Shown here one piece after another: positions 1-64,000 of a stretch of DNA of 64,000 bases. Below the pieces are notes generated by a model that made no database searches, was not told where the DNA came from, and was given only the letters and a program-made list of their open reading frames with translations. Both the position numbers and the translations under genes were made by a program. Source of the DNA: Mangrovimonas spongiae (GTDB lineage: Bacteria > Bacteroidota > Bacteroidia > Flavobacteriales > Flavobacteriaceae). Every line of letters begins with the position of its first letter. The stretch's first letter is position 1. Where the stretch lies: assembly GCF_003944795.1 (NCBI RefSeq), contig NZ_RWBG01000005.1, positions 1 to 64,000 of the forward strand, given 5' to 3'.

Positions 1-638
1 GCTTCGTTATTAGCACAATCGGTATAGGTAAAGGTATAGACTTTCGCCCCTTCACAAGCTGGATCAGCATTTTCAGTAATTACCGGTGTGATATCATTAC
101 CACAAGCATCGGCTACGACAGGCGCGGTAGGTTGTACAGCATCAGCTAAACAATCCACTGTTTCCGTTTCACTAGCTGGTACAGTAAATGCCGGTAATTC
201 GATATTATACGTATAGGTGTATACCGCTTCGTTATTAGCACAATCGGTATAGGTAAAGGTATAGACTTTCGCCCCTTCACAAGCTGGATCAGCATTTTCA
301 GTGATTACCGGTGTGATATCATTACCACAAGCATCAGCTACGACAGGCGCGGTAGGTTGTACAGCATCAGCTAAACAATCCACTGTTTCCGTTTCACTAG
401 CTGGTACAGTAAATGCCGGTAATTCGATATTATACGTATAGGTATATACGGCTTCGTTATTAGCACAATCGGTATAGGTAAAGGTATAGACTTTCGCCCC
501 TTCACAAGCTGGATCAGCATTTTCAGTGATTACCGGTGTGATATCATTACCACAAGCATCAGCTACGACAGGCGCGGTAGGTTGTACAGCATCAGCTAAA
601 CAATCCACTGTTTCCGTTTCACTAGCTGGTACGGTAAA
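1..638 (-). repeat. 225-bp tandem repeat array (75-aa unit) inside the partial adhesin gene
   Basis: The same block begins at 1, 226 and 451, giving a period of exactly 225 bp, in frame (75 codons). Copies 1 and 2 differ at about four bases. Copy 3 is identical to copy 2 until about 631, where it diverges into unrelated module sequence. The array continues past the left edge, so the copy number is unknown. DNA identity this high over whole units suggests recent duplication or gene conversion, and the array may vary in length between strains. Confidence 0.95.
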
Positions 639-1995
639 CATAGGTTGGTTAATTTCTATGTATTGTACTGCTTCGGAACTACTACACCCATCAGAAACAG
701 TAAACGTTCTCTCAACTATAATAGGACATGTTCCTGTTTGTGTATCTATATAGGTTATTGAATCAATGTTATTATCATCTGACGCGTTTCCGTTCCCTCC
801 TAAAGCAGATTGTAGTTCAGCAAGAGTTATTGAAGTTCCTACATCATTATATGGTAAATCTGTAATAACTGAAACATCACATCCTTGTAAATCATAATCA
901 TCAGGAGCGGTTATAGAAGGAGGAGTTTGATCAACCGCTTCTATTGTGATGTTGTTTGAAGCAACACAACCGTTCGCATCGAAGAATGAAACAAATATAG
1001 AGCCTTCTGAAACTCCTGTATAAATTAGTTCATTTGTTGAACTATTCCAAGAAGATGTACCTCCAGTAGTATTTCCATTGTCTACATAAGTATAAGGTGG
1101 CGTACCACCACTAGCTGTAAAAGTAACAGTTGTTGTTCCTGTTGAACAAGAAAGTGTTGGAGCATTAACTGTGTTTTCAACCTGGGTTGGCTGATTTATA
1201 GTAATATTTTGAATAACCTCTCTTTGCGGGTTACTAGAATCTGTAGATGTAAATGTATAATTACCTGCAGGTAAATTACTGAATATTCCAGTACTATTTG
1301 TTGCAGTTGCGTTTGTGTTGTTATTTAGATAAGTAAATGTGTACGGTGAATTACCGCCACCTGCTATTAATGTAACATCTGTGGTATCACCAAAACAACT
1401 AATTGGATCAAATTGTGGAACCACTAGAAAAGGGCCAACGGCTATTTGATCTGGTATGGTACCATTACAAGCCGAATAATTTCCGTTTGGACAAGTTGGA
1501 GTGTTATCATCTGTATTATCCCAAGTAAGGAGAATATCTTCAAGACCATATAATGAGTTTATTTCCCCTGCTAAAACATAACCAGGGATAGGATAATTTA
1601 CTTGATAATTTCCATCAACAGTAGAACCTGATGCATGAGCTTCTACTAATGTTTCTGTTCTTGTACCATCATTTAGATATTTAATTAATGTAAATTGAAT
1701 AAATAAATCAAATTTATTACCTGTAGCATCAACTTGAGCATACACATAAAAATCATCGTTGGCATCATAATTAGCTACATTATCACTAGTTAAAGGCACG
1801 CCGTTTTCATCTCCAATGAATGCACCTAAAATTTTCACACTACTAGAGGTACAGTTTGCATTAGGATCTGGAACACAATTAACATTGCTAATTTCCAGTA
1901 CATTTGCTATTTGCCCGTAAATATTGCTACCTACCAGAAGCATCAGGCAGGTTGCTATTTTTAGCAGTTTATTCTTAAAAGCACTTGTTTTCATA
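1..1995 (-). CDS. Large secreted HYR/SprB-like repeat adhesin, N-terminal 665 residues (3' end outside window)
   Basis: The minus-strand frame is open from an ATG at 1995 to the window edge with no stop, so the protein is longer than 665 aa. Residues 1-28 form a signal peptide (Lys-rich start, hydrophobic core, cleavage after YGQ). Residues about 30-160 are an unrecognised N-terminal domain. After it come SprB-like modules (TPPYTY, NLPAGNYTF, DANGC motifs) and, from about residue 446, near-identical 75-residue modules rich in paired Cys (DACGND, TDCANNE, ETVDC) that resemble HYR/Ig-like folds. Inference: an exported T9SS cargo protein or adhesin. The C-terminal sorting domain that would prove this is beyond the window. 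The gene is divergent from the sixA-like gene, with 478 bp between them. The function is a family-level guess; the reading frame and secretion signal are clear. Confidence 0.85.
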
Positions 1996-2473
1996 AGCTG
2001 GTATGTTTTACTGATAGTAAAAAAACTTTAATATTAACTTTTAATAGCTATAATCGATTACAATTAGTTACCTATTAATGGTACTTATATGCAAATTAAA
2101 ATGTGAGGGGGAGCAGTACTCTTTCTAGAGAGTACTAAAATGGATTAAGTGTTGTTTTCGATAAAAAATCATAATTAATTAATAGCTTACACTACAAATT
2201 AAGAGCGATTTTAGAATTCAATCAAATAAAAATGATTAATCACTCAAATTTTCGATAAAGGGAGTGTTGTAAACACTTTATCGGTTATTTTATATTGATA
2301 AACGAGTGATAAATTTTTAGTTTATTGTAGCTTTGGGAATGATTGTGTTATCATAGCGTTCCTTTAGTTTAATGTTGATTAATAGCTTTTAATAAATTTA
2401 TTGGACTAAAATATACCTTTTATCTTAAATAATCAACATTTAATCGAAAAAAAATGTATTTAATCGTGTTTTT
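1996..2473. other. 478-bp intergenic region between divergent genes
   Basis: No convincing ORF or RNA gene is seen. It holds a perfect 8-bp inverted repeat (2115-2122 / 2129-2136, AGTACTCT...AGAGTACT) about 120 bp upstream of the adhesin start. An imperfect hairpin at about 2256-2283 pairs GATAA with TTATC and AGTGTT with AACACT. A probable plus-strand promoter for the sixA-like gene lies at 2306-2335. I found no perfect TAnnTTTG element for the adhesin. Confidence 0.5.
2306..2335 (+). promoter_or_regulatory. Putative Bacteroidota promoter for the sixA-like gene
   Basis: TAGCTTTG at 2328-2335 matches the -7 consensus TAnnTTTG exactly. GTG at 2306-2308, 19 nt upstream, is one base off the -33 TTG. 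It implies a 5' UTR of about 130 nt. Confidence 0.35.
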
Positions 2474-2950
2474 ATGAAAAATCTTATAATTGTTAGGCAT
2501 GGAAAATCATCATGGAAGTATGATGTTGATGATTTTTACCGCCCATTAAAGCAAAGGGGCGAAAATGATGCTCAAATAATTGCTCAAGAACTAGAGAAGA
2601 GAGGTTACAGTCCAGATTTGGTTTTATCTAGTGATGCTGTTAGAGCAAAAACTACGGCTAAGATATTTTCTAGTGTTTTAAACTTCGATTTTAAGCTTAA
2701 TCATAGTTTATATGATTTTTCAGGAAGACAAGTCTTGGAGGTTGTTCACTCCTGCGATAACAGTATTGGGACGTTAATGGTTTTTGGCCATAATTATGGA
2801 TTGACGTCAATAATTAACACTCTAGGAAATAAATATATAGACAATTTACCAACAAGTGGTTTGGTTGTTATGTCTTTCGAGACAGACAACTGGAAAAGCA
2901 TACAAAATGGCCATACTGTTTTAACTTTATTTCCCAAAAACTTTAGGTAA
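2474..2950 (+). CDS. SixA-type histidine phosphatase family protein
   Basis: A 158-aa member of the histidine phosphatase (phosphoglycerate mutase-like) superfamily. The phosphate-accepting RHG motif is at residues 8-10, the SSDAVRAKTTA segment carries the second conserved Arg (R57), and the C-terminal catalytic His lies in VFGHNYG (H106). Length and motif order fit the SixA branch, whose E. coli member removes phosphate from phosphohistidine on phosphocarrier domains. The substrate here is unknown. No transmembrane segment or signal peptide is seen, so it is cytoplasmic. It stands alone on the plus strand and converges on the PorP/SprF gene, whose stop is only 10 bp away with no obvious terminator between. 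Confidence 0.85.
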   Translation: MKNLIIVRHGKSSWKYDVDDFYRPLKQRGENDAQIIAQELEKRGYSPDLVLSSDAVRAKTTAKIFSSVLNFDFKLNHSLYDFSGRQVLEVVHSCDNSIGTLMVFGHNYGLTSIINTLGNKYIDNLPTSGLVVMSFETDNWKSIQNGHTVLTLFPKNFR

Positions 2951-2960
2951 ATCAAACAAA

Positions 2961-3935
2961 TTAAAATAAAATTCTACCATCGGTACACGAGCAATTACTT
3001 AAACCTTGTAAGAAATCAAATCCTAAAGTTATCATGTGGGTTCCGGAGTTATAACCTGCTAGATCGTTAGTTGTAATTTGATAGGAATATGCAAAATAGA
3101 ATCCAGATTTCATAATTCCAGCCATTGGACCAATATTTAGCGGGTTAAAAAATTGGTCGTTAAGAAAGCGGTAAGAAACACCTACCCAATAATAATCTTC
3201 TTTTCGGTTATACTTTCTGTATTTAAAATTAATATCGGTACTAGAACGATTATCACTACTAAACAATTGATAAAAGACTGAAGGTTCAAACTCTACACGT
3301 TTATTGGTTTTACTTTGTATAACATAGCCTGAGTAAATTTGATAATTTCTAAGCAAACTAGGTTCTACGCCAGTATAATCATCAATATCTTTATCTAACA
3401 GATTATTTAAGTTAAAACTAAAATAAAAGCCTCCATAACGGTATAAAGCACCAACATCGAAGTTGTTGTTAGATGTTGAACGATCATCTGTAACATATGG
3501 ATCTAGAACAGGGTTTTCGTAATCGGTTTCAAAATTTTCAATATCTACTCTAAAGCTATTAAGGTTATATGATAGGCCTAATGATAAAAACTGTCTAGAG
3601 GTATAATCTAAAATTAAATGATGCGCATAAGAGAGTTTAACCCCTTTTTGTCTGGTGTTACCATTTTTGTCATTATATAAAGAAATACCAACACCATCGC
3701 GATTAGCAATTCTAAAATCGGCATAAAGCGCTTGATTATCTGGGGCGTTTTTAATTCCTACCCACTGTGTTAAACCATTAACTCTAATTCTTACATTATC
3801 GCCAATACCAGCATAGGTTGGTGAAACAACAAAGTCGTTATCGGCCAAATATTGTGTCCAAACAGGTAAATTTAACTCCTGTGTATAGCCTTTACTAGCC
3901 ATTACAAGTAGGATATATATGATAATTTTTTTCAT
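2961..3935 (-). CDS. PorP/SprF family T9SS outer-membrane protein
   Basis: 324 aa with a signal peptide at residues 1-19 (cleavage after YTQ), followed by the PorP/SprF hallmarks: PVWTQYLADNDFVVSPTYAGIG near the mature N-terminus, a conserved WVGIKNAP segment, then amphipathic beta strands to an aromatic C-terminus. In gliding Flavobacteria SprF is needed for secretion of the partner adhesin SprB, and PorP/SprF genes commonly sit next to their type B cargo. This gene follows the 2742-aa SprB-like adhesin by 42 bp on the same strand and is its natural partner. By analogy it forms an outer-membrane barrel that receives or anchors the secreted adhesin. Confidence 0.9.
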   Translation of the reverse strand: MKKIIIYILLVMASKGYTQELNLPVWTQYLADNDFVVSPTYAGIGDNVRIRVNGLTQWVGIKNAPDNQALYADFRIANRDGVGISLYNDKNGNTRQKGVKLSYAHHLILDYTSRQFLSLGLSYNLNSFRVDIENFETDYENPVLDPYVTDDRSTSNNNFDVGALYRYGGFYFSFNLNNLLDKDIDDYTGVEPSLLRNYQIYSGYVIQSKTNKRVEFEPSVFYQLFSSDNRSSTDINFKYRKYNRKEDYYWVGVSYRFLNDQFFNPLNIGPMAGIMKSGFYFAYSYQITTNDLAGYNSGTHMITLGFDFLQGLSNCSCTDGRILF

Positions 3936-3977
3936 ATCTATAAGTTTTATTAGGTAATTGGGGCCTAGTTTTTTTAG

Positions 3978-6900
3978 TTATCTATATAGTGTAAAATGAC
4001 CGACAATATTTTTGTCAACATCAGAACTATTTAAGTTTACAACATACCAATAATCTCCAGTAGGGAGTTCGTTACCTTTGTATCTACCATCCCATTTTTC
4101 ACCTATTCTTAAAGTGGCAACTTTTCTACCATATCTATCAAAAATGGAGAATTCTAAGTTAGGGTAGGCTAGGGCACACCCAGGTCCCCATTGGTCTAAA
4201 ACACCATCGCCATTAGGCGTAAAGTAATTAGGAACACAAACATCTACAAACTCCATATCAATAGTTGCAACAGCAGTACAACCATTAGTATCGGTTACTG
4301 TTACAGTATGTGTACCAGAATAGGTGATTATAAATGTGTTAGTACTACCGTAATTATCACCGTTAAAAGTGAACTCATAATCGCCAGTACCACCGTTAGC
4401 TGTAGCGATAATTTCATTCAATTCTCCTTCGGTTAATGTTAAGGTTAACGGGTCGTATGTTTCAATACTAAAGAATTCTGTAGATTGGATACAGCCATTG
4501 GTGTGTCTTACATCAACATAGTGATTTTGACCAGCAGGTAAATTGGTGAAAATGTTACTAGTTTGGTATGGTCCACCATTTAGTGAATAATCCACAAGTG
4601 ATGTATCAATACTTTCATCAACCATTACTGTAACGGTATTACCTGAAATGTTATCAACACAACCATATTCAACAATAACAGTTGGATTAATAGTTACGGA
4701 TTCTGGCATAGTGATATTCCATTCAGATTCGCAACCTTCAGCATCACGAACAAAAACAATATGATCGCCACCGCTTAAACCTGTGAAATCGAATTGTGTT
4801 TGTGTAGCATCACCTGTAGAATAAGGACCATCGTAGCTATCTAAACTAACGCTATATGGTAAAGATCCTCCAGAAATAGTAATACTAAACTCACCATCTA
4901 GATCTCCTTCGCATACTTCTGGGAAGATAGAATTAGGTACAATACTAAGCATTACTGGTGTTGGTTCGTTAACCGTAAAGCTGTGCATGATATAGCAACC
5001 TAGTTCATCTTGTACAATAACATCGTAAGTTCCTGGTGCTAAATTTTCAAATACATTGGTCTCAAAAAATTGATCCATTTGTGGTGAAATAGCATACATA
5101 ATAGTACCTGTACCACCTGTAGCATTAATCTCTAACATACCATTATTCGAACCGTAACAAGTTACATCGCTAACAGTAAACGTGGCATCTAGAGATGTAT
5201 CTGGTTCTGTAATTGTAATAAGTGCAGTTGTTTCTGTACAATCGTCACTTTCTACATACACCATGTAAGTACCAGCAATTAGATTAGTAAATACACCAGG
5301 TGTGTTTTGAGTTGCATTAATAGTATTTCCAGAGCTATCTTGTAATTCATACACATAATTTCCAAGACCACCTTCGGCCGAAGCTATAATGCTACCTGTA
5401 TTATCTCCTGCACAATTTATAGTTGGATTTGTTGAATCTAAATTTATAACTAAAGGTTGTAAAGGATCAACCGTGATTTCGTTGGAAACATTAGTTGCAC
5501 AACCATTAGCATCTTGTACATAAAAACTATGTGTGCCTTCACTTACAGTAAATGTAACTGAACTATTGAAACTTCCTAAAACATTAGTAAAACTGGCATC
5601 GTTACTATACGTGTATGGTGCTGTTCCCCCTGAAGCACTCAAAGTAAGTGTTGCATCATTTAAACATGTTTGTGTGGATTGCGTAACAAGATTAACATCA
5701 ACAGGTGTTGGTTGATCTATAACAATGTTTGCAGACGTCATTTCACAACTGTAACCATCTTCAATAGTTATAGTATATGTGCCAGCTCCTAAATTATCAA
5801 ATACGTTAGATGTTTGTGGACCAGATGTGCTAGGTGTTGGTAAAATAGTATTTAAGGTATATGTATAGTTGCTACCTTGTCCGCCAGTAACATTAGTTAT
5901 TGTTATAGAAGCATTTTGATCTCCAAAACAAGCTAACATATTAGTGCTTGGAGTAAAAGTAGCATTAATTGGTGTTGGTTCTACTAACGTAATGCTTTCT
6001 GAAGCGATACAATTTGAATCATCTCTAACATTAACAGTATAATTACCAGCTGATAATCCTGTAAATGTTCCATTAGGAGAATATGCAACAGTAGTATCTC
6101 CAGTAAGTTCATATTCGTAATTACCCCACCCACCAGTAGCTGTAGCCGTAATGGTTCCGCTATCGTTATTACAAGTTACATTAGAGGTTTCTAAAACAGT
6201 TAATGTTAAAGCTTGGGTAGGGGAGTTTATAATAACATTTGAAGTCGCACTACAAAACGGTACTTCTGTTTCTGTAATAGTCACAGTATAGTTTCCAGAA
6301 GCTAAGCCAGAAACAGTTTCTGGGTTTGTTGAAGTATTGGTGGCGATAGGACCTAAAACAGAGATTCCTATATCATCAAAGACTTCATACGTATAGGCGC
6401 CAGAATAGCCATTAACAAGGAGTTCAAAAGTTCCTGAATTATCACCAAAACAAGTTACTGCGGTTGGTGTTGTTGTTATTGTTGGCTGTGTGGCTTCAGG
6501 TAAAGAAATCGTAGCTTCTGCAGTACATGATGTATTAACATCTGTAATTGTTACGGTATAAATTCCAGAAGGAACACCAGAAAATACATTACCTGTTAGA
6601 CTGATAGACGTTGGATTAGGACTAATGGAATAACTATAATTTCCAGAGCCACCTATTCCAGTAATTGTTATTTCTCCATCATCATTATTACACGATGGTT
6701 CTGTTGTTAATTCAGGTGTGATATCTAAAGGCGGTTCAATAGTTACAGTAACTAAATTACCACAACCATTAACGTCGTTAACTTCTATAGTATGTGTACC
6801 AGACGATAAATTAGTGATAGAGAATGGTACTGTTTGCGTTTGGAAGGCACCACCATTAATACTAAAACTATAAGGAGGCATTCCTGCTGTAGGCATACTA

Positions 6901-9900
6901 ACATCAATTACAAATTCTCCTTCATTAACGGTACATTGATTGTTTACAATCGCATCAATAATTGGGCTAGGATCTGTAGGTACAGTTGTTACTGGACTAC
7001 TTACAATACACCCATAAGCATCCATAACATGTACATAATAATCTCCACCATCTACATTAAAGACATTTGTTGATGCCCAAGCTGGATCTGTTTCAGAAGG
7101 AGCAGCAGCTGTTGTTGTTATTTGATATTGATATGGTGCTGTTCCATCATGTCCAATTGCACTAATAATTCCTGAATTAGGATTACAATTTGCATTTTGG
7201 TCTATTGAAACCGTTAAACTTAATGGATTAGCCGATTCTGTAATATTAAAAGGAATTGTAGCAATACTACATCCTGCATTAGGACCGCTAGTTTCTTCAA
7301 TTAACACATAGTAATTTCCAAAAGGTAAAGGACCTAAATCGGTAACCGTAAGTGTTCCGTTAGCAGGTACCGTACCATTATCAGAAATTCCTGTTGAGTT
7401 TTGACTTAAAGAATCAAAGATTTCATAATGAACATCAACAGAAGATCCATAGATACTGTTTATGTTGAATGATACAGACCCATCGGCACTACCTGTACAT
7501 GTAATATTACTTTCGCTTACAGCTGTAGCGGTTAATGTGGAGTTTGTTGGTATTGGAGCTGTAGCAGGCTCGTAGTAACTACAATTAGTAGAGGTATCGT
7601 AAACGATAAAAGTGTAACTAACACCTGGTGTTAATCCTGTAAACGTAGCCGACTCACTACCAGGAGAGTCTTCTGGAATCCAAGAACCAGCAGGATCAGG
7701 GTAAACAGAGATAGGTCCTTGATAAATACTAAAATAAAACGGACCAGAACTACTTAAGGAAGACCCTATACTTACAACAGCTTCTCCACCGGTGGTACAA
7801 TCTACAGATGTTTCAATATAAATATCTAAATCGGTAGGAGGAGAGGCCACAAGAACATTTTGTATAAGTACCGAACAACCGTTGGCATCAACAACATTAA
7901 TTTCATAAAGGCCGAAATCAACCACATCAAAACTTACCGATGTTGTTCCAGAAGCATTAAATTCTGAATTAGAATAGCCATTTGTTCCTGTAACATAATA
8001 ATTATAAGGTGCTGTACCTCCAGTAACGTTATCAATAATAATAGATCCTTGCGATACACCACTTGCTGTACAAGTAATATCTACAGTATGGTAGTTAACA
8101 TTAATATCGTCCGGTTCTGTAATCGTAATCGTATCAGTAGCAGTACAAGATTTAGCATCAGTAACTGTTACGGTATAATTGCCAGCTGGTAAACCAGAAG
8201 TTTGTGTACCATAGTCGGTACCCGTTGTATCATTGTAAACATTAATGGTAAATGGCGGTGTACCAACACTAGTATCTATAGTAATATCAATAGATGCATT
8301 ACTGTCACCATGACATAGAATAGGTTCACCTTGTGTAACTAAACTTAAAGCTGGAGGTGTGATAGGTTCTACTGTATGTATAATAGAGTCAATAGTACAA
8401 TTATTAGCATCTGTAATTTGGAACTGATAGGTTCCTGCAGTTGAAGTGGTATACGTAAACGTATTTCCTGTAGCACCTAAGGTTGTGTATGCACCACCAT
8501 TAATGGAAACAGCATAAGAGTAAGGTGCAGTACCACCTGAAATTGTACCAGAAATAACCGCTTCAGAAGTTGCTGTACAATCTAAATCAGAATCAAGAAT
8601 GGTATTCAGGTTAAGTTCTGGTAAAGGATCTATAGTATAGGTTTCACTATACGTACAGTCGTTTTCATCACGAACTTGAAATGTATATGTTCCAGGAGGT
8701 AAATTACTAAATGTATTTGATGTTTGATAAGGTGTAGCAGCTGAAGCTGGTGCAATAATTTGATATTCAATAACACCTGTTCCACCAGTTACTCCTGTAA
8801 TTGTAATAGTAGATACATTAGAAGGACAAGATAGTGGTGTATGATTAAATGTTAGGTCTGAAGGCGGATCTAATGCATCAATAACAATAGTATTTGCGAT
8901 AAATGTACATCCACTAGCATCTTGAATGGTAATAGTGTATGTGCCTGCAGATAAACCTGTAAATGTATTGCCGGTTTGGAAGTTAACACCATCAATACTA
9001 TAAGAATAAGGTGGTGTGCCTCCTGTTACGCCGGTAACAGAAATAGTTCCTGTGTTAGTACATGTATAAGGCGCGGAAAGCTCTGCTGTACCATTTAAAG
9101 GTGGAGCTGCAGTAATAGTTATAGGTTGTGGTGTGGTCTCGCAAACAGAGGTTCCTATACTGTATTGTACAACTACTTGATAAGTGCCTTCAGGTAAGTT
9201 TGTAAATACTGGTGAGTTTGTAAAAGTTGCCCCACCGTCAATACTATATTCTAAAGTATTACCATTAGCATTGGTAACATTAATAGTAATTGAGCCATTA
9301 TCATTACCAGCACAAGCAATATTGGTTTGCGCTACTGTAAAATCTGGTTCTGGTACTATTTCTACTGTTATAGTCGTTTCAGCAGTACAATTGTTACTGT
9401 CTTGAACAATAATATTATATACACCAGGAGTCTCTACTGTAATAACTGGGGTAGTTTGAAAGTCCGTGCCATTTATTTCGTAAACATATGGCGGTGTTCC
9501 TCCTTCAGGATAAACTGTAATTTCACCATCTGTACAGGTTAAAGGCGTTGTTAAGGCAGCTGTTACAGTTAGCAATGGAGGTTCTATAATTTCTATGTCT
9601 TCAGTATATAAACAACCATCATCTGTACTTGCGGTTATTGTATAAGTCCCTGCATTTAATGAATTAAAATCATAATCACTACTCATAGTTGGTCCTACGC
9701 TGTCTACTAATGTCCCATTTTGGTAAACACTAAAGTAGTATTGTGGTAAAGCATCGTTAACTGCCATATGGACTCCACCCATATCGCCATAACATTCTGG
9801 TTGAGTTATACTTGTGGTTACTGAAAAATCTCTTGCTCTTACATAAACACTTGGCGTTTCGAAAATACATGGGTTAGTGTCTACACCAATTTGTCTTATG

Positions 9901-12206
9901 TAAATAATATAGTATCCAGGAGAAGTTACTGTAAAAATATTACTAGCTTGGTAGTTTACTCCATCAATACTATATTCATAACCACTAGGTACATTATTAA
10001 CAGTGATTTGTCCTGGTGTGTCACAAATAATATCTTGAGCAACTGCTGTTGGGTCTAGTAAGTTTTGATAAACATTAAAGTAAAAAATGCTATAGCAGCC
10101 ACCAGGATAATTTATAATTAACCTAAATTGTCCTGCTGTGTTTGCAGTATAATCTGGCCCAGAACCAACTTGATTCCAAGTACAAGCATCGTTTTCGTTG
10201 GCACAATCAGGGTCGCTAACTGCAGGGCAGCTACTTTCGTCTAGTTGTTCCCAAATAATTGAAACGGCATCGCTAATACCTGTTAAAATATCTCGAGTAT
10301 CGTTGGCGCCACATAAAAAGATATTAGGTAAAAGTTTACCGTCGTTTGGACAGGTTACTACTTCGTCGGCATAAGGGATTACAGGGTTAGTTTGTGTTTC
10401 ACCATATAATACAACGGTTATAACTTCTTGTATAGATAAACAGGTTGCTGGTGCTGTATTAGTTACATAATAAGTGCCAAGTTCTGTGGCTGTAAAAGTT
10501 TGTCCTGTTCCTATAACAGGTGTTCCGGTTGGGCTTGTAGACCAAGAGTAGGAGTCATATCCATCGGAAGCAGTTAGTATAACACTATCACCACAAAGGA
10601 CTTCTTCACGTTCGAAATTACAGTCTGAAATGTCCACTAAAAAGTTGGTTGGTTGTGGATCGATAAAACATTCATCGGAGTTATAACTAGCTTGTTCGTC
10701 AATAACAATACCACTATTAACCCCTGTATAAGAACCAAATGCTTGGTTAATAATTTCATTAGAGCACGCTTGACTTAAGTCGTAGCAATTAGGAACAACT
10801 TGAACAGCTAAACGAATAACAAATTCTGGATCATCAACTTCTACTGATTCGTCTGGTATTGAGAAAACTAACGTTCTTGTTATGGGGTCGTAAGATAAAA
10901 GTGTGGCCCCTCCAGAGTTACTTAAATCTATATCTGTGGCTGGATCGAATACAATATTATCAGGTAAAACATCGGTAATTGTGAAATTTGTAACATCTTC
11001 ATTTCCTGTGTTTTGGTAGCTTATTTCATAAAATAAATTTTGCCCAAGATAAACATCATCGCCATTTATCTCCACGCCATTTTCATCTGTTACAATTTTG
11101 GTTAGAGGTACTTCAGGAGAAATAACATCTACGGCAAAAGCACTAAAGAATGAAAAAATAGGATCTGCTTGCCCACGGGCAACTTGTAAAGTAAAAGAAG
11201 CAGAAGTTTCGTTGTTGCCTATATATTCAGGCTCTGAATTAAATATTTCTAAAAAACCAGTATCGTAACCAAGTGTATTTGTACCAAAAGGATCTCTTGG
11301 GTGGGTTACACCATTGGTGTTTTCTATAACAGCGCCAAAAAAGCTATTAGCTGGTCTTAATGGTGTTGTAACTTCTTTTCCGTTTATTTCTAATTTTGTA
11401 GCACGATTGTTTTTGTCACCATCAAGAGCTGCATAGGCAAATTGTAAATCGATGTGTCCTGCAGGTGGTGTTGTAAATCCTGTTACCGGAATTTCTTCAT
11501 AATGATCATCGTAAATATGACTAAAACCATCAAATGTAGTAAATGATTTTGTGTGAAGTTCAGGGTCTTCATAAATAACAAAAAGTGTCCATCCAGCAGC
11601 TAATCCTGTAGAAAAGTTAGTACCTTCACTAGAAGTTACATTAGCCATAGTATAAGTCCCCTCAATGTCGTTTAACCCGTTTAATATATCGGTAACATCG
11701 GCGTAGCAAGCATAAGGAGTGTTTCCTGGTTCTCCTTCTTCAGAGAGAATAGGGTTTACAATAGCATCGTATATAACCTCACCAGTAATATCTGTATAGG
11801 TACTACTTTCGGGTGTTTTAAATTTTACTTGGTTGATATCGGATCTACTTCCATCCTGTAAAAAGGCTCCCCAATATAATGCAGCATAAGCTACTCTGTA
11901 ACATGTTGTGGCACTTCCATCTTCATGCGGCGATAACACTAGGTCTGCGCTACTAGAACTAAATGTTGATGCATCACTATCAATATCTATATATTGCATT
12001 GATACATCTTGATTATCTATAGAGTTATCGTAAAGAGGTTGGTTATCAATACCTAAAATATTGTTTCCAATAACTAACATACTACCTTTAGTTTCAATAT
12101 TTTCTCTTATTGAAAAAGGTTCGAATGTTTGCGCTATACTATTCAGGTATTGAGTAAACATGAATAATATTAAAAGTACCGATTTTAAATAAGTAGATGT
12201 TTTCAT
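3978..12206 (-). CDS. Giant SprB-repeat gliding-motility-type adhesin with T9SS type B sorting domain
   Basis: 2742 aa. Signal peptide at residues 1-26 (cleavage after SIAQ). Residues about 30-360 form a conserved N-terminal region typical of large flavobacterial surface proteins (AALYWGAFL, FTTFDGFSHIYD). Residues about 385-490 resemble a DUF11/conserved-repeat domain. From about 800 to 2600 there are roughly two dozen SprB-type modules of 70-80 residues with the signature GGTPPY-YSIDG-F-GTYTITI-D-GC. The last ~85 residues are a type B C-terminal signal (NYFTPNGDGVLDQW, FDRYGRKVA, GDYWYVV, HFTLYR). Known for the family: SprB travels along the cell surface driven by the gliding motor. Inference: a SprB paralogue or other mobile or anchored adhesin. 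Upstream is the PorP fusion gene (63 bp gap), downstream the small PorP/SprF gene. Short reverse-strand frames inside it are not genes. Confidence 0.93.
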   Translation of the reverse strand: MKTSTYLKSVLLILFMFTQYLNSIAQTFEPFSIRENIETKGSMLVIGNNILGIDNQPLYDNSIDNQDVSMQYIDIDSDASTFSSSSADLVLSPHEDGSATTCYRVAYAALYWGAFLQDGSRSDINQVKFKTPESSTYTDITGEVIYDAIVNPILSEEGEPGNTPYACYADVTDILNGLNDIEGTYTMANVTSSEGTNFSTGLAAGWTLFVIYEDPELHTKSFTTFDGFSHIYDDHYEEIPVTGFTTPPAGHIDLQFAYAALDGDKNNRATKLEINGKEVTTPLRPANSFFGAVIENTNGVTHPRDPFGTNTLGYDTGFLEIFNSEPEYIGNNETSASFTLQVARGQADPIFSFFSAFAVDVISPEVPLTKIVTDENGVEINGDDVYLGQNLFYEISYQNTGNEDVTNFTITDVLPDNIVFDPATDIDLSNSGGATLLSYDPITRTLVFSIPDESVEVDDPEFVIRLAVQVVPNCYDLSQACSNEIINQAFGSYTGVNSGIVIDEQASYNSDECFIDPQPTNFLVDISDCNFEREEVLCGDSVILTASDGYDSYSWSTSPTGTPVIGTGQTFTATELGTYYVTNTAPATCLSIQEVITVVLYGETQTNPVIPYADEVVTCPNDGKLLPNIFLCGANDTRDILTGISDAVSIIWEQLDESSCPAVSDPDCANENDACTWNQVGSGPDYTANTAGQFRLIINYPGGCYSIFYFNVYQNLLDPTAVAQDIICDTPGQITVNNVPSGYEYSIDGVNYQASNIFTVTSPGYYIIYIRQIGVDTNPCIFETPSVYVRARDFSVTTSITQPECYGDMGGVHMAVNDALPQYYFSVYQNGTLVDSVGPTMSSDYDFNSLNAGTYTITASTDDGCLYTEDIEIIEPPLLTVTAALTTPLTCTDGEITVYPEGGTPPYVYEINGTDFQTTPVITVETPGVYNIIVQDSNNCTAETTITVEIVPEPDFTVAQTNIACAGNDNGSITINVTNANGNTLEYSIDGGATFTNSPVFTNLPEGTYQVVVQYSIGTSVCETTPQPITITAAPPLNGTAELSAPYTCTNTGTISVTGVTGGTPPYSYSIDGVNFQTGNTFTGLSAGTYTITIQDASGCTFIANTIVIDALDPPSDLTFNHTPLSCPSNVSTITITGVTGGTGVIEYQIIAPASAATPYQTSNTFSNLPPGTYTFQVRDENDCTYSETYTIDPLPELNLNTILDSDLDCTATSEAVISGTISGGTAPYSYAVSINGGAYTTLGATGNTFTYTTSTAGTYQFQITDANNCTIDSIIHTVEPITPPALSLVTQGEPILCHGDSNASIDITIDTSVGTPPFTINVYNDTTGTDYGTQTSGLPAGNYTVTVTDAKSCTATDTITITEPDDINVNYHTVDITCTASGVSQGSIIIDNVTGGTAPYNYYVTGTNGYSNSEFNASGTTSVSFDVVDFGLYEINVVDANGCSVLIQNVLVASPPTDLDIYIETSVDCTTGGEAVVSIGSSLSSSGPFYFSIYQGPISVYPDPAGSWIPEDSPGSESATFTGLTPGVSYTFIVYDTSTNCSYYEPATAPIPTNSTLTATAVSESNITCTGSADGSVSFNINSIYGSSVDVHYEIFDSLSQNSTGISDNGTVPANGTLTVTDLGPLPFGNYYVLIEETSGPNAGCSIATIPFNITESANPLSLTVSIDQNANCNPNSGIISAIGHDGTAPYQYQITTTAAAPSETDPAWASTNVFNVDGGDYYVHVMDAYGCIVSSPVTTVPTDPSPIIDAIVNNQCTVNEGEFVIDVSMPTAGMPPYSFSINGGAFQTQTVPFSITNLSSGTHTIEVNDVNGCGNLVTVTIEPPLDITPELTTEPSCNNDDGEITITGIGGSGNYSYSISPNPTSISLTGNVFSGVPSGIYTVTITDVNTSCTAEATISLPEATQPTITTTPTAVTCFGDNSGTFELLVNGYSGAYTYEVFDDIGISVLGPIATNTSTNPETVSGLASGNYTVTITETEVPFCSATSNVIINSPTQALTLTVLETSNVTCNNDSGTITATATGGWGNYEYELTGDTTVAYSPNGTFTGLSAGNYTVNVRDDSNCIASESITLVEPTPINATFTPSTNMLACFGDQNASITITNVTGGQGSNYTYTLNTILPTPSTSGPQTSNVFDNLGAGTYTITIEDGYSCEMTSANIVIDQPTPVDVNLVTQSTQTCLNDATLTLSASGGTAPYTYSNDASFTNVLGSFNSSVTFTVSEGTHSFYVQDANGCATNVSNEITVDPLQPLVINLDSTNPTINCAGDNTGSIIASAEGGLGNYVYELQDSSGNTINATQNTPGVFTNLIAGTYMVYVESDDCTETTALITITEPDTSLDATFTVSDVTCYGSNNGMLEINATGGTGTIMYAISPQMDQFFETNVFENLAPGTYDVIVQDELGCYIMHSFTVNEPTPVMLSIVPNSIFPEVCEGDLDGEFSITISGGSLPYSVSLDSYDGPYSTGDATQTQFDFTGLSGGDHIVFVRDAEGCESEWNITMPESVTINPTVIVEYGCVDNISGNTVTVMVDESIDTSLVDYSLNGGPYQTSNIFTNLPAGQNHYVDVRHTNGCIQSTEFFSIETYDPLTLTLTEGELNEIIATANGGTGDYEFTFNGDNYGSTNTFIITYSGTHTVTVTDTNGCTAVATIDMEFVDVCVPNYFTPNGDGVLDQWGPGCALAYPNLEFSIFDRYGRKVATLRIGEKWDGRYKGNELPTGDYWYVVNLNSSDVDKNIVGHFTLYR

Positions 12207-12269
12207 GGTGTACTACATTTTAGTTTCATTTTCACTTTGGGGCGTTGTGAGAATGACTCTTTTTTATAT

Positions 12270-14762
12270 TTATTCAATTTTCACTATTGAAATTTTGCTG
12301 TTGTATGGTTGATTTCCTTTTTCTTTAAGTGCTGCATTGGCAGACCTTATATCATTATACTTTTTATTATAGATGTAATATTTACTAGTATTAACATCGT
12401 AGAAAAAGTTAATATTCTTTTCGCCTGCTGAAACTGCTTTTCTAAGGAAATCATCTCTTTTCTCAACATCAGTATGTACAGCTAATACTGCATAATATCC
12501 ATTTTCTGTGTTGGTAACGTTCTTTAATATTTGAATACCGCTTGAGCGTTCTTCGCCAAAATCAAAATCATCTTCATGTAATGGTTTTGTGCTTAATGCC
12601 GTATTCTTTCTTATGGCTTCAAGTTTTAAACTATCTTGAGCATATCGATCTTCTTCGTTTTTATATAGGGCGCGTTTAATACGACGTTTTCTTTCGTATT
12701 CTGTAGCTATGTTAATTTTTTCTAATCTAGCCTCTAATGCTGCTTTTGCTTGTAAGGCTTGTGCTTGTTCTTCTTTTAGTGTTTTTAACTTCTTTTGATA
12801 GAATAAGTACACTTCATCTAGCTGAATAACATCAATGTCTTCTTCTCTTTGGTTTTGTAATAACTCAAGTTCTTTTATAGCTTGACTTCTTGCTGCTATT
12901 GTTTGTTCTAATTCTGTTTTTAAAGCTTCTATGCGTCTGTTTTCAGCAGTGGTACTTTTAAACGGTTTTGGGTCTAGATAAATACCTTGTTCACTTAAAT
13001 CGTTTTCACGTTTTAAGTCTTTTAAGTCTTGGTCTTTTACGTCAACAGCTTTTTCAAGCTTGTTTAATAGCTCTATTTGAGCTTTTCTTGCAGTTTCAAC
13101 AGACTCAGCCATTTCATTCATAGACTTTGAAAGGTCATCATTAGCAACAGGAATACTATCTATTTTAGCTTCTTCTTCAGCTTCTGCTTTGGCTTTTGCA
13201 TCAGCAGCAAGACGTGCCTGTTCTTCAGCTTCTGCTTTAGCCTGTTCTTCAGCTTCTACTTTGGCTTTTGCTTCAGCAGCAAGACGTGCTTGTTCTTCAG
13301 CTTCTGCTTTGGCTTTTGCTTCAGCAGCAAGACGTGCTTGTTCTTCAGCTTCTGCTTTGGCTTTTGCTTCAGCAGCAAGACGTGCTTGTTCTTCAGCTTC
13401 TGCTTTGGCTTTTGCTTCAGCCGCTAAACGTGCTTGTTCTTCAGCTTCTGCTTTGGCTTTTGCTTCAGCAGCAAGACGTGCTTGTTCTTCAGCTTCTGCT
13501 TTAGCTTTTGCTTCCGCAGCAAGACGTGCCTGTTCTGCAGCTTCTGCTTTGGCTTTTGCTTCCGCAGCAAGACGTGCTTGTTCTTCAGCTTCTGCTTTGG
13601 CTTTTGCTTCAGCCGCTAAACGTGCCTGTTCTTCAGCTTCTGTTTTAGCTTTTGCTTCAGCAGCAAGACGTGCCTGTTCTTCAGCTTCTGCTTTAGCTTT
13701 TGCTTCAGCTGCTAAACGTGCTTCTTCTTTTGCTTCAGCAGCGGCTTTACGGTTAGCTTCCGCTTTGGCTTTATCTGCTTGAGAGTATTGTTTCTTTTTA
13801 GGCTTAGAAGAAATTAAAGCGCTTACTCGATCCTCACGACTATAATCGTATCGTTCTCTATTCTTTAATTTGTATGCTAGAGTTATTTCGTGAGCAGATC
13901 CTAATGTAGATAAGTCACCTACAGCTTTTTCGTAATTGTATTCTATGGATATTTGTTCGGTAAGATGTAATCCTAAACCGCCGTATGCACCATATAAAGT
14001 ATTATAACCAGCTTGAGCCCAAATACCTTTTGGAACTGTTAGCATAATGCCGCCAGAAAGAATGGTTTTATCGTTTTTAAATTCAGATTTTATTAATCCA
14101 GTGAATTTTGTTTCATCAAAAAAGCCGCGACTGTTCATATACCCAGTATACATAGCGTGGAGTTGAATACTTTGTTCTGGATTGTCTTTAAGTAATTCAG
14201 AAGATGTAAAATTGTAAAGCACAAGATTGTTGACTGTTACACCAAAATCTAAAAACACCGTTCCGTAATTAATTCCAGGACTTACACTTAATAAAAAATT
14301 AGAGGGTATATTTTCTAGTGAGGGGTCTGGGGTGTTGGTAACTACATTACCATCATTAATACCACTTTGGTAAGCACCTACATTAATACCAAAAGTTAAA
14401 TTATTATCGCGTTGTAATCTTGCATTATAGGCAAAGTTTAAAATTCCACCAAAAGTTGTTAAAACCCCGTAGTTTTGTTGAAATGCACTAATACCAATAC
14501 CAATATTTTCCCTAAATCTACCAGAATAGCTTACTAAATAAGATACAGGTGCATTTTCAAATTGCATCCATTCTCTTTTATTCGTTATACTAATGTACTT
14601 GTATTGTTGTCTAACAAAACTAAATGTTGGAGTGTTTATATGTTGATTGTAAGTTAATGAGTTTCTTAAAGGTAACGCAAGAGCAACCACACCATCATCT
14701 TGAGAATAGGCAATCTGCATAATGCAGAAAAGAGATATTATAGCAAAAAGTAATGTTTTCAT
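12270..14762 (-). CDS. PorP/SprF-like barrel fused to repetitive coiled coil and SPOR-like C-terminus
   Basis: 830 aa in three parts. Residues 1-20 are a signal peptide and about 21-300 match PorP/SprF proteins (NSLTYNQHINTPTFSF, WMQFENAPVSYLVSY, repeated NIGIGISAF/GINVGAYQSG strands). Residues about 325-540 are Ala/Glu/Lys-rich and built from a 16-residue tandem repeat (EEQARLAAEAKAKAEA), predicting a long continuous helix or coiled coil. After more helix (540-740), residues about 750-830 (ENGYYAVLAVHTD, FFYDVNTSKYYIY, ISIVKIE) look like a SPOR or similar peptidoglycan-associated domain. The start codon lies 1 bp beyond the stop of the upstream 486-aa cargo gene, so translation is probably coupled. 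Inference: an outer-membrane partner whose periplasmic arm reaches the cell wall. The SPOR call is by eye only. Confidence 0.85.
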   Translation of the reverse strand: MKTLLFAIISLFCIMQIAYSQDDGVVALALPLRNSLTYNQHINTPTFSFVRQQYKYISITNKREWMQFENAPVSYLVSYSGRFRENIGIGISAFQQNYGVLTTFGGILNFAYNARLQRDNNLTFGINVGAYQSGINDGNVVTNTPDPSLENIPSNFLLSVSPGINYGTVFLDFGVTVNNLVLYNFTSSELLKDNPEQSIQLHAMYTGYMNSRGFFDETKFTGLIKSEFKNDKTILSGGIMLTVPKGIWAQAGYNTLYGAYGGLGLHLTEQISIEYNYEKAVGDLSTLGSAHEITLAYKLKNRERYDYSREDRVSALISSKPKKKQYSQADKAKAEANRKAAAEAKEEARLAAEAKAKAEAEEQARLAAEAKAKTEAEEQARLAAEAKAKAEAEEQARLAAEAKAKAEAAEQARLAAEAKAKAEAEEQARLAAEAKAKAEAEEQARLAAEAKAKAEAEEQARLAAEAKAKAEAEEQARLAAEAKAKAEAEEQARLAAEAKAKVEAEEQAKAEAEEQARLAADAKAKAEAEEEAKIDSIPVANDDLSKSMNEMAESVETARKAQIELLNKLEKAVDVKDQDLKDLKRENDLSEQGIYLDPKPFKSTTAENRRIEALKTELEQTIAARSQAIKELELLQNQREEDIDVIQLDEVYLFYQKKLKTLKEEQAQALQAKAALEARLEKINIATEYERKRRIKRALYKNEEDRYAQDSLKLEAIRKNTALSTKPLHEDDFDFGEERSSGIQILKNVTNTENGYYAVLAVHTDVEKRDDFLRKAVSAGEKNINFFYDVNTSKYYIYNKKYNDIRSANAALKEKGNQPYNSKISIVKIE
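13170..13735 (-). repeat. 48-bp tandem repeat (16-aa coiled-coil unit), about 12 copies
   Basis: A 48-bp unit encoding EEQARLAAEAKAKAEA repeats in frame, with small variants (one EAAEQ, one KTEAEE, one KVEAEEQAKAEAEE partial unit, one AADAK). Several neighbouring copies are nearly identical in DNA, for example between 13270 and 13420. The array keeps the opposite strand open too, giving spurious reverse ORFs. Changes of whole units would alter helix length by about 2.4 nm without breaking the frame. Confidence 0.92.
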
Positions 14763-14763
14763 G

Positions 14764-16224
14764 CTATTTAATGAGTGTTATAGTTCCTTTTTTGGTGTCT
14801 TGTTCACTTTTAATGATATAGTAGTATACTTTGTTTATACTATTAAGATCTAAATTATTTTCTGGCCAATTATTTAAGTAATTATCTGTTTTTAATACAA
14901 TTTCACCTCGGTTACTCATAATCGTTATTTCAGAGTTTGATCCGCTAGTGTATTTTGTTGGGATAATCCAAGTATCGTTAACGCCATCGCCGTTAGGGCT
15001 TACAATATTTGGTATTTTATCTATATCTGGAAAAGGGTTATAGGCTTCAATAACAGAAAAATCAAATGTTCGGGAAGCATTACACCCAGATGTTTCTGTA
15101 ATGACAACACTATATTCTCCAATCTCAGTAATTTCATAAGTGTTTTGAGTAGCTCCAGAAATGATCGTATTATTTAAATACCATTGATATTCTGGGGCAT
15201 TAGCTGACGTTGTAACAGTTGCTGTTAAAGTTTCACCTTCTTCTAATGTATTTTCTTCTGAAACATTAATCGAAGCAGAAAAAAGTTCGCTCACTAAATC
15301 GATACTTCCCGAAGCTTGACAACTTCCTAAATCTACTTGAACGCTATAAGTTCCTGACAGATTAGTTTCGTAAGTTTGATTGGTAGCATTAATAATTGGC
15401 GCACCATCTTTATACCATTGGTAGCTATTACCATTAATAGTACTTAGTACAGTTGCATTTTGTTCAGGACAAAAAGGGTTTCCTAAACTAGATACAATAG
15501 TTGCGGTGGCTTCACCAGAAGTTACCTCGCTTATAGTAACTCTATTTGAATATGAATTAGAAGTACAACTTCCGTAATTGGTTTCAACAAAATAAGTTCC
15601 AGCATCAGTTACTTCTAGGGTTTCTCCTTCAGCAATAAAAACAGATGTTGTAGCACTTGTTTCTCGAAACCAATTAAAGGTTAGAGTAGGATAGTTTAAA
15701 GGAGAATCGTTAGATCCTGTTCCTGGATTATCAATTGTTAAAAGGTAACTTCCGCCACTACAAAAAGCTCCTGTTGACACTAAATTGTTAATTGTAAAAG
15801 GGCTGTCTTGATGTTTGTAATATGCTGCAAATGGTACAGAACGAGAACTAGTCGCTACAGGAGCTGTGCTTTTAATTCTTATTCTATAATTTTCGCCATA
15901 GGCCGTTGTTGGTATCGAAAAACTTAAGGTTACTGGCGATGTTGTAATTTCTCCAGGGGTTGTTGTGTGTAATACTGTAGGCGATGTAAAGTTGCCATCG
16001 GCATCAGATAATTCAATAATAAATTGATTACTACTATCTAATCCTGCTTCTGGTGAAAATACAAATGTAGTGTTGTAGGTGTTAAATGAACTATTTGCAC
16101 ATGCTTGACTAAACCCTAAATTTGGTGTACCAATAACTATTTGAGCTTTTGTGTTTTTGCTAACTAAAAAAACAAAAGAACAAAGAAGTATCGTTACGTG
16201 TTTTAGTAGGGTAATTTTTTGCAT
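14764..16224 (-). CDS. Secreted Ig-like protein with T9SS type B sorting domain
   Basis: 486 aa. A signal peptide covers residues 1-27 (cleavage after TKAQ). The middle contains several Ig/PKD-like modules typical of flavobacterial surface proteins (FNWFRETS, YQWYKDGAPI, PEYQWYLNNTIISGA, TGxYSV motifs, regularly spaced Cys). The last ~85 residues are a type B gliding-motility-associated sorting domain (IPNIVSPNGDGVNDTW, IMSNRGEIV, KVYYYIIKS, KGTITLIK). It is the first gene of the minus-strand adhesin cluster and sits 1 bp upstream of the PorP-coiled-coil fusion gene, so the two are probably co-translated and act together as cargo and partner. The ligand is unknown. Confidence 0.88.
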   Translation of the reverse strand: MQKITLLKHVTILLCSFVFLVSKNTKAQIVIGTPNLGFSQACANSSFNTYNTTFVFSPEAGLDSSNQFIIELSDADGNFTSPTVLHTTTPGEITTSPVTLSFSIPTTAYGENYRIRIKSTAPVATSSRSVPFAAYYKHQDSPFTINNLVSTGAFCSGGSYLLTIDNPGTGSNDSPLNYPTLTFNWFRETSATTSVFIAEGETLEVTDAGTYFVETNYGSCTSNSYSNRVTISEVTSGEATATIVSSLGNPFCPEQNATVLSTINGNSYQWYKDGAPIINATNQTYETNLSGTYSVQVDLGSCQASGSIDLVSELFSASINVSEENTLEEGETLTATVTTSANAPEYQWYLNNTIISGATQNTYEITEIGEYSVVITETSGCNASRTFDFSVIEAYNPFPDIDKIPNIVSPNGDGVNDTWIIPTKYTSGSNSEITIMSNRGEIVLKTDNYLNNWPENNLDLNSINKVYYYIIKSEQDTKKGTITLIK

Positions 16225-16251
16225 GTAGTTTAAGTTGGTATAGTTTGGGAA

Positions 16252-16296
16252 AAATCTTGTCTTTTATTTTTGATACTAGAATAAAAGACAAGATTT
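16252..16296 (-). terminator. Strong intrinsic terminator with 16-bp stem
   Basis: A perfect 16-bp inverted repeat (16252-16267 / 16281-16296, AAATCTTGTCTTTTAT) with a 13-nt loop. On the minus strand it ends in a short T run. It lies between the beta-helix gene (stop 16320) and the adhesin cluster (first start 16224), so the two are separate transcription units. Confidence 0.7.
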
Positions 16297-16319
16297 AATG
16301 TTGTTTTTTTGGATTGTTG

Positions 16320-17618
16320 TTAATCCATATTTGATGCTACGATTTTATTAATTCGTAATCTAAAGTCAGGTCGTTTATTATTTTTTAAATCGATAAACGT
16401 TTCTTCGTCAGGGCTTTTAGCGTATACATTAAAGAAACTACTATTACCATACCAGTCTTCTAAATCGTCGTTGTTAGGATTGTACCTAGTAAATAAGTTG
16501 CCATTACAGTTATTAAAAAGCATGTTTGTAAATTTTAACTTATTTAGGCTTTCGTTGTTGATTTTGATGTTTTCATCAAAAACGACTGCTGGATTAAATC
16601 CTGAAATAACACTTTTATTCATTGAAAAAGCTGCATCGGGAGCTATATAAATGGCTTCTTTAACAAGCCCTATTTTTATATCGCCTGCTAAGTCGTTACT
16701 TACATTAACTAAGGTTAAGTTTTCTGCGCTAACAAAAGTTTCTTTTTTAGAAAAGTCAATTTCATCTCTTTTATTATAAGATGCAACATACATGGCTTTT
16801 GGTCTATTTGAGTTGGAAACGTAAGGCGAACGTATGGCTAATGAATTTGTTATAATGGTTTGTGCACCATAATTAAACTCATAATCATTACCATGAGATT
16901 TGTAAGAAACAAGTTTGTCTAGAATAACTTCACCACCAATTACATTAAATGAATTTCCGTTGCTATGGCTTACCATAACATTCTCTACAATGGTGTTATG
17001 TCCAACCCCCGCAAGCGTTAAAGCACTAAAATAACCATGATTTATGGTTCTTCTACCAGCATACTCAATTCTAACGTATTTAAAAATACCAGAATAACTT
17101 TCTGTATTATTGCCACCGTAACTTATATTTTTTGAAGAAGATGGTTTTAAACCAAAGTCAATTAAGGACTCATTACCAAACTTGTTAATTGGAGCATCGC
17201 CAAGTATAAAAACACCACCCCAGTCACCTTGTTTTTTTACACCCTTATTAGATGTAAACACAATAGGATCGGTTTCTGTACCTTCAGCAATAATTTTAGA
17301 GCCCTTACTAATGGTTAAAGAACCATTTGTTTTAAAGTCACCTATAATTACAGTTCCTGGCTCTATTGTTAATGTTGTACTATCTGTAACAAAAACATTT
17401 CCAAGAAGTAGGTATATATTTTTCTTGTTGAGTTTGGTGTCTTCGGTAATATCGCCACTTAGTATTTCGGTAGGTTCGCCATATTCAATTGTGTTAGGTT
17501 GAAATTCGGCCCATGGATTTAGCCAGTTGTTACGACCAAATATGCCCTTTTCTTGTTGAGCAAATACACTACTCAAGGTAAGCAGAAATAGACATAACAT
17601 TTGAGTAAAGTTTTTCAT
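16320..17618 (-). CDS. Secreted right-handed beta-helix protein, function unknown
   Basis: 432 aa. A signal peptide is clear (residues 1-21, LTLSSVFAQ). Residues about 70-330 are short repeating strands with the pattern of a parallel beta helix (TLTIEPGTVIIGD, GSLTISKGSKIIAEG, DPIVFTSNKG, GIFKYVRIEYAG, NTIVENVMVSHSNGN). GTVIIG plus DWGGVFILG is characteristic of a family of Bacteroidota secreted proteins often annotated only as T9SS-associated or hypothetical. I see no type A or B sorting domain at the C-terminus (RLRINKIVASNMD), nor a lipobox, so final location is uncertain. It has its own promoter and terminator. Confidence 0.8.
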   Translation of the reverse strand: MKNFTQMLCLFLLTLSSVFAQQEKGIFGRNNWLNPWAEFQPNTIEYGEPTEILSGDITEDTKLNKKNIYLLLGNVFVTDSTTLTIEPGTVIIGDFKTNGSLTISKGSKIIAEGTETDPIVFTSNKGVKKQGDWGGVFILGDAPINKFGNESLIDFGLKPSSSKNISYGGNNTESYSGIFKYVRIEYAGRRTINHGYFSALTLAGVGHNTIVENVMVSHSNGNSFNVIGGEVILDKLVSYKSHGNDYEFNYGAQTIITNSLAIRSPYVSNSNRPKAMYVASYNKRDEIDFSKKETFVSAENLTLVNVSNDLAGDIKIGLVKEAIYIAPDAAFSMNKSVISGFNPAVVFDENIKINNESLNKLKFTNMLFNNCNGNLFTRYNPNNDDLEDWYGNSSFFNVYAKSPDEETFIDLKNNKRPDFRLRINKIVASNMD

Positions 17619-17664
17619 AAGTTATATGTTTAATTTTTAGTTTTGGGTATTATAATATATATAC

Positions 17665-17695
17665 CAAACATATAAACTTATCCTATGAAATACAA
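17665..17695 (-). promoter_or_regulatory. Bacteroidota-type promoter for the beta-helix gene
   Basis: On the minus strand TTG (17695-17693), a 20-nt spacer, then TATGTTTG (17672-17665), matching TTG-N19/20-TAnnTTTG fully. The predicted 5' UTR is about 40 nt. Confidence 0.6.
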
Positions 17696-17811
17696 AAAAT
17701 ATCGACGAAAAACACAAAATGTTTGTGTTTTGTAAGATAAATCTTATTTTTTTGAGAAAAATTTTCTTTTTATGAAAGTCTAATAGGAGATTATTAATAA
17801 AAATATAAAAA

Positions 17812-17836
17812 AAATGCCACTTTAATAGTGGCATTT
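17812..17836 (-). terminator. Intrinsic terminator of the 150-aa secreted protein gene
   Basis: A 10-bp perfect stem (AAATGCCACT / AGTGGCATTT) with a 5-nt loop, followed on the minus strand by eight T and further T-rich sequence. It lies about 30 bp beyond the stop at 17867. Confidence 0.9.
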
Positions 17837-17866
17837 GTAAGGTTGTTATATTAAGTAATTGTAAAA

Positions 17867-18319
17867 TTAATATTGATTAAATTCGTTATACGTATGTAAT
17901 GATTTTAATGTTTGCTCATAAAACAATACAGCAGCAATTAAATTAGATTTATCCGAATATGGTAAAATCTTTCTTTGAAATTCTATGGTGTTTTCAAAAT
18001 ATTCATCTGCTGCATCAATATTATCTTCAAGAGCTTTCCTATGATCTTTTGTATCTGGTATTCCTAATGAAGCAATAGTAACACCAGGTTTATTTGTAAA
18101 AGCAATATTGGGGAGTACTTTAACAATAACTTCAATACGTTCAATATATAAGTCTAATAGCTTTCCTTTATTCATTCGTTGTAATTCGTCTCTATCATGA
18201 TATTTTCCAATAGAAACGTTATTATCGATAATACTTTGCGAAGCACCATTGTTTTGGGCAATGATGGTGCCAGTTGTTAAAAACAAAATAGTAATAAGTA
18301 GAGTAAGTTTAGTTTTCAT
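17867..18319 (-). CDS. Small secreted protein, unrecognised
   Basis: 150 aa with a signal peptide (MKTKLTLLITILFLTTGTIIAQ, residues 1-22). The mature part of about 128 residues is mostly predicted helical and charged, with no Cys and no motif I recognise. It is divergent from ppk1 (239 bp between starts), ends in its own terminator, and codon use matches its neighbours. A periplasmic role is the default inference. Proximity to the polyphosphate genes is not enough to assign it to phosphate metabolism. Confidence 0.75.
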   Translation of the reverse strand: MKTKLTLLITILFLTTGTIIAQNNGASQSIIDNNVSIGKYHDRDELQRMNKGKLLDLYIERIEVIVKVLPNIAFTNKPGVTIASLGIPDTKDHRKALEDNIDAADEYFENTIEFQRKILPYSDKSNLIAAVLFYEQTLKSLHTYNEFNQY

Positions 18320-18533
18320 ATCCAGGGTTTTATTATTCCATAGAAGACAAATCTATACAAATAATTAAAAAATACAATCCTTTTTTGGGTTTTTAATCAA
18401 TAAACTGTACAAAAACTACGATAAAAAACGTTATTTGTAAGAAAAAACTTAAAAATAATTGTTTTTTTAAGTTTATTGACTTTTCCTTTTTTATATCCTA
18501 ACTTATTTAATGTTTAATTAATCTTTTATAGAA

Positions 18534-18541
18534 TATATTTG
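18534..18541 (+). promoter_or_regulatory. -7 element of the ppk1 promoter
   Basis: TATATTTG matches TAnnTTTG exactly. It lies 17 bp upstream of the ppk1 ATG, so the leader would be very short. No good -33 TTG is present at the expected spacing. Confidence 0.5.
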
Positions 18542-18558
18542 TAAAAAAAGAACATTAA

Positions 18559-20622
18559 ATGCCAAACGCAAGTACAGTACAAAACAGTTATATAAATAGA
18601 GAAATTAGTTGGTTGCAATTTAATGCAAGAGTGCTACAAGAAGCAGAAGATGAAACAGTACCTTTAATTGATAGATTAAGGTTTTTAGGAATTTTCTCTA
18701 ATAACTTAGATGAGTTTTTTAAAGTGCGTTATGCAACGGTTAAACGTATTGTAGAGGCTGGTAAAGGCGGGAAAAGCGAACTTGGTGGTATTAAAGCTGC
18801 ACAATTGTTGGAGGAAATAACGCAAATAGTTATTAAACAACAAAGTCACAGTTTAGAAGTTTTAAGTAAGATTAAGAAATCGCTTGAAAAAGAGAACATT
18901 TTTTTAGTTACAGAAAACCAATTAGATAAAACACAACAACTTTTTATAAAGGATTACTTTTTAAGAAATGTAAGTCCAGCTTTAGTTACCATAATTTTAA
19001 GTGATATTGTTAAACTACCTAACTTAAAAGATAGCGCCGCTTATTTAGCAGTAAAAATGGTGCTTAAATCAGGTGAAAAACAATACGCACTTGTCGAAAT
19101 ATCTAAATCTATGGATCGGTTTGTAGTGCTACCAGAAAAAAATGGGAAAAGCTACATTATCATGGTAGATGATTTGTTACGATTTTGTTTAGACGATATT
19201 TTTAACATTTTCGATTATACCGAAGCTACAGCACATATGATTAAAATAACACGAGATGGCGAGTTAGACTTAGATAGCGATTTAAGTAAGAGTTTTATGG
19301 AAAAAATCTCGGAAAGTGTTAAGCACAGACAAGTTGGCGAACCCGTTAGGTTTGTGTATGATAAAACCATAGATCCTGAGACATTAAATTATTTAATGAC
19401 AAAAATGGGCATCGATTCGCATGATAGTATTATTCCAGGTGGAAGATACCATAACCGTCGTGATTATATGAGTTTTCCAAGTTTAGGAAGAGCAGATTTG
19501 CTTTACGAAAAAATAGAAGCTTTACCAGTAAAAGGGTTAAGCTTACAGGAGAGTATTTTTAAAAGCATAGAAAACAAAGATTATTTATTGCACACACCAT
19601 ATCATACATTTTCCTATGTTGTAAAGTTTCTTCGTGAAGCCGCCTTAGATCCCAAAGTGCAAACAATTAAAATTACCATTTACCGTTTAGCACAAATTTC
19701 GCATGTAGCAAGTTCTTTAATAAATGCTGCAAAAAATGGTAAAAAGGTAACGGTTTCTATAGAAATTCAAGCACGTTTTGATGAACAAGCAAATATCGAG
19801 TATGCCGAACAAATGAAAAACGAAGGGGTAAACTTAATTTTTGGGGTTCAAGGGTTAAAAGTACACAGTAAAATGTGTGTTATAGAGCGTGAAGAAAACA
19901 ACAAAATTAAGCGCTATGGGTTTATAAGTACAGGGAATTTTAATGAATCGACAGCAAAAATATATACCGATTATACACTATTTACTGCAGACCAAAAAAT
20001 ACTAAAAGATGTAAACAAAGTATTTAGTTTCTTCGAGGTTAACTATAGAATTTATAGGTATAAACACATTATCACATCGCCGCATTACACCAAAAAAGCC
20101 TTATTTAAACTTATAGATCAAGAAATAAGTAATGTAAAAGCAGGGAAGCCAGCTTACATTCGCTTAAAAATGAATAGTATATCTAGCTTTAAAATGGTTG
20201 ATAAATTATACGAAGCCAGTAGAGCAGGCGTGAAAATTCAAATGATTGTTAGAGGGATATGTTGCTTAATCCCAGGTATTAAAGGCATGAGTGAAAATAT
20301 TGAAGTAATAAGTATTGTTGATAAATTTTTGGAACATACAAGATTATACATATTTTGTAACAATAACGATCCTAAAATTTATATTTCTTCAGCAGATTGG
20401 ATGACAAGAAACATTGAAAATAGAGTAGAAGTAAGTTGCCCCATTTACGACGAGAGTATTAAAAGCGAACTTATAGACACCTTTAATATATGTTGGAGCG
20501 ATAACGTAAAAGCAAGACTTTTAAACAATTCGCAACAAAACGACTATAAACGAAATAATAAGCCTAAAGTAAGGTCGCAGTTTGCACTTTACGATTACTA
20601 CCAAAAAAAACTTGACAATTAA
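18559..20622 (+). CDS. ppk1: Polyphosphate kinase 1
   Basis: 687 aa, the usual length for PPK1, which reversibly transfers the gamma phosphate of ATP to inorganic polyphosphate. The N-terminal domain opens with YINREISWLQFNARVLQEA and NNLDEFFKVR. The two phospholipase-D-like C-terminal domains carry the phosphate-accepting histidine in KVHSKMCV (H436) and the second conserved histidine in LEHTRLYIF (H593). FISTGNFNE and IYISSADWMTRN are further signatures. It is followed after 3 bp by the exopolyphosphatase gene, so polymer synthesis and breakdown are encoded in one transcript. Cytoplasmic or peripheral membrane. Confidence 0.97.
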   Translation: MPNASTVQNSYINREISWLQFNARVLQEAEDETVPLIDRLRFLGIFSNNLDEFFKVRYATVKRIVEAGKGGKSELGGIKAAQLLEEITQIVIKQQSHSLEVLSKIKKSLEKENIFLVTENQLDKTQQLFIKDYFLRNVSPALVTIILSDIVKLPNLKDSAAYLAVKMVLKSGEKQYALVEISKSMDRFVVLPEKNGKSYIIMVDDLLRFCLDDIFNIFDYTEATAHMIKITRDGELDLDSDLSKSFMEKISESVKHRQVGEPVRFVYDKTIDPETLNYLMTKMGIDSHDSIIPGGRYHNRRDYMSFPSLGRADLLYEKIEALPVKGLSLQESIFKSIENKDYLLHTPYHTFSYVVKFLREAALDPKVQTIKITIYRLAQISHVASSLINAAKNGKKVTVSIEIQARFDEQANIEYAEQMKNEGVNLIFGVQGLKVHSKMCVIEREENNKIKRYGFISTGNFNESTAKIYTDYTLFTADQKILKDVNKVFSFFEVNYRIYRYKHIITSPHYTKKALFKLIDQEISNVKAGKPAYIRLKMNSISSFKMVDKLYEASRAGVKIQMIVRGICCLIPGIKGMSENIEVISIVDKFLEHTRLYIFCNNNDPKIYISSADWMTRNIENRVEVSCPIYDESIKSELIDTFNICWSDNVKARLLNNSQQNDYKRNNKPKVRSQFALYDYYQKKLDN

Positions 20623-20625
20623 TTT

Positions 20626-21531
20626 ATGCTTTCAATAAAAAAATATGCCGCTATCGATATAGGGTCTAATGCTGTTAGATTACTTATTGCAAACATAATA
20701 GAAGAAAAAGGTAAAGAAGTTAGATTTAAAAAAAGTTCGTTAGTAAGGGTGCCAATTCGTCTGGGAGCCGATGTGTTTTTAGAGCAAAATATTTCTAAAT
20801 ATAACCAACAACGCATGTTAGATACCATGAAGGCCTTTAAACTTCTCATGAAATCTCATAAAGTTGTTAAATACAAAGCTTGTGCAACTTCTGCTATGCG
20901 TGAAGCCGATAACGGACAGCAAGTATCAGAGGCAATTTTAAAGCATTCAAACATAAAAATTGATATTATTGATGGCGAAGAAGAAGCAGCTATTATTGCT
21001 GCCACCGATTTACATGCCTTTATAGACGATTCTAAAACCTATCTTTATGTTGATGTAGGTGGTGGTAGCACTGAGTTTTCTATAATCCATAATGGAAAAA
21101 AAATAACCTCGCGTTCTTTTAAAATAGGAACCGTAAGGTTGTTAAACGATATTGTTAAGAACGAAACTTGGGCAGAAGCCGAAGCATGGGTGATTAAACA
21201 TACCGCAGAATACGAAAAAATAGATCTGATAGGTTCTGGAGGAAATATTAATAAAATTTTTAAAATATCTGGAAAGAAATTAGGAAAACCATTAACCTAT
21301 TTTTATTTATCATCATATTATAAAACGTTACAAACTTACTCTTACGAAGAAAGAATAACAGAATTAGACTTAAATCAAGATAGGGCAGATGTTATTATTC
21401 CAGCAACAAGAATTTATTTATCTGCCATGAAATGGAGTGGTGCTAAAGATATATATGTTCCTAAAATAGGGTTATCCGACGGAATTATTAAAAGTATGTA
21501 TCATAATACCATTTCAAGCAATACACAGTAA
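20626..21531 (+). CDS. ppx: Ppx/GppA family exopolyphosphatase
   Basis: 301 aa. The ASKHA-fold phosphate loops are clear: YAAIDIGSNAVRLLI near the N-terminus and YVDVGGGSTEFSI around residue 143-155, plus IDGEEEAAIIA and DLIGSGGNINKI. It has only the catalytic N-terminal module, lacking the C-terminal helical region of the 513-aa E. coli Ppx, as is usual for short Bacteroidota homologues. It may cleave terminal phosphate from polyphosphate or pppGpp; the adjoining ppk1 gene (3 bp gap) favours polyphosphate. ATG is the first in-frame start after the ppk1 stop. Confidence 0.92.
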   Translation: MLSIKKYAAIDIGSNAVRLLIANIIEEKGKEVRFKKSSLVRVPIRLGADVFLEQNISKYNQQRMLDTMKAFKLLMKSHKVVKYKACATSAMREADNGQQVSEAILKHSNIKIDIIDGEEEAAIIAATDLHAFIDDSKTYLYVDVGGGSTEFSIIHNGKKITSRSFKIGTVRLLNDIVKNETWAEAEAWVIKHTAEYEKIDLIGSGGNINKIFKISGKKLGKPLTYFYLSSYYKTLQTYSYEERITELDLNQDRADVIIPATRIYLSAMKWSGAKDIYVPKIGLSDGIIKSMYHNTISSNTQ

Positions 21532-21626
21532 AAAGAAGCAGTTTGTCTTTATATTATCCTCATTTTAAGATAAAAATATATCTTAGCCGTTAAAATTCAG
21601 ATTATTAACCAAACTACTTTAAAACA

Positions 21627-22154
21627 ATGAAAAAAATAATATTCTTAGTGTTTGTTATAGCTTGTACTACAGTTTCGTTTTCTCAAAAAGACTTATACGG
21701 AGTTAGAGTGGGATATAACATTTCTAATTTAGACTTTGATCCAGATGCTAATTTTTCAAACCAACATAGAAATGGGTTCGCTATTGGTTTTTTTGGCGAG
21801 TATGCATTAACGACCTCTATGTCTATTGCACCAGAAATTCAATTTTCTGCTGAAGGTGCTAAAGATAGAGACCTTAGAATAGATTATATTCAAACACCTA
21901 TTTTGTTAAAGTTTCGTCTAGGAGACAGGTTTTCTATAGGTGCTGGACCATTAGTTGGTGTGAAAATTCATGAATATGAAGATGGTTACAAAAACTTTGC
22001 CTTTTCTGGAATTGGCGGTTTAGAGTTTATGATTACTGATGAAATTTTTATCGATGCCAGATACCACTATGGTTTAACTAATATTATAGACGATGAGAAT
22101 GATATTGAAGCTAAAAACACTAATATTCAATTAGGTATTGGTATAAAAATTTAA
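21627..22154 (+). CDS. Small outer-membrane beta-barrel protein (porin family)
   Basis: 175 aa with a signal peptide (MKKIIFLVFVIACTTVSFSQ). The mature part alternates hydrophobic and polar residues in strands typical of an eight-stranded barrel (DLYGVRVGYNISNL, NGFAIGFFGEYAL, SIAPEIQFSAEG, IGAGPLVGVKI, FIDARYHYGLTNI) and ends in a strand of aliphatic residues (IQLGIGIKI). It resembles the outer-membrane-beta-barrel family (PF13568-like) very common in Bacteroidota. It lies 95 bp after ppx and may share its transcript, then ends at a strong terminator. Function unknown. Confidence 0.85.
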   Translation: MKKIIFLVFVIACTTVSFSQKDLYGVRVGYNISNLDFDPDANFSNQHRNGFAIGFFGEYALTTSMSIAPEIQFSAEGAKDRDLRIDYIQTPILLKFRLGDRFSIGAGPLVGVKIHEYEDGYKNFAFSGIGGLEFMITDEIFIDARYHYGLTNIIDDENDIEAKNTNIQLGIGIKI

Positions 22155-22183
22155 GTTTTCTAAGAAAAGATATATAAAAATAA

Positions 22184-22207
22184 AACCTCCAATTTGTATT
22201 GGAGGTT
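22184..22207. terminator. Bidirectional intrinsic terminator
   Basis: A 10-bp stem (AACCTCCAAT / ATTGGAGGTT) with a TTGT loop, flanked by A and T runs. It serves the convergent barrel gene (+) and miaE (-). Confidence 0.9.
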
Positions 22208-22230
22208 TTTATATTATAAGAGCATTTAGA

Positions 22231-22812
22231 CTAGCCATGAATGGTTTCTTTTTTTCCTAAATCTTTCATAATATCAGCTTCGTAATCAAGAAGATTTTGC
22301 CATTTTTCATCTACATCTTCGCGATTTCCGTATTGTCTTGCAAAACCTAAAAACATGGTATAATGGTTGGCTTCGCTTACCATAAGTTTACGGTAAAACT
22401 CGGCCAATTCCTTATCTTCTAATTCTTCCGATAGTAGTCTAAAACGCTCGCAGCTTCTAGCTTCAATTAAAGCAGCATAAAGCAAGCGGTGAACTAATTG
22501 TGTAGTTCTGCTGCCACCTTTAGGAAAAAATTTATGTAAAGCAACAACATATTCGTCTTTTCTATCTCGTCCTAAAACCCAGCCACGTTCAATTATTTTA
22601 TCATGAACCATTTTAAAATGACTAATCTCTTCTTTTACTAAAGCTGTCATTTCTGTAACTAATTCGGTATATTCTGGAAAAGAAACAATAAGAGAAATAG
22701 CTGTACTAGTTGCTTTTTGTTCGCAATAGGCATGGTCTGTAAGGATTTCCTCAATATTTTTTTCTACAATATTTACCCATCTTGGGTCTGTTGGAAGTTT
22801 TAATCCTAACAT
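22231..22812 (-). CDS. miaE: tRNA-(ms2io6A) hydroxylase
   Basis: 193 aa. A ferritin-like di-iron enzyme that hydroxylates the isopentenyl side chain of ms2i6A at position 37 of tRNAs reading UNN codons, using O2. Metal-ligand motifs of the MiaE family are visible: DHAYCEQKA early, EEISHFKMVHDKI in the middle, ARSCERF and SEANHYTMFLGFA later. KFFPKGGSRTTQLVHRLL is also family-typical. It is the last gene of a minus-strand string from dnaX, with a 2-bp gap after the lipoprotein gene. Confidence 0.93.
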   Translation of the reverse strand: MLGLKLPTDPRWVNIVEKNIEEILTDHAYCEQKATSTAISLIVSFPEYTELVTEMTALVKEEISHFKMVHDKIIERGWVLGRDRKDEYVVALHKFFPKGGSRTTQLVHRLLYAALIEARSCERFRLLSEELEDKELAEFYRKLMVSEANHYTMFLGFARQYGNREDVDEKWQNLLDYEADIMKDLGKKETIHG

Positions 22813-22814
22813 AA

Positions 22815-23378
22815 TTACACGTTTTTTATAATGTTAAATTTTCCTTTAGAATCAATGATAAGTTGACAATTAATTTGATGTTTAGATTTAGGTTTTTGTA
22901 ACAAAACGTCAACAATTAATTGATTGTTTTTTAATGATTTATATTGGTTTACCCAGAGACTTTTTAAAATATATTGATTAAAATCTTTGGGTAAGTTATC
23001 AATATGTTTACTAAATAATTGGTCGTTAATAACAGTCATAAACACTTCAGAATTATCTTTATAAACCGTTATTTCTCCAATGGCTTTTCTATAATGTGTC
23101 TTAAGGATTGTTTTGTTTTTTTTCTCAGTAATAACAACATGATTAACCATATCTGAATACGACTTAATATGCGCACGGTATCCGTTTGTTAACGTGGTGT
23201 CATTAACGTGTTCAGCATAGTTTTCGGGATAAAATGTTACCTGCTCAGAAAATGAACTAGGAAGGTTTTCTTTGATCAGATTTTCTGTGTAAGATTTTTG
23301 TGCTCGATGTCTACCATCACAATTAAAAAAACAAATAGCGACGATTAGTGCAATAAAGAAAGTGATAGTTGATTTCAT
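22815..23378 (-). CDS. Probable lipoprotein, unrecognised
   Basis: 187 aa. The N-terminus (TFFIALIVAICFFNCDG) looks like a lipoprotein signal with the modified Cys at about residue 20, although the residues before the Cys (FFN) are a poor lipobox. The remainder is a mixed alpha/beta domain with a YPENYAEHVND segment and no enzymatic motif I recognise. The gene sits 4 bp after dnaX and 2 bp before miaE, so it is in one operon with them. Envelope localisation is inferred; function unknown. Confidence 0.75.
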   Translation of the reverse strand: MKSTITFFIALIVAICFFNCDGRHRAQKSYTENLIKENLPSSFSEQVTFYPENYAEHVNDTTLTNGYRAHIKSYSDMVNHVVITEKKNKTILKTHYRKAIGEITVYKDNSEVFMTVINDQLFSKHIDNLPKDFNQYILKSLWVNQYKSLKNNQLIVDVLLQKPKSKHQINCQLIIDSKGKFNIIKNV

Positions 23379-23382
23379 AAAG

Positions 23383-25134
23383 TTAAATATCTAAACCAAA
23401 CGTTTTTCGTAACACATCTATATTAGGGTTTTTTTCTTTAAGCTTTTCGTATTTTTCTTGGGTTGTGTAGGCGTATTTTTTTTCAATAACCTCGTTAACC
23501 GTTATAGAAAGCGATATATCGTAATTTTGAAGTGTTTTTCTAAGATAGTTAAGTAAATCGTATTGTTGGCGTTCTACTTCAACTTTGTTGGTATTGTTAG
23601 GAAACTCTAAATGAATTGTTGTACCGTCTAGTTTAGGCTCGTCTATAGATAGAATAGAGGCAAGATTAAATTGCCCTTTTTTCTCTATAATCGTTACAAA
23701 GTCTTTCCAAGTTTGTCGCAATTGTTCTTCCGTGAAAGGTTCTTTAGGAAGTTCCTCTTCATTAACAACAACATCCATTTGCCTAATTTCATGCTCCTTT
23801 TTTGCTTTTATGCTTTTTAACGATAAACCAGAGGTTGACTTTTTAGGAGCTGAGATATCTATTTTAGGTTTTGAAGCTTGTTGCTTTTGCTGTTTTACCT
23901 TAGTAAGGTTTTGGGTGTTAACATAAGCCGTCTTAGGTTCGGTTGTTACTTGTTTAGACTCTTCTTTGCTGTCCTCTTTTTGCTTAGTAGAAGGCTTACT
24001 AACAGGAATAGGTGTAATACCTTTTGCTTTAAAATAGCTTGGTGGAATTATGTAACGTTGGCTATTTTTTTTTTCTCCATCAAAAGTGATAGAGGAAAGT
24101 TGCATTAAACAAAGTTCAACAAGGAGTCGTTGATTTTTACTGGATTTATACTTTAAATCACACTCGTTGGCTAACTCGATAGCTTTTAATAAAAATGCTT
24201 GAGAACTTTTTTGCGATTGAATTTTATACTTCTCGGTAGTTTCTTCACCAACTTCAAGTAAATCAACTGTTTTAGGGTTTTTACAAACTAATAAGTCTCT
24301 AAAATGCGAGGCTAGGCCAGCGATATAATGATGACCATCAAATCCTTGCGCTAAAATGGTATTAAATTGCACTAATACATCTGGAATGTTATTTTCTAAA
24401 ATAAAATCGGTACTTTTAAAATACGTTTCGTAATCAAGAACATTAAGGTTTTCTGTAACGGCTTGTCTGGTTAAATGTTTTCCAGAAAAACTAACTACAC
24501 GATCGAAAATAGATAATGCATCACGCATGGCGCCATCTGCTTTTTGAGCAATAATATGTAGCGCATCGTCTTCGGCTTCAATTCCTTGTTCTTCGGCAAT
24601 ATATTTTAAATACTCTTTAGCATCTTTAACAGTTATTCGTTTAAAGTCGAATATTTGGCAACGTGACAAAATAGTTGGAATAATCTTATGCTTTTCAGTT
24701 GTTGCTAAAATAAAAATGCAGTGTTTTGGAGGCTCTTCTAAGGTTTTTAAAAACGCGTTAAAAGCGGCTTGGGATAACATGTGAACCTCATCAATAATAT
24801 AAACTTTATATTTTCCTACTTGAGGTGGAATCCTGACTTGATCGGTTAGGTTACGAATATCGTCTACAGAGTTGTTGGAAGCGGCGTCCAATTCAAAAAT
24901 ATTGAAAGCAAAATCTTCATCGCCTTGATCTTGTCCATCGCTATTTATCATTTTTGCTAAAATACGCGCACAAGAGGTTTTACCAACACCTCTGGGCCCC
25001 GTAAATAATAGGGCTTGAGCTAGATGGTTGTTTTCAATAGCATTTTTTAATGTATTGGTAATGGCTTGTTGACCAACAACATCTTTAAATGTTTGTGGTC
25101 TGTACTTTCTAGCCGATACTACAAAATGTTCCAT
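23383..25134 (-). CDS. dnaX: DNA polymerase III subunit tau/gamma
   Basis: 583 aa. The clamp-loader ATPase: Walker A GPRGVGKTS (residues 46-54), Walker B YIIDEVHML, and the arginine-finger SRC motif in ILSRCQIFDF. The zinc-binding Cys cluster present in E. coli DnaX is absent (MINSDGQDQGDEDFAFN stands there), which to my knowledge is usual in Flavobacteriia. The collar domain ends near residue 350. A Lys/Ser-rich linker (about 355-480) leads to a C-terminal domain that in tau contacts the polymerase. Two sites in the linker could yield a short gamma form by recoding (listed separately). First gene of the dnaX-lipoprotein-miaE operon; divergent from rnpB. Confidence 0.96.
   Translation of the reverse strand: MEHFVVSARKYRPQTFKDVVGQQAITNTLKNAIENNHLAQALLFTGPRGVGKTSCARILAKMINSDGQDQGDEDFAFNIFELDAASNNSVDDIRNLTDQVRIPPQVGKYKVYIIDEVHMLSQAAFNAFLKTLEEPPKHCIFILATTEKHKIIPTILSRCQIFDFKRITVKDAKEYLKYIAEEQGIEAEDDALHIIAQKADGAMRDALSIFDRVVSFSGKHLTRQAVTENLNVLDYETYFKSTDFILENNIPDVLVQFNTILAQGFDGHHYIAGLASHFRDLLVCKNPKTVDLLEVGEETTEKYKIQSQKSSQAFLLKAIELANECDLKYKSSKNQRLLVELCLMQLSSITFDGEKKNSQRYIIPPSYFKAKGITPIPVSKPSTKQKEDSKEESKQVTTEPKTAYVNTQNLTKVKQQKQQASKPKIDISAPKKSTSGLSLKSIKAKKEHEIRQMDVVVNEEELPKEPFTEEQLRQTWKDFVTIIEKKGQFNLASILSIDEPKLDGTTIHLEFPNNTNKVEVERQQYDLLNYLRKTLQNYDISLSITVNEVIEKKYAYTTQEKYEKLKEKNPNIDVLRKTFGLDI
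23797..23803 (-). other. Candidate -1 ribosomal frameshift heptamer in dnaX
   Basis: On the minus strand the sequence A AAA AAG occurs in the exact phase needed for -1 slippage (codons K445 AAA, K446 AAG). A shifted ribosome would read GGA GCA then TGA (23791-23789), giving a 448-aa gamma-like product. E. coli dnaX uses the same heptamer. No obvious Shine-Dalgarno element lies 10 nt upstream, and no downstream hairpin could be verified by eye. Confidence 0.4.
24065..24074 (-). other. A10 homopolymer in dnaX, candidate slippage site
   Basis: Ten consecutive A on the coding strand (codons 354-357, GAA AAA AAA AAT) lie at the end of the collar domain. One extra A in the transcript, or -1 ribosomal slippage, brings TAG into frame immediately and truncates the protein at 357 residues. 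Thermus thermophilus makes gamma by transcriptional slippage on an A9 run in its dnaX. Confidence 0.4.
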
Positions 25135-25153
25135 TGAAAATTGTTAAGCATAA

Positions 25154-25161
25154 CAAAGTTA
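25154..25161 (-). promoter_or_regulatory. -7 element of the dnaX promoter
   Basis: The minus strand reads TAACTTTG, an exact TAnnTTTG, 20 bp before the dnaX ATG. It forms part of a short palindrome (CAAAGTT-AA-AACTTTG). No -33 TTG is seen at 19-20 nt. Confidence 0.4.
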
Positions 25162-25225
25162 AAACTTTGCTTTAAATTTTGGAATTATGCTGCTAAAAAT
25201 TAAAAGTAGTTATTAACAATTTGTG

Positions 25226-25233
25226 TACTTTTG
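25226..25233 (+). promoter_or_regulatory. -7 element of the rnpB promoter
   Basis: TACTTTTG is an exact TAnnTTTG placed 6 nt before the predicted RNase P RNA 5' end. Confidence 0.6.
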
Positions 25234-25238
25234 CACCT

Positions 25239-25538
25239 AAGCAGATCGCCTTATCGCTGTGTTTACACAGAGGAAAGTCCGAACACCATAGTGCAGCATA
25301 GTGGTTAACAGCCATCAACCGTGAGGTTAGGAAAAGTGCAACAGAAAGTATGTACAGGTAATGCTGTAGTGAAATCAGGTAAACTCTATGCGGTGCAATG
25401 CCATGTATACCAACGTTTGAGTGCGGCACGTACGATTGTTGGAGGGTAGGCAGCTAGAGTGTATTGGCAACAATGCATTAAGATAAATGATAAGGGCTGT
25501 TTTTTGAACAGTACAGAATTCGGCTTATAGATCTGCTT
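25239..25538 (+). ncRNA. rnpB: RNase P RNA (bacterial class A-like)
   Basis: The catalytic RNA that removes 5' leaders from pre-tRNAs. Terminal helix P1 pairs AAGCAGATC (25239-25247) with GATCTGCTT (25530-25538). Conserved core segments appear in order: GAGGAAAGTCC at 25270-25280, ACAGAAA at 25341-25347, and the 3' conserved ACAGAATTCGGCTTATAG ending near 25530. The length of about 300 nt is normal for Bacteroidota. A good promoter element lies just upstream. The gene is divergent from dnaX and convergent with rsmD, whose stop codon lies 2 bp past the P1 helix. The two short reverse-strand reading frames across it are spurious. Confidence 0.95.
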
Positions 25539-25539
25539 T

Positions 25540-26088
25540 TTATTTTTCTTCGGGGTGTTCAAAAAAGCTAAAAACACTACCACCATAGCTCTTTGATTGG
25601 TTAAAATAGTCTAAATGTGATAAGTTGGTGTGTTTGGAGTGTTCTATAATAAGATATCCGTGTGGTTCTAATATATTATTTTTAAAAACTAATTCAGGGA
25701 TTTTAGAAAAGGCTTCTAAATCAAAATCGTAAGGTGGGTCGGCAAAAATAATAGTGTGTTTGGTTTTGTAGTGTTCTAAAAACTTAAACACATCACTTTT
25801 TATGGTTTGAATAGGCATATCAAACTGCAATGCTGTTTGATTAATGTATTTTATACATCCGTAATGGCCATCTACAGCCGTAATTTGTGTGGTGCCTCTT
25901 GAGGCAAATTCATAACTTATATTTCCTGTTCCGGCAAAAAGATCTAAAACCGATAATTCATCAAAATAATAGTTGTTATTTAAGATGTTAAAAAAGGCTT
26001 CTTTAGCCATATCGGTTGTTGGGCGAACGGGTAATTGTTTTGGAGCTTGTAACTTCCTGCCTTTAAATTGTCCGGAAATAATTCTCAT
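25540..26088 (-). CDS. rsmD: 16S rRNA (guanine(966)-N2)-methyltransferase
   Basis: 182 aa. An S-adenosylmethionine-dependent enzyme that methylates G966 of 16S rRNA in the 30S subunit. The family start MRIISGQFKGRKL is present, then RPTTDMAKEAFFNIL, SAM-binding motif I (DLFAGTGNISYEFASRG) and the N6/N2-methylase signature ADPPY (FADPPYDF). Its ATG overlaps the stop of the upstream DUF3822 gene by 4 bp (ATGA type), so translation is coupled. Its 3' end meets the rnpB 3' end. Confidence 0.93.
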   Translation of the reverse strand: MRIISGQFKGRKLQAPKQLPVRPTTDMAKEAFFNILNNNYYFDELSVLDLFAGTGNISYEFASRGTTQITAVDGHYGCIKYINQTALQFDMPIQTIKSDVFKFLEHYKTKHTIIFADPPYDFDLEAFSKIPELVFKNNILEPHGYLIIEHSKHTNLSHLDYFNQSKSYGGSVFSFFEHPEEK

Positions 26089-26906
26089 GAAAAACTATGG
26101 ATTAAGGTAAAGTGGGAATGATTAGATTTAGGTTTTTTAATGTAATTATAATTATCCTTTCTATGCCCAAAAGAAACATGCCTTATGTATTTATAGACGA
26201 TAGTATAAAGGTCATCATCTTTTGCAATGTTACCTAAAAGAATAAGGTTTATGTTTTCTGGGTTAAGAGCAAGTTGTTCTACAGTAAACAAGATGTAATA
26301 AATAAAATCTTCTTGAGTGTGGTATTCAAAAGTATTATAAAATTGAAGTTTTCCAGCGTTGACTACAATAATTTCAAAATGTGTTTCACCAACATTTACA
26401 TACATATTATCTTCTTGAGATAGCGTGTCGTTTTTTAAAACCTGTTCTAAAAGTATGGTTGCATAATGTTTATAGGAAAAACTACCAAACCTATCGTAAA
26501 TGTAATTGTTAATGTTAACGTAAGGCACATACACATTAACGCTATTGTTGGCATTAATGGTATCGTAAGCAATAAAATCGGATTTTAAAATTTTTGAATT
26601 AAACTTTAAATAATCGGCGAGGAGTTCTTTATTAAAAAATTCCTTTGGGACTAATGTGGCTAAATCGTTTATATAGATAACTGTTACCTTATTAAAGGTG
26701 TTATTTAATTCATCTATAGTATTAAAACAATGTTTTAACTTATCTAAAATTTGAATGGGAGTGGTTTTCTTTTCTAAAGTAATATGCTTTAAAAAAGTAA
26801 TGGTTTGTGTGCTTTTGTTTAGTATACAAAAAGAAAGTCCATTCAAATTAATTTGAATGGACAAATCTTGGTTAGTTAAGTTAGTTGTATTATTCGCTAT
26901 CGCCAT
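26085..26906 (-). CDS. DUF3822 family protein
   Basis: 273 aa, a Bacteroidota-specific family of unknown biochemical function, usually found directly upstream of rsmD as here. Early residues (LSIQINLNGLSFCILN) and the sequences YVPYVNINNYIYDRFGSF and YVNVGETHFEIIVV suggest an actin-like ATPase (ASKHA) fold resembling pilus-assembly PilM-type proteins, but the key phosphate loops are not obvious. No signal peptide or membrane segment. It overlaps rsmD by 4 bp and the upstream membrane protein gene by 17 bp. A role linked to RsmD or ribosome assembly is inference from gene order only. Confidence 0.8.
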   Translation of the reverse strand: MAIANNTTNLTNQDLSIQINLNGLSFCILNKSTQTITFLKHITLEKKTTPIQILDKLKHCFNTIDELNNTFNKVTVIYINDLATLVPKEFFNKELLADYLKFNSKILKSDFIAYDTINANNSVNVYVPYVNINNYIYDRFGSFSYKHYATILLEQVLKNDTLSQEDNMYVNVGETHFEIIVVNAGKLQFYNTFEYHTQEDFIYYILFTVEQLALNPENINLILLGNIAKDDDLYTIVYKYIRHVSFGHRKDNYNYIKKPKSNHSHFTLIHSFS

Positions 26907-27630
26907 AAGTTTTAGGCCAGTTCCCGTTTGTTTTTACTTCGGTCATCGATCCTACTTTAAGTTCATCGCCATTAACACCATCTACAGAAACGACTTCGTT
27001 TTCTTGTGCTAATAAGTCTTTATTTTGGTCGTGTAAGATAACAGATTTTTTAACACTTGCTTCAAAAACAGGAATTTTAACATCGTTTTCTTCAAGTAGT
27101 CCAGCTTCCATTTTAAATGTAGCGCCTTCTTCGGCTTCAGGTACATTCATCATGGTTTTATATCTTGTAGAAGACTTAAATAATGAGTCTCTAACAGGTA
27201 CAAAGCCTAGAGTATCTATAATTAAAATATCTTTTGTCATTTCAACACCACCATAACGTTTGGTTAATTCTTCATCTATAACGGTAGAGTCTCTACGTTG
27301 TGTTATAGTATATTTTGCTGTATCAATAAACTTTACAAGACTTTCAAAATCATTAGCAAAAGTACCGGTTACTTCTTTATGGGCTAGTTGAGAATTTCTA
27401 ATATCAACTAATTTTTCAATAACTTTAGCATAGCGCTTGTCTTTAACTTTGTTAAATTGTAAAGGCTCATAAATCGACATATACGTTTGGTATCCTAAAA
27501 AGATAATTAAGACCCAAAGTAAAATTTGTACAACTGGTTTTGCTTTAGAAGGCACAAATTTATCGATTACCCATACTAAACCAATAGTAAGTAAAATTAC
27601 AGCAACAGCTATTAAGATGAATTTTAACAT
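26890..27630 (-). CDS. Inner-membrane protein with two N-terminal helices, unknown function
   Basis: 246 aa from the ATG at 27630. A TTG 36 bp upstream would add 12 residues but is less likely. Residues about 3-23 and 34-50 are two hydrophobic segments separated by KFVPSKAKP. The rest (about 190 residues) is soluble and acidic, probably periplasmic or cytoplasmic depending on topology. It includes VKDKRYAKVIEKLVDIRNSQLAHKE, a segment reminiscent of the type II secretion pseudopilin-like LRDLRTAQ pattern, but no prepilin cleavage site is present. The 3' end overlaps the DUF3822 gene by 17 bp, so the three genes form one operon with rsmD. Confidence 0.78.
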   Translation of the reverse strand: MLKFILIAVAVILLTIGLVWVIDKFVPSKAKPVVQILLWVLIIFLGYQTYMSIYEPLQFNKVKDKRYAKVIEKLVDIRNSQLAHKEVTGTFANDFESLVKFIDTAKYTITQRRDSTVIDEELTKRYGGVEMTKDILIIDTLGFVPVRDSLFKSSTRYKTMMNVPEAEEGATFKMEAGLLEENDVKIPVFEASVKKSVILHDQNKDLLAQENEVVSVDGVNGDELKVGSMTEVKTNGNWPKTYGDSE

Positions 27631-27752
27631 GATTTGTGTTATTAATATTAAATAGGTATTAGGCAAATCTACAATTTTTTTTTAATCGTAAAAACCAATA
27701 GCCCTAAAAATCATTCCTATATTTGAGAAAATTAAAACCCTAGAATTATTCT

Positions 27753-29177
27753 ATGACCGCATCTGAATTCTATACACTTATAAAACAGCAGTTTCCATTT
27801 AAGCCAACCCAAACTCAAGATGTCGCACTTTTGCAGTTATCGGAATTTATTTTTAGTAGCGACCCAAAATCACTTTATTTATTAAAAGGGTATGCAGGAA
27901 CGGGAAAAACAACCATTATTGGTACTATTGTAACCAATTTATGGAAAGCTAAAAAAAGTGCTGTGTTAATGGCACCAACAGGAAGAGCGGCAAAAGTAAT
28001 TTCTAATTACTCTAAAAAAGAAGCGTTTACTATACACAAAAAAATATATTTCCCTAGAAAAGATAAAGGCGGTGGCGTAAAGTTTGTTTTGCAGCCTAAT
28101 AAACATAAAGACACTATTTTTATTGTAGACGAAGCTTCTATGATTCCAGATACACCAGGAGAATCTAAATTGTTTGAAAATGGCTCTCTTTTAGACGATT
28201 TAATGCAATATGTGTATTCTGGGCATCGCTGTAAATTATTACTTATCGGCGATGTGGCACAGTTACCACCCGTTAAATTAGATTTAAGTCCCGCATTAAA
28301 TGAGCATACCCTAGGCTTGAATTACAATAAAGACGTTAAAAAAATTGAATTAAATGAAGTGGTGCGTCAAGAACAAGATTCTGGGATACTTCAAAATGCA
28401 ACTAATTTAAGAGAAGAACTACAAGACGACTTTTTTGAAAGCTTTAAGTTTCACTTAAATGGTTTTAAAGATATTGTTAGGCTAGTTGATGGTCATGAAA
28501 TAATGGGAGCTATCGATGCGTCTTACAGCGAAAATGGTCATGAGGAGACGGCTATTATAGTGCGTAGTAACAAACGTGCTAACTTATACAATCAGCAAAT
28601 AAGAAGTCGTATTCTATTTCGAGAAAACGAGTTAAGTACAGGTGATTTTTTAATGGTGGTTAAAAACAATTATTTTTGGATAAAACCAACCACCGAAGCC
28701 GGTTTTATAGCCAATGGCGACATTATTGAAATTTTAGAAATTTTTCATATAAAAGAACTTTACGGATTCAGGTTTGCCGAAGTAAAAGTTAAAATGGTCG
28801 ATTACCCAAGAATGCGACCGTTTGAAACAGTATTACTTTTAGATACTATAGAGGCGCAAACCCCATCTTTACCATATGAAGATTCTAACAGACTCTATCA
28901 AGAAGTGATGAAAGATTATGAAAACGAGAGTAGTAATTACCGTAAATTCTTAAAAGTAAAAAACAATAAGTATTTCAACGCCTTACAAGTTAAGTTTTCT
29001 TACGCCATGACTTGCCATAAGTCGCAAGGGGGACAATGGAATACTATTTTTGTGGAGCAACCTTATTTGCCAGATGGCATTACAAAAGATTATTTACGTT
29101 GGCTTTATACAGCTGTAACAAGAGCCAAAGAAAAATTGTATCTTATTGGTTTTAAAGACGAGTTCTTTGAAACTTAA
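27753..29177 (+). CDS. RecD-like ATP-dependent DNA helicase (superfamily 1)
   Basis: 474 aa. Helicase motif I/Walker A is GYAGTGKTTIIG (about residues 46-57), motif Ia MAPTGRAAKVIS, motif II FIVDEASM, motif III LLLIGDVAQLPPV, then the C-terminal UvrD-like half with YAMTCHKSQGGQW and LYTAVTRAKEKLYLIG (motifs V and VI). It lacks the long N-terminal regions of RecD2, so it belongs to the short AAA/RecD-like helicases common in Bacteroidota. A role in DNA repair is inferred from family. Divergent from the membrane-protein operon, monocistronic by spacing (156 bp to kdsB). Confidence 0.88.
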   Translation: MTASEFYTLIKQQFPFKPTQTQDVALLQLSEFIFSSDPKSLYLLKGYAGTGKTTIIGTIVTNLWKAKKSAVLMAPTGRAAKVISNYSKKEAFTIHKKIYFPRKDKGGGVKFVLQPNKHKDTIFIVDEASMIPDTPGESKLFENGSLLDDLMQYVYSGHRCKLLLIGDVAQLPPVKLDLSPALNEHTLGLNYNKDVKKIELNEVVRQEQDSGILQNATNLREELQDDFFESFKFHLNGFKDIVRLVDGHEIMGAIDASYSENGHEETAIIVRSNKRANLYNQQIRSRILFRENELSTGDFLMVVKNNYFWIKPTTEAGFIANGDIIEILEIFHIKELYGFRFAEVKVKMVDYPRMRPFETVLLLDTIEAQTPSLPYEDSNRLYQEVMKDYENESSNYRKFLKVKNNKYFNALQVKFSYAMTCHKSQGGQWNTIFVEQPYLPDGITKDYLRWLYTAVTRAKEKLYLIGFKDEFFET

Positions 29178-29305
29178 AAATAAACAAAGCAATGAATACA
29201 GAAACAATAATAAGCATTTGTTTTCTCAATAATAGTTCTGTATTTAATTTTCAAATTTTATAGAAAGATTAAACTTTCAAGACCTTAAAATCACTTTAAA
29301 AATTA

Positions 29306-29313
29306 TATTTTTG
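29306..29313 (+). promoter_or_regulatory. -7 element of the kdsB operon promoter
   Basis: TATTTTTG matches TAnnTTTG and lies 20 bp before the kdsB ATG. The -33 position is poor. Confidence 0.5.
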
Positions 29314-29333
29314 AAAAAGTATAAAACTATCTT

Positions 29334-30062
29334 ATGAAGATAATATCCATGATTCCGGCTAGGTACAGCGCGTCGCGTTTTCCAGCAAAACTTATGCAAG
29401 ATTTAGCAGGTAAGTCGGTTATTTTAAGAACCTACGAAGCTACTGTAGCAACCAATTTGTTTGATGATGTATATGTTGTTACCGATAGCGATATTATTTT
29501 TAATGAAATCGTAAATCATGGTGGAAAAGCCATCATGAGCCAAAAAGAGCATCAATCGGGTAGTGATAGAATTGCCGAAGCTGTAGAAAACCTAGATGTG
29601 GATATTGTGGTTAACGTTCAAGGTGATGAGCCTTTTACAGAACAAGAAAGTTTAAAAAAAGTAATTGAAGTTTTTAAAGACGACCCTAATAAAGAGATTG
29701 ATTTAGCATCGTTAATGGTAGAAATTACAGATTGGGATGAAATAACCAATCCTAATACCGTTAAGGTAATTGTAGACCAAGAAAATTTTGCACTATATTT
29801 TTCACGAAGCCCAATTCCATATCCACGCGATAAAGAGGCAGGAGCCAGGTATTTTAAACATAAAGGTATATATGCCTTTAGAAAGCAAGCTTTGTTAGAC
29901 TTTTATAACTTGCCAATGCAGTTTATAGAAGCCACCGAAAAAATAGAGTGCATAAGATATTTAGAGTACGGCAAACGCATAAAAATGGTAGAAACAACTA
30001 TACAAGGCGTAGAAGTTGATACACCAGAAGATTTGGAACGAGCCAGAAAACTATGGAAGTAG
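29334..30062 (+). CDS. kdsB: 3-deoxy-manno-octulosonate cytidylyltransferase (CMP-Kdo synthetase)
   Basis: 242 aa. Couples CTP to Kdo (or 8-amino-Kdo in some species) to make the CMP-sugar donor for the inner core of lipopolysaccharide. The family opening [16 protein letters not shown] with its nucleotide-binding Arg and Lys, [31 protein letters not shown] and [12 protein letters not shown] are all intact. It is the first gene of a four-gene plus-strand operon and overlaps the HAD gene by 10 bp. The neighbouring kdnB-like gene raises the question of which sugar it activates. Confidence 0.95.
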
Positions 30063-30757
30063 ATTATAGCAACATAAAAGTAATAGGCTTTGATGCCGAT
30101 GATACCCTTTGGGTAAACGAAACCTATTTTCGTGATGCCGAAATGCAATTTGCTCAAATGTTATCATCTTACGAAACCATTAATAAAATAGACCAAGAAC
30201 TATTTAAAATGGAAATGAAAAACCTGCCAGTATATGGGTATGGTGTAAAAGGGTTTGTGTTATCTATGGTAGAAATGGCTATTGAATTATCAAATGGAGA
30301 CGTGTCTAGTGATATTATTGAGAAAATTCTCAATTTGGGTAAAGACATGATCAATAAACCAGTAGAACTTTTAAATGATGTAGAGCACGTACTAGAAAAA
30401 CTTTCTAAAAATTACCGATTAATTTTAGCCACAAAAGGCGATTTATTAGATCAAGAGAGAAAATTAGAAAAATCAGGTTTATTAAAATATTTCCATCATA
30501 TTGAAGTTTTAAGTGATAAGCAGGAATCTAATTATAAAAAGCTTTTAAACCATTTGGATATAAACCCATCAGAATTTTTAATGGTAGGCAACTCATTAAA
30601 ATCAGATGTGTTACCTTTAGTTAATATAGGGGCAAAAGCTATTCATGTTCCATTTCATACTACTTGGGCTCACGAAACAGTTCAAGAGAAAGACAAAAAT
30701 GGAAAACAATATCAAACGATTACAACATTGCATGAGATGTTGTCGTTTTTTAACTAA
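30053..30757 (+). CDS. HAD-superfamily hydrolase (probable phosphatase)
   Basis: 234 aa. Motif I FDADDTLW (nucleophile Asp and the +2 Asp), motif II LATKGD, and motif III/IV region [27 protein letters not shown] are in place, with a helical cap between motifs I and II as in the YjjG/L-2-haloacid subclass. It starts inside the end of kdsB (10-bp overlap), so it is translated with it. Kdo-8-phosphate phosphatase (KdsC) is a smaller capless HAD, so this is not KdsC by architecture, though a role in the same pathway is possible from position. Substrate unknown. Confidence 0.85.
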
Positions 30758-30770
30758 CTAAACAAAATTG

Positions 30771-31853
30771 ATGAGTTACAAGAATTTTCCCATGATATCT
30801 CGAGTCGTTTTTGGACGCGGAAGTTTTAGTCAATTACATGATGTTTTACAACCAAAACGACTAAATGTTAGAGCACCGTTTATTTATATAGTAGATGATG
30901 TTTTTAAAGGGAATGCCTGGGTAACATCGAGAATTCCTTTATCCTACGACGATGAAATTCTATATATTTCTGCAGACGAAGAACCCAAAACATCTCAAGT
31001 TGATGCTCTAGTTGAACAAATTATTTTAAAATATAAAGAAAAGCCTTCTGGTATAATTGGTATAGGTGGCGGAACCATTTTGGATTTAGCTAAAGCGGTT
31101 GCAATTATGCTTACCAATCCTGGATCGGCCAAAGATTATCAAGGTTGGGATTTAGTTAAAAACCCAGCAGTTTATCATGTAGGCGTGCCAACAATATCTG
31201 GTACAGGAGCCGAAGTTTCTAGAACAACAGTTTTAACAGGACCGGATAAAAAATTAGGTATTAATTCAGATTATACACCTTTCGATCAAGTTTTATTAGA
31301 TCCAGAATTAACAAAAGATGTTCCTAAGCAACAATGGTTTTATACAGGAATGGATTGCTATATTCACTGTATAGAGTCGCTTACAGGGACTTATCTAAAT
31401 GCTTTTAGCCAAAGTTATGGTGAAAAAGCTTTCGAGCTATGTAAAGAAATATTTTTAGATAATAAATTGTCTGAAAAAGAATCTCAAGATAAATTAATGA
31501 TGGCTTCTTGGCATGGCGGTATGAGTATTGCCTATTCTCAAGTAGGCGTAGCACATGCTATGAGTTATGGATTGGGGTATTTGCTAGGCACAAAACATGG
31601 CGTTGGAAACTGTATTGTGTTTGATCATCTTGAAGAGTTTTACCCTGAAGGTGTTACAATGTTTAAGGATATGAAAAAAGCTCACAATATTGAATTACCT
31701 CAAGGCCTTTGTAAAAATCTTTCAGATAAAGAGTTTAATACCATGATAGATGTGTCTTTAGGTATGGCACCGCTTTGGGAGAATGCCATTGGAAAAAATT
31801 GGGAAAAAACAATTACACGTGAAAAGCTTAGAGCACTTTACGAAAAAATGTAA
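30771..31853 (+). CDS. kdnB: Iron-containing alcohol dehydrogenase family, KdnB-like Kdo 8-oxidase
   Basis: 360 aa from the ATG at 30771; a TTG one codon earlier is unlikely. Family III metal-dependent dehydrogenase: GIIGIGGGTILDLAKAVA binds NAD(P), VPTISGTGAEVSRTTVL follows, and the metal ligands lie in DPELTK, GMDCYIHCIES, GVAHAMSYGLG and KHGVGNCI. In Shewanella the similar protein KdnB oxidises the C8 hydroxyl of Kdo, after which KdnA transaminates it to 8-amino-Kdo, and kdnA-kdnB-kdsB are clustered. The same kdsB neighbourhood is seen here with a HAD gene between, but no kdnA is in the window. The symbol rests on family resemblance plus context. Confidence 0.72.
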   Translation: MSYKNFPMISRVVFGRGSFSQLHDVLQPKRLNVRAPFIYIVDDVFKGNAWVTSRIPLSYDDEILYISADEEPKTSQVDALVEQIILKYKEKPSGIIGIGGGTILDLAKAVAIMLTNPGSAKDYQGWDLVKNPAVYHVGVPTISGTGAEVSRTTVLTGPDKKLGINSDYTPFDQVLLDPELTKDVPKQQWFYTGMDCYIHCIESLTGTYLNAFSQSYGEKAFELCKEIFLDNKLSEKESQDKLMMASWHGGMSIAYSQVGVAHAMSYGLGYLLGTKHGVGNCIVFDHLEEFYPEGVTMFKDMKKAHNIELPQGLCKNLSDKEFNTMIDVSLGMAPLWENAIGKNWEKTITREKLRALYEKM

Positions 31854-31855
31854 AG

Positions 31856-32404
31856 ATGCGTTGGTTAGCTAAATTTATTTATTTTAAACTCTTAGGTTGG
31901 AAAATTACTGGAAACACTAATTTTTCTAAGGATACAGTTAAAAAAGCCGTTTTAATAGCGGTTCCACATACTAGTTGGCACGACTTTTATATTGGAATTC
32001 TTTTAAGAAAAATTGTCGATATAAAAGTTAGTTTTATAGCTAAGCGCGAATTATTTATTGGACCTTTAGGTTGGTATTTAAAACGTGTAGGTGGTAGCCC
32101 GTTAGATAGGACTTCAGGGCAAAATAAAGTTGAAGCCATTGCTAAACTTTTTAACGAAAAAGACGAATTTAGGTTAGCCTTAGCACCAGAAGGCACAAGA
32201 AAAAAAGTGGCTAAGTGGAAAACAGGGTTTTATTACATTGCTAAATCGGCCAATGTGCCTATTATAATGTTTACTTTAGACTTTAAACAAAAACAAAATC
32301 ACATTTCAGAACCATTTTACCCAACAAACGATATTGATGCCGATTTTGCTTTTATGCACCAGTTTTTTGAAGGCGTAAAAGGTAAATGCGCTAAATACTC
32401 CTAA
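31856..32404 (+). CDS. 1-acyl-sn-glycerol-3-phosphate acyltransferase-like protein
   Basis: 182 aa of the PlsC/LPLAT superfamily. The catalytic H-x4-D motif is PHTSWHDF (about residues 37-44). Later blocks are KRELFIGPLGWYLKRVGGSPLDR, the APEGTRKK motif, and VPIIMFTLDF. It is shorter than typical PlsC (about 240 aa) and lacks a clear N-terminal membrane anchor, as in small Bacteroidota LPLAT proteins. It follows the kdnB-like gene by 2 bp, so a role in acylating a lipid or LPS precursor is plausible but unproven. Ends the operon. Confidence 0.87.
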   Translation: MRWLAKFIYFKLLGWKITGNTNFSKDTVKKAVLIAVPHTSWHDFYIGILLRKIVDIKVSFIAKRELFIGPLGWYLKRVGGSPLDRTSGQNKVEAIAKLFNEKDEFRLALAPEGTRKKVAKWKTGFYYIAKSANVPIIMFTLDFKQKQNHISEPFYPTNDIDADFAFMHQFFEGVKGKCAKYS

Positions 32405-32507
32405 TATTTGGCATAAAATTTGCTAATTATTTAGTAGACAGGTGAATGAAACATAAAGTAAACAAAAAGATTTGTCCCTAAAAAGAAACATTTACTAACT
32501 TAAAATA

Positions 32508-32545
32508 ATAAAAGAAGCTATTTATATTTAAGATAGTTTCTTTTA
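32508..32545. terminator. Hairpin terminator overlapping the stop of the minus-strand gene
   Basis: A stem of about 13 bp (TAAAAGAAGCTAT / ATAGTTTCTTTTA, one G-T or mismatch) with a T-rich tail in both directions. It lies between the convergent acyltransferase gene (+) and the CarboxypepD_reg gene (-), whose stop codon (32543-32545) is inside the stem. Confidence 0.65.
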
Positions 32546-34021
32546 TTCTTCTACATCAAAACTTTTCATTTCTTGTAATGGCTCTATAACATCGTAATCT
32601 TTCCATATTTCCGAGCTATACCGTTTTTCTGTTTTGTAATCTACTTTTTTCGCTTCTTTTAAGTTTTCATACTCAGTATTTGATAGCGTTTTTTGCGAAA
32701 TAAATAACAACTCGGTTTTTTCTTTAAAAGTACCTTCAACATTAAAATCGAAAGCAAATTTATTACCTCTGTCGTCGTTTTCTATAAACTTAAATGGACG
32801 GTTTACATAAAAGTAGCGGTCTATATGTTCGCTAATATATCTTGGGTAATAATAGCCATCTTCTGCTTTTTTAAACATGACAGCTCCGTTTTTACCATTT
32901 TCAACATATTTAATACCTAACAGAAGTCTTAAATTAAACTTCTCACCAACGCGTCCTTTATAAAACTTGTAATCGGCTCTTAAAACAGCAAAACTTTCGT
33001 TAGAAATATACATGGTTCCTTCGTAATCTACAGAGCTTCTTTTAGGTTTAAATGTAATTATATAAACCATTTCGCTATCTAAAAAGGTTATGTCGGCTAG
33101 TTCGTATTCATATTTTCTGGTTTCATAAACAAAGTCTAACATACTAGATTTAGAAATGGCATGATTGTTTATTTTATCTAGCATAAGGGTTTTTATTATG
33201 CCAACAGAATTAATGGTGTCTTCCATTTTGTTGCCTTGCTCTTGTTCTTTTAAAGATACTGAGTCGGAGAGTTTAAACCAACCAGATTTTACGGTATAAA
33301 TTTTATTTTTATCTAAATGATTAGAGACGAGATCTTTCCCCCTTTCAGCTAGTTTTTCAAGAGACTGGTCGTTTCTTTCATCTAAAAACCTAACCGCTTT
33401 ATCAATTTTAAGTTTAGAGTTGTTATTGTCTTTAATCTTTAAATTTGCAATCAGATCGGTATATTGTTTAGAGCGGTTATTAAGTAAGGTGGTTTCTAAG
33501 GTATTAATATCTTTATTAATATTTTTTAGTTGTTTTCTTGAAAACCCTGTGGATTTGTCTATCTCGAAATCAATATTTTTACCTTGTATAAACTCGGTTC
33601 TACGGCTAAAAATATTATAATCTACCTGACTTGTGTTGTAGTTTTTAGAGATGTTTTGGTTAACATAGTACATAATAGAATCGACACTCAAGTTGCGGTT
33701 TGTTAAATACACTTCGCTTAATTCGTTAACTTGTTCTTTAAGAGTGTAATTTGAAGATGAGAAGTCTTTCACTAACAGGCCTAATTTTTCATAACCTAAG
33801 CAAGAAATTTTTACAGAATCTGTCTCTTTAAAATTAGTTGTATTAATGGAAAAATTACCTTCTTCATTAGTAATAACACCATAACCATCGCCAATTTGAA
33901 CTGTTGCAAAAGGGATAGGTTCTTTGGAGTCGCTTAAAACTTTTCCAGATATTTCTTGGGCAAAACTAAAGATAGAACATAAGAAGGCTAAAAGAGGAAA
34001 GGCGTGTTTTAAGAATGTCAT
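32543..34021 (-). CDS. Secreted carboxypeptidase-regulatory-like domain protein
   Basis: 492 aa. A signal peptide covers residues 1-21 (LLAFLCSIFSFAQ). Residues about 22-105 are a CarboxypepD_reg-like domain (EISGKVLSDSKEPIPFATVQIG, GVITNEEGNFSI, VKISCLGYE), the same module that precedes many TonB-dependent receptors. Here it is followed not by a plug and barrel but by about 380 residues of mixed helix and strand (YNIFSRRTEFIQG, EYELADITFLDSEMVYIITFKPKR, YYYPRYISEHIDRYFYV), as in a Bacteroidota family of periplasmic or outer-membrane proteins of unknown role. Monocistronic. Confidence 0.8.
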   Translation of the reverse strand: MTFLKHAFPLLAFLCSIFSFAQEISGKVLSDSKEPIPFATVQIGDGYGVITNEEGNFSINTTNFKETDSVKISCLGYEKLGLLVKDFSSSNYTLKEQVNELSEVYLTNRNLSVDSIMYYVNQNISKNYNTSQVDYNIFSRRTEFIQGKNIDFEIDKSTGFSRKQLKNINKDINTLETTLLNNRSKQYTDLIANLKIKDNNNSKLKIDKAVRFLDERNDQSLEKLAERGKDLVSNHLDKNKIYTVKSGWFKLSDSVSLKEQEQGNKMEDTINSVGIIKTLMLDKINNHAISKSSMLDFVYETRKYEYELADITFLDSEMVYIITFKPKRSSVDYEGTMYISNESFAVLRADYKFYKGRVGEKFNLRLLLGIKYVENGKNGAVMFKKAEDGYYYPRYISEHIDRYFYVNRPFKFIENDDRGNKFAFDFNVEGTFKEKTELLFISQKTLSNTEYENLKEAKKVDYKTEKRYSSEIWKDYDVIEPLQEMKSFDVEE

Positions 34022-34075
34022 ATGATGGTTTTTATTTAAGACGATTTACAGTAGATTTTGTTACAAAGTTGTTAA

Positions 34076-34537
34076 TTAGTTTGACCTATGTTTTTGTTCA
34101 AACTGATGTAATAGCTTATTAGTTTGTTGTTGGAACTGGGTTTTAAAAAAAGGTGTCCAACCTATTAAAGTGCCTTTTAAACCTAGCGCTTGTTTTGACC
34201 ATTTATAAAGGTTGAATGTATCGGTATGTGAAATTATTTTACCGTCTTGAAACATGAATTTAGCATTAACGGTATTGTGTATTTTACGTTTTGTTTTGCT
34301 GAATGTATAAAAAGCTTCCCAAGTAGCAGAGCTATTTGTAATGTTGTAAGCAGTTACCTTAAAGTCTTTATTTTTTTGTGATTGGCATAACATACGCCAC
34401 ATATTTTTTGCATGATGTCCTTTTAAGGTACCAAAAGCGGGATCTTTAAAAACAATATCGTCATGATAATAACTTACCATGGTTTCGGCATCTAGGTTAT
34501 TGAAAGCTTTATAAAATGCGTTAATAGTGTTTTCCAT
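34076..34537 (-). CDS. SnoaL-like / NTF2-fold protein
   Basis: 153 aa. The NTF2-like cone fold is suggested by INAFYKAFNNLDAETMVSYYHDDIVFKDPAFGTLKG at the start, WEAFYTFSKTKRKIHNTVNAKFMFQDGKIISHTDTFNLYKW in the middle, and the overall length. Such proteins may be small-molecule isomerases, hydrolases or binding proteins; no catalytic Asp-His pair can be assigned safely. No signal peptide. It stands 74 bp after yebC, separated by a terminator. Confidence 0.82.
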   Translation of the reverse strand: MENTINAFYKAFNNLDAETMVSYYHDDIVFKDPAFGTLKGHHAKNMWRMLCQSQKNKDFKVTAYNITNSSATWEAFYTFSKTKRKIHNTVNAKFMFQDGKIISHTDTFNLYKWSKQALGLKGTLIGWTPFFKTQFQQQTNKLLHQFEQKHRSN

Positions 34538-34560
34538 ATCTCTAAAAGTAAATAAAAAAA

Positions 34561-34580
34561 GGCTACAAAAAATTGTAGCC
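34561..34580 (-). terminator. Intrinsic terminator of yebC
   Basis: A 7-bp stem GGCTACA / TGTAGCC with an A-rich loop, followed on the minus strand by seven T. It lies 32 bp after the yebC stop. Confidence 0.85.
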
Positions 34581-34611
34581 TCTATATTTTTATCACAGTT
34601 TTAACGAAATG

Positions 34612-35358
34612 TTAGTCTGTGGTTTCTTCCATGGTATGGTAAACGTTTTGTACATCGTCATCTTCTTCAATCTTTTCTAAAAGTTTTTCTACATCTTCTG
34701 CCTGTTCAGTAGTTAATTTTTTAGTAACCTGCGGAATACGCTCAAAACCAGAAGATAATATTTCAATATTATTTTCTTCTAAATATGCTTGTATTTTACC
34801 AAAGCTTTCAAAAGGAGCGTAAATCATTACGCTGTTTATTTCGTTGCCATCTTCATCTTCATCGGTATCTTCAAAAATTTCTTCAACACCAAAATCAATC
34901 AATTCAAGTTCAAGTTCTTCTAAATCTAAGTTTTCGCCTTTAACTTTAAAGTTGCAAGTATGGTCAAACATAAACGATACAGATCCTGAGGTGCCTAAAC
35001 TACCATCACATTTATTAAAGTAGCTTCTTATATTAGCAACAGTTCTTGTATTATTATCGGTAGCTGTTTCTACTAAAATAGCAATGCCGTGTGGAGCGTA
35101 ACCTTCAAAAAGGACTTCTTTATAGTCGCCTTGACTTTTATCGCTAGCGCGTTTTATGGCGCGTTCGATATTGTCTTTTGGCATGTTAACCGACTTGGCA
35201 TTTTGAATAACGGCTCTTAAGCGAGCATTGGTGTCTGGGTCTGGACCGCCTTCTTTTACAGCCATTACAATATCTTTACCAATGCGTGTAAAGGCTTTGC
35301 TCATTGCTGCCCAACGCTTCATTTTTCTTGCTTTGCGAAATTCAAACGCTCTTCCCAT
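34612..35358 (-). CDS. yebC: YebC/PmpR family protein
   Basis: 248 aa, the standard length. The family opens with MGRAFEFRKARKMKRWAAMSKAF, followed by DNTRTVANIRSYFNKCDGSLGTSGSVSFMF and an acidic C-terminal domain ending EEDDDVQNVYHTME, all typical. YebC proteins were annotated as DNA-binding regulators and are now also implicated in helping ribosomes translate proline-rich stretches; which role dominates here cannot be told from sequence. Cytoplasmic. Monocistronic. Confidence 0.95.
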   Translation of the reverse strand: MGRAFEFRKARKMKRWAAMSKAFTRIGKDIVMAVKEGGPDPDTNARLRAVIQNAKSVNMPKDNIERAIKRASDKSQGDYKEVLFEGYAPHGIAILVETATDNNTRTVANIRSYFNKCDGSLGTSGSVSFMFDHTCNFKVKGENLDLEELELELIDFGVEEIFEDTDEDEDGNEINSVMIYAPFESFGKIQAYLEENNIEILSSGFERIPQVTKKLTTEQAEDVEKLLEKIEEDDDVQNVYHTMEETTD

Positions 35359-35422
35359 ATGTTATTTTAATTATGTTTTAAGTTTTGCCAAATTTACTAA
35401 AAATGCCGTGTAGAAAAAATTG

Positions 35423-35713
35423 TTATTCTTGTACTTCTACAATGGTTTCTATGGCTTCGGCTAATTTAAAGTCTTTTTTAGTTACGCCACCAGCACTGTG
35501 TGTTGATAATGAGATGCTTAATGTGTTGTAAATATTGGTCCAATTAGGATGATGGTTTAGGGCTTCGCATTCGAAAGCTATGCGGCTCATGGCACTAAAG
35601 CAATCTTTAAAATTATCGAATTCAAATTCTACATGAATGGCATTATTGCTGTATGTCCAGTCTGGAAAGCGTAACAGGTGTTTTTCTATATCTTGTTCGG
35701 AAAGTTTTAACAT
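35423..35713 (-). CDS. 4a-hydroxytetrahydrobiopterin dehydratase (pterin carbinolamine dehydratase)
   Basis: 96 aa from the ATG at 35713, which gives the usual family length; the longer frame to 35758 would add 15 atypical residues. The active-site histidine cluster is seen in EALNHHPNWTNIYNT, with the acid or base in VEFEFDNF and the C-terminal THSAGGVTKKDFKLA. The enzyme dehydrates the 4a-hydroxy pterin produced by aromatic amino acid hydroxylases; PCD-like proteins without a hydroxylase also exist. Same strand as the epimerase and gcvT genes upstream. Confidence 0.92.
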   Translation of the reverse strand: MLKLSEQDIEKHLLRFPDWTYSNNAIHVEFEFDNFKDCFSAMSRIAFECEALNHHPNWTNIYNTLSISLSTHSAGGVTKKDFKLAEAIETIVEVQE

Positions 35714-35768
35714 AATAATGGGTTTGTTTGTGGTTAATAAAGGTAACCATTTAAACAATTTATGCCAA

Positions 35769-36602
35769 TTATAGGTGTAATTCTTTTAAAACATCCTTGC
35801 TTTCGGTAGCGAGGTGTTTAGGGAGTTTATTGTCTTTTGGTAATACGGCTAAAAACCTATCGTCGTTTGTTGTGTACACTTGTTTGTATGTAGGGTGATA
35901 GTTGCCAAGAGACTTAACAACATCTTTTATAAAATCGTTATGGTGTACTAAATCATCGCTGCCTAAATGATAGATTCCAGTTTTATTTCGGTTTATAATG
36001 TAATGTATTTGTTGCGTAACTTTTTTATCGCTAGTAACATTAATGACTAGATTTGGAAAAATTTCGATAGACTCATTATCAGTCAACTGTTGTTTTATTT
36101 CTAGAATTCTAGGAGACTGTGCACCAAAAACCATAGGTAATCTTACAATAGCATACTGTTTTTTGGGTAAACGCATAAACATATCTTCAATTTTTATTTT
36201 GAAGTGTCCATAAACACTATGGCTTAACGTTTTGTCGTTTTCGTAGCTAGGGAATTGACTGTAAGCATCGAAGACATTAGCCGATGATAGAAATATAACC
36301 TTGATGGTTTTGTGCGATTTTAAATACTCGAATACATGGCGATGTGCTATAACTTGAGCCGAAAAATCACCACGCAAAGCAGAAATAATAATAGTTGGTT
36401 GGGTAGCTTCTATAATTTCTATAACATCGTCTTCTTCGACATTATATTGAAAGTAATGTTGATTTTTTTCAAAATCTTTATTGGAAACTCTGTAAGTGCC
36501 AAACGTATTAAAATAGGAGCAGAGTTCTTTATAAATAGCTTGACCTAAAAAACCGCTTGCTCCTAATATTAAGATTCTATGTTTGCTATTACTCTCCTTC
36601 AT
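35769..36602 (-). CDS. NAD(P)-dependent epimerase/reductase (RmlD-like SDR)
   Basis: 277 aa. An extended short-chain dehydrogenase: the nucleotide-binding GASGFLG motif is at residues 14-20 (ILILGASGFLGQAIY), followed by IIISALRGD, IFLSSANVFDAY, and the shifted catalytic YGHFKIK motif (Tyr-x3-Lys) near residue 132. It resembles dTDP-4-dehydrorhamnose reductase (RmlD) in length and motif order, but the other rml genes are absent here, so the sugar or other substrate is not known. 19 bp downstream of gcvT, so probably co-transcribed. Confidence 0.82.
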   Translation of the reverse strand: MKESNSKHRILILGASGFLGQAIYKELCSYFNTFGTYRVSNKDFEKNQHYFQYNVEEDDVIEIIEATQPTIIISALRGDFSAQVIAHRHVFEYLKSHKTIKVIFLSSANVFDAYSQFPSYENDKTLSHSVYGHFKIKIEDMFMRLPKKQYAIVRLPMVFGAQSPRILEIKQQLTDNESIEIFPNLVINVTSDKKVTQQIHYIINRNKTGIYHLGSDDLVHHNDFIKDVVKSLGNYHPTYKQVYTTNDDRFLAVLPKDNKLPKHLATESKDVLKELHL

Positions 36603-36621
36603 TAATCATTCTACAAAGCTA

Positions 36622-37692
36622 TTATCCTTTATAAAAAGGCAACTTGACAATGGTTGCAGGAATAGCTTTTTTACGTACTTGTATATTTATGTTGGTGCCA
36701 ACTTTAGATAATGCTGTTGGTACATAGCCTAACCCAATGCCTTTTCCTAAACTTGGCGACATGGTTCCAGAGGTTACTTGTCCTATAGTTTCTCCTTCAT
36801 CATTAACAATATTGTAGCCTTGTCGTGGGATACCACGTTCATCAAGTTCGAAAGCAATTAACTTGCGTTCTGACCCACGGTTTTTTTCTTCCTCTAGTGC
36901 TTTAGAATTAGTGAATTCTTTGGTGAATTTTGTAATCCATCCTAATTTAGCTTCTATAGGCGATGTGGTATCGTTAATATCATTTCCGTAAAGGCAAAAG
37001 CCCATTTCTAAACGTAGCGTGTCGCGTGCAGCTAAACCAATTGGTTTGGCACCTGCTTCGATAACTTTATCCCAAATTTGCTTTACTTCGCTGTTTTTAC
37101 AGTAAATTTCGAAACCACCACTTCCAGTATATCCAGTAGCAGAGATAATCACGTGTTCTATTCCTGCAAAATCGCCAACAACAAAGTTGTAGAATTTTAT
37201 ATCGGATAAATCGTGTGAGCTTAAACTTTGCATAGCTTCTACAGCTTTAGGCCCTTGAATGGCAAGTAAGGAATAGTCTTCGCTAATATCTCTCATTTCG
37301 GCATTGACATCGTTTTTAGATTGCAACCAATTCCAATCTTTTTCAATATTACTGGCGTTTACAACTAAAAGGTATGTTTCTTCTTTTATGCGATAAATAA
37401 TTAAATCGTCTACAATACCACCGTCATCATTAGGCATGCAACTATATTGTGCTTTGCCTATGGTAAGTTTTGAGGCATCGTTACTACATGTTTTTTGAAT
37501 TAAGGCTAATGCGTTTGGTCCTTCAATTAAGAATTCTCCCATATGGGAAACATCAAAAACGCCAACCGATTGTCTTACGGTTTCGTGTTCTATATTGACA
37601 CCTTCGTATTGTACAGGCATATTATACCCTGCAAATGGTACCATTTTAGCGCCTAATTCTATATGTGTTTCGGTAAGTGCTGTGTTTTTCAT
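36622..37692 (-). CDS. gcvT: Glycine cleavage system T protein (aminomethyltransferase)
   Basis: 356 aa. Transfers the aminomethyl group from H-protein lipoate to tetrahydrofolate, releasing ammonia and giving 5,10-methylene-THF. Signatures: [78 protein letters not shown] and [21 protein letters not shown]. The H and P proteins are not in the window, so the system is scattered, as is common in Flavobacteria. First gene of gcvT-epimerase-PCD. No glycine riboswitch is seen upstream. Confidence 0.96.
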
Positions 37693-38010
37693 TGTATTGT
37701 TATGTTAGTTTCGCAAAAGTAATTAAAATAATATGGAAAATTTTAGAGTATAGCCAAGAACCACTATAAATATATGTTAATATAAATGTTCTTGAGAGAC
37801 GTTAATATAATATGGGGAAAAATAAATTGATGCAAGAATCTGCTGAAAGGGCAATTAATTTACCTAAAGTAAATGAGTTATTTTATACAGGTTATATTTT
37901 TAACTGTAAATTAATGTAATTAACAGTTTAATGTATTTATGGTAATTTTAAGGTTAAAGTGTCTTTACATTCGTGTTGTTATTTTGGGGAAACAAAAAAT
38001 AAATAACACA
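37693..38010. other. 318-bp divergent intergenic region
   Basis: It separates gcvT (-) and the PhoX-like gene (+). It is AT-rich. TACATTCG at about 37967-37974 is one base off the TAnnTTTG -7 consensus and may drive the PhoX-like gene with a UTR of about 35 nt. A 35-codon frame at 37812-37919 has no homologue I recognise and is not called. No RNA gene, repeat or terminator seen. Confidence 0.4.
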
Positions 38011-39480
38011 ATGAACAACATTTACAAATTATCTTTAGGACTTTTTGGTCTTCTGTCAGTGGTATCATGTAATAATGATGATGACAACAACAACGCTAAC
38101 AATCAAAAACAGGATCAAGTAAAATTAGAATCTCATTCACAGACGCCTGTATTCTTAGAATTAACGTCTGACTTTTCAGATGTAAATATTTATAATCTAT
38201 TAACTTCTGAGGATCAATTAGTAGATACACCAGAATTTGTTTATGGCTCAATGGCTGATGGTGCTGGACTTATGAGAAATGGAGATGATACATTTACTTT
38301 AATCAATAATATTGAAGCAGATTATTCTATAGCTAGAATTACATTAGACAAAACATTTAAACCAGTTGCAGGAGAATATATTTTAAATGCTAGTGCATCA
38401 GCATCAACAGCACAATGTTCAGGTTCTTTAATTACACCAGAGGAACATGGTTTTGGCCCTATATACCTTTCAGGAGGAGAATGGGGAGGCGCTTCAAAAG
38501 GTGTTTTTGCTACAGATCCTTTTAAAGGTGCTGGATCTGCTTCTGTTGCATCTTTATTACCTGCTTTAGGGCAATGGTCTACCGAAAACGCCGTAGCTAT
38601 AGGTAAAGATGCTTACCCAAACCAAACTGTAGTTTTTATAGGTGATGACCATTCTGATAATACTGTACCTTCTGGACAATTAGGTATGTATGTTGGAGCC
38701 AAAGGCGACTTAAATGGAGGCCAATTATACGGTTTAAGAGTAACAGATCCTTCTGTTGAGTTTGAAATGGATATGAATGAAGGGCAATCTTACCCAATGG
38801 AATTTGTGCAGTTAGACGAAACACAAATAGATCTTTTAGATGCCGAGTGTAAAGATAAAGGCGTTATGGGGTTCTCTAGATTAGAGGATATTGACTGGAG
38901 AAGAGGTTCTGCTGAAAATAATAGAGAAATTTACTTTTGTGTAACAGGACGTAGTAAACCAGACTTAGCTGGAAAAGGATCGTTTTATGGACGTGTGTAT
39001 AAAGTAACATTAAATCCTAACGACCCTACTGCTGCAGGAACAATTACTTGTGTTTTAGATGGTGATAACCTAACTGGTATAGCAAAAGATTTTCATAGTC
39101 CAGATAATATAGTAGTTACCGAAAACTATGCTTATATTCAAGAGGATCCTAACGGTTATTTTGACACGGCTGATAAAACACATTATGCAAGACTGTATCA
39201 ATACAATTTAAATACAGGTGAGTTAAAAACTGTATTAGAGTGTGACCAAGTAGCTGCAGAAGCTCAGGGGTATGGTACTTCGGCTTCAACATGGGAAATT
39301 ACAGGTATGATAGATGTATCTGATATAATTGGTAAAGACAATACGTTTTTAGTAATGACACAAAACCATGGCTGGGAACCAGCCGACGGATCAGCATTTA
39401 CAGATCCTAATGCTAATCCTGCAGCCGATAGCAGAAAAGAAGGAAGTATGCTATATATTGTAGAAGGACTTGAAAGATAA
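38011..39480 (+). CDS. PhoX-like (DUF839) lipoprotein
   Basis: 489 aa from the ATG at 38011; the frame is open upstream but the lipoprotein signal begins here. LFGLLSVVSC is a lipobox, and the following NNDDDNNN is an acidic stretch typical of surface-exposed Bacteroidota lipoproteins. The rest is a six-bladed beta-propeller-like DUF839 domain: TPEEHGFGPIYLSGGEWGG, VFIGDDHSDN, RLEDIDWRRGS, DFHSPDNIVV, YIQEDPNGYF. PhoX enzymes of this superfamily are Ca/Fe-dependent alkaline phosphatases, but whether the full active site is preserved cannot be judged by eye. Followed after 4 bp by the di-haem peroxidase gene. Confidence 0.8.
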   Translation: MNNIYKLSLGLFGLLSVVSCNNDDDNNNANNQKQDQVKLESHSQTPVFLELTSDFSDVNIYNLLTSEDQLVDTPEFVYGSMADGAGLMRNGDDTFTLINNIEADYSIARITLDKTFKPVAGEYILNASASASTAQCSGSLITPEEHGFGPIYLSGGEWGGASKGVFATDPFKGAGSASVASLLPALGQWSTENAVAIGKDAYPNQTVVFIGDDHSDNTVPSGQLGMYVGAKGDLNGGQLYGLRVTDPSVEFEMDMNEGQSYPMEFVQLDETQIDLLDAECKDKGVMGFSRLEDIDWRRGSAENNREIYFCVTGRSKPDLAGKGSFYGRVYKVTLNPNDPTAAGTITCVLDGDNLTGIAKDFHSPDNIVVTENYAYIQEDPNGYFDTADKTHYARLYQYNLNTGELKTVLECDQVAAEAQGYGTSASTWEITGMIDVSDIIGKDNTFLVMTQNHGWEPADGSAFTDPNANPAADSRKEGSMLYIVEGLER

Positions 39481-39484
39481 TAAA

Positions 39485-41266
39485 ATGCACACTTTCCAGG
39501 TTAAAATAAAAAAGGCACACTATTTAGTGTGTCTTTTACTCGTTTTAATGAGTTGTAAAAAAAGCGTAGAGCCAGTTTCTAAATCGCCTGTAAATGAACT
39601 AGAAAAAACATATCTCGCCAATTTAGATAGCAGTATTGTTTATTTGGATAGCTTAAAAAAGTCATCAACTAAATTAGAATTACTTAAATTTTATAAAAAA
39701 TCAAGGAAACAGTTTAAGCTAGCTGAACCTATTTTAGCATTTACAGATAAAGAAAATTATAAAACATTAAATGGTCCTAATATTTTAAAAGTTGAAGAGG
39801 AAGATGCTACCGATATAAAAATAAAGAACCCCTTTGGTTACCAGGTGATTGAAGAGCTTATTTTTGAAGATTCAATACCTTTAAATAAACTACATAGCAC
39901 TGCGTCTAAAACCGCTAATCGTCTTAAACTAATAAAATCAAATACGGTACTTCGGTTAAAAGATTATCATGTACTTTGGATTATACGTGATGAAATTGCA
40001 CGTATTGCATTAACAGGAATTACGGGGTTCGATTCTCCTGCATTAGGACAATCATTGGAAGAAGCTGTTATAAATTACAATGCTCTTGAGCATATTATAA
40101 AAACGTATAAAGCAAACTTTAAATCAGAAGACTTATTTAAAACCGTTATTTCCGAATTTCAGAATTCAAAGAAAATGCTTCAATCAGGAGAGTTTAACTC
40201 CTTTAACAGATATCTTTTTATAAAAGAGCATACACATAAGCAGTTAGCATTATTACAAGATATTAAAGCAGATTGGACCATTGAGTTTCCTTTAGAATTA
40301 GCTTTTAATAATAACATGACCTCCTTATTTTCTAAGGAAACTTTTAATATGGATTTTTATGCTGATTATGTTGAGGTAGATAGCTTAATAACTGCTAAAA
40401 GAAGTCTCGGAAAAACGCTTTTTAACGATGTTCGTTTATCGAGTGATAATAGTATGAGTTGCGCAACGTGTCATAATAAAGATAAAGCTTTTACCGATGG
40501 CTTAAGAGTATTTCCAAAACAACTTAGAAACACACCAACATTAACTTATGCGGCATTTCAGCAAAGCTTTTTCTACGATGGTAGAACAGGAAATTTAGAA
40601 GGCCAAGTTGTAGATGTTGTTAATAACAATAACGAATTTCATTCTACTTTAAAGAGTATGGAAAAAATTGTATCGGAAGATTCGACCTATGTGGCTAAAT
40701 TTAATGACATATATAAAAAGGGAGTTACCCAGCGTAATGTACGAAATGCGATTGCTGTATATGTTCGTAGTTTAGGCGATTTTAGTTCAAAATTTGATAA
40801 GAATATAAACAGATTAGAGCAAACACTTACCCAAAGTGAAATAAACGGCTTTAATCTTTTTATGGGTAAAGCACAATGTGCTACGTGTCATTTTGCACCG
40901 GTATTTAATGGAACCGTACCTCCTAATTTTACTGAAAGTGAATTTGAGTTGTTAGGAGTACCAAAAGACACCATTACTAATGTGGTTGATACTGATTTTG
41001 GACGGTATAACGTGTTTAAAACAGAAGAACGAAAACACTTTTTTAAAACCCCAACGGTGCGTAATATTTCTAAAACAGCACCGTACATGCATAATGGTAT
41101 TTATACAACACTACAACAAGTAATGACATTTTATAACGATGGTGGAGCAGCAGGACTAGGAATAGATATAGAAAACCAAACACTTCCAACAGATGCATTA
41201 AATTTATCCAATACTGAAATAGAGGATATTATTGCATTTATGCATACACTAGAAGATGAATCTTAA
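39485..41266 (+). CDS. Di-haem cytochrome c peroxidase (MauG/CcpA family) lipoprotein with helical N-terminal domain
   Basis: 593 aa from the ATG at 39485; a TTG 15 bp upstream overlaps the previous gene. LVLMSC is a lipobox, so the protein is anchored in the envelope. Residues about 40-270 are helical and resemble an imelysin-type domain (KFYKKSRKQFKLAEPIL, LNGPNIL), though no GxHxxE motif is seen. The catalytic half has two haem-c sites, CATCH at 326-330 and CATCH at 465-469, with TPTLTYAAFQQSFFYDGR, TPTVRNISKTAPYMHNG and a C-terminal IIAFMHTLED. Members reduce H2O2 or oxidise protein or copper-bound partners. It is coupled to the PhoX-like gene. Substrate unknown. Confidence 0.88.
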   Translation: MHTFQVKIKKAHYLVCLLLVLMSCKKSVEPVSKSPVNELEKTYLANLDSSIVYLDSLKKSSTKLELLKFYKKSRKQFKLAEPILAFTDKENYKTLNGPNILKVEEEDATDIKIKNPFGYQVIEELIFEDSIPLNKLHSTASKTANRLKLIKSNTVLRLKDYHVLWIIRDEIARIALTGITGFDSPALGQSLEEAVINYNALEHIIKTYKANFKSEDLFKTVISEFQNSKKMLQSGEFNSFNRYLFIKEHTHKQLALLQDIKADWTIEFPLELAFNNNMTSLFSKETFNMDFYADYVEVDSLITAKRSLGKTLFNDVRLSSDNSMSCATCHNKDKAFTDGLRVFPKQLRNTPTLTYAAFQQSFFYDGRTGNLEGQVVDVVNNNNEFHSTLKSMEKIVSEDSTYVAKFNDIYKKGVTQRNVRNAIAVYVRSLGDFSSKFDKNINRLEQTLTQSEINGFNLFMGKAQCATCHFAPVFNGTVPPNFTESEFELLGVPKDTITNVVDTDFGRYNVFKTEERKHFFKTPTVRNISKTAPYMHNGIYTTLQQVMTFYNDGGAAGLGIDIENQTLPTDALNLSNTEIEDIIAFMHTLEDES

Positions 41267-41276
41267 TAGAAACAAA

Positions 41277-41303
41277 AGAGGAGAGCATTACGAGTTCTCC
41301 TCT
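41277..41303 (-). terminator. Hairpin terminator at the end of the thr operon
   Basis: An 8-bp stem AGAGGAGA / TCTCCTCT enclosing the stop codon of the DUF2721-like gene, followed on the minus strand by TTTTGTTT. No T run in the plus direction, so it mainly serves the minus-strand operon. Confidence 0.6.
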
Positions 41304-41554
41304 ATATCACTTATGTGATATTCTAAGGCTTTTACAGAAATTTGAATTTCAATTATAAGAAGTAAAAGCGAAATAATTAATAGCACTAACGCAATACCAA
41401 AAATCCAAACAGCAAAATCATGCTGTTCTATATATTTTGAGTGTAAATTCCTAACAACTGCTGCATAGGCCAAAAACCTATTTGTATAAGCCAACATAAT
41501 TAAAGAAATAGCTGAAAATAATAGGGCAGGAGTTGTTAATGTTAATTGTTGCAT
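41288..41554 (-). CDS. Short DUF2721-like membrane protein
   Basis: 88 aa. The start (TLTTPALLFSAISLIMLAYTNRFLAYAAVVRNLH) and end (LLLLIIEIQISVKALEYHISDIEE) match the two ends of DUF2721 proteins, which normally have about 130 residues, three membrane helices and a basic cytoplasmic loop. Here about 45 residues in the middle (the loop and one helix) seem to be missing, leaving two membrane segments (about 8-30 and 48-72). The frame is intact. It is the last gene of the thr operon, 16 bp after the DUF1853 gene. Function unknown. Confidence 0.75.
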   Translation of the reverse strand: MQQLTLTTPALLFSAISLIMLAYTNRFLAYAAVVRNLHSKYIEQHDFAVWIFGIALVLLIISLLLLIIEIQISVKALEYHISDIEENS

Positions 41555-41570
41555 GATTTTTTTTGTAAAG

Positions 41571-42371
41571 TTACCACCAAACTACAAAACATTTTTGAGT
41601 ATGTCCTTTAGAATCTTTTATCCAAACCATAGGTGAGCGTTTTTGTTCCAATAATAGTTTTAGTTGTGGTTTAAATTCTGAAAACGTTAACCAATTAATT
41701 TGAACATCAACTTCAGAAAGCCAATTTAGTTTTTCAGGAATGAAAAACTTACAGTTTTGTAGTGTTTTTATTTCCTCGAAGGTGTAGTAATACCCTACAA
41801 TACAATTAGGGTTTATAAGTTTAAAGTTATGATTGTTTAAATGGTATGGAATAAATAACTGTGCTTTAAAATGGACACGTTGTAGTATGTGGTTAACATT
41901 TAGACCTATTTGTTTTAGGACGCTTTGTGTTTCATTTTTATAGAGTAGTGGAAGTTGTTTTGTTGTTAGTTTATCAATTTTTTCTGTAAGGCTATCTTTC
42001 CGGTTTGGACCAATCCAACAATCAATTTCAGAAGTTCCAACAGTAGGATCATACAAATAAAACTTATACACAATCTCTACATGATAAGGTGTGTTATGTT
42101 TTAATAGTAAACAATCAAGTTCGCCTATGGTGCGTTTCTCTTGATAGATAATAATATTTTCCTCAATAATTTTTATCGAATCATCTTGCTGTAATTGGTG
42201 CGAGACCAAACGCTCAACCCATTTTCCAAGTCGGATGTTTTTATCTATTTTTTCTTGAAAAGGGATTTGTGTTTTAGCAATACTAAATTGTTGTAACCCA
42301 TTTATAGGATTATCTAACCAAAGTAAAGGTGTATTTACAAAACCAATAAAATAGCGTTGCTGTTTTGTCAT
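41571..42371 (-). CDS. DUF1853 family protein
   Basis: 266 aa. Features of DUF1853: an early NTPLLWLDNP block, IGELDCLLLKHNTPYHVEIVYKFYLYDP in the middle (an E-x-D / E-x-K pattern reminiscent of PD-(D/E)xK nucleases), and EIDCWIGPNRKDSLTEKIDKL. The GELD...VEIVYK arrangement is the basis for suspecting a nuclease fold, which is inference. No signal or membrane segment. It lies 27 bp after the GNAT gene and 16 bp before the DUF2721-like gene. Role unknown. Confidence 0.8.
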   Translation of the reverse strand: MTKQQRYFIGFVNTPLLWLDNPINGLQQFSIAKTQIPFQEKIDKNIRLGKWVERLVSHQLQQDDSIKIIEENIIIYQEKRTIGELDCLLLKHNTPYHVEIVYKFYLYDPTVGTSEIDCWIGPNRKDSLTEKIDKLTTKQLPLLYKNETQSVLKQIGLNVNHILQRVHFKAQLFIPYHLNNHNFKLINPNCIVGYYYTFEEIKTLQNCKFFIPEKLNWLSEVDVQINWLTFSEFKPQLKLLLEQKRSPMVWIKDSKGHTQKCFVVWW

Positions 42372-42398
42372 GCTTTAAAATATACGTTGTGTATGAAA

Positions 42399-42917
42399 TT
42401 AATCAAATAATAATAACATTTGATGGTTAGGGTTGCTATGCGAATTGGAAATCTTAAAGTTATATTCACCAACAATTTTAAAGCCAGCTTTTTTGTAAAA
42501 GGCAATGGCTCTATGGTTTTCAACCCAAGTAAATAACCAGAGACCATTTTGGTTTAAACGTTTGGTTTCTTTAACAGCATGATTAAAGAGCTTTAGCCCT
42601 AATTTTAAATGCTGAAACTCTTCTAATAAATATAAGCGCTCTAATTTAGTTACATGACTATGTGAAATATTATTTTGCGTAGCATTGGGAACAATTTTGT
42701 AATATCCAATAGGCTGCTTGTTGTAGTATAAAATCCAAAAGTGGTTTGTGTTATCTTTTACTTCTGAAAGAAAAACATCAATATTTAAATGAGAGGACAC
42801 ATAATGTGCAATATCTTGTTTTGAAGCACTGTGCCCATGTGATTGTAAAAATGTTTTAGTACCCAATTTTGATAGCAATTGGGCTTCTTTTATTGTTGCT
42901 TTTTCTATGGTTACCAT
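42399..42917 (-). CDS. GNAT family N-acetyltransferase
   Basis: 172 aa. The GNAT fold is shown by VTIEKATIKEAQLLSKLGTKTF at the N-terminus, a central strand KLERLYLLEEFQHLKLGLKLFNHAV (acetyl-CoA loop, a degenerate Q/R-x-x-G-x-G/A), and WLFTWVENHRAIAFYKKAGFKIVGEYNF, the typical C-terminal motif B. The acceptor is unknown. The gene is 10 bp downstream of thrC on the same strand, so it belongs to the thr operon transcript. Confidence 0.85.
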   Translation of the reverse strand: MVTIEKATIKEAQLLSKLGTKTFLQSHGHSASKQDIAHYVSSHLNIDVFLSEVKDNTNHFWILYYNKQPIGYYKIVPNATQNNISHSHVTKLERLYLLEEFQHLKLGLKLFNHAVKETKRLNQNGLWLFTWVENHRAIAFYKKAGFKIVGEYNFKISNSHSNPNHQMLLLFD

Positions 42918-42927
42918 AGTAGCAAAG

Positions 42928-44220
42928 TTAATCCAAAAGAAAAGTTTTTAATTGCTCGTAAGTTGAAATTTTAACGGCTAGTTTTTCTTTATCCATAACA
43001 TTTAAAATTTGTTTAGGAAGTTCTATATTTTCTTTAATAATATTTTCTACAATATCTAAAAATTTAGTTGGGTGAGCGGTCTCTAAAAACACACAATAAT
43101 CATTAGGATGTTGCTTTAAATAGTCTTTACAAGCTAAAAAACCAACGGCACCATGTGGGTCTGCAATATAATTGTAGTCATGGTAAAGTTCTTTTATAGC
43201 ACGTATAGTTTCTGCATCAGAATAACTATAACCACTCATGTTTTTAGACAATGTTTTAAAATTGTTATGATGTAATTCTTGAATACGCACAAAATTACTT
43301 GGATCGCCAACATCCATAGCATTACTAATTGTTTGGATTGATGGTTTTGGAGTGTAATCCTGAGTATGTAAATATTGCGTAACAATATTATTAGCATTAT
43401 TGGCGGCTATAAAATGTTTTATAGGCAAGCCTAAACGTTGTGCCATCATACCTGCGCAAATATTTCCAAAATTTCCACTGGGTACCGAAAACACAAGGTT
43501 ATTATGTGTTTTGTGTAACTGTTGGTAAGCAAACATAAAGTAAAACATTTGTGGTAACCAACGAGCTACATTTATGGAGTTTGCCGAGGTAAGTTGTATT
43601 TTGTTGGTGATAGACTGATCTAAAAAAGCCCGTTTTACCATAGCTTGACAATCATCAAATGTACCATCAACTTCTAATGCTTTAATATTTTTTTTAAGTG
43701 TTGTTAATTGCTTTTCTTGAATATCGCTTACTTTTCCGCTAGGGTATAAAATAACCACATTAACGCCTTCTACACCTAAAAAACCATTAGCAACCGCACC
43801 GCCAGTATCGCCCGAAGTGGCTACTAAAACAGTAACTTCATGATTGTTTCCTTGATTAAAATAGCCTAAGCATCTTGCCATAAATCTTGCACCAACATCT
43901 TTAAATGCCATAGTTGGACCATGAAAAAGCTCTAATGTAGCAATGTTATCGGTTATTTCTTCAATAGGAAAATTAAATGATAATGTGTCCTCTGTAATAT
44001 TTTTTAAGACATCTTCAGGAATATCAGGTGATGTAAATTGTTTTATGGTTTCAAAAGCAATTTCAGGATACGACATGGTATCAATATCCTTAAAAAAAGA
44101 ATCGGGGAGTGGTGTAATATGTTCCGGAAAATATAAACCTTTATCTGGTGCAAGTCCTTTTATTACGGCATCTTTAAAGCTCGTTTTTGGAGCTTGATTA
44201 TTTAAAGAATAATATGTCAT
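42928..44220 (-). CDS. thrC: Threonine synthase
   Basis: 430 aa. Converts O-phospho-L-homoserine to L-threonine with PLP. The Schiff-base lysine is in HGPTMAFKDVGARFMA (K107). TSGDTGGAVANGFLG binds the cofactor phosphate, and VPSGNFGNICAGMMAQRLGLPI and DPHGAVGFLA are also family-typical. The length matches the E. coli-type (short N-terminus) enzyme. The start codon overlaps the thrB stop by 4 bp (ATGA), so translation is coupled. Subject to the Thr/Ile leader upstream of thrA. Confidence 0.97.
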   Translation of the reverse strand: MTYYSLNNQAPKTSFKDAVIKGLAPDKGLYFPEHITPLPDSFFKDIDTMSYPEIAFETIKQFTSPDIPEDVLKNITEDTLSFNFPIEEITDNIATLELFHGPTMAFKDVGARFMARCLGYFNQGNNHEVTVLVATSGDTGGAVANGFLGVEGVNVVILYPSGKVSDIQEKQLTTLKKNIKALEVDGTFDDCQAMVKRAFLDQSITNKIQLTSANSINVARWLPQMFYFMFAYQQLHKTHNNLVFSVPSGNFGNICAGMMAQRLGLPIKHFIAANNANNIVTQYLHTQDYTPKPSIQTISNAMDVGDPSNFVRIQELHHNNFKTLSKNMSGYSYSDAETIRAIKELYHDYNYIADPHGAVGFLACKDYLKQHPNDYCVFLETAHPTKFLDIVENIIKENIELPKQILNVMDKEKLAVKISTYEQLKTFLLD

Positions 44221-45140
44221 GATATTGTTTTTATACCTTGAGAGTTAATTTTTGACACATAGATTTTAAAATCTATAGTTGTGTTTTTATAAACGTTTTG
44301 AAAAGCTTTGGCCACTTGTTTGGCTTTGATTTCTCCTTGAGAAAGTGCAAAAATAGATGGGCCAGAACCCGAAATCCCTACTCCTAAAGCACCAGATTGT
44401 ATCGCCAAGCTTTTAGCTTCATCAAAATACGGAATAAGTTGCTTTCTGTGTGGCTCTACAATATTGTCTTCCAACGAACGGCTAATTAAATTATAATCCA
44501 ACGTATGTAATCCATGAACTAAACTACCAACATTTGCCCATTGGGCAATCCCTTTTTTAAGAGGAATGGTTTTTGGCAATAAAGCTCTTGCTTCCGAAGT
44601 TTTTACTTCAATTTGTGGATGCACAATTGTTGCATAAAGTTCTTTAGGTGTTGGTAATTCTAAAATTTCCAGAGGATTTAAGCTTTTAACTAAGGTGAAA
44701 CCACCAAAAAGTCCAGGAGCAATATTATCGGCATGTTCGTTGCCACTTGCAACAGCTTCTCCTTTCATGGCAAAAGCGGTTAGTTGTTTTTTGTTAAAGG
44801 GATTTCCAAGCAGTTCGTTAATGGCAAAAACGGTTCCTGAAGCACTTGCCGAACTACTACCGATACCACTTCCTGGTTTAATACGTTTACAGATTTCAAT
44901 ATCGAACCCAAAAGTAACTTGTGCCGCTTTTAAAATGGCCAATCCAGCAACACCAGCAACGTTTTTTTCTGGATTTAAAGGAAGTTTGTAGCCTTCAATT
45001 TTACTAATTGTAATGCCTTTTGATTTTGTTTTCCTAATAATCATGTCATCACCTACAGAGTCTAGGCAAAACCCAAGAACATCAAAGCCACAAGAAACAT
45101 TGGCTACTGTTGCTGGCGAAAATATTTTTATAGTATCCAT
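44217..45140 (-). CDS. thrB: Homoserine kinase
   Basis: 307 aa from the ATG at 45140; the open frame extends further but into thrA, and the family start MDTIKIFSPATVANVSCGFDVLGFCLD begins here. GHMP-kinase motifs: PGSGIGSSSASASGTVFAINELLG (ATP-binding loop) and GALGVGISGSGPSIFAL (C-terminal motif 3). It phosphorylates homoserine for ThrC. It starts 1 bp after the thrA stop and overlaps thrC by 4 bp, a tightly coupled thrABC order as in enterobacteria. Confidence 0.96.
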   Translation of the reverse strand: MDTIKIFSPATVANVSCGFDVLGFCLDSVGDDMIIRKTKSKGITISKIEGYKLPLNPEKNVAGVAGLAILKAAQVTFGFDIEICKRIKPGSGIGSSSASASGTVFAINELLGNPFNKKQLTAFAMKGEAVASGNEHADNIAPGLFGGFTLVKSLNPLEILELPTPKELYATIVHPQIEVKTSEARALLPKTIPLKKGIAQWANVGSLVHGLHTLDYNLISRSLEDNIVEPHRKQLIPYFDEAKSLAIQSGALGVGISGSGPSIFALSQGEIKAKQVAKAFQNVYKNTTIDFKIYVSKINSQGIKTIS

Positions 45141-45141
45141 A

Positions 45142-47586
45142 TTAGTCGTTTCCAATTCGTATAATATCAGCAAATAACCCAGAAGCTGTAACATCTGCAC
45201 CAGCCCCAGCCCCTTTAATAATCATAGGTTGCTCTACATAGCGTTTCGTGTAAAACATCACAATGTTATCTTTACCTTCTAAGTTGTAAAAAGGATGACC
45301 TTGCGGTATTTCTTTAAGTCCTACGCTTGCTTTTCCATTATTAAATTCGGCGACATATTTCAATTTACAACCATTTTTTTTAGCTGAAGCAAATAATTTT
45401 TGAAAGTGTGCTTCATCATCGATTAAGGTATTGTAAAAGTCTTCAACAGTGTTGCTTTCCAGATTCTTTTTTGTAAGAAATGATGTGTTTGTAATATCTT
45501 CCAATTCCATAGTAGAGCCACTTTCTCTGGCTAAAATCAATATTTTTCTCGCTACGTCAACACCACTTAAATCAATCCTTGGATCCGGTTCTGTGTATCC
45601 TTCTTTTTGGGCTTGCTTAACAACATCATGAAACTTTGTTGTATCGTTAAAATGATTAAACACAAAATTTAAGCTTCCAGATAAAACCGCTTGAACTGAG
45701 ATAATTTTGTCGCCAGATGCAATAAGATTATTTAGCGTATCTATAACAGGTAGTCCAGCGCCTACATTAGTTTCAAATAAAAACGGCGCGTTATATTTTC
45801 TAGATAAATATTTTAGCTCTTTATAGGTGTTAAAGGTGTCTGAACACGCAATTTTATTACACGCCACAACGGCAATGCTTTCTTTTAAATATTTTGAATA
45901 CAGATTGGCTACATCTCCATTGGCTGTAATATCAACAAAAATGCTATTGCGTTTATTTAAGGCCTTTGTTTGGTTAAAAAAACCGTTTAATGAAGCAGGT
46001 TTTCCTTGTTTTAGAAACGCTTTCCATTTTTTAAGAGGAATACCTTCAGCATCAAAAACCATGGTTCTAGAGTTTGATAAGCCAATCACACGCAAATTAA
46101 TTTTTAAGGTATCTTTTAAGTATTTTTGTTGTTGTTTTATTTGTTCAACAAGGCGTTCTCCCACGTTTCCTACACCAGTTATAAAAACATTAAGTTGTTT
46201 TGTTTTTACCTCAAAAAAGGCTTCGTGTAAGGTATTTAAAGCTTTTTTAACATCGTGTTTTGTAATTACAGCAGAAATATTTTTTTCTGAAGCTCCTTGT
46301 GCAATGGCTCTTACATTAATATTATTCTTTCCTAATGCACTAAACATTTTTCCGCTAATACCTTGGTGGTTTTTCATGTTGTCACCAATAAGAGCTATAA
46401 TAGCTAAATCATTTTCAATTAAAATAGGGTTAATTTTATGTTGTGAGATTTCGTATGTAAAGTTTGAATCGATAATGGTTTTGGCTAATTCAGCTTCCTC
46501 GGAATTAACACCAAAACAAATAGAATGTTCTGATGAGGCTTGTGTAATAAAAACAACATTAATTTTATGGTTTGCAAGCGTTTCAAAAAGACGTTTAGAA
46601 AATCCCGGAATACCAATCATGCCACTACCTTCTAAGGTTAATAACGATATATTATCTACATTACTAATGCCACGAACAGATAATTTATTACTTGTATATG
46701 ATGTAGTAATTTGAGTGCCTTTTGCTTCCGGTTTTAAGGTGTTTTTAATAACCAAAGGAATGCCCTTATCTAATATAGGTTGTATGGTTGGTGGATATAG
46801 TACTTTGGCGCCAAAATGAGACAACTCCATAGCTTCTTGATATGATAAAAGTGCAATTGGGTAGGCTTGTTTAACAAGTTTAGGATTAGCAGTGTACATA
46901 CCGCTTACATCGGTCCAAATTTCAAGTTGTTTAACATGTAATGCAGCCGCAACAATAGCTGCTGTAAAATCCGATCCGCCACGACCAAGTGTTGTAATGT
47001 CGCCTAAAGTTGATTTAGAAATAAAACCTGGTAAAACAGTAATGGTTTCTTTAGCATCTTTAAAGTACAATTGTATGCTATTATAGGTAATATCATAATT
47101 GACTTCGGCTTTAGTAAAGTTTGAATTGGTAACAATTAAATCTTGACTGTTTTTTCGTTTTGCTTTTAAATGGCGTGATTTTAAAGCTTCGGTAATAATA
47201 AAAGACGATAAAAGTTCACCAAAACTAACCAGTTTGTCAGATGTTTTAGGCGATAGCTCGTTTATTAAATAAATGCCATCTAACAAGCTTTTAAGGTTGT
47301 TTAGCTTTGTTTGTAATTTATCTAAAATATCTTGTGGTGTATTTGGAATAAGCTCAGATAAGATATCAAAATGAATGTCTTTAATATCATTGAAATTAGA
47401 GATATAGGCATCGTTTTTCAACTGGGCACTGTATCCGCACGCCAATAATTTATCAGTAATACCTCCTATGGCAGAAACCACAGCAATTACGTTTTGTTTT
47501 TTAGAATATTGCTCTATAATATCAATAACTTTATTGATGTTTTTTGCAGAACCTACAGATGTTCCACCAAATTTTAATACGTTCAT
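45142..47586 (-). CDS. thrA: Bifunctional aspartate kinase / homoserine dehydrogenase I
   Basis: 814 aa from the ATG at 47586, where the family start MNVLKFGGTSVGSAKNI begins; the 28 upstream codons are untypical. Residues 1-290 are aspartokinase (KFGGTSVG, GRGGSDFTAAIVAA, WTDVSGMYTANPK). About 300-450 are ACT regulatory domains (SVRGISNVDNISLLTLEGSGM, HSICFGVN). About 460-814 are homoserine dehydrogenase with the NAD(P) motif FITGVGNVGERLVEQ, then PFLFETNVGAGLPVI and GYTEPDPRIDLSGVDVARK. It catalyses the first and third steps from aspartate to threonine and methionine. Transcription is probably attenuated by the leader peptide at 47673-47777. Confidence 0.97.
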   Translation of the reverse strand: MNVLKFGGTSVGSAKNINKVIDIIEQYSKKQNVIAVVSAIGGITDKLLACGYSAQLKNDAYISNFNDIKDIHFDILSELIPNTPQDILDKLQTKLNNLKSLLDGIYLINELSPKTSDKLVSFGELLSSFIITEALKSRHLKAKRKNSQDLIVTNSNFTKAEVNYDITYNSIQLYFKDAKETITVLPGFISKSTLGDITTLGRGGSDFTAAIVAAALHVKQLEIWTDVSGMYTANPKLVKQAYPIALLSYQEAMELSHFGAKVLYPPTIQPILDKGIPLVIKNTLKPEAKGTQITTSYTSNKLSVRGISNVDNISLLTLEGSGMIGIPGFSKRLFETLANHKINVVFITQASSEHSICFGVNSEEAELAKTIIDSNFTYEISQHKINPILIENDLAIIALIGDNMKNHQGISGKMFSALGKNNINVRAIAQGASEKNISAVITKHDVKKALNTLHEAFFEVKTKQLNVFITGVGNVGERLVEQIKQQQKYLKDTLKINLRVIGLSNSRTMVFDAEGIPLKKWKAFLKQGKPASLNGFFNQTKALNKRNSIFVDITANGDVANLYSKYLKESIAVVACNKIACSDTFNTYKELKYLSRKYNAPFLFETNVGAGLPVIDTLNNLIASGDKIISVQAVLSGSLNFVFNHFNDTTKFHDVVKQAQKEGYTEPDPRIDLSGVDVARKILILARESGSTMELEDITNTSFLTKKNLESNTVEDFYNTLIDDEAHFQKLFASAKKNGCKLKYVAEFNNGKASVGLKEIPQGHPFYNLEGKDNIVMFYTKRYVEQPMIIKGAGAGADVTASGLFADIIRIGND

Positions 47587-47617
47587 TTTTAAATGACTTA
47601 AAAGGTTATTTTTTATG

Positions 47618-47639
47618 AAAAAACGTGTTTTAAAAACAC
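47618..47639 (-). terminator. Candidate attenuator terminator in the thr leader
   Basis: On the minus strand the palindrome GTGTTTTTAAAACAC (47639-47625) is followed by G and six T. It lies between the leader peptide stop and the thrA start (47586), the right place for an attenuator. The stem is short and A/T-rich, so it is not compelling on its own. Confidence 0.45.
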
Positions 47640-47666
47640 TATATAACGGGAGAGAAATAATAGTAC

Positions 47667-47684
47667 ACAACCCTAACGGGTTGT
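47667..47684 (-). promoter_or_regulatory. Hairpin spanning the end of the thr leader ORF
   Basis: A 7-bp perfect stem ACAACCC / GGGTTGT with a 4-nt loop holding part of the leader stop codon. A translating or terminating ribosome would melt or block it, as expected of an attenuation RNA element. A second hairpin within the leader ORF (47723-47742, GGCTACTA / TAGTAACC on the minus strand, one mismatch) covers codons for Ala-Thr-Ile. Confidence 0.5.
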
Positions 47685-47777
47685 AATAATAGCTGTAGAA
47701 ATAATTGTTGTATAGCCCATTAGGTTACTAAAAATAGTAGCCGTTGTTACGTTGTTATTTGTTACCTTCGTGAGCAT
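47673..47777 (-). CDS. thrL: Thr/Ile-rich leader peptide of the thrABC operon
   Basis: A 34-codon ORF, ATG at 47777 and TAG at 47675-47673, 86 bp upstream of thrA on the same strand. Ten codons are Thr and five are Ile (44 percent), with runs such as YTTIISTAIITT near the end. This matches the composition and position of E. coli ThrL, whose translation senses charged tRNA-Thr and tRNA-Ile and sets termination before thrA. The residues do not align with ThrL; only composition and layout agree. A Bacteroidota -7 element ends 9 bp before the ATG, so the transcript is nearly leaderless. Hairpins lie at its stop and between it and thrA. Confidence 0.82.
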   Translation of the reverse strand: MLTKVTNNNVTTATIFSNLMGYTTIISTAIITTR

Positions 47778-47785
47778 ATACAAAT

Positions 47786-47793
47786 CAAATGTA
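47786..47793 (-). promoter_or_regulatory. -7 element of the thr operon promoter
   Basis: The minus strand reads TACATTTG, an exact TAnnTTTG, ending 9 bp before the leader-peptide ATG. The -33 region 19 nt upstream is T-rich without a clear TTG. Confidence 0.5.
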
Positions 47794-47870
47794 TTGTTTT
47801 AAGTTTAATAAAAAAACTGTTTGTATATTTTTATAGATTTAACAAAAAACACAACAAGTTTTTAATAAAA

Positions 47871-49421
47871 ATGAAAATTTTATCAAAAGAACAGGTTTAT
47901 GAAGGCGATAAACTAACAGCCGAACGCCAAAACATAGCTTCTACCGATTTAATGGAACGGGCAGGAACGCAAATTTTTAATTGGTTACATGTAAGAATGC
48001 AAGGGGCACAAGTGCCTATACACGTTTTTTGTGGTATTGGTAATAATGGCGGCGATGGTTTAGTTATAGCAAGACACCTTGTAACGCATGGCTATCATGT
48101 AAAAACCTATATTGTTAATTATAGCGATAAGCGCTCCAAGGACTTTTTAATTAATTACGATAGAATAAAACAACGTACAAAAGATTGGCCTGTTTTATTA
48201 GATGAAGAGAGCGAAATACCAACTATCGCTTCGGAAGATATTATAGTAGATGCTGTTTTTGGAATAGGATTAAACAGACCAGCAGCTAACTGGGTTAAAA
48301 CACTTTTTCAACATTTTAGAAAATCTAAAGCGTTTACGTTGGCTGTAGATATTCCATCAGGATTATATACCGATAAAGTTCCAGAAGACGAGCATGGGGT
48401 AGTTTGGGCAGGTCATACATTAAGTTTTCAATCGCCAAAACTGGTTTTCTTTTTACCAGATACAGCAAAATATACTACCCAATGGGAGGTTTTAGATATT
48501 GGTATTGATGTGCAATACCTTTATCAAATTAATACACAAGCCAATTTAATAGGGAAACACGAAGTATTAACGTGGTATAAACCTAGAGAGAAATTTTCGC
48601 ATAAAGGTAGTTTTGGTCATGCTTTAATTATTGGTGGAAGCTACGGTAAAATAGGTGCGGTTAATTTAGCTAGTCATTCTACTTTATCTTGTGGAGCTGG
48701 ATTAGTTACCACTTATGTGCCAAAATGTGGTTATTTGCCATTGCAAACAGCAGTGCCAGAAGTTATGGTGTTAACAGACGATAGTGAACACTATATTTCT
48801 AATATTGAGTTTAATATTACCCCAACAGTTATAGGTTTGGGAATGGGTATGGGAACTCACGAAACGTCATTAAAAGCATTTGAAAGTTTTTTAAACAGTA
48901 ATAAAACCCCTTTAGTTATTGATGCCGATGGTATTAACTTACTTTCAAAAAATAATGATTTACTAGATTTATTACCAAAACAAACTATTTTAACACCACA
49001 TCCGAAAGAATTGGAACGTTTAATAGGTAGTTGGAACGATGATTTTGATAAGCTTAAAAAAGTATCCGTACTCTCAAAAAAACACGATATTATTATTGTA
49101 ATTAAAGGTGCTAATACGATTACGGTTTATCATGAAAACTACTACGTAAATTCAACAGGAAACCCAGGTTTAGCAACAGCTGGAACAGGAGATGTTTTAA
49201 TAGGTGTTATAACAGGATTAAGGGCACAAGGCTACGATGCGCTTATTGCGGCAATTTTTGGCGTGTATTTGCATGGGAAGTCTGCCGATTTGCAAGTTGA
49301 AAATTATGCGTATCAAAGCATGCTTGCAAGACATATTATTGATGGTTTAGGATTAGCGTATTTAGATTTATTTAAGCAACCCGAAGAACCAGAGCAAGAA
49401 GCCCAAGAGCAACAACAATAA
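47871..49421 (+). CDS. nnr: Bifunctional NAD(P)H-hydrate epimerase / ADP-dependent NAD(P)H-hydrate dehydratase
   Basis: 516 aa. Repairs hydrated NADH and NADPH. The N-terminal half (about 1-215, YjeF_N) is the epimerase: ERAGTQIFNWL, VFCGIGNNGGDGLVIARHL, DAVFGIGLNRP, VDIPSGLYTD. The C-terminal half (about 220-500) is the ribokinase-like dehydratase: KGSFGHALIIGGSYGKIGA, GLGMG, LTPHPKELERLIG, VVIKGANTI and NPGLATAGTGDVLIG with the catalytic Asp. It is divergent from the thr leader region and convergent with the TlpA-like gene across a shared terminator. Cytoplasmic. Confidence 0.95.
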   Translation: MKILSKEQVYEGDKLTAERQNIASTDLMERAGTQIFNWLHVRMQGAQVPIHVFCGIGNNGGDGLVIARHLVTHGYHVKTYIVNYSDKRSKDFLINYDRIKQRTKDWPVLLDEESEIPTIASEDIIVDAVFGIGLNRPAANWVKTLFQHFRKSKAFTLAVDIPSGLYTDKVPEDEHGVVWAGHTLSFQSPKLVFFLPDTAKYTTQWEVLDIGIDVQYLYQINTQANLIGKHEVLTWYKPREKFSHKGSFGHALIIGGSYGKIGAVNLASHSTLSCGAGLVTTYVPKCGYLPLQTAVPEVMVLTDDSEHYISNIEFNITPTVIGLGMGMGTHETSLKAFESFLNSNKTPLVIDADGINLLSKNNDLLDLLPKQTILTPHPKELERLIGSWNDDFDKLKKVSVLSKKHDIIIVIKGANTITVYHENYYVNSTGNPGLATAGTGDVLIGVITGLRAQGYDALIAAIFGVYLHGKSADLQVENYAYQSMLARHIIDGLGLAYLDLFKQPEEPEQEAQEQQQ

Positions 49422-49422
49422 A

Positions 49423-49450
49423 AAAAGCCACTTTTTAGAAAGTGGCTTTT
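49423..49450. terminator. Bidirectional intrinsic terminator
   Basis: A 12-bp perfect stem AAAAGCCACTTT / AAAGTGGCTTTT with a TTAG loop, shared by the convergent nnr (+) and TlpA-like (-) genes. Confidence 0.92.
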
Positions 49451-49470
49451 CAAGTTTTATGTCGGTTTTT

Positions 49471-50517
49471 CTAGATGTTTAATTCGTTAAATAACTTAAT
49501 TAAAGCATCGCTAGAAGGTCTTGGTGCATCTGGCGATACAATATTTCCATCAGGATCGATTAAAATAAATCTAGGAATACCGTTAATCTTGTAATTTTGA
49601 ACAAACTCTGATTGCCAGTTTTTGTCGGAAATTAATTGTATTCCGCCTAATTCTTTTTCTTCAACCATATTAGACCACTTTTCTTTAGCTTTTTCCATAC
49701 TTCCGCCACCAGAACGTTTAGCATCATCAATAGAAATGCTTACAAATTCAATATTTTTATCGTGGTATTTTTTCTCAACCTCTTTTAAATATGGGATTTC
49801 TGCTTTACAAGGGCCACACCAAGTTGCCCAAACATCAATGTAAACATATTTTCCTTTTAAATCACTTAACGATGTGGTGCCACCAGCATGATTTTCATAA
49901 TTTTCAAAAACAGGAGAAGGGCTACCTTTAGGAAGTTCTTTTTTTAAGGTTATTTTACTAAGTAAATAGCCTTGATACGATTTTAACATAGGTTCTACAT
50001 TTTTTAATGCATTTTCTGTAATTGTAGAATCTATTTTAGTGTTAGATTTATAAAAAGTGGTTAATTCACTTTTAATAGTGTTTAGTTCATTAACAAGCGC
50101 TGTAGAGTCTTCTAGTTTACTTAACTCATCGATATTTAATAGGTCTTCTTCTTTTAGGCTTTTTTGTGCTAAAAAGTTACTGTGTTCGGCACCTTCGCCA
50201 GTATATTTTACCGTTTCATCAAACATTTTAGTGTCGATGGTCATGCTAATATCAAAGCCATTTTTTAGGAAGATATCTGTACTTTCTGCACCATCAAAAA
50301 GATTATAAATACCGGTGTCCAGTTTAAGGGTGTCGCTAAATGTGCCATCTTCGTTAACAGCAATGGTTTTAGAATATGTACGACTTCTTACAACAAGTGA
50401 GTCGGAATTTTTATTAGTTATTGTACCAGAGAATGATACATAGTCTTTTGGTTTTTCTTCAACTTTATTGCAAGAAACTGCAGCTAAAGCTAACAATAGA
50501 AGTGGTAATCTTTTCAT
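49471..50517 (-). CDS. TlpA-like thioredoxin-fold lipoprotein with DUF4369 domain
   Basis: 348 aa from the ATG at 50517, which starts a lipoprotein signal (MKRLPLLLLALAAVSC, lipobox AVSC). Residues about 25-120 match DUF4369 (FSGTITNKNSDSLVVRSRT, GIYNLFDGAESTDIFLKNG). The C-terminal ~145 residues are a TlpA/ResA thioredoxin domain with the redox motif WCGPC (VWATWCGPCKAEIPYLKEV), the cis-Pro in GIPRFILID, and a PNF-like acceptor loop. It is expected to be a membrane-anchored periplasmic thiol-disulfide oxidoreductase, perhaps in cytochrome c maturation or stress response; the partner is unknown. Monocistronic. Confidence 0.92.
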   Translation of the reverse strand: MKRLPLLLLALAAVSCNKVEEKPKDYVSFSGTITNKNSDSLVVRSRTYSKTIAVNEDGTFSDTLKLDTGIYNLFDGAESTDIFLKNGFDISMTIDTKMFDETVKYTGEGAEHSNFLAQKSLKEEDLLNIDELSKLEDSTALVNELNTIKSELTTFYKSNTKIDSTITENALKNVEPMLKSYQGYLLSKITLKKELPKGSPSPVFENYENHAGGTTSLSDLKGKYVYIDVWATWCGPCKAEIPYLKEVEKKYHDKNIEFVSISIDDAKRSGGGSMEKAKEKWSNMVEEKELGGIQLISDKNWQSEFVQNYKINGIPRFILIDPDGNIVSPDAPRPSSDALIKLFNELNI

Positions 50518-50594
50518 GAATAAAAATTTAGGTTTCACCAAAAATAATCAGAAATTGATATAATTAGAGATTTTTAAGGAATAATTATTATTTC

Positions 50595-50625
50595 TTGGAT
50601 TTCTTGATGTGATTGTTGAATTTTG
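50595..50625 (+). promoter_or_regulatory. Putative promoter of hutH
   Basis: TTG at 50595-50597, a 20-nt spacer, then GAATTTTG (7 of 8 to TAnnTTTG). It implies a UTR of about 15 nt. Confidence 0.5.
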
Positions 50626-50644
50626 CACTCTATTTTAAAAAATC

Positions 50645-52156
50645 ATGAATAATATACACTATATATCGTCCAATCCAATCGATTTAAAAACAATTTTTGA
50701 AATCGTTTCTGAGCATAAATTAATAGAGCTTTCAGAGGAATCTGTAAATAAAATTTCTACTTGTAGAGCCTATCTAAATAACAAGTTGAAATCTCAAAAA
50801 ACACCTATTTATGGTATTAACACAGGATTTGGGTCGTTATACAATGTAAAAATTTCAGAAGATAAATTAACCGAACTTCAAGAAAATCTTATGATGTCTC
50901 ACGCTTGTGGTACGGGAGAACGTGTTCCAAGTGAGGTTGTTAAATTAATGCTGTTGCTAAAAATACAGTCATTAAGTTACGGCCATAGTGGTGTGCAGTT
51001 AGATACTGTAAAACGCTTGGTAGATTTTTACAACAACGATGTGCTTCCCATTGTTTATACAAAAGGATCTTTGGGGGCTTCTGGCGATTTAGCACCTTTA
51101 GCACATTTAGCATTACCATTAATAGGTAGAGGAGAAGTTATGTTTGAAGGTAAGGAGTATAATGCCTCAGATGTTTTAAAGACGTTTAATTGGGAACCTA
51201 TAAAATTACAGTCTAAAGAAGGTTTAGCCTTATTAAATGGGACGCAATTTATGAGTGCCTATGGAATAAAATCTTTAATAGAAGCCTACAGGTTATCTTA
51301 CTTTGCCGATTTAATAGGAAGTATGTCTTTAGATGCTTTTGATGGTAGAATAGAGCCATTTAACGAATTAGTACATTTGGTAAGACCACATAATGGACAA
51401 TTGAAAACAGCCGAAAGAATTCGGGAATTTTTAAGTGATAGCGAGTTAATCACTCAAGAAAAGCAGCATGTACAAGACCCTTATTCTTTTAGATGTATGC
51501 CACAAGTACATGGCGCAACAAAAGATGCGTTAAATTTTGTAGAAAAAACATTTATAACAGAAATAAATTCGGTGACAGATAACCCCAATATTTTTGTAAA
51601 TGAAGATGAAATCATTTCTGGCGGAAATTTCCATGGGCAACCTTTAGCACTAGCTTTCGATTATTTAAAAGTAGCTATGGCCGAGCTTGGAAATATTTCA
51701 GAGCGAAGAACGTTTCAGTTGGTTTCTGGGTTACGCGACTTACCTGTGTTTTTGGTAGACAATCCTGGGTTAAATTCAGGATTTATGATACCACAATATA
51801 CAGCTGCTAGTATTGTAAGTGCTAACAAACAATTGGCTACACCAGCATCGATAGATAGTATAGTGTCTAGTAACGGTCAAGAGGATCATGTAAGTATGGG
51901 AGCTAATGCTGCTGTTCAAGCTTTAGAATTACTTAATAATTTAAAACAAATTTTAGCTATTGAATTGTTTAACGCTTCTCAAGCCATACAATTTAGAGCA
52001 CCAAAAAAATCATCTTCTTTAATAGAATCGTTATTACAAGTTTATAGGGAAACGGTTGATTTTGTGTCTAACGATAGAGAGCTTTATAAAGATATAAAAT
52101 TAAGTGTAGACTTTTTAGAGCATTTAACAATCGATACAGACGAAGTGTTTAATTAA
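50645..52156 (+). CDS. hutH: Histidine ammonia-lyase family protein
   Basis: 503 aa, the usual length. Deaminates L-histidine to urocanate, the first step of histidine breakdown. The autocatalytic MIO cofactor forms from A145-S146-G147 in LGASGDLAPLAHLALPLIG. YGINTGFGSLYNV, SYGHSGVQL, VQDPYSFRCMPQVHGA, TDNPNIF, GGNFHGQPLAL and SNGQEDHVSMGANAA are further signatures. The other hut genes are not adjacent here, so an alternative aromatic-lyase substrate (tyrosine or phenylalanine) cannot be fully excluded, although the SH region (MSHACGTG) fits HAL. Its 3' end overlaps the convergent next gene by 8 bp. Confidence 0.93.
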   Translation: MNNIHYISSNPIDLKTIFEIVSEHKLIELSEESVNKISTCRAYLNNKLKSQKTPIYGINTGFGSLYNVKISEDKLTELQENLMMSHACGTGERVPSEVVKLMLLLKIQSLSYGHSGVQLDTVKRLVDFYNNDVLPIVYTKGSLGASGDLAPLAHLALPLIGRGEVMFEGKEYNASDVLKTFNWEPIKLQSKEGLALLNGTQFMSAYGIKSLIEAYRLSYFADLIGSMSLDAFDGRIEPFNELVHLVRPHNGQLKTAERIREFLSDSELITQEKQHVQDPYSFRCMPQVHGATKDALNFVEKTFITEINSVTDNPNIFVNEDEIISGGNFHGQPLALAFDYLKVAMAELGNISERRTFQLVSGLRDLPVFLVDNPGLNSGFMIPQYTAASIVSANKQLATPASIDSIVSSNGQEDHVSMGANAAVQALELLNNLKQILAIELFNASQAIQFRAPKKSSSLIESLLQVYRETVDFVSNDRELYKDIKLSVDFLEHLTIDTDEVFN

Positions 52157-52544
52157 TACCTTTTATTTTAGGAAGATACGCCGTTTTATTGCCCCATTTT
52201 ATAGCGCTATTTAAGTTGTTAAATACCTGAAAAGGTAAGTCGATAAACAGTTTTTCAACTTCGGTATTATCAATAATTGTAGTGTTGCTGTATACAACAG
52301 CAAAACCAACTAGGTTTTTAATATTAGACATATTAGGATAAATAAGAGGGTTAACCGAATACGCCTTTTTTCTTAAAGAAATGTAAACAAAGTTTTTTTC
52401 TTTAAATTGTTTTTGTGCTATTGTTGTAAGAATTTGATAAGATTCTGTAGAGACATTAATACCTTCATTAAGAATGGAGATCATACAAGATTCTTGAATG
52501 ATTACAGTCCCGTAAGCATGTATGATTTTTTTATTTGACACCAA
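52149..52544 (-). CDS. Small STAS-like (SpoIIAA-fold) protein, start uncertain
   Basis: The longest frame has 131 codons but begins with TTG (52544) then GTG (52541); the first ATG is at 52484 and would give 111 aa. The pattern of short strands and helices (CMISILNEGINVSTESYQILTTIAQKQF, FVYISLRKKAYSVNPLIYPNM, VGFAVVYSN, IKWGNK) resembles small Bacteroidota STAS-like proteins often annotated only by a DUF. No catalytic motif. It is convergent with hutH (8-bp overlap) and preceded by about 490 bp without genes. The product is probably cytoplasmic. Confidence 0.7.
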   Translation of the reverse strand: MVSNKKIIHAYGTVIIQESCMISILNEGINVSTESYQILTTIAQKQFKEKNFVYISLRKKAYSVNPLIYPNMSNIKNLVGFAVVYSNTTIIDNTEVEKLFIDLPFQVFNNLNSAIKWGNKTAYLPKIKGIN

Positions 52545-53034
52545 TTAAAGTTATGCAATTTTTTGCAAAAATAAAACTCTCGTTATTATCGAGAGACTTT
52601 GCAGTAATAAAAGACATTTAAGCTATGGTTAACTTTTGGTTATTCGTCAAATCATACACTTTATAGCAATACAAGGCTTAAATTCTGTAAAAATGTTAAT
52701 CATAGATTAATTAATTCTATGGTAAATAAGAAAGGCTGTTTTTCTTAAGAATGTATTTCATCGATATAATTTGTTTGACTTTTAACACTTTATCGGTTCA
52801 ATCGAACGATTTGACCAAAAAACATAAAAAAACTTGGTTTGAGAGTACAGTTATATATTTTTGTTACTATTAATTTTGTGCGAATACACTTAATTAACTC
52901 CCAACATCTACTCCCTTAACAATTTCTTTTGTTAACCTTTTTAATTGATTAATAGCAGCATCCCCAAATTTACTCATCTCTTGCATTTGCAGGTGTTATG
53001 TGTATTAAGCGATTATTAATTAATTTTTAATGTT
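52545..53034. other. 490-bp intergenic region
   Basis: It lies between divergent starts. It holds a 6-bp hairpin CTCTCG / CGAGAG near 52576-52596 without a T run, a perfect Bacteroidota promoter at 52834-52863, and a second exact -7 match (TAATTTTG, 52871-52878). No credible ORF is seen; the long leader (about 165 nt after the promoter) is unassigned. Confidence 0.5.
52834..52863 (+). promoter_or_regulatory. Promoter of the 1179-aa T9SS protein
   Basis: TTG (52834-52836), a 19-nt spacer and TATTTTTG (52856-52863) match the Bacteroidota consensus completely. A second TAnnTTTG at 52871-52878 may give an alternative start. The predicted 5' UTR is about 165 nt. Confidence 0.7.
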
Positions 53035-56000
53035 ATGTCATTGAACAATTCTACCTTTCTTCTTTCGAAGAATAGCAATTCAGTTTTTGTATTGCTTAAA
53101 CATTGTTGGTTTAATAACTTATTTAAGCCAATTAAACAGCTGGTTACTTTAGCTGTTATTATGAGCTTTTTCCTTATAGGAAATCATGCATTTTCTCAAA
53201 TCATTGTTGAATCTGGAACAATTTCTGCCGGATTTGGTGTTGATGCCGATGTGCAAACAGATGGCACATGGCGCATTTATGAAAATGGAAATTTATTAGA
53301 CCCTAATTCTGGTTCATCAGACGACTGGTTTCAAAATGACCCGTTGTTTTCTGGTGGCTCTGGACTTGGTGTAATAGATCAAACTTATTCACCCCCTTCT
53401 GGTAATGTAGAGTGGGAACCTAGAGTAGGTATGTCCCAAGATATATTCTATGTCGATCCAAATGGAAGACGTTGGCTAGACGGTGTATTCTTTCGTGATA
53501 CACATTGGGCACAAAGTGAAGATGATTTAAACATCTTTAAAACGGGTTCAAATAAAAATGCCGATAATCCTTCAACATGGAATGTTATTGAAGGCTCTAA
53601 TCCAGCTAAAAATGATATTATCGATGTTATGGCTCACTTAAGAAGAGAAGGAGCCGATTTTAATACACCTCTTTGGACGTTTATTGGTGCATCAACAAGA
53701 TCTGATGATGGATCATCTTACCTTGATTTTGAATTATACCGTACAGATTTGCAATATAGTGTAGCAACTGGCTTAACAGGTGTTGGGCCTGATGGCGGAC
53801 ATACATCATGGCAATTCGATGCCAACGGTAATATTACGGCATTAGGCGATGTCATTATTTCCTTAAATTTCGAAAATGGGGGAATTAACATAGATGGTCA
53901 TATTTATCTATGGGTACATCCTAGTGATTTGCCTAACGGAAGTATACTTGCAGCTAATGCAGCTCTTGATAGCAATCCATATATTAAATTTCGTTTTGTT
54001 GAAGGAGGCAATGGACAGGCTGTTTTTGAATCTGGAGACGGAGCAAATGGTTATGGTTATGCAGAGATTGAGTTAAAAACAGAAGGAACCACAGTAGCTT
54101 TTGCTTCAATTAATGGAGAAAATGAAACTGTAAATCCAAACATATCTGGAGATACACCTACTGGACCATGGAATACGTTATTTGGGCCTCAAGCAAACAC
54201 AGAAAATGTGTATTCTCAAAATTCTTTTGTAGAGTTTGGCTTGAACCTTACAGAAATAGGGTTAGATCAATCAACCGTTTTAGGAGCAGATTGCGATAAT
54301 TTATTTGGTCGTGTTGTTGTAAAAACACGTTCGTCTGCATCTTTTACGTCTGAATTAAAAGATATTGCTGGCCCATTCGATTTTGGAGATACTCCATCAA
54401 TAGATGTTACTATTGCTGGCGAAGATATTCCTTGTGGAGCAGAACCAGATCCAGTTACACTAGAAGCTAATCCTTTATTTGCATGTGATTTATGTGAGTA
54501 TCAATGGTATATAGGTGATCCTGAAAATGGCGGAACTGAAATAGAAGGTGCAACTAACTCAACTTTAGAAGTTACAACTCCTGGAGTTTATGGGGTACAA
54601 CTTGCAGCTCCTGGTTTAGGTGGTCCTGGAACAGGATGTCTAACGTATGATGTCTATGAAGTAGGCGTAGAAATACCAGAACCACTTTATGTAAATTGTC
54701 CTGAACCAGAAAATATAAATGTTTGTGCAACACAAGATGTTATTGATAATGCTTTATCAACATGGTTTGAAACATTTTCAGTAGAAGGTGGTGAATTACC
54801 TTACCAAACAGAAATTTGGACAGCAGATGGCGAAGAAATAGACCCAGAAACTTATGTGTTACCTGAATTTGATTCATGTACTGGTGGAAGTGTTGAAATT
54901 AGCTTAACTGTAATAGATCGTTGCGATCAAGAAGAAACTTGTACATCTACATTCATTGTTCTTCCTGATGATGTTGCACCAACAGGTACAGCGCCAGAAG
55001 GTGAAGCTAATCATAACGGATGTATGGCCGATGCCGAGAGTGAATTACCATTCGATGCTGATGCTGTCGCGTTAAACTACACAGATGACTGTAACGATGT
55101 TACCGTAAATCTAACAGATACAACAGTAACAGGAACAGACTGTGCATGGACATTAACTTACACATACGAAGTTGTAGACAACTGTGGTAATGCCTTAGAA
55201 GGTGAGGAGTTAATCCATAACGGAAGCGATCAAGACGCACCAACAGGCACAGCGCCAGAAGGAGAAGCTAATCATAACGGATGTATGGCTGATGCCGAGA
55301 GTGAATTACCATTCGATGCTGATGCTGTCGCGTTAAACTACACAGATGACTGTAACGATGTTACCGTAAATCTAACAGATACAACAGTAACAGGAACAGA
55401 TTGCGAGTGGACATTAACTTACACATACGAAGTTGTAGACAACTGTGGTAACGCCTTAGAAGGTGAGGAGTTAATCCATAATGGTAGTGATCAAACAGAT
55501 CCTGAAATTGTTCTTCCTGAAATAGAAACAACATTATGTAATGATGATTTCCCAGAAACATTATCGGCAACTTGGACAGATAACTGTGCTGCTGGTGGAA
55601 CATTAGTAGTGTCTGGAAGCAACTTCATTCAAGGAGATTGCGTTCAATATCAAGATTATGTGTTAACAGCAACTGATAATTGTGGTAACTCTGTAACAGA
55701 AACTATTACTATAGAAAGATATTATGATAAGTATGATCAATGTGAAACAGCTTTTGGAGCCGATCCAAATGGAAATAGTAATTGCTTTATAAACGATGGA
55801 TTCTCACGTTGGGGATGGTATAATCACTACGAGGAAGAAGGTGTTTATGTTGTAGATTTATTTGCTGGTGCAGCACATTGTGATACTGCTAATGGTACTC
55901 ATGTAGGTACTGCTGAAATAGCATACTTAAATGGAGAAGTTACTGTAACATATACAATGAATAGTTCTGGAGATAACTGGTATAACTTTGTTATGAATGA

Positions 56001-56574
56001 AGCTCATGTATATGTAGGTTGCGGAGAATATCCTCAATTAAATGGAGAAGATACTGTTGCTCCTGGTCAATATACTGTAGTGGCTGATAATTTAAATCAT
56101 GTTACAGAATATACAGTAGGACCTATTGCAGCTTCGGGACCAATAAATGTTATTGTACATGCCGTAACTTGTGAGGTAGTTTGTCATTGTTCACCATGGA
56201 CTACTGGAGAGTTTATTCCGGATGCAGGTAGCTATGAGGCAATAGATTGTGCTCCTGATGAGAGTGGTGATGATAGTGTTAGAGATTTATCTTTATCAAA
56301 TGATATTAACTTTACCGCTTATCCTGTACCATTTGATGAAGTAGTGAATATTTCTTACAAGTTTGATTACAATACTGATGTAACTATTGAAGTTTATGAT
56401 ATTAAGGGTGCTTTAGTTAAGAGCATTAGTAATAAAAACTATATGGCTAATACATCTGGTATAACTAAGATTGATCTTAGCAGAGCAGATGATCAAATGT
56501 ACTTTGTGAGATTAACAACTAATAAAGGAGTCTTTACTAAGAAGATAGTATCCTCTAGTCCAGAAAGACGATAA
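53035..56574 (+). CDS. Large secreted HYR-like protein with T9SS type A sorting domain
   Basis: 1179 aa. The signal peptide is long (about 55 residues) with an extended polar start before LAVIMSFFLIGNHAFSQ. Residues about 56-470 form an N-terminal domain common in flavobacterial surface proteins (VRRWLDGVFFRDTHW-like, KTRSSASFTSELKDIAGPF). About 480-545 are Ig-like (YQWYIGD), about 560-950 are Cys-paired HYR-like modules including two nearly identical 87-aa copies, about 955-1090 a further domain with six or more Cys, and the last ~80 residues a type A sorting domain (AYPVPFDEVVNISYKF, VYDIKGALVKS, YFVRLTTNKGVFTKKI). Secreted through T9SS and probably cell-surface attached. It uses a different sorting type from the SprB-like cluster. 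Ligand unknown. Confidence 0.9.
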   Translation: MSLNNSTFLLSKNSNSVFVLLKHCWFNNLFKPIKQLVTLAVIMSFFLIGNHAFSQIIVESGTISAGFGVDADVQTDGTWRIYENGNLLDPNSGSSDDWFQNDPLFSGGSGLGVIDQTYSPPSGNVEWEPRVGMSQDIFYVDPNGRRWLDGVFFRDTHWAQSEDDLNIFKTGSNKNADNPSTWNVIEGSNPAKNDIIDVMAHLRREGADFNTPLWTFIGASTRSDDGSSYLDFELYRTDLQYSVATGLTGVGPDGGHTSWQFDANGNITALGDVIISLNFENGGINIDGHIYLWVHPSDLPNGSILAANAALDSNPYIKFRFVEGGNGQAVFESGDGANGYGYAEIELKTEGTTVAFASINGENETVNPNISGDTPTGPWNTLFGPQANTENVYSQNSFVEFGLNLTEIGLDQSTVLGADCDNLFGRVVVKTRSSASFTSELKDIAGPFDFGDTPSIDVTIAGEDIPCGAEPDPVTLEANPLFACDLCEYQWYIGDPENGGTEIEGATNSTLEVTTPGVYGVQLAAPGLGGPGTGCLTYDVYEVGVEIPEPLYVNCPEPENINVCATQDVIDNALSTWFETFSVEGGELPYQTEIWTADGEEIDPETYVLPEFDSCTGGSVEISLTVIDRCDQEETCTSTFIVLPDDVAPTGTAPEGEANHNGCMADAESELPFDADAVALNYTDDCNDVTVNLTDTTVTGTDCAWTLTYTYEVVDNCGNALEGEELIHNGSDQDAPTGTAPEGEANHNGCMADAESELPFDADAVALNYTDDCNDVTVNLTDTTVTGTDCEWTLTYTYEVVDNCGNALEGEELIHNGSDQTDPEIVLPEIETTLCNDDFPETLSATWTDNCAAGGTLVVSGSNFIQGDCVQYQDYVLTATDNCGNSVTETITIERYYDKYDQCETAFGADPNGNSNCFINDGFSRWGWYNHYEEEGVYVVDLFAGAAHCDTANGTHVGTAEIAYLNGEVTVTYTMNSSGDNWYNFVMNEAHVYVGCGEYPQLNGEDTVAPGQYTVVADNLNHVTEYTVGPIAASGPINVIVHAVTCEVVCHCSPWTTGEFIPDAGSYEAIDCAPDESGDDSVRDLSLSNDINFTAYPVPFDEVVNISYKFDYNTDVTIEVYDIKGALVKSISNKNYMANTSGITKIDLSRADDQMYFVRLTTNKGVFTKKIVSSSPERR
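54976..55497 (+). repeat. 261-bp tandem duplication (87-aa unit) in the type A T9SS protein
   Basis: Two adjacent copies at 54976-55236 and 55237-55497, in frame, differing at roughly ten mostly silent bases (for example GCATGG versus GAGTGG, the one clear coding change, Ala to Glu). The unit starts at APTGTAPEGEANHNGC and ends at LIHNGSDQ. Confidence 0.95.
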
Positions 56575-56597
56575 TAATTAGTATTGTTTAAATAGAT

Positions 56598-56635
56598 GAA
56601 GAGCGATTGTTATAACAATCGCTCTTCTTTTTTTA
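56598..56635 (+). terminator. Strong terminator after the 1179-aa protein gene
   Basis: A 14-bp perfect inverted repeat GAAGAGCGATTGTT / AACAATCGCTCTTC (56598-56611, 56614-56627) followed by eight T. Confidence 0.92.
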
Positions 56636-56670
56636 TAGAGAATGTAGATTCAATAATCTAAAATAAAAAA

Positions 56671-56690
56671 GCCTGAGGATTTCCTCAGGC
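56671..56690. terminator. Bidirectional terminator after clpC
   Basis: Stem GCCTGAGG / CCTCAGGC with a 4-nt loop, flanked by A and T runs. It lies 35 bp after the clpC stop and terminates clpC on the minus strand. Confidence 0.9.
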
Positions 56691-56724
56691 TTTTTATATC
56701 GTATTAAAACTGTACTATAAGTTA

Positions 56725-59271
56725 TTAAGATTCGGTTTTTTCTTCAGGTTTATCAATAGTAACAGTCAATTCTTGAGATTTTTTGTCTAAATCCATGCTA
56801 ATTTTATCGCCTTCTTGAATGTTGGAGTTAATAATTTCTTCAGCCAAACGATCTTCAATATACTTTTGAATAGCTCTTTTTAAAGGTCTTGCTCCATATT
56901 GTTTATCAAACCCTTTTTCTGCAATATAATCTTTTGCTTTTTTAGTTAGACTTAAGTTATAGCCTAAGCTTTTAATTCTAACAAATAGCTTTTCAAGTTC
57001 AATATCGATAATCTTGATAATGTCTTCTTTTTCAAGAGCATTAAACACAACAACATCATCAATTCTATTTAAAAATTCTGGGGCAAATGCTTTTTTTAGG
57101 GCATTTTCTATCACGCTTCTAGCATTAGCATCGGCTTGAGCCTTTTGTGCTGATGTACCAAAGCCAACTCCTGTACCAAAATCTTTAAGTTTTCGTGCTC
57201 CAATATTGGACGTCATAATGATAATAGTATTTCTAAAATCTATTTTTCTTCCAAGACTATCGGTTAAATAACCATCATCAAGCACTTGTAAAAGCATATT
57301 AAAAACATCTGGATGCGCTTTTTCAATTTCATCTAGAAGTACAACAGAGTATGGTTTGCGTCTTACTTTTTCGGTAAGCTGACCACCTTCTTCATACCCA
57401 ACGTACCCTGGAGGCGCACCAACTAATCTAGAAATAGCAAATTTTTCCATGTACTCACTCATATCTATTCTAATGAGTGAATCTTCACTATCAAATAATT
57501 GTTTAGAAAGTACTTTGGCTAACTGCGTTTTCCCAACGCCTGTTTGTCCTAAAAATATAAACGACCCGATAGGTTTATTAGGATCTTTAAGCCCAGCACG
57601 ATTACGCTGTATGGCTTTAACCACTTTAGAGACGGCTTCGTCTTGACCAATAACTCTTCCTTTTATAAGTTCAGGAAGTTTGGCAAGTTTATTACTTTCT
57701 GTTTGTGCAATTCTGTTTACAGGAATACCTGTCATCATAGACACAACGTCTGCAACATTGTCTTCGGTTACAATTTCGCGATGTAATTTGGTTTCTTCTT
57801 CCCATTTTTCTTGTGCAATAGCTAATTCTTTCTCTAGACGCTTTTCGTCATCACGCAACTTAGCCGCTTCTTCATACTTTTGCTTTTTAACAACCGATGT
57901 TTTTGTTTCTTTAACTTCTTCTAGTTGTTTTTCAAGGTCAAGTACTTGCTTAGGAACATCTATATTTTTAATATGTACGCGCGATCCAGCTTCGTCTAAA
58001 GCATCGATAGCTTTGTCTGGTAAGAAACGGTCGGTCATGTATCTATTGGTTAATTTTACACAAGCTTCAATGGCTTCTGGTGTATAATCAACATTATGAT
58101 GTTCTTCGTATTTTTCTTTAATATTATTGAGTATTTCTATGGTTTCGTCCACAGAAGTTGGCTCCACAATGACTTTTTGGAAACGACGTTCTAGAGCACC
58201 ATCTTTTTCAATATATTGTCTGTATTCATCTAGGGTAGTGGCTCCAATACATTGAATTTCACCTCTTGCTAAGGCGGGTTTAAACATGTTAGAGGCGTCT
58301 AAGCTTCCAGTAGCACCACCAGCACCAACAATAGTATGAATTTCATCTATAAAAAGAATAATGTCGTCATTCTTTTCTAGTTCATTCATAACAGCTTTCA
58401 TACGTTCTTCAAATTGCCCGCGATACTTTGTTCCTGCAACTAAACTGGCTAAATCTAGAGTAACAACACGTTTTCCAAATAGAATTCTAGAGACTTTACG
58501 TTTTACAATTCTATTGGCTAAGCCTTCGGCAATGGCACTTTTACCAACGCCAGGTTCACCAATTAAAAGCGGGTTGTTTTTCTTTCTTCTGCTTAATACT
58601 TGCGATACGCGTTCTATTTCCTTTTCACGCCCAACAACAGGATCTAGTTTGCCTTCTTCTGCTAAAGCGGTTAAATCTCTTCCAAAATTATCTAGAACAG
58701 GTGTTTTAGACTTTTTATTTGGTTTTGAAGACGGTGAGTTAAATAAATTGTCTTTAGAGTCGTCGTTGGTAGATGCGTCTTCATCGCCAAAAGTTTCGGC
58801 TCTTGGTTCTATATATTCGTCGTCGTTTGTTATCATAAGTTTAAACTGTTCTTTAACGTTATCGTAATCTACCTTTAATTTATTAAGCAGTTTTGTTGTT
58901 GGGTCATTTTCGTTTCTTAAAATGCACAACAGCAAATGAGCGGTATTGATAGAGTTACTTTGAAATAACTTAGCTTCTAAAAATGTTGTTTTTAGAGCGC
59001 GTTCTGCCTGTCTTGTTAAATGCAGGTTTTTCTTCTCGTTAGAAGTAACGGTAACATTAGGGTTGGCAGGGCTTAGTATTTCAACCTTTCTTCTTAAATG
59101 GTTTAAATCTATTTCCAGCGCATTTAATATATTTATAGCTTTGCCACTGCCATCTCGTAATAATCCAAGCATTAAGTGTTCTGTGCCAATAAAATCATGA
59201 CCTAATCTTAATGCTTCTTCTTTACTAAAAGCAATAACATCTTTTACTCGTGGTGAAAAATTATCATCCAT
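56725..59271 (-). CDS. clpC: ATP-dependent Clp protease ATP-binding subunit ClpC
   Basis: 848 aa. A Hsp100 unfoldase that feeds substrates to ClpP. Two Clp_N repeats are at residues about 1-145 (RLGHDFIGTEHLMLGLLRD, LTRQAERAL, NTAHLLLCILR). AAA-1 starts near 205 with Walker A GEPGVGKSA and Walker B IILFIDEIH. A UVR-like coiled insertion (VKKQKYEEAAKLRDDEKRLEKEL) marks it as ClpC rather than ClpB. AAA-2 has Walker A GQTGVGKT and YVGYEEGGQLTE, and the C-terminal D2-small domain ends the protein. The acidic, Ser-rich stretch at about 155-190 is a linker. clpP is not nearby. The start is supported by an unusually good ribosome binding site. Confidence 0.97.
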   Translation of the reverse strand: MDDNFSPRVKDVIAFSKEEALRLGHDFIGTEHLMLGLLRDGSGKAINILNALEIDLNHLRRKVEILSPANPNVTVTSNEKKNLHLTRQAERALKTTFLEAKLFQSNSINTAHLLLCILRNENDPTTKLLNKLKVDYDNVKEQFKLMITNDDEYIEPRAETFGDEDASTNDDSKDNLFNSPSSKPNKKSKTPVLDNFGRDLTALAEEGKLDPVVGREKEIERVSQVLSRRKKNNPLLIGEPGVGKSAIAEGLANRIVKRKVSRILFGKRVVTLDLASLVAGTKYRGQFEERMKAVMNELEKNDDIILFIDEIHTIVGAGGATGSLDASNMFKPALARGEIQCIGATTLDEYRQYIEKDGALERRFQKVIVEPTSVDETIEILNNIKEKYEEHHNVDYTPEAIEACVKLTNRYMTDRFLPDKAIDALDEAGSRVHIKNIDVPKQVLDLEKQLEEVKETKTSVVKKQKYEEAAKLRDDEKRLEKELAIAQEKWEEETKLHREIVTEDNVADVVSMMTGIPVNRIAQTESNKLAKLPELIKGRVIGQDEAVSKVVKAIQRNRAGLKDPNKPIGSFIFLGQTGVGKTQLAKVLSKQLFDSEDSLIRIDMSEYMEKFAISRLVGAPPGYVGYEEGGQLTEKVRRKPYSVVLLDEIEKAHPDVFNMLLQVLDDGYLTDSLGRKIDFRNTIIIMTSNIGARKLKDFGTGVGFGTSAQKAQADANARSVIENALKKAFAPEFLNRIDDVVVFNALEKEDIIKIIDIELEKLFVRIKSLGYNLSLTKKAKDYIAEKGFDKQYGARPLKRAIQKYIEDRLAEEIINSNIQEGDKISMDLDKKSQELTVTIDKPEEKTES

Positions 59272-59276
59272 AAAAA

Positions 59277-59285
59277 TCTCCTTTC
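59277..59285 (-). promoter_or_regulatory. Strong Shine-Dalgarno sequence before clpC
   Basis: The minus strand reads GAAAGGAGA, 5 nt upstream of the ATG at 59271. Other genes in the window mostly lack such a purine box, so it stands out and fixes the start. Confidence 0.7.
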
Positions 59286-59530
59286 AACATTAAATGTAAC
59301 ATAATTAAAGTAGCATAAGCAAATACTATACCTTAATTTAAACCAATAATTGATAAAGGACAAAAAAAACCTTATTATTTCAAAATTTTTAACATCTTAC
59401 TTATTAAATATAATATGTGAATATTGTTAATAAAAAAAACTAAAAAACATTATTGTACATCCTGCTGTTACTGATGAATTGGTTATATTAGCACGATGTG
59501 AAAAAATGAAAAAAACTAATTGATTTATAT

Positions 59531-62083
59531 ATGGCAGAAGGAGAAAAACTAATCCCTATTAACATTGAAGATGAAATGAAATCAGCCTACATTGATTACT
59601 CAATGTCGGTCATTGTGTCACGTGCCTTACCAGATGTGCGTGATGGATTAAAACCTGTTCATAGGAGAGTGCTTTTTGGTATGCACGAATTGGGTGTAAA
59701 ATCTAACAGTTCTTATAAAAAATCAGCAAGAATTGTTGGTGAAGTATTAGGTAAATATCACCCGCATGGTGATACTTCGGTATACGATACTATGGTGCGT
59801 ATGGCTCAAGAATGGAGTTTACGATATATGCTTGTTGATGGTCAAGGTAATTTTGGTTCGATAGATGGCGATAGCCCTGCGGCAATGCGTTATACCGAAG
59901 CTAGAATGCGAAAAATATCGGAAGATATGCTTGCCGATATTGATAAAGAAACAGTTGATCATAGACTAAACTTTGATGATACTCTAGAAGAACCAACCGT
60001 TTTACCAACGCGTATACCAGGTTTATTAGTTAATGGTGCTTCAGGTATTGCAGTTGGTATGGCTACAAATATGCCTCCGCACAACTTAACAGAAGTAGTA
60101 GATGGAACTGTTGCCTATATTGAAAATAATGATATTGAAATAGAAGAGCTTATAACTCATGTTAAAGCACCAGATTTCCCAACAGGAGGGATTATTTATG
60201 GTTACGATGGTGTTAAAGAAGCTTTTGAAACAGGCCGTGGAAAAATAGTTATGCGTGGTCGTGCTAATATAGAAGAAGTTAACGGTAGGGAATGTATTAT
60301 TGTTAACGAAATTCCTTATCAAGTCAATAAGGCAGATATGATTAAAAAAACTGCCGACTTAGTAAACGATAAAAAACTAGATGGTATTGCGACTATTCGT
60401 GATGAATCTGATAGAAATGGTATGCGTATTGTTTATGTTTTAAAACGCGATGCAATACCAAACATTGTATTAAATAAACTATACAAATACACAGCTTTAC
60501 AGTCTTCTTTTAGTGTTAATAACATTGCTTTAGTTAATGGAAGGCCACAATTACTTAACCTTAAAGATTTAATTCACCATTTTGTTGAACACAGACACGA
60601 AGTTGTTGTGCGTCGTACAAAGTATGAATTACGTAAAGCCGAAGAACGCGCTCATATTCTTGAAGGATTAATTATAGCTTCGGATAATATTGATGAAGTA
60701 ATTGCGCTAATACGAGCATCATCAAATGCCGAAGAAGCTAGAGAAAAATTAATAGAGCGCTTTAAATTAACCGAAATTCAGGCAAGAGCCATTGTAGAAA
60801 TGCGCTTACGTCAATTAACAGGACTAGAGCAAGATAAACTGCGTTCAGAATATGATGAACTTTTAAAAACTATAGAAGACCTTAAAGATATCCTAGACAA
60901 AAAGGATAGACGTATGGAAATCATTAAAAATGAGCTTTTAGAAGTTAGAGATAAATATGGTGATGAGCGTCGTTCTACTATCGAATATGCCGGAGGTGAT
61001 TTAAGCATAGAAGACATGATTCCTAATGAGAAAGTAGTTATTACAATTTCTCATGCAGGTTATATAAAAAGAACCCCATTATCGGAATATAAAACACAAA
61101 ATAGAGGAGGCGTTGGCCAAAAGGCATCAACTACCAGAAATGAAGATTTCCTTGAAGATATTTTTGTAGGAACAAATCATCAATATATGATTTTCTTTAC
61201 ACAAAAAGGAAAATGCTTTTGGATGCGTGTATACGAAATTCCTGAAGGTACTAAAACATCTAAAGGTAGAGCGATTCAAAACCTAATCAATATTGAGCAA
61301 GATGATAAAGTAAAAGCCTTTATCTGTACGCAAGATCTTAAAGATGAGGAGTATATAAATAACCATTTTGTAATTATGGCCACAAAAAAAGGTCAGGTTA
61401 AGAAAACATCTCTAGAACAATACTCTCGTCCTAGAACTAATGGTATTAACGCCATTACTATTAAAGAAGGTGATGAGTTATTAGAAGCTAAATTAACCAC
61501 AGGAGATAGCCAAGTTATGTTAGCGGTAAAATCAGGAAAAGCTATTCGTTTTGAAGAAAGTAAAACCAGACCAATGGGTAGAAATGCCTCAGGGGTTAGA
61601 GGAATTACTTTAGCAAACGATAAAGATGAAGTGGTTGGCATGATTACTATAAATAACCCGCAAGAAGAAACCGTTTTAGTAGTTTCTGAAAATGGTTACG
61701 GAAAACGTACCTTTATAGATGATCCTGAAACAGGTGAAGAAATTTACCGTGTAACAAACCGTGGAGGAAAAGGTGTTAAAACTATTTCGGTGACTGATAA
61801 AACAGGAAGTTTGGTAGCCATTAAAAGTGTATCTGATAAAGATGGCTTAATGATTATTAACAAATCTGGTATAGCCATTAGAATGGATATAGCCGATTTA
61901 CGTACCATGGGTAGAGCTACACAAGGAGTTAAATTAATAAACTTAAAGAATGATGACTCAATTGCTGCCGTTGCTAAAGTTGTTTACGATGAAGATTCTA
62001 TTGAAGGGGAAGAAATAGATGACACTATAGAGGATGGCACAGCTATTGATAGTAATCAAAAAGAAAACAATAACGAAAACTAA
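59531..62083 (+). CDS. gyrA: DNA gyrase subunit A
   Basis: 850 aa. Breaks and rejoins DNA in the A2B2 gyrase that introduces negative supercoils. The catalytic tyrosine is Y121 in [10 protein letters not shown]. The quinolone pocket reads [11 protein letters not shown]: the residue equivalent to E. coli Ser83 is Thr82 and the Asp87 equivalent (D86) is kept. The C-terminal half has six beta-pinwheel blades ([63 protein letters not shown]). The GyrA box, usually QRRGGKG, reads TNRGGKG. The acidic C-terminal tail ([16 protein letters not shown]) is Bacteroidota-typical. The TPR gene follows after 12 bp. Confidence 0.97.
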
Positions 62084-62095
62084 AACTTTAAAAAA

Positions 62096-63343
62096 ATGAA
62101 AAAACAAATTGTAGTTGCTTTAGCACTTGCAATAACAAGCTTTTCTTTTTCTCAGAAAAAAGAGTTAAGAAAAGCAGAAAAAGCTGTTGATGGAAATAAT
62201 TATGCTGAAGCCAAAACTTTGTTAAAACAAGTAAGTGGTATGTTGCCATCAATGGATCAAGATTTAAAGGCTAAATACCATTATCTTATGGCAGCAGCAC
62301 TTTATGCTAATGGTACCGCAAATGATTCTGATATAAAATCGGCACTTTCTAGCCTATCTAATGTAGAAGGCGATTATGAAAAAGAATCTTTAGAGCTTAG
62401 AAGCAACATGCTACAGAGCTTTCTAACTAAAGGAAACAAAGCTTACGAAGGTAAAGCTTATGGAGAAGCTTCCAAATATTTTGAAAATGCCTACAGAGTG
62501 TCTTCACAAGATACATTATACTTATACAATTCTGCAATTATGGCAGTAACAGTTCAAGATTATGACAGAGCTCTTGATTTATACGGTGAACTAAGAGATA
62601 TAGGTTATGTTGGTGTTCAATATCAATATTTTGCAGTAAACAAAGAAACTGGAGAAGAAGAAATGTTTGCAAGTAAAGATGTTAGAGATGTATCTGTAAA
62701 AACAGGGAGCCACATTAAACCAACAGAAAAGCAAACAGAACCAAAAAATGCTGAAATTGTTAAAAATATTGCTTTAATTTATATTGAAAAGGGTGAAAAG
62801 GAAAAAGCTTTAGAAGCTATGAGAGATGCAAGAGCATCAAATCCAGACGATTTAAACCTACTATTATCTGAGGCTAATTTACATCTTCAATTAGACAATA
62901 AAAAAGAGTTTCAAGCTTTATTACAAGAAGCAACAAAAAGAGACCCTAATAATGCAGAATTACAATTTAATTTGGGTGTTATCGCTCAAGAATCTGGAGA
63001 TGTAGAGTCAGCCAAGAAATATTACCAAAAAGCCATTGAGTTAGATCCAAATTTTAATAACGCGCAAATTAATATGGCTGCATTATTATTAAGTAGAGAG
63101 GAAAGTATTATTGAAGAAATGAACGGTCTTGGAAGTTCGGCTGCTGATAACAAGCGTTATGATGAGTTGCAAGAAGAAAGAATACAATTATTTAAAAGTG
63201 CTATTCCATATTTAGAGACCGTATTAAATAACGATCCAGATAATATAGGAGCGGCACAAACATTAATGAATATTTACAGTGCTATAGGAGATACTGCTAA
63301 GTATAAAGCCATGAAAGCTAAAGTGGAATCTATGGGTAATTAA
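62096..63343 (+). CDS. Secreted tetratricopeptide repeat protein
   Basis: 415 aa with a signal peptide (MKKQIVVALALAITSFSFSQ). TPR helices run through most of the mature protein (LRKAEKAVDGNNYAEAKTLLKQV, YGEASKYFENAYRVSSQDTLYLYNSAIMA, NAEIVKNIALIYIEKGEKEKALEAMRDARASNPDD, LQFNLGVIAQESGDVESAKKYYQKAIELDPNFNNA). It probably acts as a protein-binding scaffold in the periplasm. It follows gyrA by 12 bp, so the two are likely co-transcribed, an arrangement I believe recurs in Flavobacteriia. No enzymatic domain seen. Confidence 0.88.
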   Translation: MKKQIVVALALAITSFSFSQKKELRKAEKAVDGNNYAEAKTLLKQVSGMLPSMDQDLKAKYHYLMAAALYANGTANDSDIKSALSSLSNVEGDYEKESLELRSNMLQSFLTKGNKAYEGKAYGEASKYFENAYRVSSQDTLYLYNSAIMAVTVQDYDRALDLYGELRDIGYVGVQYQYFAVNKETGEEEMFASKDVRDVSVKTGSHIKPTEKQTEPKNAEIVKNIALIYIEKGEKEKALEAMRDARASNPDDLNLLLSEANLHLQLDNKKEFQALLQEATKRDPNNAELQFNLGVIAQESGDVESAKKYYQKAIELDPNFNNAQINMAALLLSREESIIEEMNGLGSSAADNKRYDELQEERIQLFKSAIPYLETVLNNDPDNIGAAQTLMNIYSAIGDTAKYKAMKAKVESMGN

Positions 63344-63367
63344 TCTATACCTCTCAAAGTGTTAATA

Positions 63368-63398
63368 AAAAAAGCCGCTAAATTATAGCGGCTTTTTT
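63368..63398. terminator. Bidirectional intrinsic terminator
   Basis: A 13-bp stem AAAAAAGCCGCTA / TAGCGGCTTTTTT with an AATTA loop, shared by the TPR gene (+) and the NlpC/P60 gene (-), whose stop is at 63401. Confidence 0.93.
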
Positions 63399-63400
63399 TA

Positions 63401-64000
63401 TTACACTATTTTTTTGATGACTCGAAGTTTATGAGTATGTATACGTTTATCATTGTTGTAAATTCCTGAATGATCAAGTCTGTCAATTCTTACTTTACCA
63501 TGAGCGTGAATAATATAATTATCTTCCATGATTATCCCTACATGAATTATGTCGCCTTCATTATTGTCAAAAAAGGCTAAATCTCCAGGCTCACTTTCTT
63601 CAATAAAACTTAACGATTCGCCTTGTGTTGCTTGTTGCGACGCATCTCTAAGTAATTTATGACCATTAAGCTTATAAACCATTTGTGTAAATCCAGAGCA
63701 ATCTATGCCAAAAGGTGTTTTTCCTCCCCAAAGGTATGGAGTATTTAAGTATAGAAAGGCTGTATTTAAAAAATGACTTTTGGGTTGCTTTTTACTTTCG
63801 GTAGTACCATCGTGATTATGCTTAAGAAGTTCTAAACCGTTTAAAGTAGCCCCAAGCGGAATAGGAAATAACTGTTGGTTTTCATCTTCAATAAATTCTA
63901 CTAAATCTGTAGCAATTATTGGAGCTTCGTTATGAAGTTGCTTGTATTGCTCTTCAGAAATTTCGACAAATTGTTTGTTATCTACCCAACCTTCATAATT
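63401..64000 (-). CDS. NlpC/P60 family cell-wall hydrolase (C40), C-terminal 199 residues
   Basis: The minus-strand frame is open from the right edge to the stop at 63401; the N-terminus is outside the window. The visible part begins with an SH3-like segment (YEGWVDNKQFVEIS), then a linker (LFPIPLGATLNGLELLKHNHDGT) and the NlpC/P60 catalytic domain: nucleophile Cys in GIDCSGFTQMVYK, His in DIIHVGIIM, and a third polar residue (His) in IIHAHGKVR. LNTPYLWGGKTPFG is the family lead-in. Such enzymes cut the gamma-D-Glu-meso-DAP bond in peptidoglycan stem peptides. A shorter 93-residue reading frame starting at 63682 would omit the catalytic Cys and is not the real start. Confidence 0.9.
   Translation of the reverse strand, partial: NYEGWVDNKQFVEISEEQYKQLHNEAPIIATDLVEFIEDENQQLFPIPLGATLNGLELLKHNHDGTTESKKQPKSHFLNTAFLYLNTPYLWGGKTPFGIDCSGFTQMVYKLNGHKLLRDASQQATQGESLSFIEESEPGDLAFFDNNEGDIIHVGIIMEDNYIIHAHGKVRIDRLDHSGIYNNDKRIHTHKLRVIKKIV

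Follow-up and report, generated by a model that had tools for sequence, protein, structure and literature searches.

Attenuators that work through a leader peptide have been described mainly in Proteobacteria, Actinobacteria and Firmicutes, and the locus described here raises the question of whether a member of the Bacteroidota senses threonine in this way and, if so, how the signal is passed on to its thr operon. The window, a stretch of 64,000 nucleotides of DNA from the marine bacterium Mangrovimonas spongiae, carries on its minus strand thrA (45142-47586), which encodes a bifunctional aspartokinase/homoserine dehydrogenase and is the first gene of the controlled thrABC operon, together with thrB (44217-45140) and thrC (42928-44220), both of which were named from their translations. 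A preliminary description made from the letters of the window had pointed to a short Thr/Ile-rich ORF and several hairpins ahead of thrA and had likened them to the ribosome-mediated attenuator of enterobacteria.

The ORF was found as described, with coordinates and codon counts correct. It extends from 47777 to 47673 on the minus strand (ATG at 47777, TAG stop at 47675-47673), comprises 34 codons before the stop, 10 for Thr and 5 for Ile, encodes the peptide MLTKVTNNNVTTATIFSNLMGYTTIISTAIITTR and ends 86 nt before the thrA ATG (47586). It is absent from the annotation; like the His, Trp and Phe/Tyr leaders of this lineage, it is too short to be picked up by gene callers. When the upstream region was shuffled 2000 times with dinucleotides preserved, just 2 of the shuffles contained an ORF with 10 or more Thr codons, and this is the sole short ORF with such a Thr/Ile content across the entire 64-kb window. 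The ORF did not arise by chance. A search of the leader against Rfam, with matches accepted up to E = 1, gave no family.

The promoter element of the preliminary description was also present: TACATTTG at 47793-47786 (minus), 8 nt upstream of the leader ATG, is an exact match to the TAnnTTTG (-7) promoter box, the consensus being that given in PMC9723704. Transcription would start at about 47782, just upstream of the Thr/Ile-rich ORF. Upstream of the leader start, a TAnnTTT[GA] box was found in 163 of 168 related loci, where the gap between the two has a family median of 19 nt and is 10 nt or less in only 19 of the 163. The nearly leaderless transcript that had been suggested fits the genus of the window and is atypical of the family; since the 8-nt gap characterizes that genus and its close neighbours, we regard it as a local, clade-specific variant. 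A T-rich tract at 47806-47817 (minus), about 13-24 nt upstream of the box, recurs in many relatives and may belong to the promoter.

Loci for comparison were gathered with ThrA as the query from named genomes and sampled genomes of Flavobacteriaceae. A Thr/Ile-rich leader ending at a CCC...GGG stop-codon hairpin in the same place was detected in 168 of the 210 distinct thrA upstream regions of this family, with a few further weak cases below the score limit, and is missing from about a fifth of them. The short ORF and its codon bias are conserved. The leader peptides of relatives take the form MNHLNQNT...GTTSIFGTTTIITTLWGC or ...TTTTPLG, with a TTTIITT-like C-terminus whose Thr codons extend into the 5' arm of the stop-codon hairpin (hairpin A, below). 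Thr and Ile account for 21% and 12% of leader residues compared with 6% and 9% in ThrA. The N-terminal half is free to vary across the family, and the Thr codons and the hairpin A codons are conserved. Between close pairs, single-base changes in Thr codons were synonymous in 45 of 98 cases (46%, compared with about 33% by chance), and most other residues lay far lower, with values of 0-20% for Ser, Asn, Leu and Ala codons of the leader. For all leader codons together, 96 synonymous changes were observed where 69 were expected; because this excess is modest and is seen in a shifted frame too, we relied on the Thr-specific result.

Several loci have other arrangements. The TAnnTTTG box lies directly before thrA, with no leader, in L077, L086, L089, L094 and L105 (several Lacinutrix, Oceanihabitans), where the leader was apparently lost. 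Two loci, L015 and L020, have no leader and carry just upstream of thrA a frame that resembles the end of threonine deaminase (named from translation), and about 60-100 extra bases separate the leader element from thrA in L058, L059, L145, L224, L246, L258 and L259. Within the genus of the window, genome G002 had no close thrA match and only more distant aspartokinase homologues, and the upstream sequence of Mangrovimonas sp. ST2L15 (L033) is identical to that of another genome of the genus (L004).

As a whole, the predicted leader RNA has just a small folding advantage over shuffled sequence (z -1.65, single sequence), so the structures reported here rest on comparison with relatives and not on energy. 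All three hairpins and the T6 run that had been noted lie at their original positions. Hairpin P (GGCTACTATTTTTAGTAACC, 47742-47723, minus) lies inside the ORF and is conserved as structure, reaching a dG of -2 kcal/mol or lower in 82% of loci compared with 37% of codon-order shuffles; it is a possible pause hairpin. Hairpin A (ACAACCC-GTTA-GGGTTGT, 47684-47667, minus), around the leader stop codon, is conserved as sequence, its CCC/GGG being nearly invariant, with 95% of cells paired in 63 distinct sequences, and the Thr codons reach into its 5' arm in nearly all loci. At a near-constant distance from hairpin A across the family follows a conserved unpaired box (ATTATTTCTCTCCCGT, 47661-47646, minus; family consensus YAYAUAU-n-UCCGUCC), in a stretch for which less pairing is predicted than for shuffled sequence. 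Hairpin C (GTGTTTTTAAAACAC, 47639-47625, minus) is again conserved as structure and was found in 74 of 116 loci as 74 different stem-loops, always 30-42 nt past the GGG. Pairing between its two arms is far stronger in the native combinations than when arms are swapped among loci (z -12.9). Relatedness remains in this permutation, but the constant location of the hairpin and the variety of its base pairs agree with the result. The T6 tail 3' of hairpin C (47623-47618, minus) is a local feature and is not conserved. Searched with a covariance model built from hairpin A and the box, no genome yielded more than one match; those with E < 0.1 were all thrA leaders, and matches without a nearby thrA were few, at chance level.

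Relatives do not conserve the T6-tailed hairpin as a terminator. In the window, hairpin C before T6 is weak (dG about -3.8); a 92%-identical relative (L002) already has the T6 interrupted (GTTTTCAAT), L003 and L004 lack it, and in relatives the sequence past hairpin C is no richer in T than background. Strong intrinsic terminators (dG of -8 or lower) were found at none of the family's thr leaders in 116 diverse loci (0/116), and a search at -4 or lower gave 9 of 116, compared with about 1 in shuffles. What the family has is a covarying hairpin without a U-tract, and an unpaired box where the terminator would sit. Hairpin A was flagged by a pattern scan as a candidate terminator and was rejected, since what comes after it, UACUAUUAUU in the window and UAAUUAUAUAU-like sequences in relatives, is no U-tract.

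Nor did the mutually exclusive hairpins that the preliminary description had proposed to look for emerge: an alternative antiterminator pairing was sought in the window and none was found, nor was any mutually exclusive antiterminator/terminator pair. When the 5' arm of hairpin A was masked in folding, its GGG arm preferred the box as partner. The resulting stem B, in which this arm, once freed, would pair with the box, was rejected as an antiterminator, its native pairs being weaker than permuted ones (z +4.8). Because the same permutation test picks up both hairpin A (z -3.4) and hairpin P (z -5.5), the GGG-box pairing is not claimed; coevolution gives it no support, and no switch structure came out of the comparison. 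A second candidate, in which the Thr-codon region would pair with the 5' arm of hairpin C, gave no signal (z -1.3) and was likewise dropped.

The composition of the same region offers another lead. The segment after hairpin A contains 18% C and 7% G, compared with 12-14% and 10-12% in control upstream regions, an excess of C over G that about 8-10% of the control regions also reach. The C-rich, G-poor, unpaired stretch past the leader ORF has the features expected of a Rho loading region and is an indirect hint of one; a rho gene is encoded.

Sister leaders were found in the same and related genomes, with His codons before hisG, Trp codons before trpE and Phe/Tyr codons before a pheA-type gene. 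In the window's own genome, in other contig regions (L122, L277, L288), there are a His-rich leader before hisG, a Trp-Trp-Trp leader before trpE and a Phe/Tyr-rich leader before a prephenate dehydratase gene (MTFIQLHHHHFHTCTQAS, MNTILNNTWWWNFRNATFVK and MKTNSTFTYYNWFYFFFSKGNEA, in the order hisG, trpE, pheA-type), the first two both with strong intrinsic terminators. Strong hairpins with U-tracts were present at every his (12/12) and trp (8/8) leader tested. Given these sister leaders, the lineage very likely makes use of attenuation coupled to translation. No leader was evident before ilvD in eight genomes. Leaders related to the thr leader are also present in other families of the Bacteroidia; in one family outside Flavobacteriaceae, four thrA genes (L306, L309, L310, L314) are preceded by Thr/Ile-rich leaders with strong intrinsic terminators (dG -16 to -23) behind them. 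As terminator-bearing thr leaders exist outside Flavobacteriaceae, thr attenuation would be older or wider than this family, and as the family's own thr leaders have none, its output step looks different.

From the codon content, its conservation and the position of the Thr codons, the element is very probably a ribosome-based, threonine-sensing leader of the thrABC operon, a judgement that leaves the Rho step aside. When charged tRNA-Thr is scarce, the ribosome would slow or stall at the Thr codons of the leader. Because these codons are placed in the 5' arm of hairpin A, we infer that the position of the ribosome on them governs whether hairpin A folds and how the RNA just downstream is shaped; a stalled ribosome would prevent hairpin A and thereby raise thrABC expression. 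The threonine sensor half of the attenuation first proposed is well supported, and the match to the enterobacterial layout, with its terminator, is not supported. The output step in the family is probably something other than textbook intrinsic termination, and in the genus of the window the weak hairpin and T6 may assist it.

How the output is produced is less certain. One reading, to which we give somewhat less than an even chance, is an attenuator that has lost the intrinsic terminator, in which ribosome position on the Thr codons acts through the stop-codon hairpin, the box and hairpin C and is read by Rho or another factor. Rho-dependent termination at the conserved unpaired C-rich, G-poor stretch past the stop is our leading guess for the output and should be taken as possible rather than probable. 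Classical attenuation of the enterobacterial type, with the hairpin and T6 (47639-47618) as intrinsic terminator and stalling at the Thr codons favouring an antiterminator, could appeal to the presence of both parts in the window and of such terminators at the his and trp leaders of these genomes. It is nevertheless unlikely, given the weak stem, a T tract that is broken in L002 and absent in L003 and L004, the want of any strong terminator among 116 relatives and of an alternative antiterminator pairing in the window.

Alternatively, the leader could control translation or decay of the thrA mRNA and not its transcription: a ribosome that stalls or terminates on the leader would cover or uncover the box and hairpin C, which would serve as a site of cleavage or protein binding. 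The conservation of an unpaired box at a near-fixed distance past the stop codon and the retention of hairpin C without a U-tract are consistent with such control, which we nonetheless consider doubtful: the comparable his and trp leaders look transcriptional because they have terminators, thr leaders elsewhere in Bacteroidia bear terminators as well, and the box has no known factor. That the ORF is instead translated into a small protein with a function of its own, outside threonine sensing, is very improbable. Many relatives do share a conserved C-terminus (TTLWGC/TPLG and similar), but what is conserved are the Thr codons and those forming hairpin A, variation in the N-terminal half is free, and the ORF is tied to thrA with a composition that follows the product of the operon.

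One Bacteroidota lineage bears a set of leaders for Thr, His, Trp and Phe/Tyr, of which the thr member has no Rfam match. Bacteroidota hosts of such leaders mostly do without Shine-Dalgarno sequences, and the thr leader offers a compact and widely conserved test case of control by a leader-ORF ribosome without an intrinsic terminator. The literature searched contained no description of a Bacteroidota thr leader. What appears to be new, on the sequence comparisons made here, is a sensor identical in kind to that of known attenuators without the standard terminator.

The locus resembles the enterobacterial thr leader in having a short Thr/Ile-rich ORF directly before thrABC with hairpins within and after it, and differs in its Bacteroidota-type promoter, its stop-codon hairpin and unpaired box, and its lack of a conserved terminator. 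To our knowledge the leader peptide bears no resemblance to ThrL, and at a limit of E = 1 the leader matched neither the Rfam Thr_leader family, presumably RF00506, nor the Bacteroid-trp RNA motif (RF01692), a candidate cis-regulatory RNA of Bacteroidetes that takes its name from trp genes. In the other Bacteroidia family, the thr leaders are also Thr/Ile-rich and precede thrA but, unlike those of Flavobacteriaceae, are followed by strong terminators. The His, Trp and Phe/Tyr leaders of Flavobacteriaceae share the principle of a run of codons for the operon's amino acid before RNA hairpins, but the strong U-tract terminators of the his and trp leaders are missing from the thr leaders. For a flavobacterium, attenuation by leader peptides has already been published in general terms: the main text of PMC9723704 gives strong clues of it before amino-acid biosynthesis operons of Flavobacterium psychrophilum and describes structured 5' elements ahead of both pheA and hisG. 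That main text does not name thrA and describes neither the missing terminator nor the box. The strong U-tract terminator and Rfam covariance match of a classical thr attenuator are both lacking at our locus. In common with attenuators in general, it has a short upstream ORF rich in codons for the operon's product, conservation of the ORF and its codon bias among relatives, and regulatory codons that overlap an RNA hairpin, whose change of fold would follow the ribosome; with Rho-dependent attenuators it shares a C-rich, G-poor, unstructured stretch past the leader ORF.
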